Source: Watersipora subatra
Taxonomy: Eukaryota > Bryozoa > Gymnolaemata > Cheilostomatida > Watersiporidae
Length of the DNA stretch: 64,000 bases
NCBI RefSeq assembly: GCF_963576615.1
Contig: NC_088714.1
Location: forward strand, 1,240,001 to 1,304,000
Reading direction: 5' to 3'
Shown: piece by piece, positions 1-64,000 of the stretch
Position numbering within the stretch: the first letter of the stretch is position 1
Layout of the letters: every line of letters begins with the position of its first letter
Made by a program: the position numbers and the translations under genes
Notes under the pieces: generated by a model
What the model was told of the DNA's origin: nothing
The model's database searches: none
What the model saw: the letters and a program-made list of their open reading frames with translations, nothing else

Positions 1-244
1 TAAATTAAACTGTCTTTGAATTTTGCATTTTGAAACAGAGTTCTGCAACGTTAAAATGTTTTTATTGAAGTATGCCCCCTCCCACGCCCCCTCTCCCCAT
101 GTGTACTCTAATTCATTGTCGTAACAGAAATATCAAGTTTGGCTCTGCTATAGTGAGTGCGAGCCTGTAGGGGAAAACAGGAGTTGTGGAAACCTCTGCC
201 AAGGGAGCACAACTCTAGATAACTAAATACCACTCTGGATGTCT

Positions 245-616
245 AGCACTAGTGACCTTAGCGTAAGGAATGTGTAGTACGGATGACCTTAGACTAAGGG
301 ATGTGTAGTACACCATGTGTAGTACTGATGAACTTAAACTAAGGGATGTGTAGTACCAATGAACTTAGACTAAGGGATGTGTAGTACTGATGAACTTAGA
401 CTAAGGGATGTGTAGTACTGATGAACATAGACTAAGAGATGTGTAGTACTGATGAACGTAGACTAAGAGCTGTGTAGTACTAATAAACTTAGACTAAGAG
501 CTGTGTAGTACTGATAAACTTAGACTAAGAGCTGTGTAGTGCTGATGACCTTAGACTAAGAGCTGTGTAGTACTAATGAACTTAGACTAAGGAATGTGTA
601 GTGCTGATAAACTTAG
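245..616. repeat. 30-bp tandem array, about 12 copies
   Basis: The unit contains GATGTGTAGTACTGATGAAC followed by TTAGACTAAG. Copies differ by a few substitutions. It lies downstream of GCH1. Confidence 0.9.
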
Positions 617-1882
617 AGTAAACAGTATGAAACGCCTTTAATTAGGCCTTATCAAAACAATTCAATTATCAAAACAAATTACAAATCAGTAATTTTATCT
701 TCTATTCTTATGTACTCAGCACCAGGAGAGAACTATGAATGTATAATAAGGCTACAATATAGGTACTAGATTATTACAAACAAGTAGCTATATCATATTT
801 TATCTTCAAATGCCCAGACCAGTTTTGTTAGTTACTTTGTTTTCTTTTTGGAGAAGAGCAATGAAAAAGCCAACGTTGTAACACAGCTTCAACAGACTTT
901 TTGACAAGTTGATTCCATCCTTGCCTCTAATAAAGATGATCTCTTTGACAATTTAAGGCCATTCCAAATTCGGCACAGTTGTTAATGCCAACTGCCCATG
1001 AGCAATGCATAGCCTTTAGGAATCAAAAAGCAAAACTTGCTTCATTTTATATTAATAATAAAATTCAGACCAAATATGGTAATCATTAGAATCTAGAGCT
1101 ACACTTGTGCATCATAGAAATAACTTGAGACTATGAAAAGTACATAATATAGCAGAGAATCTGACAACTAAGTACGCCATAAAGACTGAGTACCAATGAC
1201 AATATTTCTATGAGTGGTTGGGTAAAGAGCAAAACGCGTATCAGCCACTCCTACTTTCCACTCCCATTAAATAAGAACTCACTTTAAACCTTTTGACAGG
1301 TACATTTTGAAATAACCTTCTCAAAAAATACACCAAAATCAATTTTAAAACATCTTCAACATGACAGAGATCTGAGTAAAAACAAGATTGGTTTTGACAA
1401 TTCAGTTCTGCTGGTATGTCAACACAAATGTCTGATGGTGGGGTAGAAAGAGAAGTTGTCCCCAACGAGCGAATGGAATCTTCATCAATAGGACACGACT
1501 ATAAAAAGTTGACAAAAATACAACAGAAGCAAATAACCAGTTTGAATAAATAAACAAAAATTCCCTAAAAATACTCTTTGGAATTGCGACCGGCAATAGA
1601 AAATGATATTTGTAATAGAGTTGTTTGCAATAATAATATATATAATAATAATATAACAGACCATGTGTATAGCCACATGTATAGCCAATGAAATGTGTGT
1701 ACAAGAAACGGAATGCGTATAGCGGCATGAATTGAAATTGGCCAATTGGAAATATTCATGATACAACAAAATATGTTTTCATCAATTCATCTAGTAAATG
1801 TTCAAGGATGCCAGCTGACAGCAATACATGTGTAAAGTACTAGTACAATACATCTGTGAGTAAAATACTTCACTATAAAATA
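617..1882. other. GCH1 downstream region, no feature recognised
   Basis: AT-rich sequence with several short open frames that lack similarity. Probably the 3' UTR and flank of GCH1; no canonical minus-strand AATAAA was found close to the stop. Confidence 0.5.
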
Positions 1883-2012
1883 TCACTTGGATTTTACAAA
1901 GCTGAGGAATTCCTCCCTTGTCTTTGGATCCTCCCTAAAGACTCCAAGCATGGTGCTGGTGACGGCAGTTGTTGAGGTCTTCTGCACACCTCTCATGATC
2001 ATGCACATGTGT
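1883..2012 (-). CDS. GCH1: GCH1 coding exon 5 (C-terminus)
   Basis: A GGCAG acceptor is followed by [20 protein letters not shown], then [18 protein letters not shown] and VKSK before a TGA at 1883-1885. Cys208 is the second zinc ligand. The 3' splice site lies about a dozen bases from a 38-bp tandem array at 2024-2160. Confidence 0.96.
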
Positions 2013-5000
2013 CTGCCAAAACAGTAGTACTTATCATAGATGTGTCCATAACAATACAGCAGTGCTTATCATAGATGTGTACATAACAATACAGCAGTGC
2101 TTATCATAGATGTGTCCATAACAATACAGTAGTACTTATCATAGATGTGTCCATAACAAGAAATACTGTTAATCCACTATGAATGCAATTTGCAAGACGG
2201 AATGAAAAGCTTAAGAAAATCTCTGATATATTAACTGTAACTATTAATATAATATATTAATAATACATATATTTTAATAATATATTAATAACATAATTGT
2301 AATATATTAATTGCCAGCAACAAAAAGACAAATTTTTACCGAGTATTTTCATTATTTATAAACCTTGCAAACTAAATAGCTCAAAGACAGGCTCAAAGCA
2401 GGTTCACGACGGACTGAAGACAGGTTCCAAAGAGACAGGCACCAGAAAATATTTCAAACCAAAATAGTTTAACCATATCTATCTTCATTGGTTGCAAGAA
2501 TGACCTCTTGTTGCATGAAAACCAACAAATTTACCTGTTTTACCAATTCCATTTGTCTATTTTACTCATATCATATTGTAACCAGTAATTGATAAAATTG
2601 ACAACAAAAATTAAATAAGTAACCTTGACTGACACTTTATAAGTGAGAATAAAATAAAAAAGATTATCTTGCAGGCATGGCATCTTTAGCCTGAGAGACA
2701 TGAACATGTTCAGTCTGTTGAGATTATCTTGCAGGCATGGCAGTGCTTAATAATCTTTCTGACGGTCAGTTGAGACACTTTAGCCTGAGAGACATGAACA
2801 TGTTCAGTCTGTTGAGATTATCTTGCAGGCATGGCAGTGCTTAATAATCTTTCTGACGGCCAGTTGAGACACTTTAGCCTGAGAGACATGAACATGTTCA
2901 GTCTGTTGAGATTATCTTGCAGGCATGGCAGTGCTTAATAATTTTTCTGACGGCCAGTTGAGACACTTTAGCCTGAGAGACATGAACATGTTCAGTCTGT
3001 TGAGATTATCTTGCAGGCATGGCAGTGCTTAATAATCTTTCTGACGGCCAGTTGAGACACTTTAGCCTGAGAGACATGAACATGTTCAGTCTGTTGAGAT
3101 TATCTTGCAGGCATGGCAGTGCTTAAGAATCTTTCTGACGGCCAGTTGAGACACTTTAGCCTGAGAGACATGAACATGTTCAGTCTGTTGAGATTATCTT
3201 GCAGGCATGGCAGTGCTTAAGAATCTTTCTGACGGCCAGTTGAGACACTTTAGCCTGAGAGACATGAACATGTTCAGTCTGTTGAGATTATCTTGCGGAC
3301 ATGGCAGTGCTTAATAATCTTTCTGACGGCCAGTTGAGACACTTTAGCCTGAGAAACATGAACATGTTCAGTCTGTTGAAACTCAAGACTTCCCTTGATG
3401 CACAATCTAAGAACATGCGAAGGGAAATAACTTCCTCAAATCAGTAAGTTGAGCCACAGACAATACAAGGAGTCACTAGAAGCCTAGACAGTTAGTGCCA
3501 AGCCATACGCAGAATGTCAAAACAAAATTACCCAGAAAATATGTATTGAAGTTATGAATAAAAACTATTAAAAATGAGTAGATTTATACAAACACAGCAA
3601 AATTGTAAATGAGTGGATTTGCAGAAATATCTCAATAAAATTTATACATACTTTGCTTCAATTACGACACCAACACCTGCCGGCTGAATTGCATCCAGCA
3701 TAGCATTAGCAATCTGGTTTGTGAGGCGTTCCTGGATCTGAAGGCGCCTGCTAAACACTTCCACAATTCTACAACATTCAATATAATACGTATACTCTTC
3801 ACCACAATCATCATGCTATTCTTGTGAAAGGCCTGACAGAGCATTAGAGGTGCTTTTGTAAAAGTAAAATATAATCCGACATATTATATCAATTACATAA
3901 CACTACCTGACATTTTTAGAGCTGTCAAACAAGTGAAATTATGCATACAAAAGTACTGGAAATGTTAAACTGAGGAGACATTATTATTTTAAAAGATGAA
4001 AAATCAACGATGTCTGTTCTCCTCTTCCCGTCTATCTTTCCAAACCCCAGTACATGTTCTCACCCGCAGTCGCTGTAAATTCAACACCTGCTCAAACCTG
4101 CTCTCACCTGCCGAGCCTGCTCAACTTTTGCATCTCAATTTACTCGCTTACCATAATCCAAGTTATCCAACTAGCATAATGCCAGATCTAGTACCTACAA
4201 TCACTTGCCAATTGTGATCAAATCTAGCAGTTGTTCTTACATGGAACCATCCTAAACTCAAGCACCTTCTCCTACCTGTCAAAACTGCCAGACTCGAGAA
4301 TCAAACCTGCTAAGCTCCAGCACCCGCTCTCACCTCGCTATTTTGCTCAGCCCTAACACTGTCCCACTGGGAAGATAACCAACAGCGACCTTGCCATAGA
4401 TGGGTACCAGGTGATGTTCGCACATGGAGAAGAACTCTATGTCTTTAACTATCACCATTTCATCAGTTCCTTCCTTGAATATTGCGTCATTGATTACCCC
4501 TGCGCACGAGACCATATCTGTGCGTTAGCCATTCAGTTTAACAATACCTCAGCTTTCTATGGCACCCTCTATTTGCTGCCACAGAGCATCTAGAGATAAC
4601 TCCTTATCAAAAGCTTACCACTGCGGGGTCCCGCCTGCTGTAGTGCAATAGCAGTCTAATCACAGGCGACACGGATATAACTATACAGGCCTGTGTTTGC
4701 TAACACTACCTCTGACAGTAGTTCTACCATTTAATAGCCCAAGAAACATCCAGTTTCAAACCAAATCCCTATGACCTTAGTTTGACCTAAAAATGGTGTT
4801 TTAAGTAAATCACCTATTACTTAACATTTAGCCAAGGCAGAAATTATAGATGCTAGAGGCATCAGTGTCTGTACAGCCGTCCGTCCACTGCTCAGTCAGC
4901 AGTGATTGACTTTCTACTCTACATACATTGGATGCTCACATGAGACAGAACCCTTATCACTGATTGTATTGAATATACGCAAAAGCTTCCTGTATTTAAT

Positions 5001-8000
5001 CATGTTTCCGTACAAGTAATTGTATATTATTGATCGCACCATTAATAAGCAGGTGGCCAGATTGAACCTGTTAATTATAGTTTGATGGTGCGGCACTCTT
5101 TACTCTCCCAACACGACAATCAGTTGACAAGCTCTAATAATTGCTAATGACACTCAATATCTGGCCCCCACTTAGATGATGAGATTTATTGACCCGTTCT
5201 TTTGGTTTTCAAGCTGTCAGCAAGGGCATGCAGAGTGTCAGCATCGACAAGTAGAGTGTCAGCAAGGGCATGTAGAGTGTCAGCAAGGGCATGTAGAGTG
5301 TCAGCATCGACATGTAGAGTGTCAGCAAGGGCATGTAGAGTGTCAGCAAGGGCATGTAGAGTGTCAGCAAGGGCATGTAGAGTGTCAGCATTGACATGTA
5401 GAGTGTCAGCAATGACATGTAGAGTGTCAGCAAGGGCGTGTAGAGTGTCAACAAGGGCATGTAGAGTGTCAGCATCGACATGTAGAGTGTCAGCAAGGGC
5501 ATGTAGAGTGTCAGCAAGGGCATGTAGAGTGTCAGCAAGGGCATGTAGAGTGTCAGCATTGACATGTAGAGTGTCAGCAAGGGCATGTAGAGTGTCAGCA
5601 AGGGCATGTAGAGTGTTAGCAATGACATGTAGAGTGTCAGCAATGACATGTAGAGTGTCAGCAAGGGCGTGTAGAGTGTCAGCAAGGGCATGTAGAGTGT
5701 CAGCATCGACATGTAGAGTGTCAGCAAGGGCATGTAGAGTGTCAGCAAGGGCATGTAGAGTGTTAGCAATGACATGTAGAGTGTCAGCAATGACATGTAG
5801 AGTGTCAGCAAGGGCGTGTAGTGTCAGCAAGGGCATGTAGAGTGTCAGCAATGGCATGTAGAATGGAACACCTTTGTTAGGCATTACACTACACAATTAC
5901 AAGTTGCTATACAGCGATAACGTAGTGACACACACCTACATAGCGCTGCAATGCCATCGTGAAAACAGTCACGACACTCTCATTCTGTCGCTGTTTGTAA
6001 GCGAAACACACATGCGATGTACCATCTTTGTGTCATGGAAACATCCTTAGCAACCAATGACGTTGCACCTGTGCATGCGCATTACTTTCCCGTTGCTTCA
6101 TATGCAGACATACGCCGTCATACGTGACATAAGGTGTCACACAACCATCGCATTACTATAGTGCCCTATGGAAACCTGATCTGCTTGTCAGCCCAGCATA
6201 GCGCTTCCACATTGACACATCCAGGTGTCACTACACTATCACTCTATGGAAACTGAGTATATAGTAGATGCCTTAATCACCTTCCAAGTCCTCCTCATAG
6301 CCTTTGGTGAAAAACATGAAAGCCTTTGCTGCTCTCTCGGGCGTCTTCAACAAACCCTCCCTATCTGGATCCTCCCCAACATTGACCAACATTGTCTTGA
6401 TTGCTCCGCTAAGAGCTGCCAGTCTCTGCTGTTCTTCTTCTTGAATCTGACTGAACTAACAGTTGGTGATTAAATGAAGTACCATTAACCACTAACATAT
6501 GTCATACAAAGCAAGAGTATAAGGACTAAATGTTCTAACTGTGGCAATCGCTAAAGATGGGAATCGTCTCCCTTACATTTTGCTTAAGCTTAAACAACCG
6601 CCAACCCTTCGGCGTACAGTTAGTTTACAATGGTGACTAACACTTACATGTATGTACTACCAGAATATAACTGAAATATCGCTGTAGCACATTCCTAGAT
6701 GACAAAGAGGATTGCTAGTAGGCAGCACATGGAGTGTCTAGTTATTGTATCTTTTATAAGGTTCTGAGTATCTGAAAATGAAAGCGGATGGTCTCTGAAT
6801 TAAAAGCTAGACAAAAGCATTCATGCAATAAAGCATTTTTTGTTCAACTCATCAGGAGTTGTCTCTCCATGTAAGATTGAGAAAGTTTCACTTGTTAGGA
6901 ACAAACATGAGCCAACTAAAAGCGATTAACTGGGTGAAACGCATGTCTTAGAACAATAAAAATGATTCTTCATTATAAGCCCATCCGGCTATTAAAATGA
7001 TTTTCATTTTTAATTGCTGCAAGCTTTTGAATGACAATCTGCTGTCTTGCAGGATTTCAAAACTGTTGGCCAGGCTTGACATATTTATACATACTGAAAA
7101 CATAATATAGCTCTACAATATTTGGTGCAGAAAGAGATCTTCACTCACTAAACTCCATACCTTTTGCTGCTACAACAGGTGAAACAAAGGAATGTATTTA
7201 TAAGAGTATTTGTACAGAACCTAGTTTCAGCGTTGATGCTATGCTTGACGAATTTTGACAAATGTTTGACATTGTTGAATGCTATGAACTTAATCAGCAT
7301 TCAAATAAACAAAAGTAGGTTATGCTGATGTTAGTAATATCATACTTAAAACAAGACATCATAGCAATTAGCATGATACATGACAGTAATTAGATGAACA
7401 CATTGCAGAAGTTACCGCGACACATCACAAAAGGTAGGGAGCACATCACAGAAGGTAAAGTGACATACAACAGAAGGTAGATTGACACATCACAGAAGAT
7501 AGAGTGACACATCACAGAAGGTAGAGTGACACACCACAGAAGGTAGAGCAACACCATGCAGCAGGTAGAGTGACACCATGCAGTAGGTAAAGTGACACTG
7601 TGCAGCAGGTTGAGTTTCACCATGCAGCAGGTAGAGGGATGCCATGCAGCATGTAGCGTGACATCATGCAGCAAGTGACGGGACGCCATGCAGCAGATAG
7701 AGTGGCGCCATGCAGCAGGTAGAGTGACGCCATGCAGCAGGTAGAATGATGGCATGCAACATTTGCATGCCATGGTGTAATGATTAGAGTAACAGAATAC
7801 GAAGATAAGCATCCCACGACTCAGCACTATTGAAGAGATAATTGAAAGGTCAAAGTGAAACACATTTTCCTAAATAAAAGATTTCACGATAAGACAAGCA
7901 CTAACTTACTAGATGAGCATCCTTTTGTATACTGTCATGTTCATGTCTGTCAAGACGCTCCGAGTTGGTTCTTCGTTTTGGTAAGTAGGGAAAGCCATGA

Positions 8001-8074
8001 GCGTCAAAAGAACTTGACTCTTTCTTGGCATAAATCTCTCTGCTCTTTTCAGACTTATCTTGCTGAGCAGCCAT
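1883..8074 (-). CDS. GCH1: GTP cyclohydrolase I, whole gene, 5 coding exons
   Basis: The enzyme converts GTP to 7,8-dihydroneopterin triphosphate, the first and usually rate-limiting step of tetrahydrobiopterin synthesis in the cytosol; the family acts as a decamer. Exons 7910-8074, 6281-6446, 4334-4499, 3652-3768 and 1883-2012 (read right to left) join in phase with GT-AG introns to give 247 residues, against 250 in human. Visible signatures are [11 protein letters not shown], then MCEHHLVP with zinc Cys137 and catalytic His139/His140, [30 protein letters not shown], and [10 protein letters not shown] with the second zinc Cys208. The first 55 residues are charged and poorly conserved, as expected for this family's N-terminus. 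A 3' splice-site-like pyrimidine tract and AG just upstream of the ATG suggest a 5' UTR intron. The gene looks intact. Identity is certain; only the exon 2 start is ambiguous by 9 bases. Confidence 0.96.
2024..2160. repeat. 38-bp tandem array next to the GCH1 exon 5 acceptor
   Basis: About 3.5 copies of a unit with TACTTATCATAGATGTGTCC and ATAACAATACAG. On the gene's strand each unit carries AAGTACTACTGTTATGG, with a branch-point-like TACTAC; the real 3' splice site follows the last unit by about a dozen bases. Confidence 0.9.
2665..3381. repeat. 94-bp tandem array, about 7.5 copies
   Basis: The unit runs AGATTATCTTGCAGGCATGG... TTTCTGACGGCCAGTTGAGA... CATGAACATGTTCAGTCTG. Adjacent copies are almost identical, which implies recent expansion or homogenisation. 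In GCH1 intron 4. Confidence 0.95.
3652..3768 (-). CDS. GCH1: GCH1 coding exon 4
   Basis: After a TTGTAG acceptor the exon completes Arg and reads [20 protein letters not shown] then [18 protein letters not shown], the dimer-interface and substrate-binding part of the fold. Donor AA|GTATGT, phase 2. Confidence 0.95.
3769..4333 (-). other. GCH1 intron 3
   Basis: Contains a stretch (about 4040-4330) with repeated CACCTGCTC and CACCTGC words that resemble the inverse of the exon 3 donor. No other feature. Confidence 0.5.
4334..4499 (-). CDS. GCH1: GCH1 coding exon 3 (zinc and active-site exon)
   Basis: Follows a GCGCAG acceptor and reads [19 protein letters not shown], then [20 protein letters not shown] and [14 protein letters not shown]. 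It holds the first zinc cysteine and the two adjacent histidines. The donor is AG|GTGAGA, phase 2. Confidence 0.96.
4500..6280 (-). other. GCH1 intron 2
   Basis: Holds the 21-bp array. The remainder, 4500-5210 and 5863-6280, shows nothing recognisable except AGAAATTATAGATGCTAGAG at about 4848, shared with about 14657. Confidence 0.5.
5213..5862. repeat. 21-bp tandem array, about 31 copies
   Basis: Unit AGTGTCAGCAAGGGCATGTA plus G, with variants GCATCGACA, GCAATGACA and GCATTGACA arranged in a partly repeating order. Because 21 is a multiple of three, long spurious frames run through it. In GCH1 intron 2. Confidence 0.95.
6281..6446 (-). CDS. GCH1: GCH1 coding exon 2
   Basis: Encodes [20 protein letters not shown] and then the family signature [20 protein letters not shown] with [13 protein letters not shown]. 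It ends with one base of a split glycine codon at a GTGATT donor. An alternative acceptor 9 bases upstream (exon start 6455) would add Phe-Ser-Gln in the same frame. Confidence 0.93.
6447..7909 (-). other. GCH1 intron 1
   Basis: The 22-bp array occupies 7422-7756. Nothing else is recognised in 6447-7420. Confidence 0.5.
7422..7756. repeat. 22-bp tandem array, two subtypes
   Basis: The first half has CACATCACAGAAGGTAGAGT units, the second half CCATGCAGCAGGTAGAGTGA units. The shared core GGTAGAGTGACAC shows that they are one array. In GCH1 intron 1. Confidence 0.9.
7910..8074 (-). CDS. GCH1: GCH1 coding exon 1
   Basis: Fifty-five codons from ATG (8072-8074) to a GTAAGT donor, ending in phase 0. 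The peptide starts [18 protein letters not shown] and is hydrophilic, matching the variable N-terminal extension of animal GCH1. Evidence is position, phase and donor quality rather than similarity. The preceding minus-strand sequence has TTTTCATTTTAG 18 bases before the ATG, so the ATG probably lies in the second transcribed exon. Confidence 0.8.
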
Positions 8075-8099
8075 CTAAATGAATTATAGACTCTAAAAT

Positions 8100-9150
8100 G
8101 AAAAACAACACTAGTAAGAATAAAAAACGGCAACATTTAAAGGATACCGAAAAACCCTGTAAGATCGTGCCAAAGCAAAGACAACTAATCGTCTGAAATG
8201 ATTTTGTAACTAATGTAAGAACTTTCTTAACAAATGTAAGAAGAGCGTTCAGTAGCTTGCTGATAAAGTTCTTGATGTTCAAAATAATCTATTAAGTAAT
8301 TAAGTGGCATAATTATTATATAATAAGGAGAGAAGCGAGCTGTGTGCACTTTAAAATCAGTGTAGCGTATTAAGCTGATTATTGTAAGGTGCCTAATTTC
8401 TTTAGACAAGCATGTGGGGTGTCTCACTCACACCAAACATTTCTTTCATCAAAAGCTGTTCTCTACTAAGTGGAAGCTAGTACGGAGCACGATGTGTCTG
8501 TCTGTACCGAAAAGGAAAGCGAGGAGTAATAGCCAAACCAGTAACCGAAATAACAAATAATGTGGCACCCTTCTTTGACCACTGTTCAATGATTTCCACC
8601 TTCATTCAGTTTTGGTACCATTCCCAACAATGGGTCCTACTGCAAACACATTCTGTGGTAACATATGCAACTGAATATGTGTAAAGTTCATCATTCACTG
8701 TGTACATAGTGAATTGCTGAATTTTATAAAATGTGCAGATTCTTCAGTGAGAACACAAGTCTCAAAGGTACTTGTTTAAAATTCCTGATTTTTCCTGCAT
8801 ACAAATGATAGCTATTTGAACCAATACGTTAGTCTGAATAGTGCTCAACACTGAAAGTTGAGGTTTCAGTTCTTGAGCAATTCTATGCTAATCTTTTTGT
8901 TATCTCAATGCATGAGTTACCATAGCGATGAAATAAATTAAGCAAATAATAAGTACTCTTATCATTGCCAGAAACTACTGACACACAGACAGTTTGTATG
9001 TGCATTTATTTAACGGAATTCCACAAATCAACAAACATATTTTTTGAATAAATATGTACCCCTTAGTTAACTGTTTGTCAGGCCACCTTTTTCAAAATTA
9101 TTAATTCTATAGACATGTACCCAGATTTTAGTAATCACACCATTTCGCTG
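8100..9150. other. GCH1 upstream region
   Basis: AT-rich, no repeats or coding signal. The GCH1 promoter and a likely 5' UTR exon should lie here but cannot be located by eye. Confidence 0.4.
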
Positions 9151-9174
9151 ATTGACACCTTCATCCTCTCTCCC

Positions 9175-9348
9175 TACAGAAACCAATATAAATATTAATG
9201 AGCACCCTACAGCTGGTGAAGCTCATTTTCGACAGGCAGCTGAGGCCATAAAAGAAGAAGCCACAGTTGAGATCAAATTAGTGTCAATTGTGTTCTCTAG
9301 AAGCACTTATAAGATGTTAGCTCAGAGTGACCAGAAAATGTTTGCCTA
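9175..9348 (+). other. Unrecognised open frame after an acceptor-like site
   Basis: TCTCTCCCTACAG is followed by NEHPTAGEAHFRQAAEAIKE and EATVEIKLV in one frame, up to the start of the 15-bp array. No family recognised and no partner exon found. Confidence 0.15.
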
Positions 9349-9385
9349 AATATAAGCGGAACAAGCTGGGAAGCAGAAAGGCTAC

Positions 9386-9600
9386 AATAAGTATAATATC
9401 TAAGGCTACAATATCTAAGGCTACAATATCTAAGGCTACAATATCTAAGGCTACAATATCTAAGGCTACAGTATCTAAGGCTACAATATCTAAGGCTACA
9501 ATATCTAAGGCTACAATATCTAAGGCTACAATATCTAAGGCTACAATATCTAAGGCTACAATATCTAAGGCTACAATATCTAAGGCTACAATATCTAAGA
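9386..9600. repeat. 15-bp tandem array, about 14 copies
   Basis: Unit GGCTACAATATCTAA, nearly perfect, with a single A-to-G variant. Confidence 0.95.
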
Positions 9601-9821
9601 TAGACATTATTAACCTAATAAGAAAATGTATTAAACATACTAAGAGAGCAAAACAAATAAAAAGAGCAATAAGATTTTACTGAACATATAAATTGAAAAA
9701 AAAACAATATTTTTTACAGAATACTAAAAAAACCAATTAACCTTAAAATCATATGAACCTGACTCAACCTACATCTAAGAAAGCATGCATATATGTTCTA
9801 TTGTCAGTTTTATTAACAGTA

Positions 9822-10080
9822 CACTGAAGGCTATCAGCTCTCTCACTGCACTATATTACATTGAAGGCTATTGGCTCTCTCACTACACTATAATACACTG
9901 AAGGCTATTAGCTCTCTCACTGCACTATATTACATTGAAGGCTATGGGCTCTCTCACTACACTATATTACACTGAATGCTATTGGCTCTCTCACCACACT
10001 ATTATAATACACTGAATGCTATTGGCTCTCTCACCACACTATTATAATACACTGAATGCTATTGGCTCTCTCACTACACT
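9822..10080. repeat. 37-bp tandem array, about 7 copies
   Basis: Units of ACTGAAGGCTATTGGCTCTC and TCACTACACTATATTAC with point differences. Confidence 0.9.
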
Positions 10081-10369
10081 TCACTATTTTACTATATGTC
10101 CTAAAGTGACTGGATTTGTCTTGATTAAACTGATTTATGCCTTGTCATCAAACAATTGCAAGATTAATTGGCCTGTAGTAAACTTATTATATTATAGAGG
10201 TTGAGTTGACCATTAGTATGTATGTTAGAGTAGAATGTATGTTAGAGTATGTTAGAGTAGGATGCATGATTTTCCACTCTAGAAAATTTTCACATTATCT
10301 TGTATGTCATTCTATACATCGCTTACATTTGTTATAGCAGATATTTGCTAACTTTTCATTCATTACATC

Positions 10370-10655
10370 TGTTACATGTTTACTTGTAACAAACTTTGTT
10401 TCATGTTACAATTGTTACATGTTTACATGTAACAAACTTTGTTTCATGTTACAATTGTTACATGTTTACATGTAACAAACTTTGTTTCATGTTACAATTG
10501 TTACATGTTTACTTGCAACAAACTTTGTTTCATGTTACAATTGTTACATGTTTACATGTAACAAACTTTGTTTCATGTTACAATTGTTACATGTTTACAT
10601 GTGACAAACTTTGTTTCATGTTACAATTGTTACATGTTTACTTGCAACAAACTTT
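10370..10655. repeat. 43-bp tandem array with a hairpin in each unit
   Basis: About 6.5 copies. Each unit holds TGTTACATG-TTTA-CATGTAACA, perfect 9-base arms around a 4-base loop; in some copies the arm is changed to CTTGCAACA. Confidence 0.92.
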
Positions 10656-10734
10656 GTGTTGAACCTTAACTAAATGTCAAACAAGCGGACAAAAACGTTT
10701 ATATTATTGACAGATTATTATATAATATATCAAA

Positions 10735-10956
10735 TTTAGGTAAACTGAAAAAAAGTCCCTGAGATGAGTCAATGTCGGAAGGCACGATTCTTGTCACTAG
10801 TGTTGGTCCTTCATCCTTCTCACCGACTTTCAGTAAAACGTTTCTAAATAAAAGTATTGCTTCTAGGACAGCATCTGATAATTTATAGCAACAACCCGTG
10901 TAGCTGTCTACTTGCCTCTCTTGTTCCATAAAAGTTATTGTCAACAAATATCTCAA
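10735..10956 (-). other. Unrecognised open frame, possible exon
   Basis: The minus strand encodes a protein-like stretch, RQVDSYTGCCYKLSDAVLEA then FRNVLLKVGEKDEGPTLVTR and IVPSDIDSSQGLFFSLP, with mixed composition unlike the AT-rich noise around it. No family is recognised. It could be an orphan exon, a transposon fragment or chance. Confidence 0.2.
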
Positions 10957-11173
10957 TGGTTGTGATGAGTCCTAGGACAATAAGCTTTGAGGAATGGCTG
11001 AAAACTGCAATTAAACTCAACTGGCCAACCATGTTCAGTCAACCAAAGAAAGGTCAATGTGCAGCTTTTTCCTTTCTCCACATACATGTTTTTTATGCGC
11101 AAGTAACATGACATTGCACCATTTACAACTACAGTGCCTATAGTGCTATTTACAAATTATCTGAACATCACTC

Positions 11174-12057
11174 TTAAAGGTTGACTTGCAACAAAATTCA
11201 CATTACAGTTATTTGGTATCAAAAGATTCACCATGTCTTACTCTGTTGTGTTGTAAGTGCCAAATATGTGGAAATGTGATTACAAGCTCTTAAAAGCTCA
11301 AAAACGAAAAGCCGCTGTAGATTGGAATCTCTTTATTTCGATGACGTAACCACGAAATTTGATTATCGTCTTGTCACGTATGTTCTCACGTGAATTGAAA
11401 GGCCTATAAAAAGCTCAATATAAAACTTATCGTAGTACTAGTTTATGACAAACACTTCGGGTTTTACCGAAGACCCCGTATCAAATATAGATGCTCACTA
11501 CTTTACAGTTTTGTTTCAGCATTATTCTATCGTCAAGTCGTAATCTGATCATGTGACCCAATACTTTGCAAATAATTTTTGCAGCACTTTTCGATTATCA
11601 CAGGTGACCAACAGGATCATCATGATTATCAGACAATGATATGTACTCCTTCGAGCTAAGGTTAAAAAGTTTAACGATTTTTTACGGTAAGTTATAAGAT
11701 ATCAGTGCTAAAAGTGACAGCATTAAAATGACGATAAAACAGACGCGTAAAAACAATAGACATAGTTTTATCGAATGCGTGAAGTATATTTGTGAAAATA
11801 TTTCGACGAATAAGGTTGCAAGAAAGTGTAAACAGAAACCATCTCTCACAACTACATCACATTTGAGCCGTTTTGGAAAGGGAATCCAAACTACGGCGGT
11901 CTTGTGTGGCTGCGATTTTCTGTTCGTTTTTGAGCTTTTAAGAGCTTGTAATCACCTTTCCGCATATTTTGCACCTACAACACAACAATGTAAGACATGG
12001 TGAATCTTTTCATAGCAAATAACGGTAATGTGAATTTTGTTGCAAGTCAACCTTTAA
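11174..12057. mobile_element. TTAA fold-back element, copy 1 (full length)
   Basis: TTAA at 11174-11177 and 12054-12057 flank an element starting AGGTTGACTTGCAACAAAAT and ending in its inverse. The inverted repeats run about 130-160 bp (through CTTAAAAGCTCAAAAACGAA). The interior, about 600 bp, has a short hairpin TTCGGGTTTTACCGAAG and no recognisable transposase, so it is non-autonomous. A short open frame (11728-12003) is not conserved in copy 2. Confidence 0.85.
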
Positions 12058-13090
12058 TATAAACTTACACAGCCAACAAGATGGTTTCAGGCAAAGACTT
12101 CTCTGCATAACTCAACTAAGCTCTACTTGCTATGACTTGGCCCGTGCTTCTGAATACTCATCTACCAAGCATGCAGTCATCTTAGATTTCAAAGAGGCTG
12201 TTAACAAGGTACTTCACAAACTCCTCATACAACAGATCCGATGAATTGACAAGATAGGTGTTAACATACTAAATTAGATTCAAGACCTCTTCACAAACAG
12301 AACCCAGTGAATTGTGATGAATGGCAGTCATGTGACGTAACCGTAAACATTAGAGTTCCACACGAATCTCTCCTGGATTCCAAAGTTATTTCTAATAAAC
12401 AAATATCAACAAGCTCACTCGATAGACTGCAATGTTGACCTATATGTGAACAATACTCTGCTTTATGCAAAAGTCAACAGTAAGAAAGATGAGTGTGCCT
12501 TCCAGTGTAGTCTAGACTATCTCTTTGAGTGGCCGCTCAAGCAAAAAATGTCTTAGAGCACCAAAAATGTTAATTTAAATATTGTTATATTATGTATAAT
12601 AATATGCTAATTCTGCGGCAAAAACAAACTTGTCCTCCAGTAAACCTTAGATAGTATTTCTATTTGACATGTTGAACTACATATCTGAATGCTCTAGTTT
12701 AGTGAAATCTAAAGTTTGATGGTCATATGACAACAAAGATCAGCAGTGCAAGTCGGATGTTTTGGGGGTTTAAATATGATATTCAAGAAGACTCCACAAA
12801 GCTCCTACTATCGTCTCTGCCAACCAAGTAAACACGCCACATATGGGATTCTCCTGACAAATTAACTAAAGCAGCCATTGTACAAGTTCAGCACCAGGCA
12901 GTGCGCTTATAAAAAATATAAAAGAGAGAATGCTCTCGAGTGAAGGCATTTCTCATCAGACTGCAACGAAATTGCCACCTAACAACACACAGATGATGTA
13001 ATCCAGGCTTCAGACATAGGCAAAACCAAAATTTGTCCAATTTTTGCTATCACAACTTCCTACCCAACATCCATATGATACATGAGAGTA
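12058..13090 (+). mobile_element. Decayed non-LTR reverse transcriptase fragment
   Basis: Plus-strand pieces include VILDFKEAVNKVLHKLL (RT motif with DF...FDxVxHxxLL), LYVNNTLLYAKVNSKKDE in the place of the YADD motif, and ATYGILLTN with VQHQAVRLIK at the C-terminal end. Many stops and shifts show long decay. The catalytic Asp pair is lost. It begins immediately after the TTAA fold-back element at 11174-12057. Confidence 0.65.
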
Positions 13091-14850
13091 ACATGAGGAT
13101 TGGCTTATAAAACTTTACAATACAAGGTTGACTGCAAAATGACGCTCAGTTTTAAATATATTAAAACCACTTCAACTAAATTATGCACTCTCATGGGTGC
13201 CTCTAAAATGCTTTCTTGTAAAATGTTGTATTCTCTTTGAGGTAGAAATGCAAACATTATCGTAGCAAAAACAAAACGGAGGTTAGCTCTAATAACCGAT
13301 GTTTTAGCAGTCATGTTAATCAGCGTATAAACACTAAAACTCCCGTATTATAAAACACGTAATTTTTCATGTTCAACTATCAAAACTATGCCAGCAAAGC
13401 GTAACGATTCAATATGATAAACCTCCCCATCGTAAGCGAAGCGGCGAAGAGAAAATTTGTTCGTATGGTTACAGGGTATGAAGCTTTGCCCAATGCTCAG
13501 CCAGTATGTACAATGTGAACCAATAGAAATAGAGACTGGCGCCACGCCTTCTGTATTGACCGGCCGGTTTTTGTCACTTTCAAAAAGTTAAGCATTTCCA
13601 CAAACTCATTTAATAGCTAACGGGGGTTAGCTGCTATCCTCCGACTGGAGTAGTAAAACGTTCAGCATTTTGTTTGCCGCTCCGCTTTATTGGTCAGTAG
13701 TACTATGTAATATAGCTAGAGCAGTGGCTCTAGCTACTTAACGTCTCGGGTATGAAATTCTCCGACTCCAAAGCGTCACAGGTTTTAGATTCACAGACAC
13801 ATGACTTTGCAAAAAGTTTCTTTAGAAATACTGTACATATTCTATGTATGCTGAGTTCATATCATAATGCCTTTACTTCGGATCCTACTTTGGGTGATAT
13901 TGTGTTTTTAAAACTTTGTATATATTATATACAATTTGGAGTTTTTTCACACTGGGTGCTATATAAACGCAAAAATTAGTTGTTAAATTTGAATGCTGTT
14001 ATAGAGTTGCGGGAGTGTTGACTCGCTCTTCAAAGTAAGTACAGGCAGAAGTTTTGTGCATTTTTGTTTAATTGAATACTTATTAAGTTACGAAACTGAC
14101 AAATATTTCTCTGAAATTACGGAGTCTGAAGAAATTACAAACAGTTTTTTATTTGTGTTAAGTTATTGACATTTGTTTGCCTGATGACAATGTAAGACGT
14201 CATTGGCCGCTATTCGATTTGTGTTATAACATGTATGTTATAACATTTGTGTAATAACATGCATAGTTTCAACATAACACCTTGTAAATAAACCTTGTCA
14301 GTAGATAACAACTTCTTTTTTAGCATTCATTTCTAGTTTGCCGCGACCATCTTTATGTCAGAATCATTATTCACTTGTGAAAGCAGCAAAGTGACATAAG
14401 CTTACACTGTATTGTAAGTGAGTAGAATCACTGAGCATTGATATAACTAATATGTGATTTTCTTATGGTATTGAAGTGATCTGCAGATCACTTGTTTGCA
14501 CTGATGCATTGCCAATAGCTGTTTTATGTTAACTGCATGTAATTAGTAGTTTTAGAGAAAATAACTCATTAAAGAATTTGTCTTGAGTCTAAATATTGCT
14601 GTGATATAATACAAGTTTCAAACGACTGTGACCTCAGGGCTTGAGTTAAGCGAGTTCAGAAATTATAGATGCTAGAGGTATCAGGGTCTTTATGAATATC
14701 AACTAATATTAAAAGACAGCTTGAGAGCATCCAAACATTTTTGCTCTATGCATTCTTATGTGATCAGGGCTATTTGACTGAGTGCTATAGAAGTCCAAAT
14801 CAACTACTAGTATTCATATATCTATTAGTACCTAAAGTTGGTAGTTCTCA
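13091..14850. other. Intergenic region before the TTLL gene
   Basis: Contains the candidate TATA/donor leader at 13960-14034. Short open frames at 13105-13979 have no similarity. Otherwise nothing is recognised. Confidence 0.4.
13960..14034 (+). promoter_or_regulatory. Candidate core promoter and 5' UTR exon upstream of the TTLL gene
   Basis: TATATAAA at 13960-13967 is followed about 70 bases later by CAAA|GTAAGTACAGG, a strong 5' splice site at 14034/14035. A TATA box and then a short leader with a good donor is what a first non-coding exon would look like. No transcript evidence is available. Confidence 0.22.
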
Positions 14851-14902
14851 CATGTTGTTACTGTTGCACACTATTTTAGTATATAACATCCTGAGACTCA
14901 TC

Positions 14903-14947
14903 ATGATTTTGTGTGACCGAGAGGGCAACTGTGGAACTACCCACAAA
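14903..14947 (+). CDS. Candidate first coding exon of the TTLL gene
   Basis: An ATG at 14903 opens 15 codons (MILCDREGNCGTTHK) that end at AAA|GTAAGT in phase 0, exactly the phase needed by the exon at 15165, which has no usable ATG before its membrane segment. The frame is also open upstream to an ATG at 14852, which would add 17 mostly hydrophobic residues. There is no similarity support. Confidence 0.35.
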
Positions 14948-17900
14948 GTAAGTTCTTTTCCATCAAGGTAATCTTGCGTTACTTGGTATTGAATTTGCTG
15001 TAAAATTACCTCAAGAGCTTATGTTTGATAGTCAATTTCTATTTCTTGAAACTGCTTCTGGCCATTCTCTTTCCACATTCTCTACTGATAAATAGGGTAT
15101 GAAAGTGCAATAACTGACCACTATAAGCAAGGCTGTTATTAAGCCAGTACTTATTGCTTTGCAGGACCACAGGCTATCTCCTGTAGGCAGAATCACAAGT
15201 ATTTGTCGACTTTCTTCGAGAAATCTGAGGCACTACACTAATTTTCCTACTTTTCTGTTACTGGTCACATTATTCATTGGCTGTCTTACTCTGCACGAGA
15301 TACGAAAGCTCAACAGGAACTCTCGTGTTGGAGTATCCACTGTCAAATCTGGAGCTCTTCATCCTAACATGGTCAATATTGGAAACCGACAAGCGTGGAT
15401 TAAAGCAAAGCATGTATGCACATATTTTACTATTTTTTAAGGCACTTTTCATTCGTGCATACATACTTTCTTGCACATGACATGCTGTGGGACTTTATAC
15501 ATTCATACATACATACCGCAGTGCACATGACATGTTGTGAGACTTTATACATGCATACCGTAGTGCACATGACATGTTGTGGGACTTCATACATAGATAC
15601 TGTTATGCACATGGCCTGGTGTAAGACTTATTTTTTTCAATATCCGTTCATTTATTACTGCGCCATTTAGTTATTTATATATTATACATGTATGTTCATC
15701 TATACATATAAATTTGTGTGTCGTCTCTCTTATGTCCTGTTATAGCGATTAAGTTTTAGGAACGAAAAATCCACCTCACACTAAAGTTCAAATCAGAACC
15801 TTCAGTTCTGCAGACAGGGGCACTATTTATTACACTACGCATCCGACTGGCCATAATAATGAATAATTGTGCACGTACTTATTACACCAGTTAAAATACG
15901 CATAATTAAAGCGCATGTGAAATTCCTATTGGTTAACAATAGCACGCTTGAAGATGATGATTATGTAAGGATTATAAATACACTAATAAACACAAGCTAG
16001 CTTGTGTTTATTAAGCTTAGTAGTTATGCAACCTGGCTTTAGACACGGCTCTTATTATAGTAAAAACTTAGATTAACTTCAGTTACTAGCTTAAGCTACT
16101 CAAATTCATTGGGTTACTATTTTATCACCCGAGCAATGCCGGGCATCCGGCATGTGTATTTATAGAATAAGAAACCTTTCATGTTGCAATAGTTCACATC
16201 GCCACTTTGGTAGATACTTATACAGCTGGCTTTATATTGATAGCTAGAAACTGGCTACCTCAAGCATGTAACGGGAGTGTTGGAATCCCTTGGATACTCA
16301 CTTGATGGTGGTACATACAGTGATTGGAATGTTATGTGGGCACATGATTACCCATTCGGTGATGCCAAACTCAAGGAGGTCATGCTAAACCTTAAACCTC
16401 ACCAAAAGGTTAGTTTGTGTAAAAGTAGGGCTAATGTACAACGTTTTGACATGGAAAAATTACTTTTTCAACTCTGGCTTGATTTGATGTGTCACAACAC
16501 GAAATCACATTGCGGAACAGGCAAGGTGCCCTACCTACTACCTGGGCACATCTACTACCTGCGTTGCTTTGATTTTTTACACCGTGTAATAATCTTGCAG
16601 AGCTGAGGACAGCTAATAAATGCTTGATTTTATTTCTTGCAGCAGGAACTTACTATGAGCAGCGGGCACCAAATAACTTGCATTCTAAATAACCATGATT
16701 AGGCCAGTTGTTTTATGTGATTGTTTCTAAAGGATACTTATTGCACTTACATATGACTAACTAAGGATTTTAGTAGATACGATGCTACTAGCGTATTGAT
16801 AGCTAAATATGAATACATTGGAGGATATCTTGAATCTAGCTGGACCTGAATCTGGATAATATCTTGAATGATTTCTTGGAAAAAATTCTAATAAATGTTC
16901 TCTGTAGTAGGTGGAGGTCAAGTGAATAGTAAGAGATATAAGACCTTGCTTAGCATGTCATCCTTACTGAGGTCGTTGATATTATACATGTAAATTGATT
17001 TCCTAGTTAAGCACACTGACCGTTAGTAATAGGCTTTTTCTCTCTATTTGGTAAACCTGAGTTGGTGTTTGTGGACGAGTTGTATACTTTTAGGTGAATA
17101 AGTGGCCTGGCTCAGGCTATGTAACTAGTAAGGTATCTCTGGCAACCAGCTCTATCAGACATATACCCAAGGCATTTCAGTTGCCGGCTCGGGCAAACGA
17201 GTTCAAGGCCTATGTGAGTACATTATACCCTATTCCATTATTGGCTATGCTGTTCTATTATACGCTGTTCTATTATACGCCGTTCTATTATACGCCGTTC
17301 TATTATACGCCGTTCTATTATACGCCGTTCTATTATACGCCGTTCTATTATACGCCGTTCTATTATACGCCGTTCTATTATACGCCGTTCTATTATACGC
17401 CGTTCTATTATACGCCGTTCTATTATACGCCGTTCTATTATACGCCGTTCTATTATACGCCGTTCTATTATACGCCGTTCTATTATACGCCGTTCTATTA
17501 TACGCCGTTCTATTATACGCCGTTATATTATACGCCGTTATATTATACGCCGTTCTATTATACACGGTTCTATTATACGTTGTTTTATTATAGGCCGTTT
17601 TATTATACACGGTTCTATTATACGCTGTTTTATTATACCCTGCTCTATTATACGCTGTGTTATTGTACGCTGTGTTATTGTCAGTGCTCTCTTATACGCT
17701 GTTATATTCTACGCTGTTATATTATACGCTGCTCTATTATACGCTGTTATATTATACGCTGTTATATTATACGCTGTTATATTATATGCCGTTCTATTAT
17801 AAGCCGTTATATTATACGCTGTTCTATTATACGCTGTTCTATTATACGCTGTTCTATTATACGCTGTTCTATTATACATTGTTCTATTGTACGCCGTTCT

Positions 17901-20900
17901 ATTATACGCTGTTCTGTTATACGCTGCTCTATTATACGTTGTTTTATTATACGTTGCTCTATTATACGCTGTTATATTATACATGCTGTTATATTATACG
18001 CCGTTCTATTATAAGCCGTTATATTATACCCTGTTCTATTATACGCTGTTCTATTATACGCTGTTCTATTATGCGCTGTTCTATTATACGCTGCTCTATT
18101 ATACGTCGTTTTATTATACGCCATTATATTATTTGCCGTTATATTATACGCCGTTATATTATACGCCGTTATATTATACGCCGTTATATTATACGCCGTT
18201 ATATTATACGCCGTTATATTATACGCCGTTATATTATACGCCGTTATATTATACGCCGTTATATTATACGCCGTTCTATTATACACTGTTCCATTATACA
18301 CTGTTCCATTATACACTGTTCCATTATTTGTTATTTTGTAATACAATATTTTATTATATGTTATTTTGCAAAAGTTAAATGTTTGACCAAAGGTTGGTCA
18401 CATTTTGTTCACAAAAACTTTATCTTAGCCTGCATGTAAGTGTTCAGCTCACCCAATGGCATCAAATTTCACTGCAGTAGACTGTATGAACTAGGAGAGA
18501 GTTTAACTAAAGTTGTGTTCTCCTCTGAACTAGATGCTGCTAAACACTGTTTACAGGCTGAGGCTCACCCCGATACACTCTGGGTTCAGAAGAGTAACAA
18601 ACACAGAGGAATAAGGATAACTCCCGTTTCTGGTGAATGAATACGCTGAGTGTACTTTAGCTAGTATAGCCTTAGACATACAACAAATTAAGTGAGGGAT
18701 ATTTGTGGGGCAGGTGTCATTTTAGCTTGCTCTGTGTTGTTAGCTTTGGGTAAACATTTGCATTTCATCTGTTGCATAATCTTTTCCAGTCAAATATTGC
18801 ATTTGTTTTGTTCGGGTCATGCAGTTTATTTGCTTTACTACTGATAGAGAACTTGTGTGGAATTTATTTTGTTAAAGTTATTGGTTATAGTCTCTCTTGC
18901 GGTTGGTCACTTCAACAATGACTGTCTTCTGATTTAGGCTTTATCACTGACTTTCATGCAGCTCTGTTTTTTGCCTTCTTTGCAGCTTTGTTTTCACCTT
19001 CTCTTACCATCTGTTTGTGTCTAGTTACCTCAACTTCATGTTACGCTTAGCTACTTCTTTGTATCTCAGTCTGGGTCGGCCCAGGTTTCTCTTTTTGTAT
19101 GATTGTTTCATAGATGCTTCGTAGTCCTACCTTTAGTGTTGGTGAAAGTGAATTAATAATGTCGTTAATATTACACTCAGCTACATCTTTCTAACTCAGT
19201 CAGGGTCAGTCTTGATTCCTCTTTCCCTTATAGAGCTGTGAATATAATAGTTGCCGTGGCATCCTGTGCACGTGTCTCAGCCATCGTAGGTCTTTTTCTA
19301 TCAGAATGTCTGACAGGATGGGTGACCATCCCGTCATAGGATTTCAATGTTCTTGACCTTATCTTTGCAAGTGAGATTTATTTTGCTGAGTAGTTGTCTC
19401 ATCATGACTACATGCAGTTTCTTCACTTGCGTTTGGTACACTGTTCCGGTCTTAGCTCCATATAATAGGGCTCTTAGGATTACAGCTCTGTATTCCTTAC
19501 AATTAGCTTTGAGGGTTACACGCTTGCTCCTCCACAAACGATTATAAAGTTTTCCAAAGGAAACACTGGCAGTTCCAAATCTGTGACTAAGTTCTTTATC
19601 AATTTTGACATTACTGGATACGGTACTACCAGGTATCCAAAATCTGTACAGTGTGGACGGCTTCTATTGGTTATAGTATATATTACGATTTTTAATGTAT
19701 TTGTGATATTTTGTTAGCCGTAGTATATGTTCTGTATTCTATTAACTATAGTATATATTATTTGTTGTATTAGCTATAGTATATGTTATGTATTGTATTA
19801 GCTATAGTATATGTTATGTGTTGTATTAGCTATAGTATATGTTATGTATTCTATTAGCTATAGTATATGTTATGTATTGTATTAGCTATAGTATATGTTA
19901 GGTATTGTATTACTGTAGCTATAGTATATGTTATGTATCCTAATAGCTATAGTATATGTTATGTATTCTATTAGCTATAGTATATGTTATGTATTCTATT
20001 AGCTATAGTATATGTTATGTGTATTAGCTATAGTATATGTTATGTATTGTATTACTGTAGCTATAGTATATGTTATGTATCTTATTAGCTATAGTATATG
20101 TTATTTGTTGTATTAGCTATAGTATATGTTATGTATTGTATTGGCTATAATATGTTATGTATTTTATTAACTATAGCATATATTATTTGTTGTATTAGCT
20201 GTAGTATATGTTATGTATTGTATTGGCTATAATATGTTATGTATTCTATTAACTATTGTATATGTTATTTGTTGTATTAGCTATATTATATGTTATGTAT
20301 TGTATTGGCTGTAATATGTTATGTATTCTATTGACTATAGTATATATTGTGTCCAATTATTTTTGTACAATTACCGAAGGTTTCATTAAATTATTTGGAA
20401 CGTTAGCCAAAATTCTTCACATCTTATGCTAGGGCCGAACTACAATGCCCCTTTATGACGAGAACATTTTTTTATTTTGCTCCAGTTTGCAGAAAACTTC
20501 CAGACGCGTGAATGCTTATGCTCGCTTGCTGTTACAGATCGCTGTCAAAACCATTCTACATTCAACACAACCAACTTTCAAACTGTGTATATTACACAGC
20601 AGCTTGCCATTTTACTTCTAATATTGCATTTCTCCTATTGCAGGGGAGAGATATAAACATATCTTTTCCTTTCATTATTGCTGTTTGTTGTACATAATAA
20701 CACCCAGTACATTACAGCTACCATTGCAGTTATCCTATTGCACTGCAGTGCCATTTGACTGCTAATATTGCATTTCTCAACCAGCAGTACCTTTTCTTTT
20801 TTCCAATATCACTTTGGTCGTGGGCTGTATGACAGGGGAATTTCTAGTATATGTTATGTATTCTAATAGCTATGGTATATGTTATGTATCCTAATAGCTA

Positions 20901-23900
20901 TAGTATATGTTATGTATCGTTATAGCTATAGTATATGTTATGTATCGTAATAGCTATAGTATATGTTATGTATCGTAATAGCTATAGTATATGTTATGTA
21001 TCGTAATATCTATAGTATATGTTATGTATCGTAATAGCTATAGTATATGTTATGTATTGTAATAGCTATAGTATATGTTATGTATCCTAATAGCTATAGT
21101 ATATGTTCGATATCTATTCAGCTATAGCATGGTATATATTTGTGGTGAGAATGACTCTTACCATATTATATAAAACTGCAAAATACACATTAAAATTAAG
21201 GATTTCTACACCGACTGCTTTGAATCTCTTTAAATACAATCACACAGACACACAAGCTAATAATAAATTCTCCTCATGGCTCTCATAGGCATTGTCTACC
21301 TTCCTTTCTAGTTCTAAATGTTTTGTTGTTATAATCTATTTGCTTTCACAAGATCAACTGTGCTTTACATAGATGAAATTATTTTCCAGCGATACGTTTT
21401 TTAGCCTATAATAATTCTTCTGTCCTTTTGCTATTTATTAGACTACTCTTCAGTCCTTTTGCTATTCATTAGACTATTCCTCAGTCCTTTTGCTATTCAT
21501 TAGACTATTCCTCAGTCCTTTTGCTATTTATTAGTCTATTCCTCAGTCCTTTTGCTATTTATATATTAGCCTATTCCTCAGTCCTTTTGCTATTTATTAG
21601 ACTACTCTTCAGTCCTTTTGCTATTTATTAGCCTATTCCTCAGTCCTTTTGCTATCCTTTAGACTATTTCTCAGTCCTTTTGCTATTTATTAGTCTATTC
21701 TTCAGTCCTTTTGCTATTTATTAGTCTATTCTTCAGTCCTTTTGGTATTTATTAGCCTATTCGTCAATCATTTCGCTATTTGTTAGCCTATTCCTCAGTC
21801 CTTTTGCTATTCATTAGAATATTCTTCAGTCCTTTTGTTAACTATTAGACTATTCTTCAGTCCTATACATGTATTTATGTTTCAATTCCCTTCTTCTGCA
21901 ATTTGCCATGCTTCATTTCATAATTTCACAATTTTCATCACTTGTAATGACATGCATACATATGGCTGCACTTTATTTTTTTCCTTGGACTCAAAAATAA
22001 GCAATGCATTATGCAGTTACATACAGTTGCAGCAATTACAAACATAGAGCTATTCTGTCTCGGTACTAACATAGTATCACCGCTTAGAAAATGGAAGGTT
22101 AATTTCTTTCGAATTCTTTCCAAGGTTTGGATCTGTCTATGGGAAACACATTTATCCAGCAGTACGTCGATAAGCCATTAATAATAGACAAGAAGAAGTT
22201 TGATATCGGAATCTATACTATTATCACTTCAATCTCTCCTCTCAGGATCTATATTATTGACCATGAGTTCCTCCTCAGGTAACTGTATCAACACTCTTTA
22301 CATTTATCATTTTAATCCCTCCTCCTCAGTCAACCGAGTGTGTAACTTTATTTGTTGGGTTTCTATGCATCGCTTATGGTCTACTAAAATGCTAGGGATT
22401 GTGTTGCAGGAGTTCTATGAAATAACTGGTTCCGGAATCCTTGTTCAGTTTACCGACGGTGAATTTCTATTGATACTGAGGCATTCAGTACAAGTGTGCT
22501 ATGCCGCTCACATAAGGAGCCCTTCTCGATTATGGATAGCCTGCACTACGTAGTTTAAGGGAAACTTTTGGTATACAAACGACCTTGAGGACAAAACGTA
22601 TCTAGATCGTATGCATAGTTTATAAGGCAATGTAATGCCTAACCAAAACTTCTTAATATCGTGAATTTGCAGATTAACACGCTGGTAGCTGTAGGATGCA
22701 CATTGTCGATTTATTAAAAAGTTCCTAAGCGCATATGATCATTCGTGAGTACGCACGCATTTCATGTGCCTTGGTAAAAGCCTACTCTCCCTTTTTGTCT
22801 AGTTCTTTCCAAAGCACCATCACTCTATAAATATTGTCTGTAAGTCTCTATTGCAGCAAAAATGATGAACAGTTTCTAAGTCTGTGTAATATTGATTTAA
22901 ATATGGGTTTTTGCCATCACCACAAATTGTTCCCTCTATAGTCAGACAACTCCTTACTAGCAAATTTATTGCTGAGAGATATACTGAATAGATTTAATAA
23001 TTGTGGTCTACCACTTTAGTTACTAAAATCAAGGACAACACTGGAGAATTACATGTTGCAAATTCATATCATGTTTTATATATTCTGACGCTATATAAAT
23101 ATATATAAATGAAAATATACATTTATATACCCTATATCTCCATTTATTTATAACTAGACCGTTGGCATAGATTAAAATAATAATAGGTTTTAACCTATTC
23201 CATCACTCTAGTTAGTTAAAACACTCCACATTTTTCAGCGCGTAGGATGCTTTTAGCGGTAGGCCATCTATATATCATATATATATTATCTCCATCTATA
23301 TATATTTTATGGTTTTATCGGTTGAAAATGAATATAATATTTTTTGCTTGCCTTACCAGTTGTATTCTATACAGATTCTACAGCATGGCAGTCTAAGCCC
23401 ATATCAATAAACGTTTTATTAGTCTTGTTTGCAGAGCCCTTCACTGACACATCCATACAGGTTGTTGTAGAAACATTAAAAATTAGCACGCACTCATCAG
23501 CTTGTTGAGTATGACGACTGACCATGGAAACATTCATAACATTCTGAGTGCATATATGTATGACAAGAATAGATGACGAGGAACCTTTCAAATATATTAC
23601 AGCTTCTAAGATTTGAGAAAAATATGTTTTAGACTAGTTTGCTTTATTATAGTAAACTGAAAGCTTGTTTGTATAATTATATTAATCATTGTTTTTGTAG
23701 ATTCTGCTATGAAGAGTATTATCCATTTGATGCGTCAAATGTTAATAAATACATAGTGGCCGATGAATACACTCCCATATGGGAGATACCTTCTCTCAAC
23801 AAGTACTATGGCAATGGCTTCTCCGCCAAATTCTCATTCAGTCAATATCTCAGAGATGAAGGTAGAGATCCTTCTGGAATATTCCAAGATATCGAAAGCA

Positions 23901-26900
23901 CGATCAGAGATGTCTATATCAGCAAACTCAGCGATATGCGAGATTCTCTCAAGAATTACCATAATAAGTATGTAAGTAAGACGGTATGGTAGTAGTATGT
24001 ATTTGAGATGGTATGATAGAAGTATGTATGTGAGACGGTGTGGTAGAAGTATGTATGTGAGACGGTGTGGTAGAAGTATGTATGTGAGACGGTATGGTAG
24101 AAGTATGTATGGAAGATGGTATGGTAGAAGTATGTATGTGAGATGGTATGGTAGAAGTATGTATGTGAGACGATATGGTCGAAGTATGTATGTGAGATGG
24201 TGTGGTAGAAGTATGTATGGAAGACGGTATGGTAGAAGTATGTATGTGAGACGGTATGGTAGAAGTATGTATGGAAGATGGTATGGTAGAAGTATGTATG
24301 TGAGACGGTATGGTAGAAGTATGTATGGAAGATGGTATGGTAGGAGTATGTATGGAAGATGGTATGGTGGTATTTCTATGATTAACTAGTTAGGAATCTG
24401 TTTTGATCTTTTGATCTGTTTAAATTTATTCCATAGTTTAACCGTAACCATTAAATCAGACGCATTCTCCAGTTGTGTCTAGTTAAGAATACTGGTTACC
24501 TGAAGTTCTGTTATTACGGGTCTTATGGAAGGTGATGTGGCAATTTAGTGCCACTGATTCTCCCGTGAGTCAGTCAAGTTACGGCATCAATCGTACACTC
24601 CAATTTGCATAGTTTTCCAACTAAACAATGTCCAAATCAGTGTTAATATTAATATTGAATCCTTGAATACTTGGTTGTTTGAAACAGACCTCATTGATTC
24701 AGGGTAATATTTATTTGAATTGAACAAGAATGCTTTGACATCTAATAGGGAAAGTTCAATAAAGCTATTTAGGATCGGGATTACAGGAACATATCAAATT
24801 ATTAAGAAACCTGTTCCCAGGTACTTTGTGCTAACAATTAGTTTTTAAGCTACAGAACCTGCAAAAGTTGACCCAGCTGCTTTGCCAAAGGGAAACTACT
24901 ATGAGAGTCAATTCATGTGATATACTTGCAATAGAATGGTAAGGTCCTTTGTAATTCTGTGACTCGGGTCAATTATGTTTTCAAACAGCACGGGCTGAAA
25001 ATTCTAACTGAAAAATTGCAGACAATAACGATGGGAACATCAGGTCTTTGACCTTGCATCAGGTGGGGGACTTCATTTGTTGGATATTATGCAATATTGA
25101 CAGGTGATTTTACTTACGTCAAATCGGTTTGTAACTATCTTAAAGGTTGACTTGCAACAAGATTCACATTACAGTTATGTGGTATCAAAAGATTCACCAT
25201 CTCTTACTCTGTTGTGTTGTAGGTGCCAAATATGTGGGAAAGTGATTACAAGCTCTTAAAAGCTCAAAAACGAAAAGCCGCCGTAGATTGGAATCTGTTT
25301 ATTTCTCTCACGTAGTCATTACAGTTTGGTTATTGTCTTGTCACGTGATGTTCTCACGTGAATTGAAAGGCCAATAAAAAGCTCAATATAAAACTTATCG
25401 TAGCACTAGTTTATGACAAACACTTCGGGTTTTACCGAAGATCCTGTATCAAATATAGATGCTCGCTACTTTACAGTTTTGTTTCGACTTGGTCTAATCG
25501 TCTAGTCGTAATCTGATCATGTGATCCAATACTTCGCAAATAATTTCTGCAGCACTTTTCGATTATTACATATGACCAGCAGGCTCATCATGATTATCAG
25601 ACAATGATATGTACTCCTTCGAGCTAAAGTTAAAAAAATTAAACGAATTTTTACAGTAAGTTATAAGATATCAGTGTTAAAAGTGACAGCATTACAATGA
25701 CAATAAAACAAACGCATAAGAACAATAGACATAGTTTTATTGAATGCGTGAAGTATATTTGTGAAAATATTTCGACGAATGAGATTGCATGAAAGTGCAA
25801 ACAGAAACCATCTTGTAACAACTACGTCCCATTTGAGCAGTTTTGGAAAGAGAATCCAAACTACAGCGGTCTCGTGTGGCTGCGATTAATTGTTCCTTTT
25901 TGAGCTTTTAAGAGCTTTTAATCACATTTCCACATATTTGGTACCTACAACACAACAGAGTAAGACATGGTGAATCTTTTGATATCAAATAACTGTAATG
26001 TGAATTTTGTTGCAAGTCAAAAATAGGCGAAGCAAGAGGGAGCCAGCAACTCAGGATACCTAAATTTTGCCCAACTCTGCAATATGGCTGGTCATACTGA
26101 GCACTATAAAATATCCTTTACGTATATTAGTCACATAAAATTGCCATAGCGACACCACAATAATCAATTACTCATCTTCTGTACTTACTCATCCATAGCA
26201 ACCTCACAATAATCAATTACTCATCTTTTCTACCTACTCATCCATAGCAACCTCACAATAATCAATTATTCATCTTCTGTACCTACTCATCCATAGCAAC
26301 CCCACAATAATCAATTACTCATCTTCTGTACTTACTCATCCATAGCAACCCCACAATAATCAATTATTCATCTTCTGTACCTACTCATCCATAGCAACCC
26401 CACAATAATCAATTATTCATCTTCTGTACCTACTCATCCATAGTAACCCCACAATAATCAATTATTCATCTTCTGTACCTACTCATCCATAGTAACCCCA
26501 CAATAATCAATTACTCATCTTCTGCACCTACTCATCCATAGCAACCCCACAATAATCAATTATTCATCTTCTGTACCTACTCATCCATAGCAACCCCACA
26601 ATAATCAATTACTCATCTTCTGACCTACTCATCCATAGCAACCCCACAATAATCAATTATTCATCTTCTGTACCTACTCATCCATAGTAACCCCACAATA
26701 ATCAATTATTCATCTTCTGTACCTACTCATCCATAGCAACCCCACAATAATCAATTATTCATCTTCTGTACCTACTCATCCATAGTAACCCCACAATAAT
26801 CAATTACTCATCTTCTGTACCTACTCATCCATAGCAACCCCACAATAATCAATTACTCATCTTTTGTACCTACTCATCCATAGCAACCCCACAATAATCA

Positions 26901-29900
26901 ATTATTCATCTTCTGTACCTACTCATCCATAGCAACCCCCAATAATCAATTATTCATCTTCTGTACCTACTCATCCATAGCAACCCCACAATAATCAATT
27001 ATTCATCCTCTGTACCTACTCATCCATAGCAACTCCACAATAATCAATTATTCATCTTCTGTACCTACTCATCCATAGCAACCCCACAATAATCAAGTAC
27101 TCATCTTCTGTACCTACTCATCCATAGCAACCCCACAATAATCAATTATTCATCTTCTGTACCTACTCATCCATAGCAACCCCACAATAATCAATTATTC
27201 ATCTTCTGTACCTACTCATCCATAGTAACCCCACAATAATCAAGTACTCATCTTCTGTACCTACTCATCCATAGCAACCCCACAATAATCAATTATTCAT
27301 CTTCTGTACCTACTCATCCATAGCAACCCCACAATAATCAATTATTCATCTTCTGTACCTACTCATCCATAGCAACCCCACAATAATCAATTATTCATCC
27401 TCTGTACCTACTCATCCATAGCAACTCCACAATAATCAATTATTCATCTTCTGTACCTACTCATCCATAGCAACCCCACAATAATCAAGTACTCATCTTC
27501 TGTACCTACTCATCCATAGCAACCCCACAATAATCAATTATTCATCTTCTGTACCTACTCATCCATAGCAACCCCACAATAATCAATTATTCATCTTCTG
27601 TACCTACTCATCCATAGTAACCCCACAATAATCAAGTACTCATCTTCTGTACCTACTCATCCATAGCAACCCCACAATAATCAATTATTCATCTTCTGTA
27701 CCTACTCATCCATAGCAACCCCACAATAATCAATTATTCATCTTCTGTACCTACTCATCCATAGTAACCTCACAATAATCAAGTACTCATCTTCTGTACC
27801 TACTCATCCATAGCAACCCCACAATAATCAATTATTCATCTTCTGTACCTACTCATCCATAGCAACCCCACAATAATCAATTATTCATCTTCTGTACCTA
27901 CTCATCCATAGTAACCCCACAATAATCAAGTACTCATCTTCTGTACCTACTCATCCATAGCAACCCCACAATAATCAATTATTCATCTTCTGTACCTACT
28001 CATCCATAGCAACCCCACAATAATCAATTACTCATCTTCTGTACCTACTCATCCATAGCAACACCGCAATAATCAATTACTCACCTTCTGTACCTACTCA
28101 TTCATAGCAACCCCACAATAATCAATGACTCATCTTCTGTACCTACTCTTGTTCTCTTCTAGAAACTTCTTTGAGATGGTACGCTTTGACTTTGTGTTGG
28201 ATGATGCTCTAGAGGTCTACTTAATGGAGGTAATCATATATCTACTCGTTACTTACTAGCAGGGCGTAGCATATTCTTGCAGGATTTTCTTATTCGAGTT
28301 AGTTCTTTCATTAACTTGACTGTGGTAAACACCTCATTTTGTTTCCTCTTCAGTACAGTCTTTTTACAGACACAAATCTTGTTTTAAAACTAAACAAACA
28401 TCAGTACATTTTGTGATTTAATTTAAGCTTCCTTATTGTTTTTATACAGCGGTGATCGTTATTGTGGGACTGCTTAAAATAAACACGCTATCTGTTACTA
28501 ATTTATAGTTTGTTAAGTATTTATTAGATTAATTATGGCACTGTGTGTAGCAATAAAAACCTAAGAATGTTTTACGCACAAATATTATTAGGTATCAACT
28601 GATATTAGCCCTTTAGCTTGGTTTTCTGTAACATAACGGTATCTGCACAAACTATATTGGCCTAATATAAAATTGATTTTGAACATGTGTACATGTACCT
28701 ACATGAAAGTAAATTAGCGGTCTTTGTGGTAGTAATTCTTTACTATTTCGTTGGCCAGCCATTATTATCAATCACAGGATATGTTACAATGGGTGCTCAA
28801 TAAATAGATTATATTAATTGAGAATATTTTTAGTGGCAAACAGATTGCCTACCAAACTTGCTTTTTAAATATGTATAGTATGTATGATCTGAGATAATAA
28901 TGATGATGAACTCTTTATTGATAAAATAAAATATGATATACTGCAATTAAACAAAAGCCTCTTTATGCAGGCAGAGATGAAATGAAATTGTGTGATCCGA
29001 CTATAGTACATATTGACCTAAATAGATGGTAATATATTATATAGCAAAAATAGATACTACTATATACAATTAAAATGGACGTGTTTATTTTGATTGTTCA
29101 TGTTTGGCAATGTTGACTGTTTGGCAAAATTTTCCATAATCAAGATTATATGGAATGATACTTTGATATACAATTGATATTTGCAGATACTGTTAACCCA
29201 AGCGTCAGACACTTGGGTTAACAGTATCTGACCCAAGCGTCAGATGGCCCTAGATGCCGAAAAGTGTTAGTGTTAGTCGAGTTAACACCTGACCAGGGCT
29301 ATAATATTATCATCTGTTGTCATGTGAACATGAAACGATGGTTGACTTGCAGGAAGTCTATTATGGAGTCTCAACTATTTTCTGTTGGCTGCGTGTGTGA
29401 TCTAGCATCTTTGTTATCCGCACATATATGGAGGTAACGGTGAGCGGATTCGTCTTCTTTTAAACAAGTTGGACTGTAACTCAATCCTGATCTGAATTGG
29501 AATAATTGGAGTCTACTTTGGCCCATTAAAAAGTCACATAGAGCTCCAAGATTTTCTCTTTCAGTGTTCAGTTTTATTGATTGAAGACATGATCTAGGGT
29601 TAGGTTTAAAAGAAGGCCGTGTTCCATCTCTGATTAGAGCTGTCCATTGTCGTTTCCATTCTTTTTATACACAATTGTTGACTTTTATTTAGAGACTTTT
29701 ATTTAGTGTAGATTAATGGTTTCAGCATATTGAATCGCTGTGTTAGACTTCTTGTGCTGGAGCAGCGCTGTTTCACAAATTAAAGTTGATGGTAATACCT
29801 AAAACTTTTGATGTGGGAGACAAATGGATAGAGTTCAAGTTAATGGTGGGGGAGAGATGGTCCCATTAAACACCACAATTTCTGTTTTCTGGTAATTAAC

Positions 29901-32900
29901 TTGTAGTTTCCATTTCGCCATCCATGTTTTTATAACTTGGCAGTTTTGCAGTTTTCCTTGTAGTTCAGAGTCATCCCTTGCAGACATCAGCACAATGCAG
30001 TCATCTGCATACTGGAGAGATGTTCCTTCAACTTCAGATAGCATGTCTCTCACATATGTAATGAATAATAAGAGAGATAAGACACTTCATTGTGGTAGCC
30101 TATATTGCAAGGCTGTGCTGGGTGGATGTAGTTCTTTACTTTGATGTTTATTTGGCTGGCTGTAAGGAGGAAGTTGGCTAAACCAAGGAAATTGCTGTGA
30201 ATTCCAAACTCTTGTAATCTGTATAGCATCCCCTGATGTGAAACTGTGTCATATGCTTTCTGGAGGCCAAAGAAAAGAGCTGCACATGTTAATCTCTTTT
30301 TCACGCTATGTGTAGCTTTGGTGAGCAGGTTGAGGAGGTATCCCTACTTTGTCTGAATCCATGTTGAGTATTTGGAATGAGAGACCAATGTTCAATTAAC
30401 GAGTGTAATCTCTGTTCCAGAGTTCTTTCGAGTGTCTTACCAACATAAGACCTGATAGTAATAGGACGATATGAACCTGTCTCTCTGTAATCACTTGCTC
30501 CTGGTTTTTGGAGAAAAATGACTAGATTACAGTTGTTCCATCCCCATTTGCGAGTTTCTATGACCTTGTTGCAGAGACAGTGTAACACTATTAGAAAAAG
30601 GTTTGTTCCTTGTGTAAGCATTTTTGGATGGATTCTATCATAGTCAAGACTTTTCCCTGACAGTTTAAGCTTATGGATAGCCTGTGTGATTTCATCCATG
30701 GAAATGATGCTATTGAGCGCACTCACATGTTCATTGTATGTAGCGTCTTGAGAGTTGGCTGGGTCAGGTAGATCATTGTAGGTTAGAGTGCCACATCCAC
30801 CAAATATAGTATGGAACAGGTGTGCTGCTTTGGATTTGTCATCCCTGAGAACTTCATCTTGTGATCCAAGAATAGCCCCAACATTGTGTTCATCTTCCTT
30901 GTTAAATGTAGATTTGAAATCCTTCCAGAAACTTTCAGAACTGTGATCATTAAGTCTGCTAGTTTTGAATTCCAGGTGTTTTTGTTGTGCACTTGATAGC
31001 TCACTTTTAAACAGTTGCTGAATTCGATCCAGCTCGTTGCCATTTCCATAAGAGGAACGTTATTTGTACTGTGATCTAACTTGTCGAAGTTGGGAAGACA
31101 GCTTGGAGAGCTCTTCATTCCAGTAGGACTTATTGTGTTTGTTTGTTTTTGCTGATGAGACATGTAACTTTTCAGTTTCAAGCAAAAAAATTTTTAGGAC
31201 TTCCCACGTGACAGTTGCATCAAACATTGTGGTGAAGTCAGTAATGTGCTGCACACACATTGTTTTTAGGGTGCGACTGAAGGAATACCAATCGGTGTTG
31301 TTCCATTTGTATACGGTCTTTTTCTCAGGCGATGGTAAGCATATATTGAGCTCTGTTATGACCGATACGTGACCCGTACGTGGGGCACCGGTAAAAAGTT
31401 CAAGTGTTATCAACATATTGATTCTTGACAAAGCGAGTGATGTCTGTAGAAGCGACAAACAAATCAATGAAGCTTGAGTTATTGTCACATAGAAATGTCG
31501 GGTTGTCATGTTTGTAGATGACCTCACGTCCCACTTTCTGTGCAAACTCAAAAAGGGTGATGAATTCTGTCCATGATCGCCCTCGAGTCTCATGGCGAGC
31601 ATTGAGATCACCAATCAAAAGGATTCCATCAACTTTAAGTGTTGCCATTTTGTCTTTCAAGTTTGCCGTAGTTTGAAGAATTTCCTCTAATTTTGTGCTT
31701 TCTTTGGGTGGTGAGTACAGTGAACAAATATAGAGTTGATGTGTGCTCACTTTTGCTATCGTGACTAGCATGTCTGCTGAATGTGGTTCAAGGTCAGGGT
31801 ATCTGGTGAGTTGTATGTTGTCTTTGGCTAATAGCGTCACCCCTCTTTGATTTGGCTTGATGATGCTTCTCATTTTTCAGAATACACCGATGGCGAGTTT
31901 ACTCAATTTTTCTTTCTGATAGACATACAATATCAATGTTTTCACTCCACACATACTGTGCCAGAGTTTTTATGGTGTTTTGGAACATACCATTGATGTT
32001 TTTTTGACATATTTTGACTGCCATTTTAAAACTCGTTATGATGTTGGGTGATCTGATTCAGGCATTTTTTGTAGTCGCTACATTTGTTGTGTTGATTGGA
32101 ACTGTGTTTGCCATTGCAATTTCTACATTTGAGGGTTTTCAGCACCGATTATGTGCGAGCCTTCATCAATGTCTTTTCCACAATGGGGGTATGCTTTTGC
32201 ACTGTCACATCGGTTTTGGGAGTGCCCGAGCGTCCAGTTGTTTGTACAGTGACTAACTTGTGGGCTCCACTCTAGTTAATATACTCTGACATATTGGCTT
32301 TGGCTTCCTAGTTTTTAGCCATCATGTATGGCTTTCTTTAGGTTCTCTGGCGTTTTGAAATAGATTTTAACAGTTCTTAGTTTTTGTTTTAGATGGCCTT
32401 TGGCCATTCTATAAAATGATGTGCCCTCAAATGATTGATCTAGGCCATTCTAGAGATTAGTGTCCTCCATGTCAATAGGTAAACCTTTGGCAACAGTGAT
32501 TGTGTTAACTTGTTTCTTAGACGGCGCTTTTGCTTTTGATGACTCAAAAAGCCCATCTTCTGGGTAATCAAGTTGCTTCTCATCTTTTTGGTAACTGAAT
32601 CAATAGCTTACTTTTGTTGTGGGGATAGTGGTTAATACTCGATTATAATTTTGCTGTCTAAGTGCTTACATATTTCTCTTCTGATCTTATCGTCAGAAGT
32701 GTTCTGCTGGTGTCTTTTATGTCTCCGGTGACCACTACTTTGTCTACCTGGAAAAATATTCTCCCTGGTTTGTTTGGTGTAGGTGGTGGGTTTTGTGTGA
32801 TTGTAGGTTGTGTCATATTTCTGCCCCTTCTCTCGTTACTTACTTGATGCCATTTATTATCCGACTCATGATTAAATTCATTTGTTGTCGAGGACGATTC

Positions 32901-35900
32901 TGAATTGATATATTCTGTAGTGGTGGTGAACTCTTGATGACACGGTTGCTGTCTGTTTTGCATTAGGTAACTGATATTTGGTCCAAGAGTGGCCTTCAGT
33001 TCTTTGTTTTCTTTTTCCAGGGGCTCATTCAAGATTCATTGACTCCAGTTTCTTTTCCAGACGCTGTATCATGGAAATGGCGGTAGAAATGGATGGTTGA
33101 GTGATATTGCTGGTGTTTTCAGGAGTGATGTTGCTGGATGTCACATGTTTTCCAGTTGCTTTGTAAGATGGTTTTTATTGGGGTGCTTGACTGTGTAATC
33201 TCGCCTGATGGACTTGTTGGAGTTGTCTAATATCATTTGAGGCTTGAACCGGTTGTACGCATCAATTGGGAAGAGTTTGACAGTTTTTTTAAAGGAGTTG
33301 ACCTTTTTCTGCGGTTTAGCTGACTGGAGTAGGTAAGAGAGAAATCATTTTCCCGAAGTCCTCAAGTAAATATAACAAGGCCATATTTCCTTGAATGAAT
33401 ACTGTTCCACCGCTATATACATTGATGTATAAGGAATTTTTGAATTATTTTGGATATCAGTTGGGTAGGTTTTCTATTCTCCCTGTAGCAAATCTTTTCA
33501 ACGTGAAAGATATTCTGGGTGACAGTAGGCAGCTACACTTTCATGGTGTTGACATGTTATAATTTCCATGGCATTATACGTATATATCTTGGAATGTTGA
33601 CCACAGTACAGATATCTTCACCATCTTTGTAGTAGCTACTTTTTATTTCACATAAGGCCTTGTTGAGTGCAACCATTATTGTTGTGAACACTTCTGTACA
33701 ATCTATTGGGTTTTTATCAGTATGGTATCGATGGGATAATGAAAATAGTGAGTTTATGCCATAAATGACACGAACAAGCTTACTAGTTGGTCCATAATTA
33801 CATTGTGTATCTGTAACTAGACAGTGTATAATGGAATAAGATCTGAATGAGTGATAATACACAGTTTGTATTGCAGAAAAACAGGAGCACAAGACAATCA
33901 GCTCAGCTCACCTTATTCAAAACAAACACCAACTACTTTACGTTGTGTTTAACGTTATGCATAGCGTCAAGCCTGACTCTGCATAATGGAAACGCAAGAG
34001 CCAATAAATGCTGCATATATAATTGTGAAAAGCCTTGATGTGTACGATACAAAATATTCCACAGACAGCAATAATCATACTGGAATTATTACCTTCTACC
34101 AGGTAAACATGTCTCCCAACTTGTCTTCTGGACACTTCACTAGGAATCGTCTCCTCTACGAACAGGTAGTCTACAATCTGTTACATGTTGTTGGGGCAGC
34201 TACGAGAGTGGAACACCATAGCAAGTTAGAAGTTAATGAGCAGGAGATGAGAGTTGGCCCTCGAGACTTGAGTGTGGATCCAGATGCATGCGTGAAGCAC
34301 TGCGCTGACGGGTAGGTTAAAGGGTTAAAGGTCATTTGATGTAGACTGTCTTACTTATCTGTTCTATCTTAAGATTGTTCTAAGTTATTTTACACTCTGT
34401 CTACGTATGTCTAAATCAAACCTCTACTTATCCCCTCAACATAAAACTTTCCAACTTATGATTTAAAGTCTGAGTAAAATTTGAATCCACATTCAAAGTA
34501 ATATTCAACATGTGATGTTCCAAATTTCTTGAAACATTGCTGTTTTGTCAGTTTAATGTAGAAAGCTATGCAAAAACAGTAAATAACAAAAACATTCAAA
34601 AAAACAGTAAATTCAAAAATCTCTTTCTGAATATACACATCGTCTAACCCACAATGTCCAAACCGAAATTCTACTTAGAATACAACAGGTTTCTAATCAA
34701 ATGGGAAGCTTATGAGATTTGAACTGTTTAGAGAAGCCTAATAGTATTGACATACTCGTTGAATCTTCAGGCGAACGTTTTTTGAATGTAGGTTTGGTAA
34801 GAATTACAGCAAATACTAGAATTGCCGTTAAATTGTAGCTTTGTGTATTATTCACTCTTTAAAATATAGATCGCGTTAAAATAATGGCAGAGTGGTAAAA
34901 CAGGACTTTAGATGTGAGACTTTTGACCGAATAAATTTTTTTGTAGAAATTAAAGTTTTAGGTTTAAAATTTAAAACAACTAGGTTTACATATTTGAGTA
35001 TTATTATTATTATGGTATTATGGTAGCTCATGGCTCACCTAGCTTCTTAAGATGACATCTAGGCTGTTCGTGTTCGTCGTTCATATTCAGATTGCCACTA
35101 CTGACAGTCGTTAAAATCTCCAAACTAAAATAGCAAGGGAAATCCTCTTCTATTCATTATTACTGTAGTGTTTCAGTTTTTCATGCACAATTTTGTTTCA
35201 GTGTTTAGTTTTTACATAGTTTCATATAATGTATTTGTTTTAATGATATGTGCAATTTCCTGCAGTATTTGGTTTCTGGGCTGTGGAACGAATTAAACAG
35301 TTTATAATGTATTCTTATTTGAGTATTGATCCAGCGTATGATGATTTTAAAATAGAAAGTTTATTTTGGAAAGATTGAACTTCATCTGTAGAGATTGGAT
35401 CTTTCTTCAATGATTGTATTCGCAGTTGTTTAGCTTTATTCTTTTACAAAGTATACATTCAAGTAGTCAGACGACTCCTAAAAATTGTGGGGAACTTTAG
35501 GTGTAAAGCAGTGGAATGCAGGCTATGTTACCCATGCATGACTTCTTCATATAAGGAAATGCTTCAGGAGGCATACTTGGAGCATGTCAACAGACGGAGT
35601 ACGAAGCGAATAATGCCACCTACCATGGTATGTACGGTAGACTCACTCATTTTATTTCTCGTGCTAGCTGTAGCCTCGGTTTCAACATTGTCGGGTGATT
35701 AAAGGCGGTCTTTAGTTATTATCAGAGATGGCCCCATAAGAGGCCAAGTTCAGGAAAAAGCTCGCTTGCAGCAGTGGCTAAACGCCTGCAAAACCTGTCA
35801 AAGTTTTCTTTTGTGGGGTTCCACAAGGCTGCCGCCTACCCATAAGTTATTAGTACATATATTTGTATATGTGGTTATTGCTGGTAAACTATCAGTTCAT

Positions 35901-36289
35901 ACATTTTTATTACTATTGATATCTTGAAGGATTCATCGCCTAGATGTAGGGAATAATTTAGTTAACTTATGAGTTGATTCTCTAACTGTATAATTTATGC
36001 TCGTACTTAACAATTTGGTTGTCTCGATTTTCTTCTGCGTGTCTTCTCTCATCTTTGTTTTCATGGTCTCAATAATCCCTTCATCATGCACAACTCTATT
36101 ACAAATTGGTCAAAGGTGCACAATCGTTGATTGTATTGTACTATTTCCATTGTGATCATCATTACGATGTAATAGAGTCAAGCGACAGCAGATGAGAGAC
36201 CAGACTACTGGCAGAAGCTCTCCGATCAGGATCGGACAATGCATCTCTGGTTTGCTGGCAAGTGCAAAGAAAACCCAAGTTGGTGTTGA
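14903..36289 (+). CDS. Tubulin-tyrosine-ligase-like (TTLL) family enzyme, whole gene
   Basis: ATP-grasp ligase of the TTL family, which adds amino acids (usually glutamate or glycine) to tubulin tails. The joined exons give about 515 residues from 15165 onward, plus 15 or 32 from the candidate first exon. In order: a hydrophobic segment FLLLVTLFIGCLTL about 30 residues into exon 15165-15413, which may anchor the protein in a membrane; LETGYLKHV; VMWAHDYPF; NKWPGSGYVTSKVSLA; LWVQKSNKHRGIRI (nucleotide-binding lysine region); FIQQYVDKPLIID and KKFDIGIYT; RFDFVLDDALEVYLMEVNMS (magnesium-binding acidic and Asn residues), PNLSSGHF; and a cysteine-containing C-terminus ending in a TGA at 36287. The membrane segment and cysteine-rich tail recall the group containing C. 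elegans ttll-15, recalled from memory and not tested. All junctions from 15165 on are GT-AG and in phase. The introns are packed with minisatellites and a LINE. The true start is the only weak point. Confidence 0.93.
15165..15413 (+). CDS. TTLL exon with membrane segment
   Basis: Acceptor TGCTTTGCAG, 83 codons, donor CAT|GTATGC, phase 0 at both ends. A basic stretch (RLSSRNLRHY) precedes the hydrophobic segment FLLLVTLFIGCLTL, the pattern of a signal anchor with the catalytic part on the C-terminal side. It ends in AWIKAKH, leading into the TTL fold. Confidence 0.82.
15470..15630. repeat. Imperfect 42-50-bp tandem array
   Basis: About 3.5 copies of TGCACATGACATGTTGTGGG with ACTTTATACAT and CATACCG. 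It begins about 55 bases after the donor of TTLL exon 15165-15413. Confidence 0.8.
15984..16013. repeat. Perfect 30-bp palindrome
   Basis: TAATAAACACAAGCT followed by its exact inverse with no loop. In the TTLL intron 15414-16243. Confidence 0.95.
16244..16408 (+). CDS. TTLL exon, start of the TTL domain
   Basis: Acceptor TTGATAG and 55 codons beginning LETGYLKHVTGVLESLGYS, then SDWNVMWAHDYPF, to CAC CAA AAG before GTTAGT. W-x-x-MWAHDYPF is typical of this TTLL subgroup. Phase 0 at both ends. Confidence 0.92.
17094..17213 (+). CDS. TTLL exon, N-K-x-PGSGY motif
   Basis: Forty codons after a CTTTTAG acceptor: VNKWPGSGYVTSKVSLATSS, then IRHIPKAFQLP to FKAY, before GTGAGT. The PGSGY and KAFQLP segments are hallmark TTL-domain sequences. 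A 15-bp tandem array begins about 30 bases beyond this donor. Confidence 0.95.
17246..18350. repeat. 15-bp tandem array, about 73 copies
   Basis: Unit GTTCTATTATACGCC. The left block (about 17270-17520) and the block at about 18130-18270 (unit GTTATATTATACGCC) are homogeneous; the middle is mixed. It fills most of the TTLL intron 17214-18556. Confidence 0.95.
18557..18632 (+). CDS. TTLL exon, K-S-N-x-HRGI motif
   Basis: Acceptor GTTTACAG, then AEAHPDTLWVQKSNKHRGIR and ITPVSG, with a split Gly codon at G|GTGAATG. This is the ATP-binding lysine region. The open frame upstream of the AG (18440-18556) shows no similarity to the family and is intron. Confidence 0.93.
19040..19660 (-). mobile_element. 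LINE 3'-end fragment (reverse transcriptase C-terminus)
   Basis: Minus-strand pieces RAVILRALLYGAKTGTVY, KKLHVVMMRQLLSKI and CKDKVKNIEIL (19334-19537) match the part after the catalytic site of non-LTR reverse transcriptases (YRAVVLxxLLYGAExW... LRxIxxIxWxDxxxNxEVL). Further on, KRNLGRPRLRYK near 19075 is the usual GRPxxR end. Frames are broken. It sits in the TTLL intron 18633-22124. Confidence 0.7.
19735..20345. repeat. 27-bp tandem array, left part
   Basis: About 22 copies of AGCTATAGTATATGTTATGT plus ATTGTATT, with length variants. It continues at 20847-21110 after an interruption. Confidence 0.9.
20345..20845 (+). mobile_element. Dispersed repeat interrupting a 27-28-bp array
   Basis: The array of GCTATAGTATATGTTATG units stops at about 20345 and resumes at about 20847. 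The intervening 500 bp includes TTTGGTCGTGGGCTGTATGA, found reversed at 45846-45875, plus repeated CTAATATTGCATTTCTC words. This is most likely an insertion. Confidence 0.5.
20847..21110. repeat. 28-bp tandem array, right part
   Basis: About 9 copies of AGCTATAGTATATGTTATGT plus ATCGTAAT. More uniform than the left part, and its own subtype. Confidence 0.9.
21405..21872. repeat. About 30-bp tandem array, 15 copies
   Basis: Unit CAGTCCTTTTGCTATTTATT plus AGACTATTCCT, with variation. It lies about 250 bp before the acceptor of TTLL exon 22125-22278. Confidence 0.9.
22125..22278 (+). CDS. TTLL exon, DKPL-KKFDIGIY motif
   Basis: Starts after CTTTCCAAG with GLDLSMGNTFIQQYVDKPLI, then KKFDIGIYTIITSISPLRIY and IIDHEFLLR. 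KFDIR/GIY is a core ATP-grasp strand of the TTL family. It ends AG|GTAACT, phase 2. Confidence 0.95.
22279..23700 (+). other. TTLL intron, no feature recognised
   Basis: AT-rich with dinucleotide TA stretches at about 23090-23340. An open frame on the minus strand (23367-23591) has no similarity. Confidence 0.5.
23701..23967 (+). CDS. TTLL exon, C-lobe of the ligase domain
   Basis: Acceptor TTTTTGTAG; reads FCYEEYYPFDASNVNKYIVA, then YTPIWEIPSLNKYY and FSQYLRDEGRDPSGIFQDIE to KNYHNK. The donor is AA|GTATGT; this choice rather than GTAAGT four bases later is fixed by the phase of the next exon. The donor is also the first unit of a 27-bp tandem array. Confidence 0.94.
23966..24375. repeat. 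27-bp tandem array starting at the TTLL exon donor
   Basis: About 15 copies of AAGTATGTATGTGAGACGG plus TATGGTAG. The first copy includes the last two coding bases and the real donor AA|GTATGTAAG. Later copies keep AA|GTATGT. Confidence 0.95.
25140..26020. mobile_element. TTAA fold-back element, copy 2
   Basis: Same left end (TTAA at 25140-25143, then AGGTTGACTTGCAAC), the same interior including the TTCGGGTTTTACCGAAG hairpin, and the same right end to GTTGCAAGTCAA, where the last few bases and the flanking TTAA are lost. It lies in the TTLL intron 23968-28162. Confidence 0.85.
26150..28150. repeat. 49-bp tandem array, about 40 copies, ending at a TTLL acceptor
   Basis: The unit runs CAATTATTCATCTTCTGTAC, CTACTCATCCATAGCAACCC, CACAATAAT. 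CAAGTACTC variants recur every three units (147 bp) in the right half, and an eight-unit block (392 bp) starting near 27000 is repeated near 27390. The last unit runs into the pyrimidine tract of the acceptor at 28162. Confidence 0.95.
28163..28229 (+). CDS. TTLL exon, magnesium-site exon
   Basis: Acceptor TTGTTCTCTTCTAG; completes Lys and reads NFFEMVRFDFVLDDALEVYL then ME, leading straight into VNMSPNLSS of the next exon. This is the F-x-x-D...E-V-N metal-binding core. Only 67 bases long, it sits directly after a roughly 2-kb array of 49-bp repeats. Confidence 0.95.
29186..29228. repeat. Perfect hairpin, 17-base arms, 9-base loop
   Basis: GATACTGTTAACCCAAG and its exact inverse around CGTCAGACA, followed by a further CCAAGCGTCAGAT copy. 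It lies in the 3' region of the LINE. Confidence 0.95.
29835..32024 (-). pseudogene. LINE ORF2 (endonuclease and reverse transcriptase) remnant
   Basis: The likely start MAVKICQKNINGM is at 32022-32024. Endonuclease pieces include ICSLYSPP and LIGDLNARHETRG (31400-31873). Reverse transcriptase pieces include SYRPITIRSYVGKTLERTLE and NTQHGFRQSRDTSST (30301-30726), FFGLQKAYDTVSHQGML (30050-30304) and LQYADDCIVLMSA with the catalytic YADD (29835-30053). The segments lie in different frames and a stop interrupts the N-terminus. Confidence 0.85.
32030..33032 (-). pseudogene. LINE ORF1 (Gag-like) remnant
   Basis: The open part 32658-33032 encodes MNEPLEKENKELKATLG and a Gln/Ser/Thr-rich stretch, beginning with a likely coiled-coil. 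Downstream minus-strand sequence around 32040-32260 reads pieces such as CTNNWTLGHSQNRC and LKCRNCNGKHSSNHNKC, two CCHC-like knuckles. The frame is interrupted between the two parts. Confidence 0.6.
34103..34311 (+). CDS. TTLL exon, VNMSPNLSS motif
   Basis: Acceptor TTCTACCAG; VNMSPNLSSGHFTRNRLLYE begins the exon, followed by QVVYNLLHVVGAATRVEHHS and a less conserved stretch to CVKHCADG. The Asn in EVN is the magnesium ligand. Phase 2 at a GG|GTAGGT donor. Confidence 0.96.
35501..35627 (+). CDS. TTLL exon, cysteine-rich tail
   Basis: Acceptor GGAACTTTAG; encodes CKAVECRLCYPCMTSSYKEM and LQEAYLEHVNRRSTKRIMPP before ATG|GTATGT. Five cysteines within 14 residues continue the Cys pair of the previous exon, which suggests disulfides or metal binding in this subgroup's tail. 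Confidence 0.9.
36176..36289 (+). CDS. TTLL terminal coding exon
   Basis: Acceptor GTAATAG, phase 0, reading SQATADERPDYWQKLSDQDR, TMHLWFAGKCKENPSWC and TGA. The other open frame through this stretch is out of phase with the preceding exon. Acidic-aromatic content and two further cysteines fit the tail of the same protein. Confidence 0.85.
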   Translation, partial: SQATADERPDYWQKLSDQDRTMHLWFAGKCKENPSWC

Positions 36290-36943
36290 CGGCTGCGTCA
36301 CATACACACAACTTATGCTCCAGCCAATGCATTCCTTTCAGTGTGTAAGCTCATATCTACCTTCCCTTCGACATAATTCATATTTAAATTACATTCACAA
36401 TTAGTGAGTTTGACCAATTTTCTAGTTTAGTTTACAAAAACTAAATACAGTGTTTGTATTACCTCTTTTCTTGCTTAGGAAATACAATGTTTTATAGCCA
36501 CAGATCTGATTGTGTATAATTATTTTTTCTGACATCCAAACATTATTATTAGTATTTCTGCAATCTTGTTTATATACATATATATATATATACAGCTAAC
36601 ATTTGCATTAACTTGAGAATCTTCACTTTTACCTTCATGGCTCATTCAATCTGACACGTCTAATGTCTATTCACTATACTTTTTAATAGCAACATTTTAA
36701 ATGGAATTATATGCATTTTTTACACTGTATGTCAATACATGCATGGTTCTGAATCCTGTGCTGATTTGTCAGGTGAGATCACACACACGCACGGCGGAGT
36801 TTACATGCTTGTCTGTACATGTATGCTAGCATGCTTATGACCATACATGATACACCATTTCTGCACAATTATTTTAACAAATGCATATTAATGCATGAAT
36901 TGTTGTTGCCCACGTGGTAATGCATGATCTGTTAACTAGTACA

Positions 36944-36949
36944 AATAAA
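36944..36949 (+). promoter_or_regulatory. Possible poly(A) signal of the TTLL gene
   Basis: AATAAA about 650 bases after the TTLL stop codon, the nearest good match downstream. Position is the only support. Confidence 0.25.
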
Positions 36950-37539
36950 TCCTCATGTTACATGTGCGCAACTACGTATGTTAACATGTACATGATTATG
37001 CTAATATGCTAACATGTACATACATATGCTGCCATGTGCATGACTATATTAATACGCTAATAAGTGACTTATGCAAAATGTGTTTATATTTTGTAATCAA
37101 ATCTTTTATGAATGTGGTTTAGCGTTTATGTACACTAATCTCTTCAATTACAATGTACAAACAAAATTAGACACAAACAAATTAAGTAAAAGTAAGTTAC
37201 TTTCACAGAATTCTTACAACAAACTTCTACAATATTTAATAGCAATGTATTTTCAAATTAATTGCACACAAATTTATTTATGAAACAATACAAACATGGA
37301 TGAGCTATAATGCCAATGTAAATGCGTGAAAGTGCTAAGAACTTCAAAAGCCTAACGGTAGATTATCACCAGAGGAGACCGTTAGATCTGACATGACAAG
37401 CATTCCATAGTCCTGTACTGGTCTCGACTTACTGCAAAAACACAAATAAAAACATGTCAGGATGAGGAACAATGCAGCAAGTACTGGCGCATCGGAAGGC
37501 CAGCGTTGCATACCTATAAATGGAAGATAAAAAGTGAGG

Positions 37540-37848
37540 CAACAAGGTGCCAGACCTCCATGTCATACGTTTAGACAACAAGAAGATGCCAGACCTCCAT
37601 GTCATACGTTTAGACAACAAGAAGATGCCAGACCTCCATGTCATATGTTTAGACAACAAGAAGATGCCAGACCTCCATGTCATACGTTTAGACAACAAGA
37701 AGATCCAGACCTCCATGTCATACGTTTAGACAACAACAAGATGCCAGACCTCCATGTCATACGTTTAGACAACAACAAGATGCCAGACCTCCATGTCATA
37801 CGTTTAGACAACAACAAGCTGCCAGACCTCCATGTCATACAACTAACA
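37540..37848. repeat. 39-bp tandem array, 8 copies
   Basis: Unit GATGCCAGACCTCCATGTCA plus TACGTTTAGACAACAAGAA, with a CAACAACAA variant in the right half. Between the TTLL and YY1 genes. Confidence 0.92.
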
Positions 37849-38190
37849 AGTACAAATAGATGGTGCATGGTGAATATTCAGCCCGAGCCACCACAACATA
37901 TTCTGTTTTGGTTCTGAATATATCTAGTATAAATATAATAATATACGCATCATTAAACACTGAGATTCTACGAGTTATCAACTACCATTGGTGAATCACA
38001 TATTTTGTATTCAAAACAGTTAACGACAGCGATAATCGCTGTCAACTATCAACTTAGAATAGTTGTGGGTGTGGCTCCGCTGCTTGGGGCTTTACGCAAG
38101 AAACAGTCAATTGATGAACACATTAAAAATAGCATCAGCAACAAGCTAATGTCAACAGCCATTCAGAAAACTTTTGTATGACACATAGCT

Positions 38191-38798
38191 TTAACCCTTT
38201 GAATCCTGGCCATTCTTGTCGATGTGTGTCAGCAACCCTGGGCAATTTTTCCATTGATCGGAAGTTTTTAAACTTATTGAATATATCTAAATGTGCTCAT
38301 AATACAATTTTATTTGGTAAAACACTAGTAAAAAAAGTTGGGCAACCCACAGCTAATGTCATCAAACAGAAAAAAAAAGTATTTCACCATTATTCAGGCT
38401 AAAAGTATAAACATTCTTCATATTTTAAAAACCTCTAAAAATATTTACAGTATTATATCCATCGAGCACATGTTCATCATTTCATGCCTCAAAATACACT
38501 GGAAAATTATAATTAGTACCATTCTTCAAATTCTTCATTTGCATCACAATCATCCATGACCTACCAACGAACGAGTCGTATCGATTTTTTCGGAAATAAA
38601 GATATTTGAAAACTTACAAATGGAAGTAAAATTTCAGGTCTAACATCCAGTGCAAGAACTAATTTGATTGGTTTACACTGGTACGTAGAAACAGCTTTTG
38701 CAAACAGAGCCAAGTGAATGCCGGTAATTCAGCAGTTAGGGTTTCTGACACACCTTACACAATGCCGGAATAACGGCCGTCAGGGTTCAAAGGGTTCA
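38191..38798. mobile_element. piggyBac-like MITE
   Basis: TTAACCCTTTGAATCCTGG at the left and CAGGGTTCAAAGGGTTCA at the right are inverted. The TTAA target and CCCTTTG tip are typical of piggyBac ends (right target decayed to TTCA). About 600 bp with no transposase. Confidence 0.65.
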
Positions 38799-38919
38799 CC
38801 ATGTAAAATTAGCATATAGTTTAAGACTTTTAATTTTACATACTGTATAGTTGTTATTACAACAAACCTTTAGCTAATCGATGAATATAGAAAATAATAA
38901 TCACATAACTTTGACAGAG

Positions 38920-39290
38920 TAATTTTACTGGCCAATATTATAACTACACATGTAGCCCAGCAAGTTCATTGGTCAATATTACAACTACACATGTAGCCAA
39001 GCAAGTTCATTGGCCAATGTTTGATTTACATGGGTAGTCTAACACGATAATTGGCAAATACCGTAAAATCTTTAATTGAGCGCCATCGCGCTCTATTTTT
39101 TAAGCCTTCTCTTGTAGTGGCAGTCAAATAGAGGCGACGTTCAAATAGAGGCGACGTTCAATTAGGGGTTTTACGGTAATCCAACTGCACCGGTAGCCTA
39201 AAAAGGTCATCGGCCAATAATCCAACTGCACAAGTAGCCTAGGATCGATCATAGGAAGATCATTGGCCAATAATCAAATCGTGTGTATAG
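38920..39290. repeat. About 44-bp diverged tandem array, split by a MITE
   Basis: Repeats of TTCATTGGCCAATATTACAA plus CTACACATGTAGCC before 39058, and TCATCGGCCAATAATCCAAC versions after 39179. Confidence 0.7.
39059..39178. mobile_element. TA-flanked MITE inside a minisatellite
   Basis: TA CCGTAAAATC... GGTTTTACGG TA: perfect CCGTAAAA tips with a TA duplication, about 120 bp, with two tandem copies of AGGCGACGTTCAA. The flanking 44-bp array continues on both sides, so the MITE inserted into the array. Confidence 0.7.
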
Positions 39291-39522
39291 CCAGGTAGTC
39301 AAACAATAAAACAACTAGTGGCTTGTTTGTTCCTTTTTGCCACCCACCCAATATTAGGTGGGTCGTCTCTACCACCCACCGAACATTGGATAGGTGGTTG
39401 GCATTTGTCTTCTGAAGTAAATTTGTTTAGCGATTTAATCTTTTATTCTGTGTTTCCATGAGTTATCCCCTTTTCAATTTATATCCAATAGTTCATACCC
39501 CAATTGAGGGTATTCGACAGTA

Positions 39523-39528
39523 TTTATT
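39523..39528 (-). promoter_or_regulatory. YY1: Possible poly(A) signal of YY1
   Basis: Minus-strand AATAAA 66 bases past the stop codon at 39594, with another at about 39442. The spacing suits a short 3' UTR. Confidence 0.4.
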
Positions 39529-39593
39529 GTACAATAAAAAGGTTGTTACAGGAATTTACTGGTGATGAAGGCAGAAATTGCTATCCCATGATA

Positions 39594-42385
<2,792 letters not shown>

Positions 42386-42440
42386 TGTACTTTACTATTT
42401 ACACTAGATACAGAATTCCACTTGCCCTTGCGAACATCCG

Positions 42441-42452
42441 CACAGGAAGTAA
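42441..42452 (-). promoter_or_regulatory. ETS-like promoter site upstream of YY1
   Basis: The minus strand reads TACTTCCTGTG about 60 bases before the YY1 ATG, an ETS-family consensus (plus strand ACAGGAAGT) common in housekeeping promoters. It is a single short match. Confidence 0.25.
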
Positions 42453-44774
42453 ACTCCGGGTGATTTCCCTACAAGTAGGAGGTTGATAACATTAAAATAT
42501 CTGTACCAGGTATTAACTTCAAGTAGCAAACTCATTGTAGATTATCACACCTACAGTTTCTAACACATTTGCAGATATCTATCTATCTTTAATGTAAGAT
42601 TAAGCTAGCCTAGGTAGTACTCTAACAAACTACAATCAATCGGCATCTCAAAATATGAGATTACCTCACTATGTTGGTTTGATTGTGACAGATCACAGGT
42701 AAACAATATCGAGCAGAGTTAATGAGAATATGTAAAAGGGGGAGAGGGGGGAGTTCATCTAAATGATCTAATGCAGCGTGTTTTTCGGTATTAGTTAAAA
42801 TAAGCCTAATTTCTTTTTAAGCAATAGTAAGTCTTTCTATTTATTCCGGTTTTTGGTCTTTAATACTGTTATGCAACCTTAACTACTGATTGAACATTTA
42901 ATATAGGAGCAATTCTATATTTCGCAAACACACTCAAAAGATATGTTAAGGTTGAAAAATTAATGATGTAACATCTTGGAATGTTGACAGTTTTTCAAGT
43001 TTTGCGACAAAGTATAATCAACTGTGTTCATCTTTCTAATCATGACTTTTCCATTTAAATCGCACGTATTCATCTACTTAAACACGATTTTTTTGTTTTG
43101 GTCTATGACATGCATTAATTTTTTGAATAAATCAACAGTTCTATGTCAAAGTTTCCATACAATGGCTGCTCTACTTATTTTGTATTAGCAGTAGTCTTGG
43201 CTCACAGAAATAATCTACTTATTTTAGGCCATAATGATACAGTAGAATTTGGAAGGTTTTCACCTTTTGCTTTACTTTGGCCCACTTAAAAATTCATTTA
43301 CTATTTTTTCTTGCGTTAGCAATTTTTGTGCTGTAATGTAGGTTTGGTTTAGAAAACACGAACTATGACTGATGATCGTACTCTGTACTATGGCCTTTAT
43401 ATCAGTTGGGTATATGCATGGTGTGGATTTAGCATTCTAGCATTTGGGTCATCGTAGCACACTGCGAGCTTCAGTACCAACTTTATTCCCTTGACGATGT
43501 ACACATTTTAATGACTGTTGAGACATATGTCAAGAGCTCTGGCCTGACAATAAGGTTTTAAACCTATTTGATATGACACTACCACAGTCTCATGACAGCA
43601 GGTGGCCAGTGCTTTCTGTTGCTGTATAGTTGCTTTTTTTGTTTTGAACAAATGTAAAAACAAAGCAAACTAAAACAACTATGGAGTAATTTTTTTTTAA
43701 CGTGTTACCATGTTATGACAGCTTATTTCTTGCATAATACTCACACAATGCTGTAGGATATGTAAAAGGCAAAATACTGCATAATAAAACTAAGCATGGA
43801 TAAGAGACAAAGGTGATGCTAAAACAATACCTAAAACTGAATGATACCAAATCAGTATACTAACGCAGTCCCGTTGCCTTAACCCTTTGCGCACAGCGAA
43901 CCAATCCCCATGCAGCTCAACGAAATTAGGTTTTCATAGAGCTTTTTAAAATTCTTTCAATCATTTATAATTTGTGTTATAGCAACTAATGGCTTGAATA
44001 AATATGACCTGTACTGCTATTGTGAGGCTAATAATTGTGCTGAGCATGCATGTGCAAGCAGTCATATATGCACATAAATGTCACGAATGCAGTCAATGCA
44101 TTCATAAAAGTTCGTCAAATTTTCTGTGAAAACTTAAAAATGGCCAAAAACTCTTTCCGCTAAAAAGAATTGATTTTGATGCTGATATCGACTGGTGCAG
44201 CAGTGGAGAAGAATATTTTGGGTTATAAAACAGTGCAGGTAAAATTACAAGCCCAAGAAAAAGTGAAGTGATCGTGAAAGCAACATTGAGGTCGTAACCA
44301 GTACTGGAAGTCGAGAAGGTAATGATGCTAAACAAATTTATTCTTCATGTGCCATTTCTCTTTTTGCAAGCATTACAGTTATTGCTTGTTTACAATATTT
44401 CTTTTGAAAATGTTTATCTTTAACATTTGATAGAATATGATTATTCAAAATATAAATTTGCAAATTTATAGTATGCTATTTGATAATGCAATGCCATTTT
44501 CAAACCAGCATTTGTGATTAATTGAGGCTCATAACTGAACCTTCATTGAACATAAGAAGCAAGCTTGTTGCTGCAAACTGTAGCAACCACAAATCAATAT
44601 AATTAGTATAACAACACTGTTAAAAATATTTATAGAAACTAAAAATGCATTTAAATTTAGCATAATGAAAAATAAAATTCGTAGCTCTAATGAAGTTCTA
44701 ACTCAGATTATAAGATCTTCATGCTACATGTAGCTGCATGCAAAATATATCAGCTTGTAAAAAGGTTTTCCCAA
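42453..44774. other. YY1 upstream intergenic region
   Basis: No coding signal. TTAACCCTTTGCGCACAGCG at about 43879 looks like a lone piggyBac-type end; no partner end was found downstream. Confidence 0.4.
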
Positions 44775-44865
44775 CAAAGCTCAATCAAACCCCCCTCCCC
44801 CATATGATAGTCATCGTCTATCCTTGTGGAGATGTTTATATCATTGTGAAAATCGACAAGCACCA
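44775..44865 (+). mobile_element. Solo end of family 2
   Basis: AGCTCAATCAAACCCCCCTC, then CATATGATAGTCATCGTCTA and ATATCATTG, is a diverged copy of the right end of family 2 (compare 45679-45750) in the same orientation, about 120 bp before copy A. Confidence 0.55.
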
Positions 44866-44984
44866 ATCTCTAGCATTTGCCAAAACACAACTGTTGCTAA
44901 CCAGGTTGCGAACAAATGACAGCTAATATTTGCTTATTTGTGGGTCACTTAACCCCACTACAGAATAAAATCAACTGCATGTTC

Positions 44985-45750
44985 TCTGTGCTAGCCTGGG
45001 TTTCAGAGCCAACACAGTTCTTGTGGGGCAGTCGCGTAGCCTTGTTAGGTTTTGGAAAACAAGACTCGCTGTTATCGTGTCATTAGCTCATTTAGTCAGT
45101 AGACCCCGCAGTTCACAATAGCAAACCTTGAATTTCTACAGCGTAGGGGTAATACCTAGCCGGAAAAATTGATCCATGGAAAATAAAACATTTCAAATTA
45201 CCTATTTTTACCAATTTTGTGATTGGTAGGGGTCGTAATATATACATGTATGCTTAAAGTTAAATAGATTTTACCCGAAATCACCCGAACAAAGTCTTTT
45301 TTCCCTAGTTTTTGATTAATATTTTGTCACCCCTAATCTAAAATGACTAAGTCTTTCATCGTTGTCCAATTGTTTGACCTGGCCAATAAGATGGGACAAC
45401 AGGCAAAGCTGCGCGGTGTAGTTTTCATCCTAAAAATCTAAATATAAAACCTAATTTGAACGATTTCGCAATGGCGAATATTAATATCACGAATGCTTGT
45501 GAATGGCAACTGACTGATAATAACGGTGACAATATAGGGCAACTATATTTTTGACAACAAAATGAAACCAAACAATCAGTAAAATAAGTACAATGGTTCA
45601 TAATATTTGTAAATTTACAAGGGGCTTTATTCAGCATATTTCTTTGTTCTGGTGCTATGTTCGGGTTCATTCCAACGGAGCTCGATCATTAAACCCCGCC
45701 CATATGATAGCCGTTGCCTATCCCTGTGGGGTGGTTTTATATCATTGATA
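44985..45750 (+). mobile_element. Inverted-repeat element family 2, copy A
   Basis: From GCTAGCCTGGGTTTCAGAGC to the end around CCGCCCATATGATAGCCGTT this copy matches, in reverse complement, the element at 59868-60690. Its left terminal repeat is not clear. No transposase was recognised. Confidence 0.7.
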
Positions 45751-45761
45751 TTCACAAGCAG

Positions 45762-46082
45762 ACCTGCCAATCCAAGAGTGGGGCAATGCGTGAGATTTGG
45801 TTTTGGGGCAATTGATGTTCAATGATAGTATATATACTAGAAATTCCACTGTCATACAGCCCACGACCAAAGTAATAATGGAAAAAAGAAAGGGTACTGT
45901 TGGTTGTTGAAAAGGTAGTTCTCAGCAGGAATTGACAGAGTATAATGTAAATGAGACTTGTTTGAGATGATATAAAATAAATTTGAGGGAATTGTGGAAA
46001 TTGGGGCAAAAATCTCACGCCTTTTCATTTTTTCTTTGGGGTGATTGCGTGAGTCTCACGCCCAATGCGTGAGTTGGCAGGT
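45762..46082. mobile_element. Small inverted-repeat element (ACCTGCCAA ends)
   Basis: Starts ACCTGCCAA and ends TTGGCAGGT, with inner copies of CAATGCGTGAG at both sides. The octamer TTCACAAG flanks it at 45751-45758 and 46086-46093, a possible target duplication. Its middle (about 45815-45950) matches 20715-20845 in reverse. Confidence 0.6.
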
Positions 46083-47820
46083 ATGTTCACAAGTGTCCTT
46101 CTCGACAAGATTACGTTATTTGTATCTGGACGTAGAGAATAGCCGATTGATTTCAGAGTTAAAGAGCGCTTGATAGGCCACTTTCTTCGACGCAAACTCT
46201 AGCAGTATCGTCTACAGACACGCACAAGCCACGGGTTTCATCTCCGAGAACCGCAAGTATGGAGCATTGAGCGCTGCAAAGCATTCAGTTTGGATTGTCA
46301 ACTTTTATGGTGATATATTTATCAAATTTGATATTTAACAAAAATAGTACGAACAGATAATTGATAGTTCGAAACTACAAAACTTCGTAGGCTTTTATTA
46401 TAAGAATAAGTCGTACCTAGTATTGCTGCAGTTTCGTTTCTAGAGCAGAATAAACAACGTTTGAAAAGATAAAAGCTCGAATGAAATCATTAAAACAAAA
46501 TATAAATACTATTACAAAACATTTTTTCATTCAACGTCCATGTGGTGTAGCTAAATTGGAGCAGAAGTAAGGTTAGATTACGCAGTAATTCACGTCGATT
46601 ATGAAAATACCACAAAAAGAAAAAACAAAATAGTCCAAGTAGAACAAATAGCTAAACATGTTTTTAGAAGGTAAAATACGCCGTAGAAATAACGATGTTG
46701 TTAACAAAATTAATTTGTTTACTCGGACTATTTTTACAATGTAGTCTTTGTCACTTTTCACTAGCTTTCGTGCAAACGACGAGTATTCCGATAAGTTTTA
46801 TTTATCCATGCGTACATAGAAGTTAATCTAACTAGACGACAAGACTCGAAGCCTTTGTCGGACGATTTTATGTTAACCCTCGCGCATAATTATATTGAAG
46901 CGCCTAGTTAAACTCCCGTTAGATATATGCAATGAACTAGAACTTAGTCATTGGCAACATCTGACCATTTTAATCGAAGAAAAAAGACGGTATAGGAAGC
47001 CTACGTGATCTCGCTATAACTAGTCCAATAGTTTACCCAGTTATTTTTGCTTAATTAATCATTTTAACAAATTTAACGTTTGCTGTTTATGTTTTTATAT
47101 ATCGTTTTAATGGTATACTAACATTTTATCGTGTAACTCCTGATTTTTGACAATGACACAAGATAAGTCCCTTATAGATGTATGGGGGATATGGAGGTTT
47201 AGATCTTTCTATGGCAATTAAGTATTTTAGCTTATTGTGGTACAGTTATTGTAGCAGTAAAGCTAAGTATAACGATGAAGTTTTGACTTTGGGCAATGAA
47301 GACTGGGAAATGTGACTTAATGTTGCTGCGGCCTGTCATCTTTAGTAGTTAAGTATCACATTGATGCTGTTATATTCTGCTAAGCACATCTAGCACGATT
47401 GCAAAAATGGTTATAAAAAATAAAAATTTTAAAGAAGAGTTCTACATACTTTCACAATTTGAATGAAGGCTGTTCAGGTGTTTAATCCGTTTGCAAGATT
47501 TATAAAAGCCGGCTCCGGAGGGAGGTCAACATTACTTAAATATCTCCCACTATATAAAAACTAAATTACATAGAAAAAGTTAACTAAATAAAAAAATGAA
47601 CAAATGTTGGTATTGTCTTTTCTCTTAATTAATTTGTATGTTGTGGTGGCTGTAAGTCGAGGTTTGGTTTTATTTGTTATTATTAGCAGCATGTGTTATT
47701 GTATTTTACTAGATTTGCTCTGTAAATCGTAAACTAAGGTTCAATATGCACATTGCATATCAGTCATTTTACTTGATTCAAGGTGTGTTTTGTATAACCA
47801 GTCTTAATTAAGGTTTTCTC
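46083..47820. other. DEGS1 upstream region
   Basis: No coding signal or repeats recognised. It should contain the promoter and a non-coding first exon, given the acceptor at about 47820. Confidence 0.4.
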
Positions 47821-47873
47821 TTATCAGTTACATTACCAAAAGAACCCCAGAGCCGATAACTCCACACGTAGAC

Positions 47874-47952
47874 ATGGATTCACAAGCTCGAGATGATTTT
47901 GAATGGGTATATACAGAGGAACCGCATGCTACTCGGCGAAAGGAAATTCTGG
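47874..47952 (+). CDS. DEGS1: DEGS1 coding exon 1
   Basis: [20 protein letters not shown] then RRKEIL, ending with one base of a split Ala codon at G|GTCAGT. The open frame beyond the donor has no family similarity. TCTCTTATCAG at about 47820 looks like the acceptor that brings in this exon. Confidence 0.94.
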
Positions 47953-50900
47953 GTCAGTTTTGGTTCCTTCTTTGTGTGCTTGTGGCAGACATAATTATCT
48001 CTATTACTGTGTACTTGGTCAACATAGTTATGCAGCAATATGTTGAAGCAAAGTTCATATGGATTTACACAAGATAAAAATCCATTGTTTGCGTTTATGC
48101 TAGTTTATAATTTATCTCACTCCCACTATCTCCCCCTTCATGTTACTTTGTAATAGTGGATACCATCTAGGCTGTTAATGGACTTTGGTCTCTTCTAGTT
48201 TGCCAGCCATGGTAAAAGCGGGTGTCAAATTATTCTTTGGAGCTTAGTCTAAAGTTTTTTTGCAGCCAAGTACCCTCAGATAAAGAAGCTATTTGGACCA
48301 GATCCTAACATGAAGTGGTCCGTCCTGATGATGGTGCTTACGCAGATAGTAGCTGCATATATGATCCGAGATTGCTCTTGGTTCACTGTTATTCTGACTG
48401 CCTACTGTTTTGGGGGTGTAATAAACCATTCCCTTAGCCTTGCTACCCATGAGATAGCCCACTGTCTTGCTTTTGGCATAACCCGTCCCGTAGCCAACAG
48501 ACTTCTTGGTATCTTTGCTAACACAGTTATGGCTGTACCTGCGTCGGTGACATTCAAGCGCTATCACCTTGATCATCACAGATACCAAGGTTGGTAGCTC
48601 GGCCAGAGCCTTTCATTTTACCATCAACTCATTCTTCATATTTAATGATTTTTTGCGTTAAAATTTCTTCATCAAATGCCAGGAAAATCGTCAAATTCCG
48701 TCATTCGAAAGAAACTGCAGTTCTAATTTTTAAATATTACAAAAGGTAGTAGAAAGTTTGAATTTGATATTAAATCTATTATTGTTAATGAGAGATCACA
48801 GACTTTAACATTTTTTAAATTTCTTAATAGAAAATAGCTTTCAGTATAAATATTTTGCACGTCTGATTTGCTTAATTTCTAAAAACCCCAAATCGATTTA
48901 AGCTGTTCAGAGTTATAAATTCTTAGCCATAATTTTTGTTTAAAAAGCAAATTAATAATTTTCGGAACAGCTCTCCAGCAGCAGCACCAGCAAACAAGAT
49001 CTAAAAAGGCTGCCTTCCTTGCACTCCTCGCTGTACATAAGTCATTACTTGTAGTCATGTGTTTATTACTTATAAGAATAAGAGAGATATCACAGCTTTA
49101 TAAAGAGTATTACTAAGTGGCAGGATCACACACATTTCCATCCTTGCATAGAAATCAGCTGAAGTCTGTTGGCAGATTATTGACTGTCAGCTTTATCGAG
49201 TGTACCCTATGGTTGAATATTCTATTAAAAATCATATTGAAGGCAGGAGTTGACTAGTCATCAGGTTTGTTTCTATTTAAGAATGTACGTAGTTCAAACT
49301 GTAATAATAGCCCTCGTAGTTGACAATACATTTTGTGGCAAATAATTTTTAGTGCTCATTCACTGAAATTATTAGTTCGGCCTTGACCTAGTAAGTAAGC
49401 TCATGGTTTGGGTGTCTGGCTCGCTGGTATTTCTTTGCTTAGAGAACTACGTCTGAACTGCTGGGTTGACTTTTGGGTCTACGAATATCCTGTGGTTTAC
49501 TACTGATGGTTTAATCGAGCTAATCTTGGTGGTTATTAGGCAGTTATTACCAGACTAGCATGATTCTAAAACCTTCGAAATGGAGAATGCTGATGAGGTC
49601 GTCTTATTGCATGCGCCGGATAATAGACATGGTGTGGTGAAAACCTTTTATTGAGCATTGTACAAACTGCAGCGGAGATAAATAATGCATTGGAAATAGA
49701 ATGGGCATCACCGAGTTTGCAATTTTCATATTCCCATGGCTCGTGTAACACGGACTGCTTTCGTAACATCATAGGTAATGCTTCTCACATTTTAATCAGC
49801 ACTTTTCATTTTCTCACTAACATCGATTAGCACGCATAGTTTTAATACAGATGGTTGGCAAAAGGTCTGGCACACTGACCAATAACATCTTGCATAATCA
49901 ATAGCAAAAGTCAATACTGTATAGCGCCTTGACATCGATTACGCTTTTGTCCCTTAAGCTGGTCTTTTTGATACATGCTCAATTGAATGTTTGTCTTTGA
50001 AGTTTGTGAAAAACTTTTGAAGTCTGTGAGAGACTCTCTTTACAAAATGGAAGAAATGTTTGCCTCGTAAACCGCAGCCTATTTGTTCAGCATTACCTCA
50101 GATCTGATTGTCTCTCCCGTGCTCATTAGGTTCAGAGGAGCTTGACGTAGATATTCCCCACAAGCTTGAGGCTCGTCTCTTCAAGTACACTCTTGGAAAA
50201 CTCATTTGGATGTCTCTTCAGCCATTTTTCTACGCACTCAGACCATTAGTTGTCAAGCCTAAACCTCTGACCATTCATGAGGTGAGTTAACACTTCTCCT
50301 TCTCGTCTGACGAACATTTTGCCATAAAGATCGACTCCTCTAGACTAACAGTGTAAACTATCATCTTCTACTTGAATACATACCGGGGCGTGTGGTAAGA
50401 CTAGGTAGGTTGCCATGTACTGACTATGTGTCCAATGCAATTCTGTCTTGTTCATCAAGTCATGTGGAATTGTCTTTTATTACACAAATTCCACTAGAAT
50501 CAATGAGCCAATGAAATCAATACTATTGCATTGATGCTAATGTAGCCTGAGGTGCAATCACTGACAGATCAAACGCTTCAGAGGATATTAAAGTAATACA
50601 TTGTTACACCATATATAGCCTGAGGTCATGTTGAAAAGCTATCTAGTGAATTTTCATTTGCTACTACTCCCTACATATCAGTACCAGCAGTAGACTACAG
50701 TAGTTTAACTACAGTAGACTACAGTTGTTAAACTATGTACATAATCTGTTCTGAGAATGTTTATGTTATAGGTTTTTACGTTATACAAACCGTCAAATTG
50801 TAAATTACCTAATCCATTCCAAGATTGCCCCAAACTCGTGCCTTTGCTCCTTCAAATAGGAAACAAACTAAACTTGACTTTGTAGTTTATTTAATGACTG

Positions 50901-53900
50901 TACAATGACCGATATTATTCGTTTCTATTTACAGCTTATCTCTTCTTATCACTTTCACTTAGTTTAGGCTCCATGATTACAGTCATTACATAAAATTACG
51001 TCAATTACGGTAATTTTACAATAATTTTATGTTAAGTTCAGAGGAGCGCACTTCTACTGCGTCAATTTAACTCTTTTTTCTACTTTTTTAAACAGCAAGG
51101 TCTGCTGCAAAGAAAAAAAGGAAAAATATTGCATCTATTTAAGATGAAGTAAAAAAATCTATTTACTCTAGTAAGAGCGGTGCCTGTCTGTTCAGCCATT
51201 TTTTTGAAGCCAGGGTTAGAGGTTATGATAAAAGATTGATTTTAACAAGACTTCAGTCAGTAACATTCAGATTGGTAGACTGACACTCTAACACCTGCAT
51301 CAATCGACCGCTTTTAGGTATTTCTGAATAATTGTGTTGCTAATTATTCTCTGTCCTTTGTCGGCACACCTAATTGATGATCTTTCACGGCACACGGCAA
51401 GGGTAGTGTAAATATAATAGATATACCCATATACATATTTTCTCTCCAAAGTGCGGCGAGAAAGAAACTGATATTTTTAAGGATAACTATGGGATTCTTA
51501 TTATTCAAATCGAATTAGAGAACTTGAGCCAACTTGGCGCTTTACATTATCTTAAATTTATACGGTACGAAGTGAAAACTTTACATAAATTCTTTACGTT
51601 AAGCGGAATTTGTGTGAAAGGATGTTTAGGTTATAAGAGTGTCTACTGTGTGTATGAAGTATCATACTGCCATTTCACTCTAATCTATATGTATGGACAT
51701 CCCAGGTGTTATTCTTCTATTCTTACAGGTCATAAATGCAGCAGTCGTTGTGGCGTTTGATGTGGCTGTCATACAGCTGCTTGGGTGGAAATCATTTGTC
51801 TATCTTCTTGGAGGCACACTGCTAGCCATGGGTTAGTATTTCTTTAAAGGATCGTGGTAGGCGTTAGAAGTGAGACTGAGAATTCCCTTAGTTTTGGTGG
51901 TCTGAGGTTAATCCATTACAGGCCCTTTTCCTATTATCTCATCCAATTTTAACTAGCCGTGTTTCAACTACCCTGTGTTGAGGGTTGGTCATGCGCGTGC
52001 TCGCAAAGGAAATTATATAAACTTGATGCAGTAATTACATTTTCACATTTTATTTATCAGACCAAATTAAGATTTGCCTCCTCCTGTCTGCACGGTATAT
52101 GATAATGCATTCAAGCATTTTGCTGCTGCCGATACAATACCTTATATACGTAGATTTAGTAGAAAATTAAAACTAGAAAACCTGCATTGACTATTCTTAT
52201 ATAACAATTAGGCACAATTAATGAACACCGAGCTGAATATGATGTAGGAATAAGGTGTTGGTGGCTTGAGAACTAATACAATAGTGGTAAAATACTGTAT
52301 GTAATTGTTTTACATTACTAGAGAATTAAAGACAATGTACTCGTACCATTAACTTGGCAGGATTTTCTTTTGTGACAGATATCTGGGAACAAAACCTTAT
52401 CATAGAAAAATAATCACATGTAGCTAATAAATAACACAGGGCTTATGCCAGTCAACCCAATGATAGTTAGGTTCTATGGCTACAATGAGAGTAGGTCTTG
52501 TTTCTTATTTAGCCATGATGCTTCTGGTGCGCACCGTGTTTAACAATTATAATTTATTTAATGAGCAACTGGTTTCACATGACACAAGCTTGTCTTTCCT
52601 GTAACCATTTCTACACTGGCTCCGTCACTGATAAGGGAATCAAGGAGAACCAAGTGATTTAATTAGTGTGGTCACCTGGCCATTAGAACAAAGAGCCTTC
52701 AGCAGTAGTAAATGTATGTTAAAGCCCTAGTAGCTGAAATAAATGAGTAGCTCAGGCTATAAAAATAACTCCAGTCATCAATAACCTGACTTTTTGATCT
52801 ATGTATATATTGATTCATGAAGTCTTTCTGGTCAGCGATTCTTTTCTTTCAATAAATTGTTTATTGTTTGTATTACTTTTAATAGTGTATATTGTTTAGA
52901 AGTACTTAACAATACTACAACTCTGTTTATTAATACAGTTGTCAGTAGGAATCAAGCAATTTATTAGCTCCTTGTTCAAATTTCTCAGCTCCACTCAACG
53001 AGAAGAGTGATGAGCAGAGATGAAGGTGTTTACTTGTCACACCTCATTTGAAAGACTCGTTCTGTTCCTTGTTCGGGCTTTTATCAGTTGGTTATTTCCG
53101 CATAGCCTTTAACTCGTGCGACTATTACAAGGTTTGAGTTTCACCGTTTATATTTGGTCTTCAGGTATTCACCCTGTGGCTGGGCATTTTATATCTGAGC
53201 ACTACATGTTTAAGAAGGGATATGAGACCTACTCGTACTATGGACCACTCAACCTTATCACCTTCAATGTAGGATACCATAACGAGCACCACGATTTTCC
53301 TTATATACCTGGAAGTCGTCTCCCTCAGGTAATTCACTTGAATTAGTCTGTGTTAAGAATGGAGAGAGAAATGTTGCAGGCTGATTGGTTAATAATTACA
53401 ATATAGCCTTGACATTAAATTAGTCCGCTCTAATATTTGCTCGGTATGTGAAAATGATCATATGCTGGGGCAAGTATTCTTACAGGACTTAATCAGATCG
53501 CTTCACAACTCGAAACCTTCGCAACAAAATACCTTAGGTAATTAAATATGGCATTAAAACATATGTATTATATAAAACAAAAAAACTAAATCATTTGTAA
53601 GAAACAGTCAATAAAGGGATAATCAATATTGAGAGGTTTTTATTGTCACGTTTAAGCTGAGGTATTACAAGAAACAGACAGTGTGTAGGTAGAGGTGATA
53701 CAAGAGACAGTGCGTAGGTAGAGGTGATACAAGAGACAGTGTGTAGGTAGAGGTGATACAAGAGACAGTGCGTAGGTAGAGGTGATACAAGAGACAGTGT
53801 GTAGGTAGAGGTAATACAAGAGACAGTGCGTAGGTAGAGGTGATACAAGAGACAGTGCATAGGTAGAGGTGATACAAGAGACAGTGTGTAGGTAGAGGTA

Positions 53901-55715
53901 ATACAAGAGACAGTGTGTAGGTAGAGGTGATACAAGAGACAGTGCGTAGGTAGAGGTGATACAAGAGACAGTGCGTAGGTAGAGGTGATACAAGAGACAG
54001 TGCGTAGGTAGAGGTGATACAAGAGACAGTGTGTAGGTAGAGGTGATACTAGAGACAGTGCGTAGGTAGAAGTGATACAAGAGACAGTGCGTAGGTAGAG
54101 GTAATACAAGAGACAGTGTGTAGGTAAAGGTGATACAAGAGACAGTGCGTAGGTAGAGGTGATACAAGAGACAGTGTGTAGGTAGAGGTGATACAAGAGA
54201 CAGTGTGTAGGTAAAGGTAATACAAGAGACAGTGTGTAGGTAGAGGTGATACAAGAGACAGTGCGTAAGTAGAGGTGATACAAGAGACAGTGCGTAGGTA
54301 GAGGTGATACAAGAGACAGTGTGTAGGTAGAGGTAATACAAGAGACAGTGTGTAGGTAGAGGTGATACAAGAGACAGTGTGTAGGTAGAGGTGATACATG
54401 AGACAGTGGGTAGGTAGAGCTAATACAAGAGACACTGTGTAGGTAGAAGTCGCCATAGAGATATGTAGCTAGTCTAACCTTGTCTTCATGAACTGTAATT
54501 ATTATAACTTATTTATATACTTGTATATTTTTGGTTTTGCGCTTGGTTTTTATTTTGTCAATTATTTTAGCTGGCTTCTTCCCTTTCACTCATTTCAGGA
54601 TTTCTTTTATATGCGTAACTTTTAGCTCACTTCCAGAATATGTTAAAGGATTGATTCTATTATGTTGTTCGTATTTTTCCAAAATTTGTTTTAATTTTCA
54701 AAATAGCGTTGCACTTTCCTTTTATTTTTCTCACTCGCACTAGACCTCTGATAGCCCATGATTTTAAAACTAGAAAAGGTAGATACGTGCACGAAGCACT
54801 CTCAACGTAGTATGAGCAGCAAAGAAACAGACTAGGTAGGTGAAAGAAAACATGCGTTCAAAGTTGGCATGTTTCAGAAAACTTTGGTTGTTGTATGTCA
54901 AGAATCACTTGAGACTGTCGAAACAAATATTATCTTGCAATCAAATAATTTGTAAGCTGATGTTTGGCCGGATATACGTATAAACATTTCATATATCCAT
55001 TGTATATTCTATTGCTCATCTGTATACCGTACCATACATGATATGGAAGACATTTCATATATGTATTGTATATTCTATTGCTCATCTGTATATATGATGT
55101 GGAAGGCATTTCATATATGTATTGTATATTCTATTGCTCATCTATATACATGTATATATGATATGGAAGATATTTCATATATGTATTGTATATTCTATTG
55201 CTCATCTGTATATACGATGTGGAAGACATTTCATTTATGTATTGTATATTCTATTGCTCATTTGTATATATGATATGAAAGACATTTCATATATGTATTG
55301 TATATTCTATTGCTCATCTGTATATATGATATGGAAGACATTTCATATATGTATTGTATATTCTATTGTTCATGCGTATATGTGATATGGAAGACATTTC
55401 ATATATGTATTGTATATTCTATTGCTCATCTGTGTATGTGATATGGAAGAAATTTCATATGTCTATTGTATATATGATATGGAAGACATTTCATATATGC
55501 ATTGTATATTCTATTGCTCATCTGTATATACATGCATGATATGGAAGACATTTTGCATCTAGGTTCGCGCAATCGCTCCTGAGTACTACGATGATCTGCC
55601 AAGTCACACCTCGTGGGTTAGAGTGCTCTACGATTTCATCACAGACCCTGAACTCTCACTCTACTGCAGAATCAAGCGCAAGCAGATCCCGAAGTCACTT
55701 GAGGATGACGAGTGA
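47874..55715 (+). CDS. DEGS1: Sphingolipid delta-4 desaturase, whole gene, 6 coding exons
   Basis: Endoplasmic-reticulum di-iron membrane enzyme that puts the 4,5-trans double bond into dihydroceramide to make ceramide (Drosophila infertile crescent, human DEGS1). Exons 47874-47952, 48266-48589, 50130-50281, 51729-51831, 53165-53328 and 55563-55715 join in phase to 324 residues (human 323). The N-terminus [19 protein letters not shown] is the lipid-desaturase N-domain. The three histidine boxes are HEIAH (88-92), HLDHH (127-131) and HNEHH (258-262). Hydrophobic segments at about 46-60, 66-80 and in exons 3 and 4 fit the usual membrane topology. A pyrimidine tract ending CTTATCAG 52 bases before the ATG suggests a 5' UTR intron. 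The gene is intact. Confidence 0.97.
48266..48589 (+). CDS. DEGS1: DEGS1 coding exon 2 (histidine boxes 1 and 2)
   Basis: Acceptor [31 protein letters not shown] and two hydrophobic segments, then [20 protein letters not shown] and [15 protein letters not shown]. It carries two of the three metal-binding boxes. Donor G|GTTGGT, phase 1. Confidence 0.97.
50130..50281 (+). CDS. DEGS1: DEGS1 coding exon 3
   Basis: Acceptor [29 protein letters not shown], then [20 protein letters not shown] and [11 protein letters not shown] before GTGAGT. The D-x-D-I-P segment and the Q-P-F-F-Y-A-x-RP membrane segment are family hallmarks. Confidence 0.97.
51729..51831 (+). CDS. DEGS1: DEGS1 coding exon 4
   Basis: Acceptor [30 protein letters not shown] then [14 protein letters not shown], two hydrophobic helices. 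Phase 1 at G|GTTAGT. Confidence 0.95.
53165..53328 (+). CDS. DEGS1: DEGS1 coding exon 5 (histidine box 3)
   Basis: Acceptor [47 protein letters not shown], then [17 protein letters not shown] before GTAATT. It contains the third metal-binding box. Phase 0. Confidence 0.97.
53670..54450. repeat. 29-bp tandem array, about 27 copies
   Basis: Unit GATACAAGAGACAGTGTGTA plus GGTAGAGGT, with GTGCG variants. In DEGS1 intron 5. Confidence 0.95.
54985..55555. repeat. 56-bp tandem array ending at the DEGS1 exon 6 acceptor
   Basis: About 10 copies of GACATTTCATATATGTATTG, TATATTCTATTGCTCATCTG, TATATATGATATGGAA. The last GAAGACATTT continues as TGCATCTAG, the real 3' splice site. Confidence 0.95.
55563..55715 (+). 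CDS. DEGS1: DEGS1 coding exon 6 (C-terminus)
   Basis: Acceptor [62 protein letters not shown], then TGA. The acceptor emerges directly from the last unit of a 56-bp tandem array. Confidence 0.97.
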   Translation, partial: VRAIAPEYYDDLPSHTSWVRVLYDFITDPELSLYCRIKRKQIPKSLEDDE

Positions 55716-56031
55716 GCCCCCATTAGACTTGTCTCCACTCATTTTCTGTCTATCGCAACAATCTTCTTAGCGCTAAAAATGTATTCTTGATTCAATACAA
55801 TTTAATTACCATTAGGTACTTTTTGTTACTTTTCTGTTTTTCCATAGAGCTATATAGCTTCACCTGAGACTATGTACATACTCGCCGAGTAATGTGCTTT
55901 GGTAGACTCTCTACTTGCAGAGCATGGCTGTCGACTACAGCTTAAGCGCATCTCACATCGGAAAGGCACACTAACCTAGTATTTCATTTGTCTCTGGCTG
56001 ACAACTTCTCATAGGAAAATATTTTTCTCAC

Positions 56032-56037
56032 AATAAA
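56032..56037 (+). promoter_or_regulatory. DEGS1: Poly(A) signal of DEGS1
   Basis: AATAAA 317 bases after the stop codon, the first canonical match downstream. Confidence 0.5.
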
Positions 56038-56039
56038 AC

Positions 56040-58279
56040 ATCCTCACCTTATACCAGCATCTAGCTAATAACTTTTTTAGCACTTACCTAGTATTGTATG
56101 CTAGCGTCCAGTTTGCAGTTTTAGTTAGTAACAGTCAATATAATATTATTATTATTCACGCAACTTCTAGGTTATGAATATATAGGCACAGCCTTTATAT
56201 AATATACAGCGTTGTTGGCAATAACTACGCATTAAGATAAAACAAGAAGTCTTTTCTTTGTGATGAGTTGTATTGGAAATAATGACTTTACATCTCAATC
56301 ATAGACCACAGTTAATCTACTGTACTATTACATAGAATAACTCATGGTTTGATTGTACTCGAGACAAATTCTGAAGTCAAACGTAGTCATTCTTTTATAT
56401 TCAAATATTTATTCTTCTCCAAAAATTAATAAGCACATTTTCTGATGAACATCAGATGTTCATGTAATGTAAAAATCAAATTATATTAATTTTAGAAATA
56501 TGGTGACTGGCTAAAGTTGATTCGTAAGTCAACCAATATGCATGCATAAAGATAGGGTGAACTTATAGAACCTTAACAAATACTTTGTAAAACACAGATA
56601 AAATGAGTTGAAAAAGTGTGACTGCTTTCCTACGACGTTTCACTACCTTTAATGGAGGCTCTTGAAGTTTTATTTGAAGTTTTGTCTTTGCAGTGGAAAG
56701 GCAACTCCAACAAATAAGACTCAGTGTTTAAGTGCTATTCTTTAGTGCATCAATTGGGGACTTCAACATAAAATCGGAGCATTCATAACATTTGCCTATG
56801 ATTTATGTTAGCAAAAAATTCAATAGCAGTCAATAATAATGCTGACAGGTACTTTGCGCGTGTGCTAAAATTGAAGATTGGCACATTTCCTAGGAACTTT
56901 GACAGTACCAGACGATCATATGCCATGAGTTATGTTTGTTACCCAGTGCAAAAAGTTGATTCTGTTTGATAGCAAGTGCATCGGAAGGGTGTTTACAGCT
57001 GACAAGTTTTATATCACCAGTCATATAAGAAGCTAGCAGGGAATTCAGTGATGAGCAGGTGCTTCTGGGAGTAAGCTTGGCACCGATATTTGTTACATCG
57101 TAAAGGAATTATTGTCAGTATCGTTTTTGCTCCATATTACTAAAGAACAATCACGGTTGCTCCTTTGATACTTTTGTATTTTTGTTTTGAGCTAAACACT
57201 ATCCATAGTGAAGTGAGACAAGACTATAGACTATATTGAACAAAAGCAACAAATTATAATAGAGTCCTAATTATCCCATGCTTCACCATAGAATCCACTT
57301 CATTTTTTTAAGTGGCAGAGATTTCATAGAAGAGTAGGCAATTGCATGTCGCTGCAAATCATACTGTTTAGTGTAACTAGCAAGATTAGTTGAGGTCATG
57401 TGAAGGTCATGTCCTTGACTGACTTAGTATTTGAGTTGATTTTTCGGATAATCCTTTCCTCTATAGTAAGGTTTTTAATTTCCTATTGGAAAATGGAAAC
57501 CATTGAACAATCTATCTACAGGGCTATGATAGTACTCTAAGATCATTCTATCACTTAGCCAATCAGCAAGTTAGAAGTGGCTGGTAGCCTCCGTTATTTT
57601 CGTTATAATAACAACTCATCAAAAGCATTGCTACCCTTGTACCTTTATTTTCATCACATTTTTTGCGTAAATGAATTTTAATCACGCAAAACATGTTTTT
57701 ACTGTGCGATAAAGATTCAATTCTTGTTAACTGTAAGAAGAATGTTGACACACTTATGTCATCATTTACTGCCTCTTTATTCAGGGGCTGCGATAACAAA
57801 ATATTAAAATGTTTAACACTAAATTTTTTGGGCTGGCAAGCTGGCAGCAGAATTTCTGTCGGTTGTTATTGTGATGCTAATATAAGCAGATAGGTTTCAC
57901 ACCTGAGAAAAAATACCCTAAAATGTCCTTTCATTGTCCGAGTCATAAGCAACAACTATGAGGCGATTCGTTAAATATAGTAGTGATACAGTATTAATAT
58001 ATACGTAATAATCATATATAGTAGTCATTGTCTTGAACTTAAACACATAGATTTGTGCATAGTCACAGGCTGATTAAAACAGACTACACCATGTGAGTAT
58101 AAAAACAAGCGTCTTAATAATATAGATGTAATACATGAAGTATAGGCATTTACAAACGATAACTAACAAAAATCAAAGTATATTGTGTAGATAACTTTTA
58201 TTTTTACTTAATATTTTACTTAGTACTTTACTTAATATACAGAAATCCGAGACTTCTTTTTATTGAATTCTAATCCATG
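56040..58279. other. DEGS1 downstream intergenic region
   Basis: AT-rich, nothing recognised. Short open frames at 57563-57893 lack similarity. Confidence 0.45.
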
Positions 58280-59460
58280 TTGTCTGCATCATTCTAGCAC
58301 CGATTTAAGTCTTTCATTATGTTCTTCTAGGTTGCCCCATATATCAGAGCCTCAACCATAATCAGTGCTACACCATTTCGACCCTTGACAAGCCTCTCCA
58401 TTGCAACCTGAGATAACTCAGGAGTACTTTTAATACCAAATGGCAATCTCGTTAATGCATATCTACCTATGGGACTGTTATAAGTTGTTGGCAAACTACT
58501 TGGCTTATCTAGTTTCAACTGCCAAAACCCTTTAGAAGTATTTAAAACACTAAAAAATTTTGCATCAGACATTCTAGCAGTAATAGACTCTAGAGTAGGC
58601 AACGAACAATGTGCACACAATACAGCCTTGTTGAAGTTGGTTGAATCAATGCAAATCCTAACACTAGCATTAGATTTCTTGACTTGCGCTAAGCTATTCA
58701 TCCAGTCAGTTGGTTCAGTTACTTTGACTATAATACCCTGTGATTCTACTTGTCTAAGCTCTCTTATAACTTTATCTCAAATGGGTTCAGGTATAACTCT
58801 TTGAACATATACATTTATAACAGATGTATATGTAGTGTCTATATTTATAGAATGTTCACTTTCGATGCCATCCAGCTCATTAAATACATCTGAATAGAAT
58901 GTATTTGGGAAGCTTTGCCAACAGTCCTAGTTTAACGCATGCCTCGCCGCCTAAAACAGCTCTTTTACATTCTGGCACAATCATGAGTTTCAGAGTCGGG
59001 CTTTCGTCATTAGTTCTAGCAGTAGCAGTTACCTACCTGGATGGCACAAGTTGATGACCAGAGTAGGAGTAGAGCTGTGTTGCAGGGGTGAATTAGATTG
59101 GCAGGTTCATATAACTTATAATTTGTACAGAAGTGTATTGCACTCAGCTCTAGTATCTAGCAGCACTGAGATTGTACTATCATTGATCTCAATATCTGTA
59201 GTCCAGTCTGCCGGATTAGGTTTTGAACTTTTTACACGCACAACAAACTGTGAGTTACACAGACTATGAGCAGATAGCAGCGATTAGTAGCGATTCCCGA
59301 AATGATTAAGCTTGTTGCAGCTGTGATATATTTGTCCTTTTGCTGGACATGCGTTGAGTGGATGTTTGATTTGACTGCCACATCTAGCGCATTTGTTTGA
59401 TTAGTATTTGTTAGAATGACCAACTCCAATTTCCAATGACCAACTGGCAAATTTCTGCCA
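58280..59460 (-). mobile_element. Ty3/Gypsy LTR retrotransposon relic
   Basis: The minus strand at 58327-58701 carries a Ty3/Gypsy-type reverse transcriptase segment (RICIDSTNFNKA, FGRYALTRLPFGI-like motifs). Upstream sequence to about 59460 looks like remains of the protease and zinc-knuckle part. It is broken and partial, with no LTRs seen at either end. It looks old. Confidence 0.7.
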
Positions 59461-59562
59461 ACTGCATCTATTGGCTAAAAGGATTAATCATGCTCAAACA
59501 ATAACATTATCCCAATGACGACGAGTAATGCAAACCAGTGTCGACGTCATGGTTAATCATAT

Positions 59563-59831
59563 AACGTTGACTTGCAACAAAATTCACATTACCGTTATTT
59601 GATATGGAAAGATTCACCATGTCTTACTATGTTGTGTTGTAGGTGCAAAATATGTGGAAAGGCGATTACTGATTCGTGATGGCTGTGGTGAACTGTTCGT
59701 TTTTAGCTTTCGAGAGCTTGTAATCACATTTCCACATATTTGGCACTTACAACACAACAGAGTAAGACATGGTGAATCTTTTGATACCAAATAAATGTAA
59801 TGTGAATTTTGTAGCAAGTCAACCTTTAATT
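59563..59831. mobile_element. TTAA fold-back element, copy 3 (interior deleted)
   Basis: Only the two long inverted repeats remain, about 125 bp each, around a short centre. The left end is TTGACTTGCAACAAAATTC and the right end is the inverse followed by CCTTTAA. It could fold into one long hairpin. Confidence 0.8.
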
Positions 59832-59867
59832 ACTACCTGCGCATTGCTGTTTATTAGTTGTTAATAA

Positions 59868-60690
59868 AACCAATGATATACAGCCCTCAAGGATAGCCGA
59901 CGGCGCTCATATGGGCGGGGTTTAATGATGAAGCTCTGTTGGAATTAACCCGAACACGGCACCCGAACAAACAAATATGCTGAAAGCACCTTGTAAATTT
60001 ACGAATATTATGAACTATAGTGGTTATTTTACTTATCTGTTGATCTCATTTTGTTGTCAAATAAATATAGTATCCCAATATTGTCACCATTATGATCAGT
60101 CAGTTGCCATTCACAAGCATTCGCGATATTAATAGTCACAATCGTAAAATAGCTCAAATTCGGTTCTGCATTTAGATTTTGAGTATGAAAACTACACTGC
60201 ACAGCTTTGCCTGCTGTCCCATCTTATTGGCAAGGTAAAACAATGTGAAACCGATGAAAGACTTTGTCATTTTATATTAGGGGTGGCAAAATATTAATCA
60301 AAAACTAGAAAAAAAATGCCGTTGTTCGGGTAATTATATTCAACTTTAGGCATATACTACGACCTTTACTAATTTTAAAATTACTAAAAGTAGGTAATTT
60401 GAAATGTTTTATTTTGAATAGATACATTATTTTGGTTAGGTATTACCCCTACATTGCAGAAATTCAATGTTTGCTATTGTGACCCGCGGGGTCTACTGGC
60501 TGAATAAGCTAATGAAACGATAACAGCGATTCGTGTTTTCTAAAACCTAACAAGGCAACGCGACCGCCCCGCGAGAGTTGTGTTTGCTTTGAAACCCAGG
60601 CTAGCACAATCCTAATAAAGCTCCATCATTAAACTCCGCCCATATGATAGCCGTCGGCTATCCTTTTGGGCTGTAAGTCATTGATAAAAC
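59868..60690 (-). mobile_element. Inverted-repeat element family 2, copy B
   Basis: The ends are inverted copies of each other: ACAGCCC...GGATAGCCGACGG...GGGCGGGGTTTAATGAT on the left, and the inverse on the right finishing near GCTGTAAGTCATTGATA. A subterminal palindrome GATAGCCGTCGGCTATC marks each end. The interior matches copy A. It is non-autonomous. Confidence 0.75.
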
Positions 60691-60770
60691 CTTCAATGTC
60701 GCTTTATTTAATTACCAAAATTGTTGTTTTAGTCTTTTTGTATCAATCACCTTTCGTGCTACTTCACCTA

Positions 60771-61890
60771 GAGGTGGAATGAGACACGAGACGTCTCGAG
60801 TATCGACCTGTCCCGTCTTGTATCGGTCTCGTCTCGACTTAATTATTGCCAAACTCGAGACAGGAAATAGAACTAAAGCGCCTGCGCCCGGTTGTTAAAA
60901 CATGGCTTCTTGCGGTAGCAACAACTCCATATATTGTAATGGATTGCGGGCAACTGCCTTTAAAGTTACACCCGGTCCGTTACTACCTGTTGCTATTGAT
61001 TATGTTGTCTACAGTCTAATCATGTAGTCCGGACAACGGCCCTGTTATATTTTAGTTCGGTTCTGTGTCCTTAAAACAGATACCGGGTCGTATCTAATTA
61101 CTCTTCGGATAATCCAATTTAATAAATAACGGGTAAAATGTCTGTATTTTATCGTATCGCGTGTAAACACCAACCGCCCTTAATAAAGTTCGGGCCTCTT
61201 TTACGTATATACTACCAATCGCGGGTAAAACTTGTCCGGACACGGAGAAACGAACGAAAGGCCGTGTCGACCATAGTCCGTGTTCGGTTAACAATAACGT
61301 TTTGTTAGCTCAATATAAGAATATACATGTGCATGTATACAGTAATTAATATAATTTCATGACTACAATTTAAATATAATTCACATACTACAGTTAATAC
61401 ACAAACAAAACTTAACACTAATGAAACGATAAGAATGAAAGTGTTATCGTGTGTTCTTTTAGTTGCGGTATTTCTTTGTAGAGCGACGGCTATCGGTTTC
61501 ATTACACATTACATTAAAAAGTAAGAACTATTCAATAGATAGTAAAAATATACATGTACAAAGCAATATGTTTATAATAATTATGATCAATCAAGCTCAA
61601 AATTCTTAGAATATATAACTTCGGTATTTTAGAGCTGTTTGTGTCACTTTTGTTTACAAAAACTACATGCATATCACTATTAAATTGTTGTATTTAAATC
61701 GTTTACACCAGGTGAAAATTCAATTTAAAAATAGTTTTATTAATTTTATATATACCAAGTAGCTAGTACTTGTGTAGTGAAATCATCACCAAATGCTCAT
61801 TATTTTACTGTCTCGAGTCTCGAATTTTTACAAGACAGTGTCTCGAGTCTCGTCTCGAACTTGAAAAACCTGTCTCGTTCCACCTCTACT
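60771..61890. mobile_element. hAT-like non-autonomous element with GAGAC/GTCTC ends
   Basis: The left end TAGAGGTGGAATGAGACACG and the right end CTGTCTCGTTCCACCTCTA are inverted repeats. The subterminal 60-90 bp on both sides carry many GAGAC/GTCTC and TCGAG words. The AGAGGTGG-type end recalls hAT elements. The flanking octamers CTTCACCT and CTTGCACA agree only partly. No transposase frame was seen. Confidence 0.65.
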
Positions 61891-62227
61891 TGCACAATTT
61901 GAAGGACAAGGACTTTGTAATAAACATGATAATTGATGTGTAATTGACAATGTTAGTTCAGATCGTGTTTATATTGAGGTCAGAATGCAATGATTACTGA
62001 CGTGTCATATGGAAACTGTATATTGTTTTTTAAACGAGTAGAACATACAATGTAAAAACTTACACACTAAAATGAGGTTAGAAGTTGTCCCTACCATTTT
62101 TAAAAAGAAATGCGTGTCTGCCATTTTATTTTAGTGAAAGTTTGTCTAAACGGATACACTGCTAATTGCCTAGCTGATGAGTTTAGGGAGGATTTGACAT
62201 TTTTTACTTACTTCTCCTTCAAACCCT

Positions 62228-62402
62228 CCGTAAAGGTTGGTTTGCAATAAAATTCACATTACAGTTATTTGGTATCAAAAGATTCACCATGTTTCACTCT
62301 GCTATGCTGTACGTGCAAAATATGTGGAAATGTGATTACAAGCTCTTAAAAGTTCAAAAACGAACAGTTAATCGCCGACATCACGAAACTGCTGTAGATT
62401 AG
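62228..62402. mobile_element. TTAA fold-back element, copy 4 (one end only)
   Basis: Begins GTAAAGGTTGGTTTGCAATA and follows the left repeat of the family through AAAGTTCAAAAACGAACAG to CTGCTGTAGATT. The opposite end is absent, so this is a solo terminal repeat. Confidence 0.75.
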
Positions 62403-62569
62403 AACAAAAAACCACAATTCTTAGCCAAAATGAAGACATTGTATGGAAGACATTTATTTGTAGCACACGGAGTTGGCTTTTCTTCAGGATATTCAGATAT
62501 CCTTGGAATGAAATGTTCTTCCTCGACCATTCCCTTAGTCACCAGCTGTTGAAATCTTTCTACTTTCTA

Positions 62570-63520
62570 AAGGGTATTCAAGGACAACATAGGTATGTAC
62601 TCGCTGGAAGGGTGCTATTATACGCTTATATAAAGGGTATTCAAGGATAACATAGGTATGTACTTGCTGGAAGGGTGCTATTATTCGCTTATATAAAGGG
62701 AATTCAAGGGTAACATAGGTACATGTATGTACTTGCTGGAAGGGTGCTATTATACGCTTATATAAAGGGTATTCAAGGATAACATAGGTATGTACTTGCT
62801 GGAAGGGTGTTATTATACGCTTATATAAAGGGTATTCAAGAATAACATAGGTATGTGCTTGCTGGAAGGGTGCTATTATACGCTTATATAAGGGAATTCA
62901 AGAATAACATAGGTATGTGCTTGCTGGAAGGGTGCTATTATACGCTTATATAAAGGGAATTCAAGGTTAACATAGGTATGTACTTGCTGGAAGGGTGCTA
63001 TTATACACTTATATAAAGGGAATTCAAGGATAACATAGGTATGTACTTGCTGGAAGGGTGCTATTATACGCTTATATAAAGGGAATTCAAGGATAACATA
63101 GGTATGTACTTGCTGGAACGGTGCTATTATACGCTTATATAAAGGGTATTCAAGGATAACATAGGTATGTACTTGCTGGAAGGGTGCTATTATACGCTTA
63201 TATAAAGGGAATTCAAGGTTAACATAGGTATGTACTTGCTGGAAGATGCTATTATACACTTATATAAAGGGAATTCAAGGATAACATAGGTATGTACTTG
63301 CTGGAAGGGTGCTATTATACGCTTATATAAAGGGTATTCAAGGTTAACATAAGTATGTACTTGCTGGAAGGGTGCTATTATACGCTTATATAATGGGAAT
63401 TCAAGGTTAACATAGGTATGTACTTGCTGGAAGGGTGCTATTATACGCTTATATAAAGGGTATTCAAGGATAACATAGGTATGTACTTGATGGAAGGGTG
63501 CTATTATACGCTTATATAAA
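62570..63520. repeat. 63-bp tandem array, about 15 copies
   Basis: The unit runs GGGTATTCAAGGATAACATA, GGTATGTACTTGCTGGAAGG, GTGCTATTATACGCTTATAT, AAA. GAATTCAAGG and GTATTCAAGG forms alternate irregularly. Each unit ends in a TATATAAA word. Confidence 0.95.
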
Positions 63521-64000
63521 TAGTCTCAAAATGCATTTCATTGTCATACAATGAGATTATAAAAATGTATTCAAAATCTTGTACATGTTAGACTTTCATG
63601 AAAGTTTACACTTAATATAATCTTTGGGCAGACAAACTACAGACTTTATATTGTTTTTAAGAAGTTTTTCTGATTCCAAATGTAATTCCGATGTGTTAGT
63701 TTAATTCCTTCATACTTCAAGTTATAAAGTTTCCTGTATAACATCTGGTGTTATCAAACTTTGGCAGATAGATTTCCAATCGTGTCACATTATCTATTAT
63801 AAACGTGTGCAATGCATTCGTATGCTTTGCTTTTGTGTTTTTACAACAAATATTAAAGTTTTTTGGTCTTTTAAAAAAGTTTTAATGACTGGAAAATAGC
63901 AAATTTTACATATTTTACCCAAAAAAATGTTAATATTTTTTACTTTTCCAATCAATAATATTTGGCGCTATTCACTGAACATGGTTTCAGTCTATGCTAA
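63521..64000. other. Right edge, no feature recognised
   Basis: AT-rich sequence after the 63-bp array, with no coding signal. Confidence 0.5.

Follow-up and report, generated by a model that had tools for sequence, protein, structure and literature searches.

The TTLL intron at positions 23966-28162 (plus strand) of a 64,000-nt stretch of Watersipora subatra DNA, hereafter the window, has a tandem array at each end, which raises the question of whether these arrays grew out of the splice sites beside them or came to lie there by chance. Scores for splice sites come from a position matrix whose training set was 168 donors and 166 acceptors picked in the same genome. The upstream exon (23701-23967) has an open frame and AG/GT borders, and its final AA is part of the first repeat unit; it is followed by the real donor GTATGT (23968-23973), which scores 5.56 bits. 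At the other end, a pyrimidine tract with the real acceptor AG (28149-28162; 7.2 bits) precedes the downstream exon (28163-28229), which is itself followed by the donor GAG/GTAATC. When these two exons and the next one were joined, the TTL profile PF03133 matched them as one stretch across the junction (E 5.8e-19; residues 1-141 of 181), and TTLL6 chains gave weak matches, the best at 1.7e-5. A single profile stretch that spans the junction with the frame kept supports the view that the real splice sites are the outermost ones on either side.

The donor-side array (23966-24370) is composed of 15 units of 27 bp with the consensus AAGTATGTATGTGAGACGGTATGGTAG; the span given by TRF is 23966-24368, with 89% matches. 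It begins 2 nt within the exon, and unit 1 consists of the exon's final two bases and the real donor AA/GTATGT, as a preliminary description of this DNA had stated, with GTATGT standing in phase in 15/15 units. The two exon bases in the unit could be there by chance. That description had counted about 15 decoy donors; 14 are in phase with the real one, and 13 of these 14 units additionally hold a second site, GGTATG or GGTGTG, of 6.2-6.7 bits. Twelve of the 14 in-phase decoys reach 6.87 bits and the other two 4.8 and 5.0, so that the local score of most is equal to or above that of the real site, and position or context must decide which donor is chosen. Translation past each in-phase decoy would run into a premature stop in 14/14 cases, because unit 1 has an in-frame TAG. 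The units at the edges of the array are among the most divergent, with four mismatches in unit 2 and five in unit 15 against 0-3 in units 3-14.

The acceptor-side array (26144-28148) has 41.0 copies according to TRF. Forty units end in CATAG, 38 of them of 49 bp and two of 48 bp, which bears out the earlier count of about 40 units of 49 bp; the last unit, however, does not become the acceptor, since unit likeness ends at 28148, 14 nt short of the exon, and the tract TTGTTCTCTTCTAG falls outside. There are 41 CATAG sites if the one in the incomplete first unit is included, and their scores range over 1.7-4.7 bits; the real acceptor reaches 7.2, and among acceptors picked in the same genome the 10th percentile stands at 4.85 bits. 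The 40 decoy acceptors described earlier are thus acceptor-like but weak, and scoring the units with a splice-site model, as had been proposed, sets a strong donor half (12/14 above the real site) against an acceptor half in which every site falls below the real one. All 40 decoy acceptors tested would lead to a stop before the end of the downstream exon. The 49-bp unit does not span the intron/exon border and contains no copy of the acceptor's end. Because it halts 14 nt before the exon, we do not class this array as a mirage, the name given to lancelet border arrays whose unit holds exon and splice site. Within the array (26150-28107) there is a higher-order pattern, in which a unit variant is most often met again eight units further on (12/32 identical).

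No array arose under the survey settings described below when the window was mononucleotide-shuffled. Searches of the 783.7 Mb assembly for the 27-bp and 49-bp units, allowing up to 3 mismatches, found none beyond the TTLL locus, and the possibility that the arrays are pieces of a dispersed element was rejected on this confinement. The middle of the intron (24371-26143) showed no direct repeats of at least 20 bp. It holds an inverted-repeat element (25147-26020) with two 128-nt arms, 93% complementary and 618 nt apart, which is probably a non-autonomous DNA transposon. An open-frame fragment inside this element (25661-25885) resembles, by eye, fragments at 11682-12003 and 59614-59829. Elsewhere in the window, on the minus strand, open frames at 29835-31876 have, by eye, the look of a fragmented reverse transcriptase of a non-LTR retrotransposon, and a pyrimidine-rich repeat at 39645-39735 starts about 15 nt past the probable donor of a zinc-finger exon, which we take to resemble YY1.

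The two arrays have opposite GC skew (+0.39 at 24001-25000 and -0.75 at 27001-28000), as would suit an intron whose splice sites are drawn together in the RNA by base pairing between a G-rich 5' array and a C-rich 3' array. The predicted duplex, of -44.9 kcal/mol, is nevertheless no better than that of unit-shuffled tandem controls, whose mean is -48.9 and of which 210/300 pair as well or better; among 12 other arrays of the window, four pair better with the 5' array and three with the 3' array. Pairing was rejected on these grounds and is extremely improbable.

We read the 5' array as a mirage grown from a border duplication and the 3' array as a separate minisatellite, and put the probability of this reading at roughly 0.7. 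A stretch at the exon/intron border would have been tandemly duplicated into a minisatellite, which slippage or unequal exchange may then have enlarged and homogenised. Copies would accumulate on the intron side, and the donor array may be tolerated because such copies leave the exon-proximal donor functional and the mRNA unchanged; given that every decoy tested would add a stop, the exon-proximal sites should win. The 3' array would be an independent minisatellite whose growth reached the pyrimidine tract and AG without entering them. Slippage seeded at splice sites, which the preliminary description had put forward, agrees with the donor array and with the exon-spanning units found elsewhere in the genome (L148, L077, L173, L093 and L203, below), but not with the 3' array, from which the acceptor is excluded. 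The idea of a tolerated splice-site buffer is not supported: the 14 in-phase donors and 40 acceptors tested would each add a stop and could not replace the real sites.

The same picture could be produced by coincidence, if intronic minisatellites arise anywhere, grow until selection stops them at exons and in some cases come to a halt at splice sites where they did not originate. Arrays are abundant: they fill 10,681 of 64,000 bases in the window, and in 56 long loci of the genome they take up 21,501 of 182,112, and a 3' array that stops 14 nt before the exon, with no copy of the acceptor's end, is what such growth would leave. A donor kept in 15/15 units of the 27-bp array speaks against coincidence, which can be weighed further by a survey of exon borders in the same genome. 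The survey took 176 profile matches (TTL, 26/26 rows; myosin head, 50/75; kinesin motor, 100/131), of which 58 contain a stop and some thus extend beyond the exon; borders were set by the matrix close to the match edge, from sequence alone, and array settings were fixed. Three donors and seven acceptors were dropped before counting for want of a candidate site. The TTLL intron itself was left out of the counts, and another exon of the same gene (L027) was included. An array at L083 lies near the match edge yet beyond the limits once the matrix sets the border, and a 2.1-copy repeat at L021, 2 nt from the match edge, is under the copy threshold.

In this first set, 9/173 donors have an array start in [-40,+6) and 8/169 acceptors an array end in [-40,+25), distance limits that were chosen after viewing that set. 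A hold-out of 20 further kinesin exons, of 56 planned and with criteria set in advance, gave border arrays at 0/20 donors and 1/20 acceptors, which is compatible with the first-set rate and is no confirmation of it; combined, border arrays stand at 9/193 donors and 9/189 acceptors. The background came from the 56 long-flank loci at 60-1400 nt from the border, some of which overlap (L024/L032, L051/L061) so that a few arrays are counted twice, and amounts to 4.5e-4 array edges per base on the donor side and 3.9e-4 on the acceptor side. Against it, six array starts fall in [-2,+6) of the 173 donors where 0.62 are expected (P 4.6e-5), three of the six being those of L025, L074 and L133; nine fall in [-40,+6) where 3.56 are expected (P 0.011). 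For acceptors, five array ends lie 0-24 nt away against 1.66 expected (P 0.03), and eight lie between -40 and 24 against 4.32 expected (P 0.07). The enrichment is therefore clear at donor borders, where it speaks against coincidence, and weak at acceptor borders, as coincidence would have it. The 176 exon matches add up to 37,479 bases, and no array passing the settings lies wholly inside them.

The units of the donor-border arrays have median scores of 4.6 bits in sense and 2.6 in antisense (9 arrays), compared with -0.1 and 0.4 in arrays elsewhere (74 arrays), a gap that is suggestive only. Genome-wide, the motif AGGTAAGT repeated three times with short gaps gave 3,646 matches against 270 when read backward, while the counts for a scrambled motif were 2,470 forward and 3,197 backward; no excess stands out over the scrambled motif in these counts, which are not telling because overlapping matches in long arrays drive them.

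The individual loci, whose exon ends we judged by likeness to kinesin, myosin and TTLL motifs, also bear on birth at the border. Units with both exon and splice site, with borders set from the matrix and frame, occur at three donors and two acceptors. The 45-bp units of L148 hold 38 exon nt and TAG/GTAAGTG, with GT kept in 3/4 copies that are as strong as the real donor (10.6 bits); the unit of L077 holds 16 exon nt and GTGAGTG, with GT in 3/6 copies, all three above the real site (10.0 bits); that of L173 holds 19 exon nt, and its one further copy keeps GT (1/1). At acceptors, L093 has 52-bp units with 26 exon nt, the reading frame running on into its exon from the upstream exon L118, and L203 has 74-bp units that include the sequences TTCTAAC and TTATCAG as well as 23 exon nt. 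Such units are not expected from an array that merely abuts an exon, and they point to an origin across the border for some of the arrays. The donor is likewise repeated at L018, where the array starts 2 nt before it (GT kept 6/8), and at L026, where it starts from the donor's first base (GT kept 56/61); at L142, GT is kept in 3/4 copies but the best decoy is weaker than the real site (7.4 vs 10.9 bits). Altogether 6/9 donor-border arrays keep GT in phase in at least half of the copies. The remaining three, L025, L074 and L133, keep it in only 2/9, 0/5 and 0/3 copies, as chance placement would predict, and two of their three donor calls are low-scoring (2.8 and 4.1 bits).

Among the other acceptor-side arrays, the AG lies inside the unit at L107 and, probably together with 14 exon nt, at L019; for L092 we make no call either way. 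The arrays of L061, L026, L035 and L138 end 12, 19, 20 and 24 nt short of the exon, like the TTLL 3' array. The TTL exon of L026 is flanked by two arrays, of 1,480 and 1,491 bases, which come within a few bases of the ends of the locus and may be longer; in the donor-side unit, AGGTAAGT is found in antisense orientation. Dating the arrays through kinesin gene copies was uninformative: the partial copies L120 and L132 are without the donor seen in L115 and diverge from L115 soon after, and a partner of the L077 exon, sought in two candidate stretches, gave matches of at most 15 nt. Weighing these loci together with the donor counts, we regard coincidence as an unlikely account of the TTLL intron.

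A function for the array is less likely still. Donors binding U1 past a weakish real donor could aid exon definition or block premature polyadenylation, or poison transcripts made through decoy use could tune the gene. Such roles would fit decoy donors that have not decayed (GT kept 14/14), a stop behind every decoy tested, and an 8-column block containing most of the donor that is invariant in the 15 units, with P 0.011 under random placement of the variable columns, for a block picked post hoc. Elsewhere in the genome, however, many decoys have disappeared or score low: at L026 most of 20 displayed scores are 4.2 bits against 8.6 for the real site, those of L142 also fall below theirs and 3/6 copies of L077 are without GT, although the other three do outscore the real site and qualify the argument from decay. 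Nor are real donors next to arrays generally weak, as the values for L148, L142 and L077 show. We consider a functional array highly unlikely.

Growth from a border duplication can also be widened into a more general proposal, in which splice sites are genome-wide hot spots for minisatellite birth, perhaps tied to transcription or splicing, at about 1 in 20 borders, with an exon-proximal rule keeping splicing faithful; this we find doubtful. If the two ends behave independently, the border rates predict arrays at both ends for about 0.2% of introns, which makes the TTLL intron a striking example and not a unique one. The judgement that it is the most unusual structure may be right within the window, but it does not extend to the whole genome.

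The TTLL intron and similar borders offer natural test cases for how the spliceosome chooses among donors of equal or greater local strength, and border arrays supply duplicated splice signals from which introns could be gained. With similar arrays at other splice borders of the same genome, the TTLL case is not a one-off but an instance of a habit so far described mainly in lancelets. The bantam and mir-2 microRNA families are not known outside protostomes, a point that PMC3772069, as excerpted, does not make by name. Bantam matches one place in the genome (E 3.8e-8, both strands, below the curated score) and 0/14 control genomes; mir-2 has two matches about 300 bases apart (6.3e-5 and 7.5e-4, below the curated score), and 1/14 controls, a bacterium, also matches. 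These weak matches suggest that the animal is a protostome, in which case mirages would not be a lancelet peculiarity. Ten contigs of the assembly are 46-79 Mb long, which argues against a lancelet with its roughly 19 chromosomes, and a COX1 search of the assembly gave no match. One C. elegans paper (PMC4039745) reportedly deals with minisatellites and alternative splicing.

Compared with known systems, the donor array comes closest to the lancelet mirages. The available excerpts of PMC3087553 and PMC3902484 describe these for Adh3, the globins BflGb6 and BflGb9, troponin C and PGBD5, the last two being named in PMC3902484; many copies retain splice signals, and array edges escape homogenisation. 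The TTLL 5' array is similarly minisatellite-like, with splice signals in its copies and divergent edge units. It differs in that arrays in W. subatra are larger (15 and 40 units in the TTLL intron, roughly 61 at L026), that the TTLL unit has only two exon bases, that a second array without the AG lies at the other end of the intron and, probably, in its lineage. As excerpted, PMC2812944 reports minisatellites in human segmentally duplicated genes that have a unit length near 30 bp, lie in some cases at exon-intron borders, and alter exons or create new introns; unit size and border position are similar, whereas use of the TTLL decoys would bring in stops and the TTLL junction seems unaltered. 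Intron gain through duplications that include AG/GT proto-splice sites (Rogers, as cited in the excerpt of PMC3087553) uses duplicated splice signals as raw material, while the TTLL array lies within an existing intron and no new intron was seen. In the excerpts of these three open-licence papers, border duplications are named for lancelets and, in other form, for human duplicated genes. The donor array is best read as a mirage, a known kind of structure and probably in a new lineage, and the 3' array as a neighbouring minisatellite.
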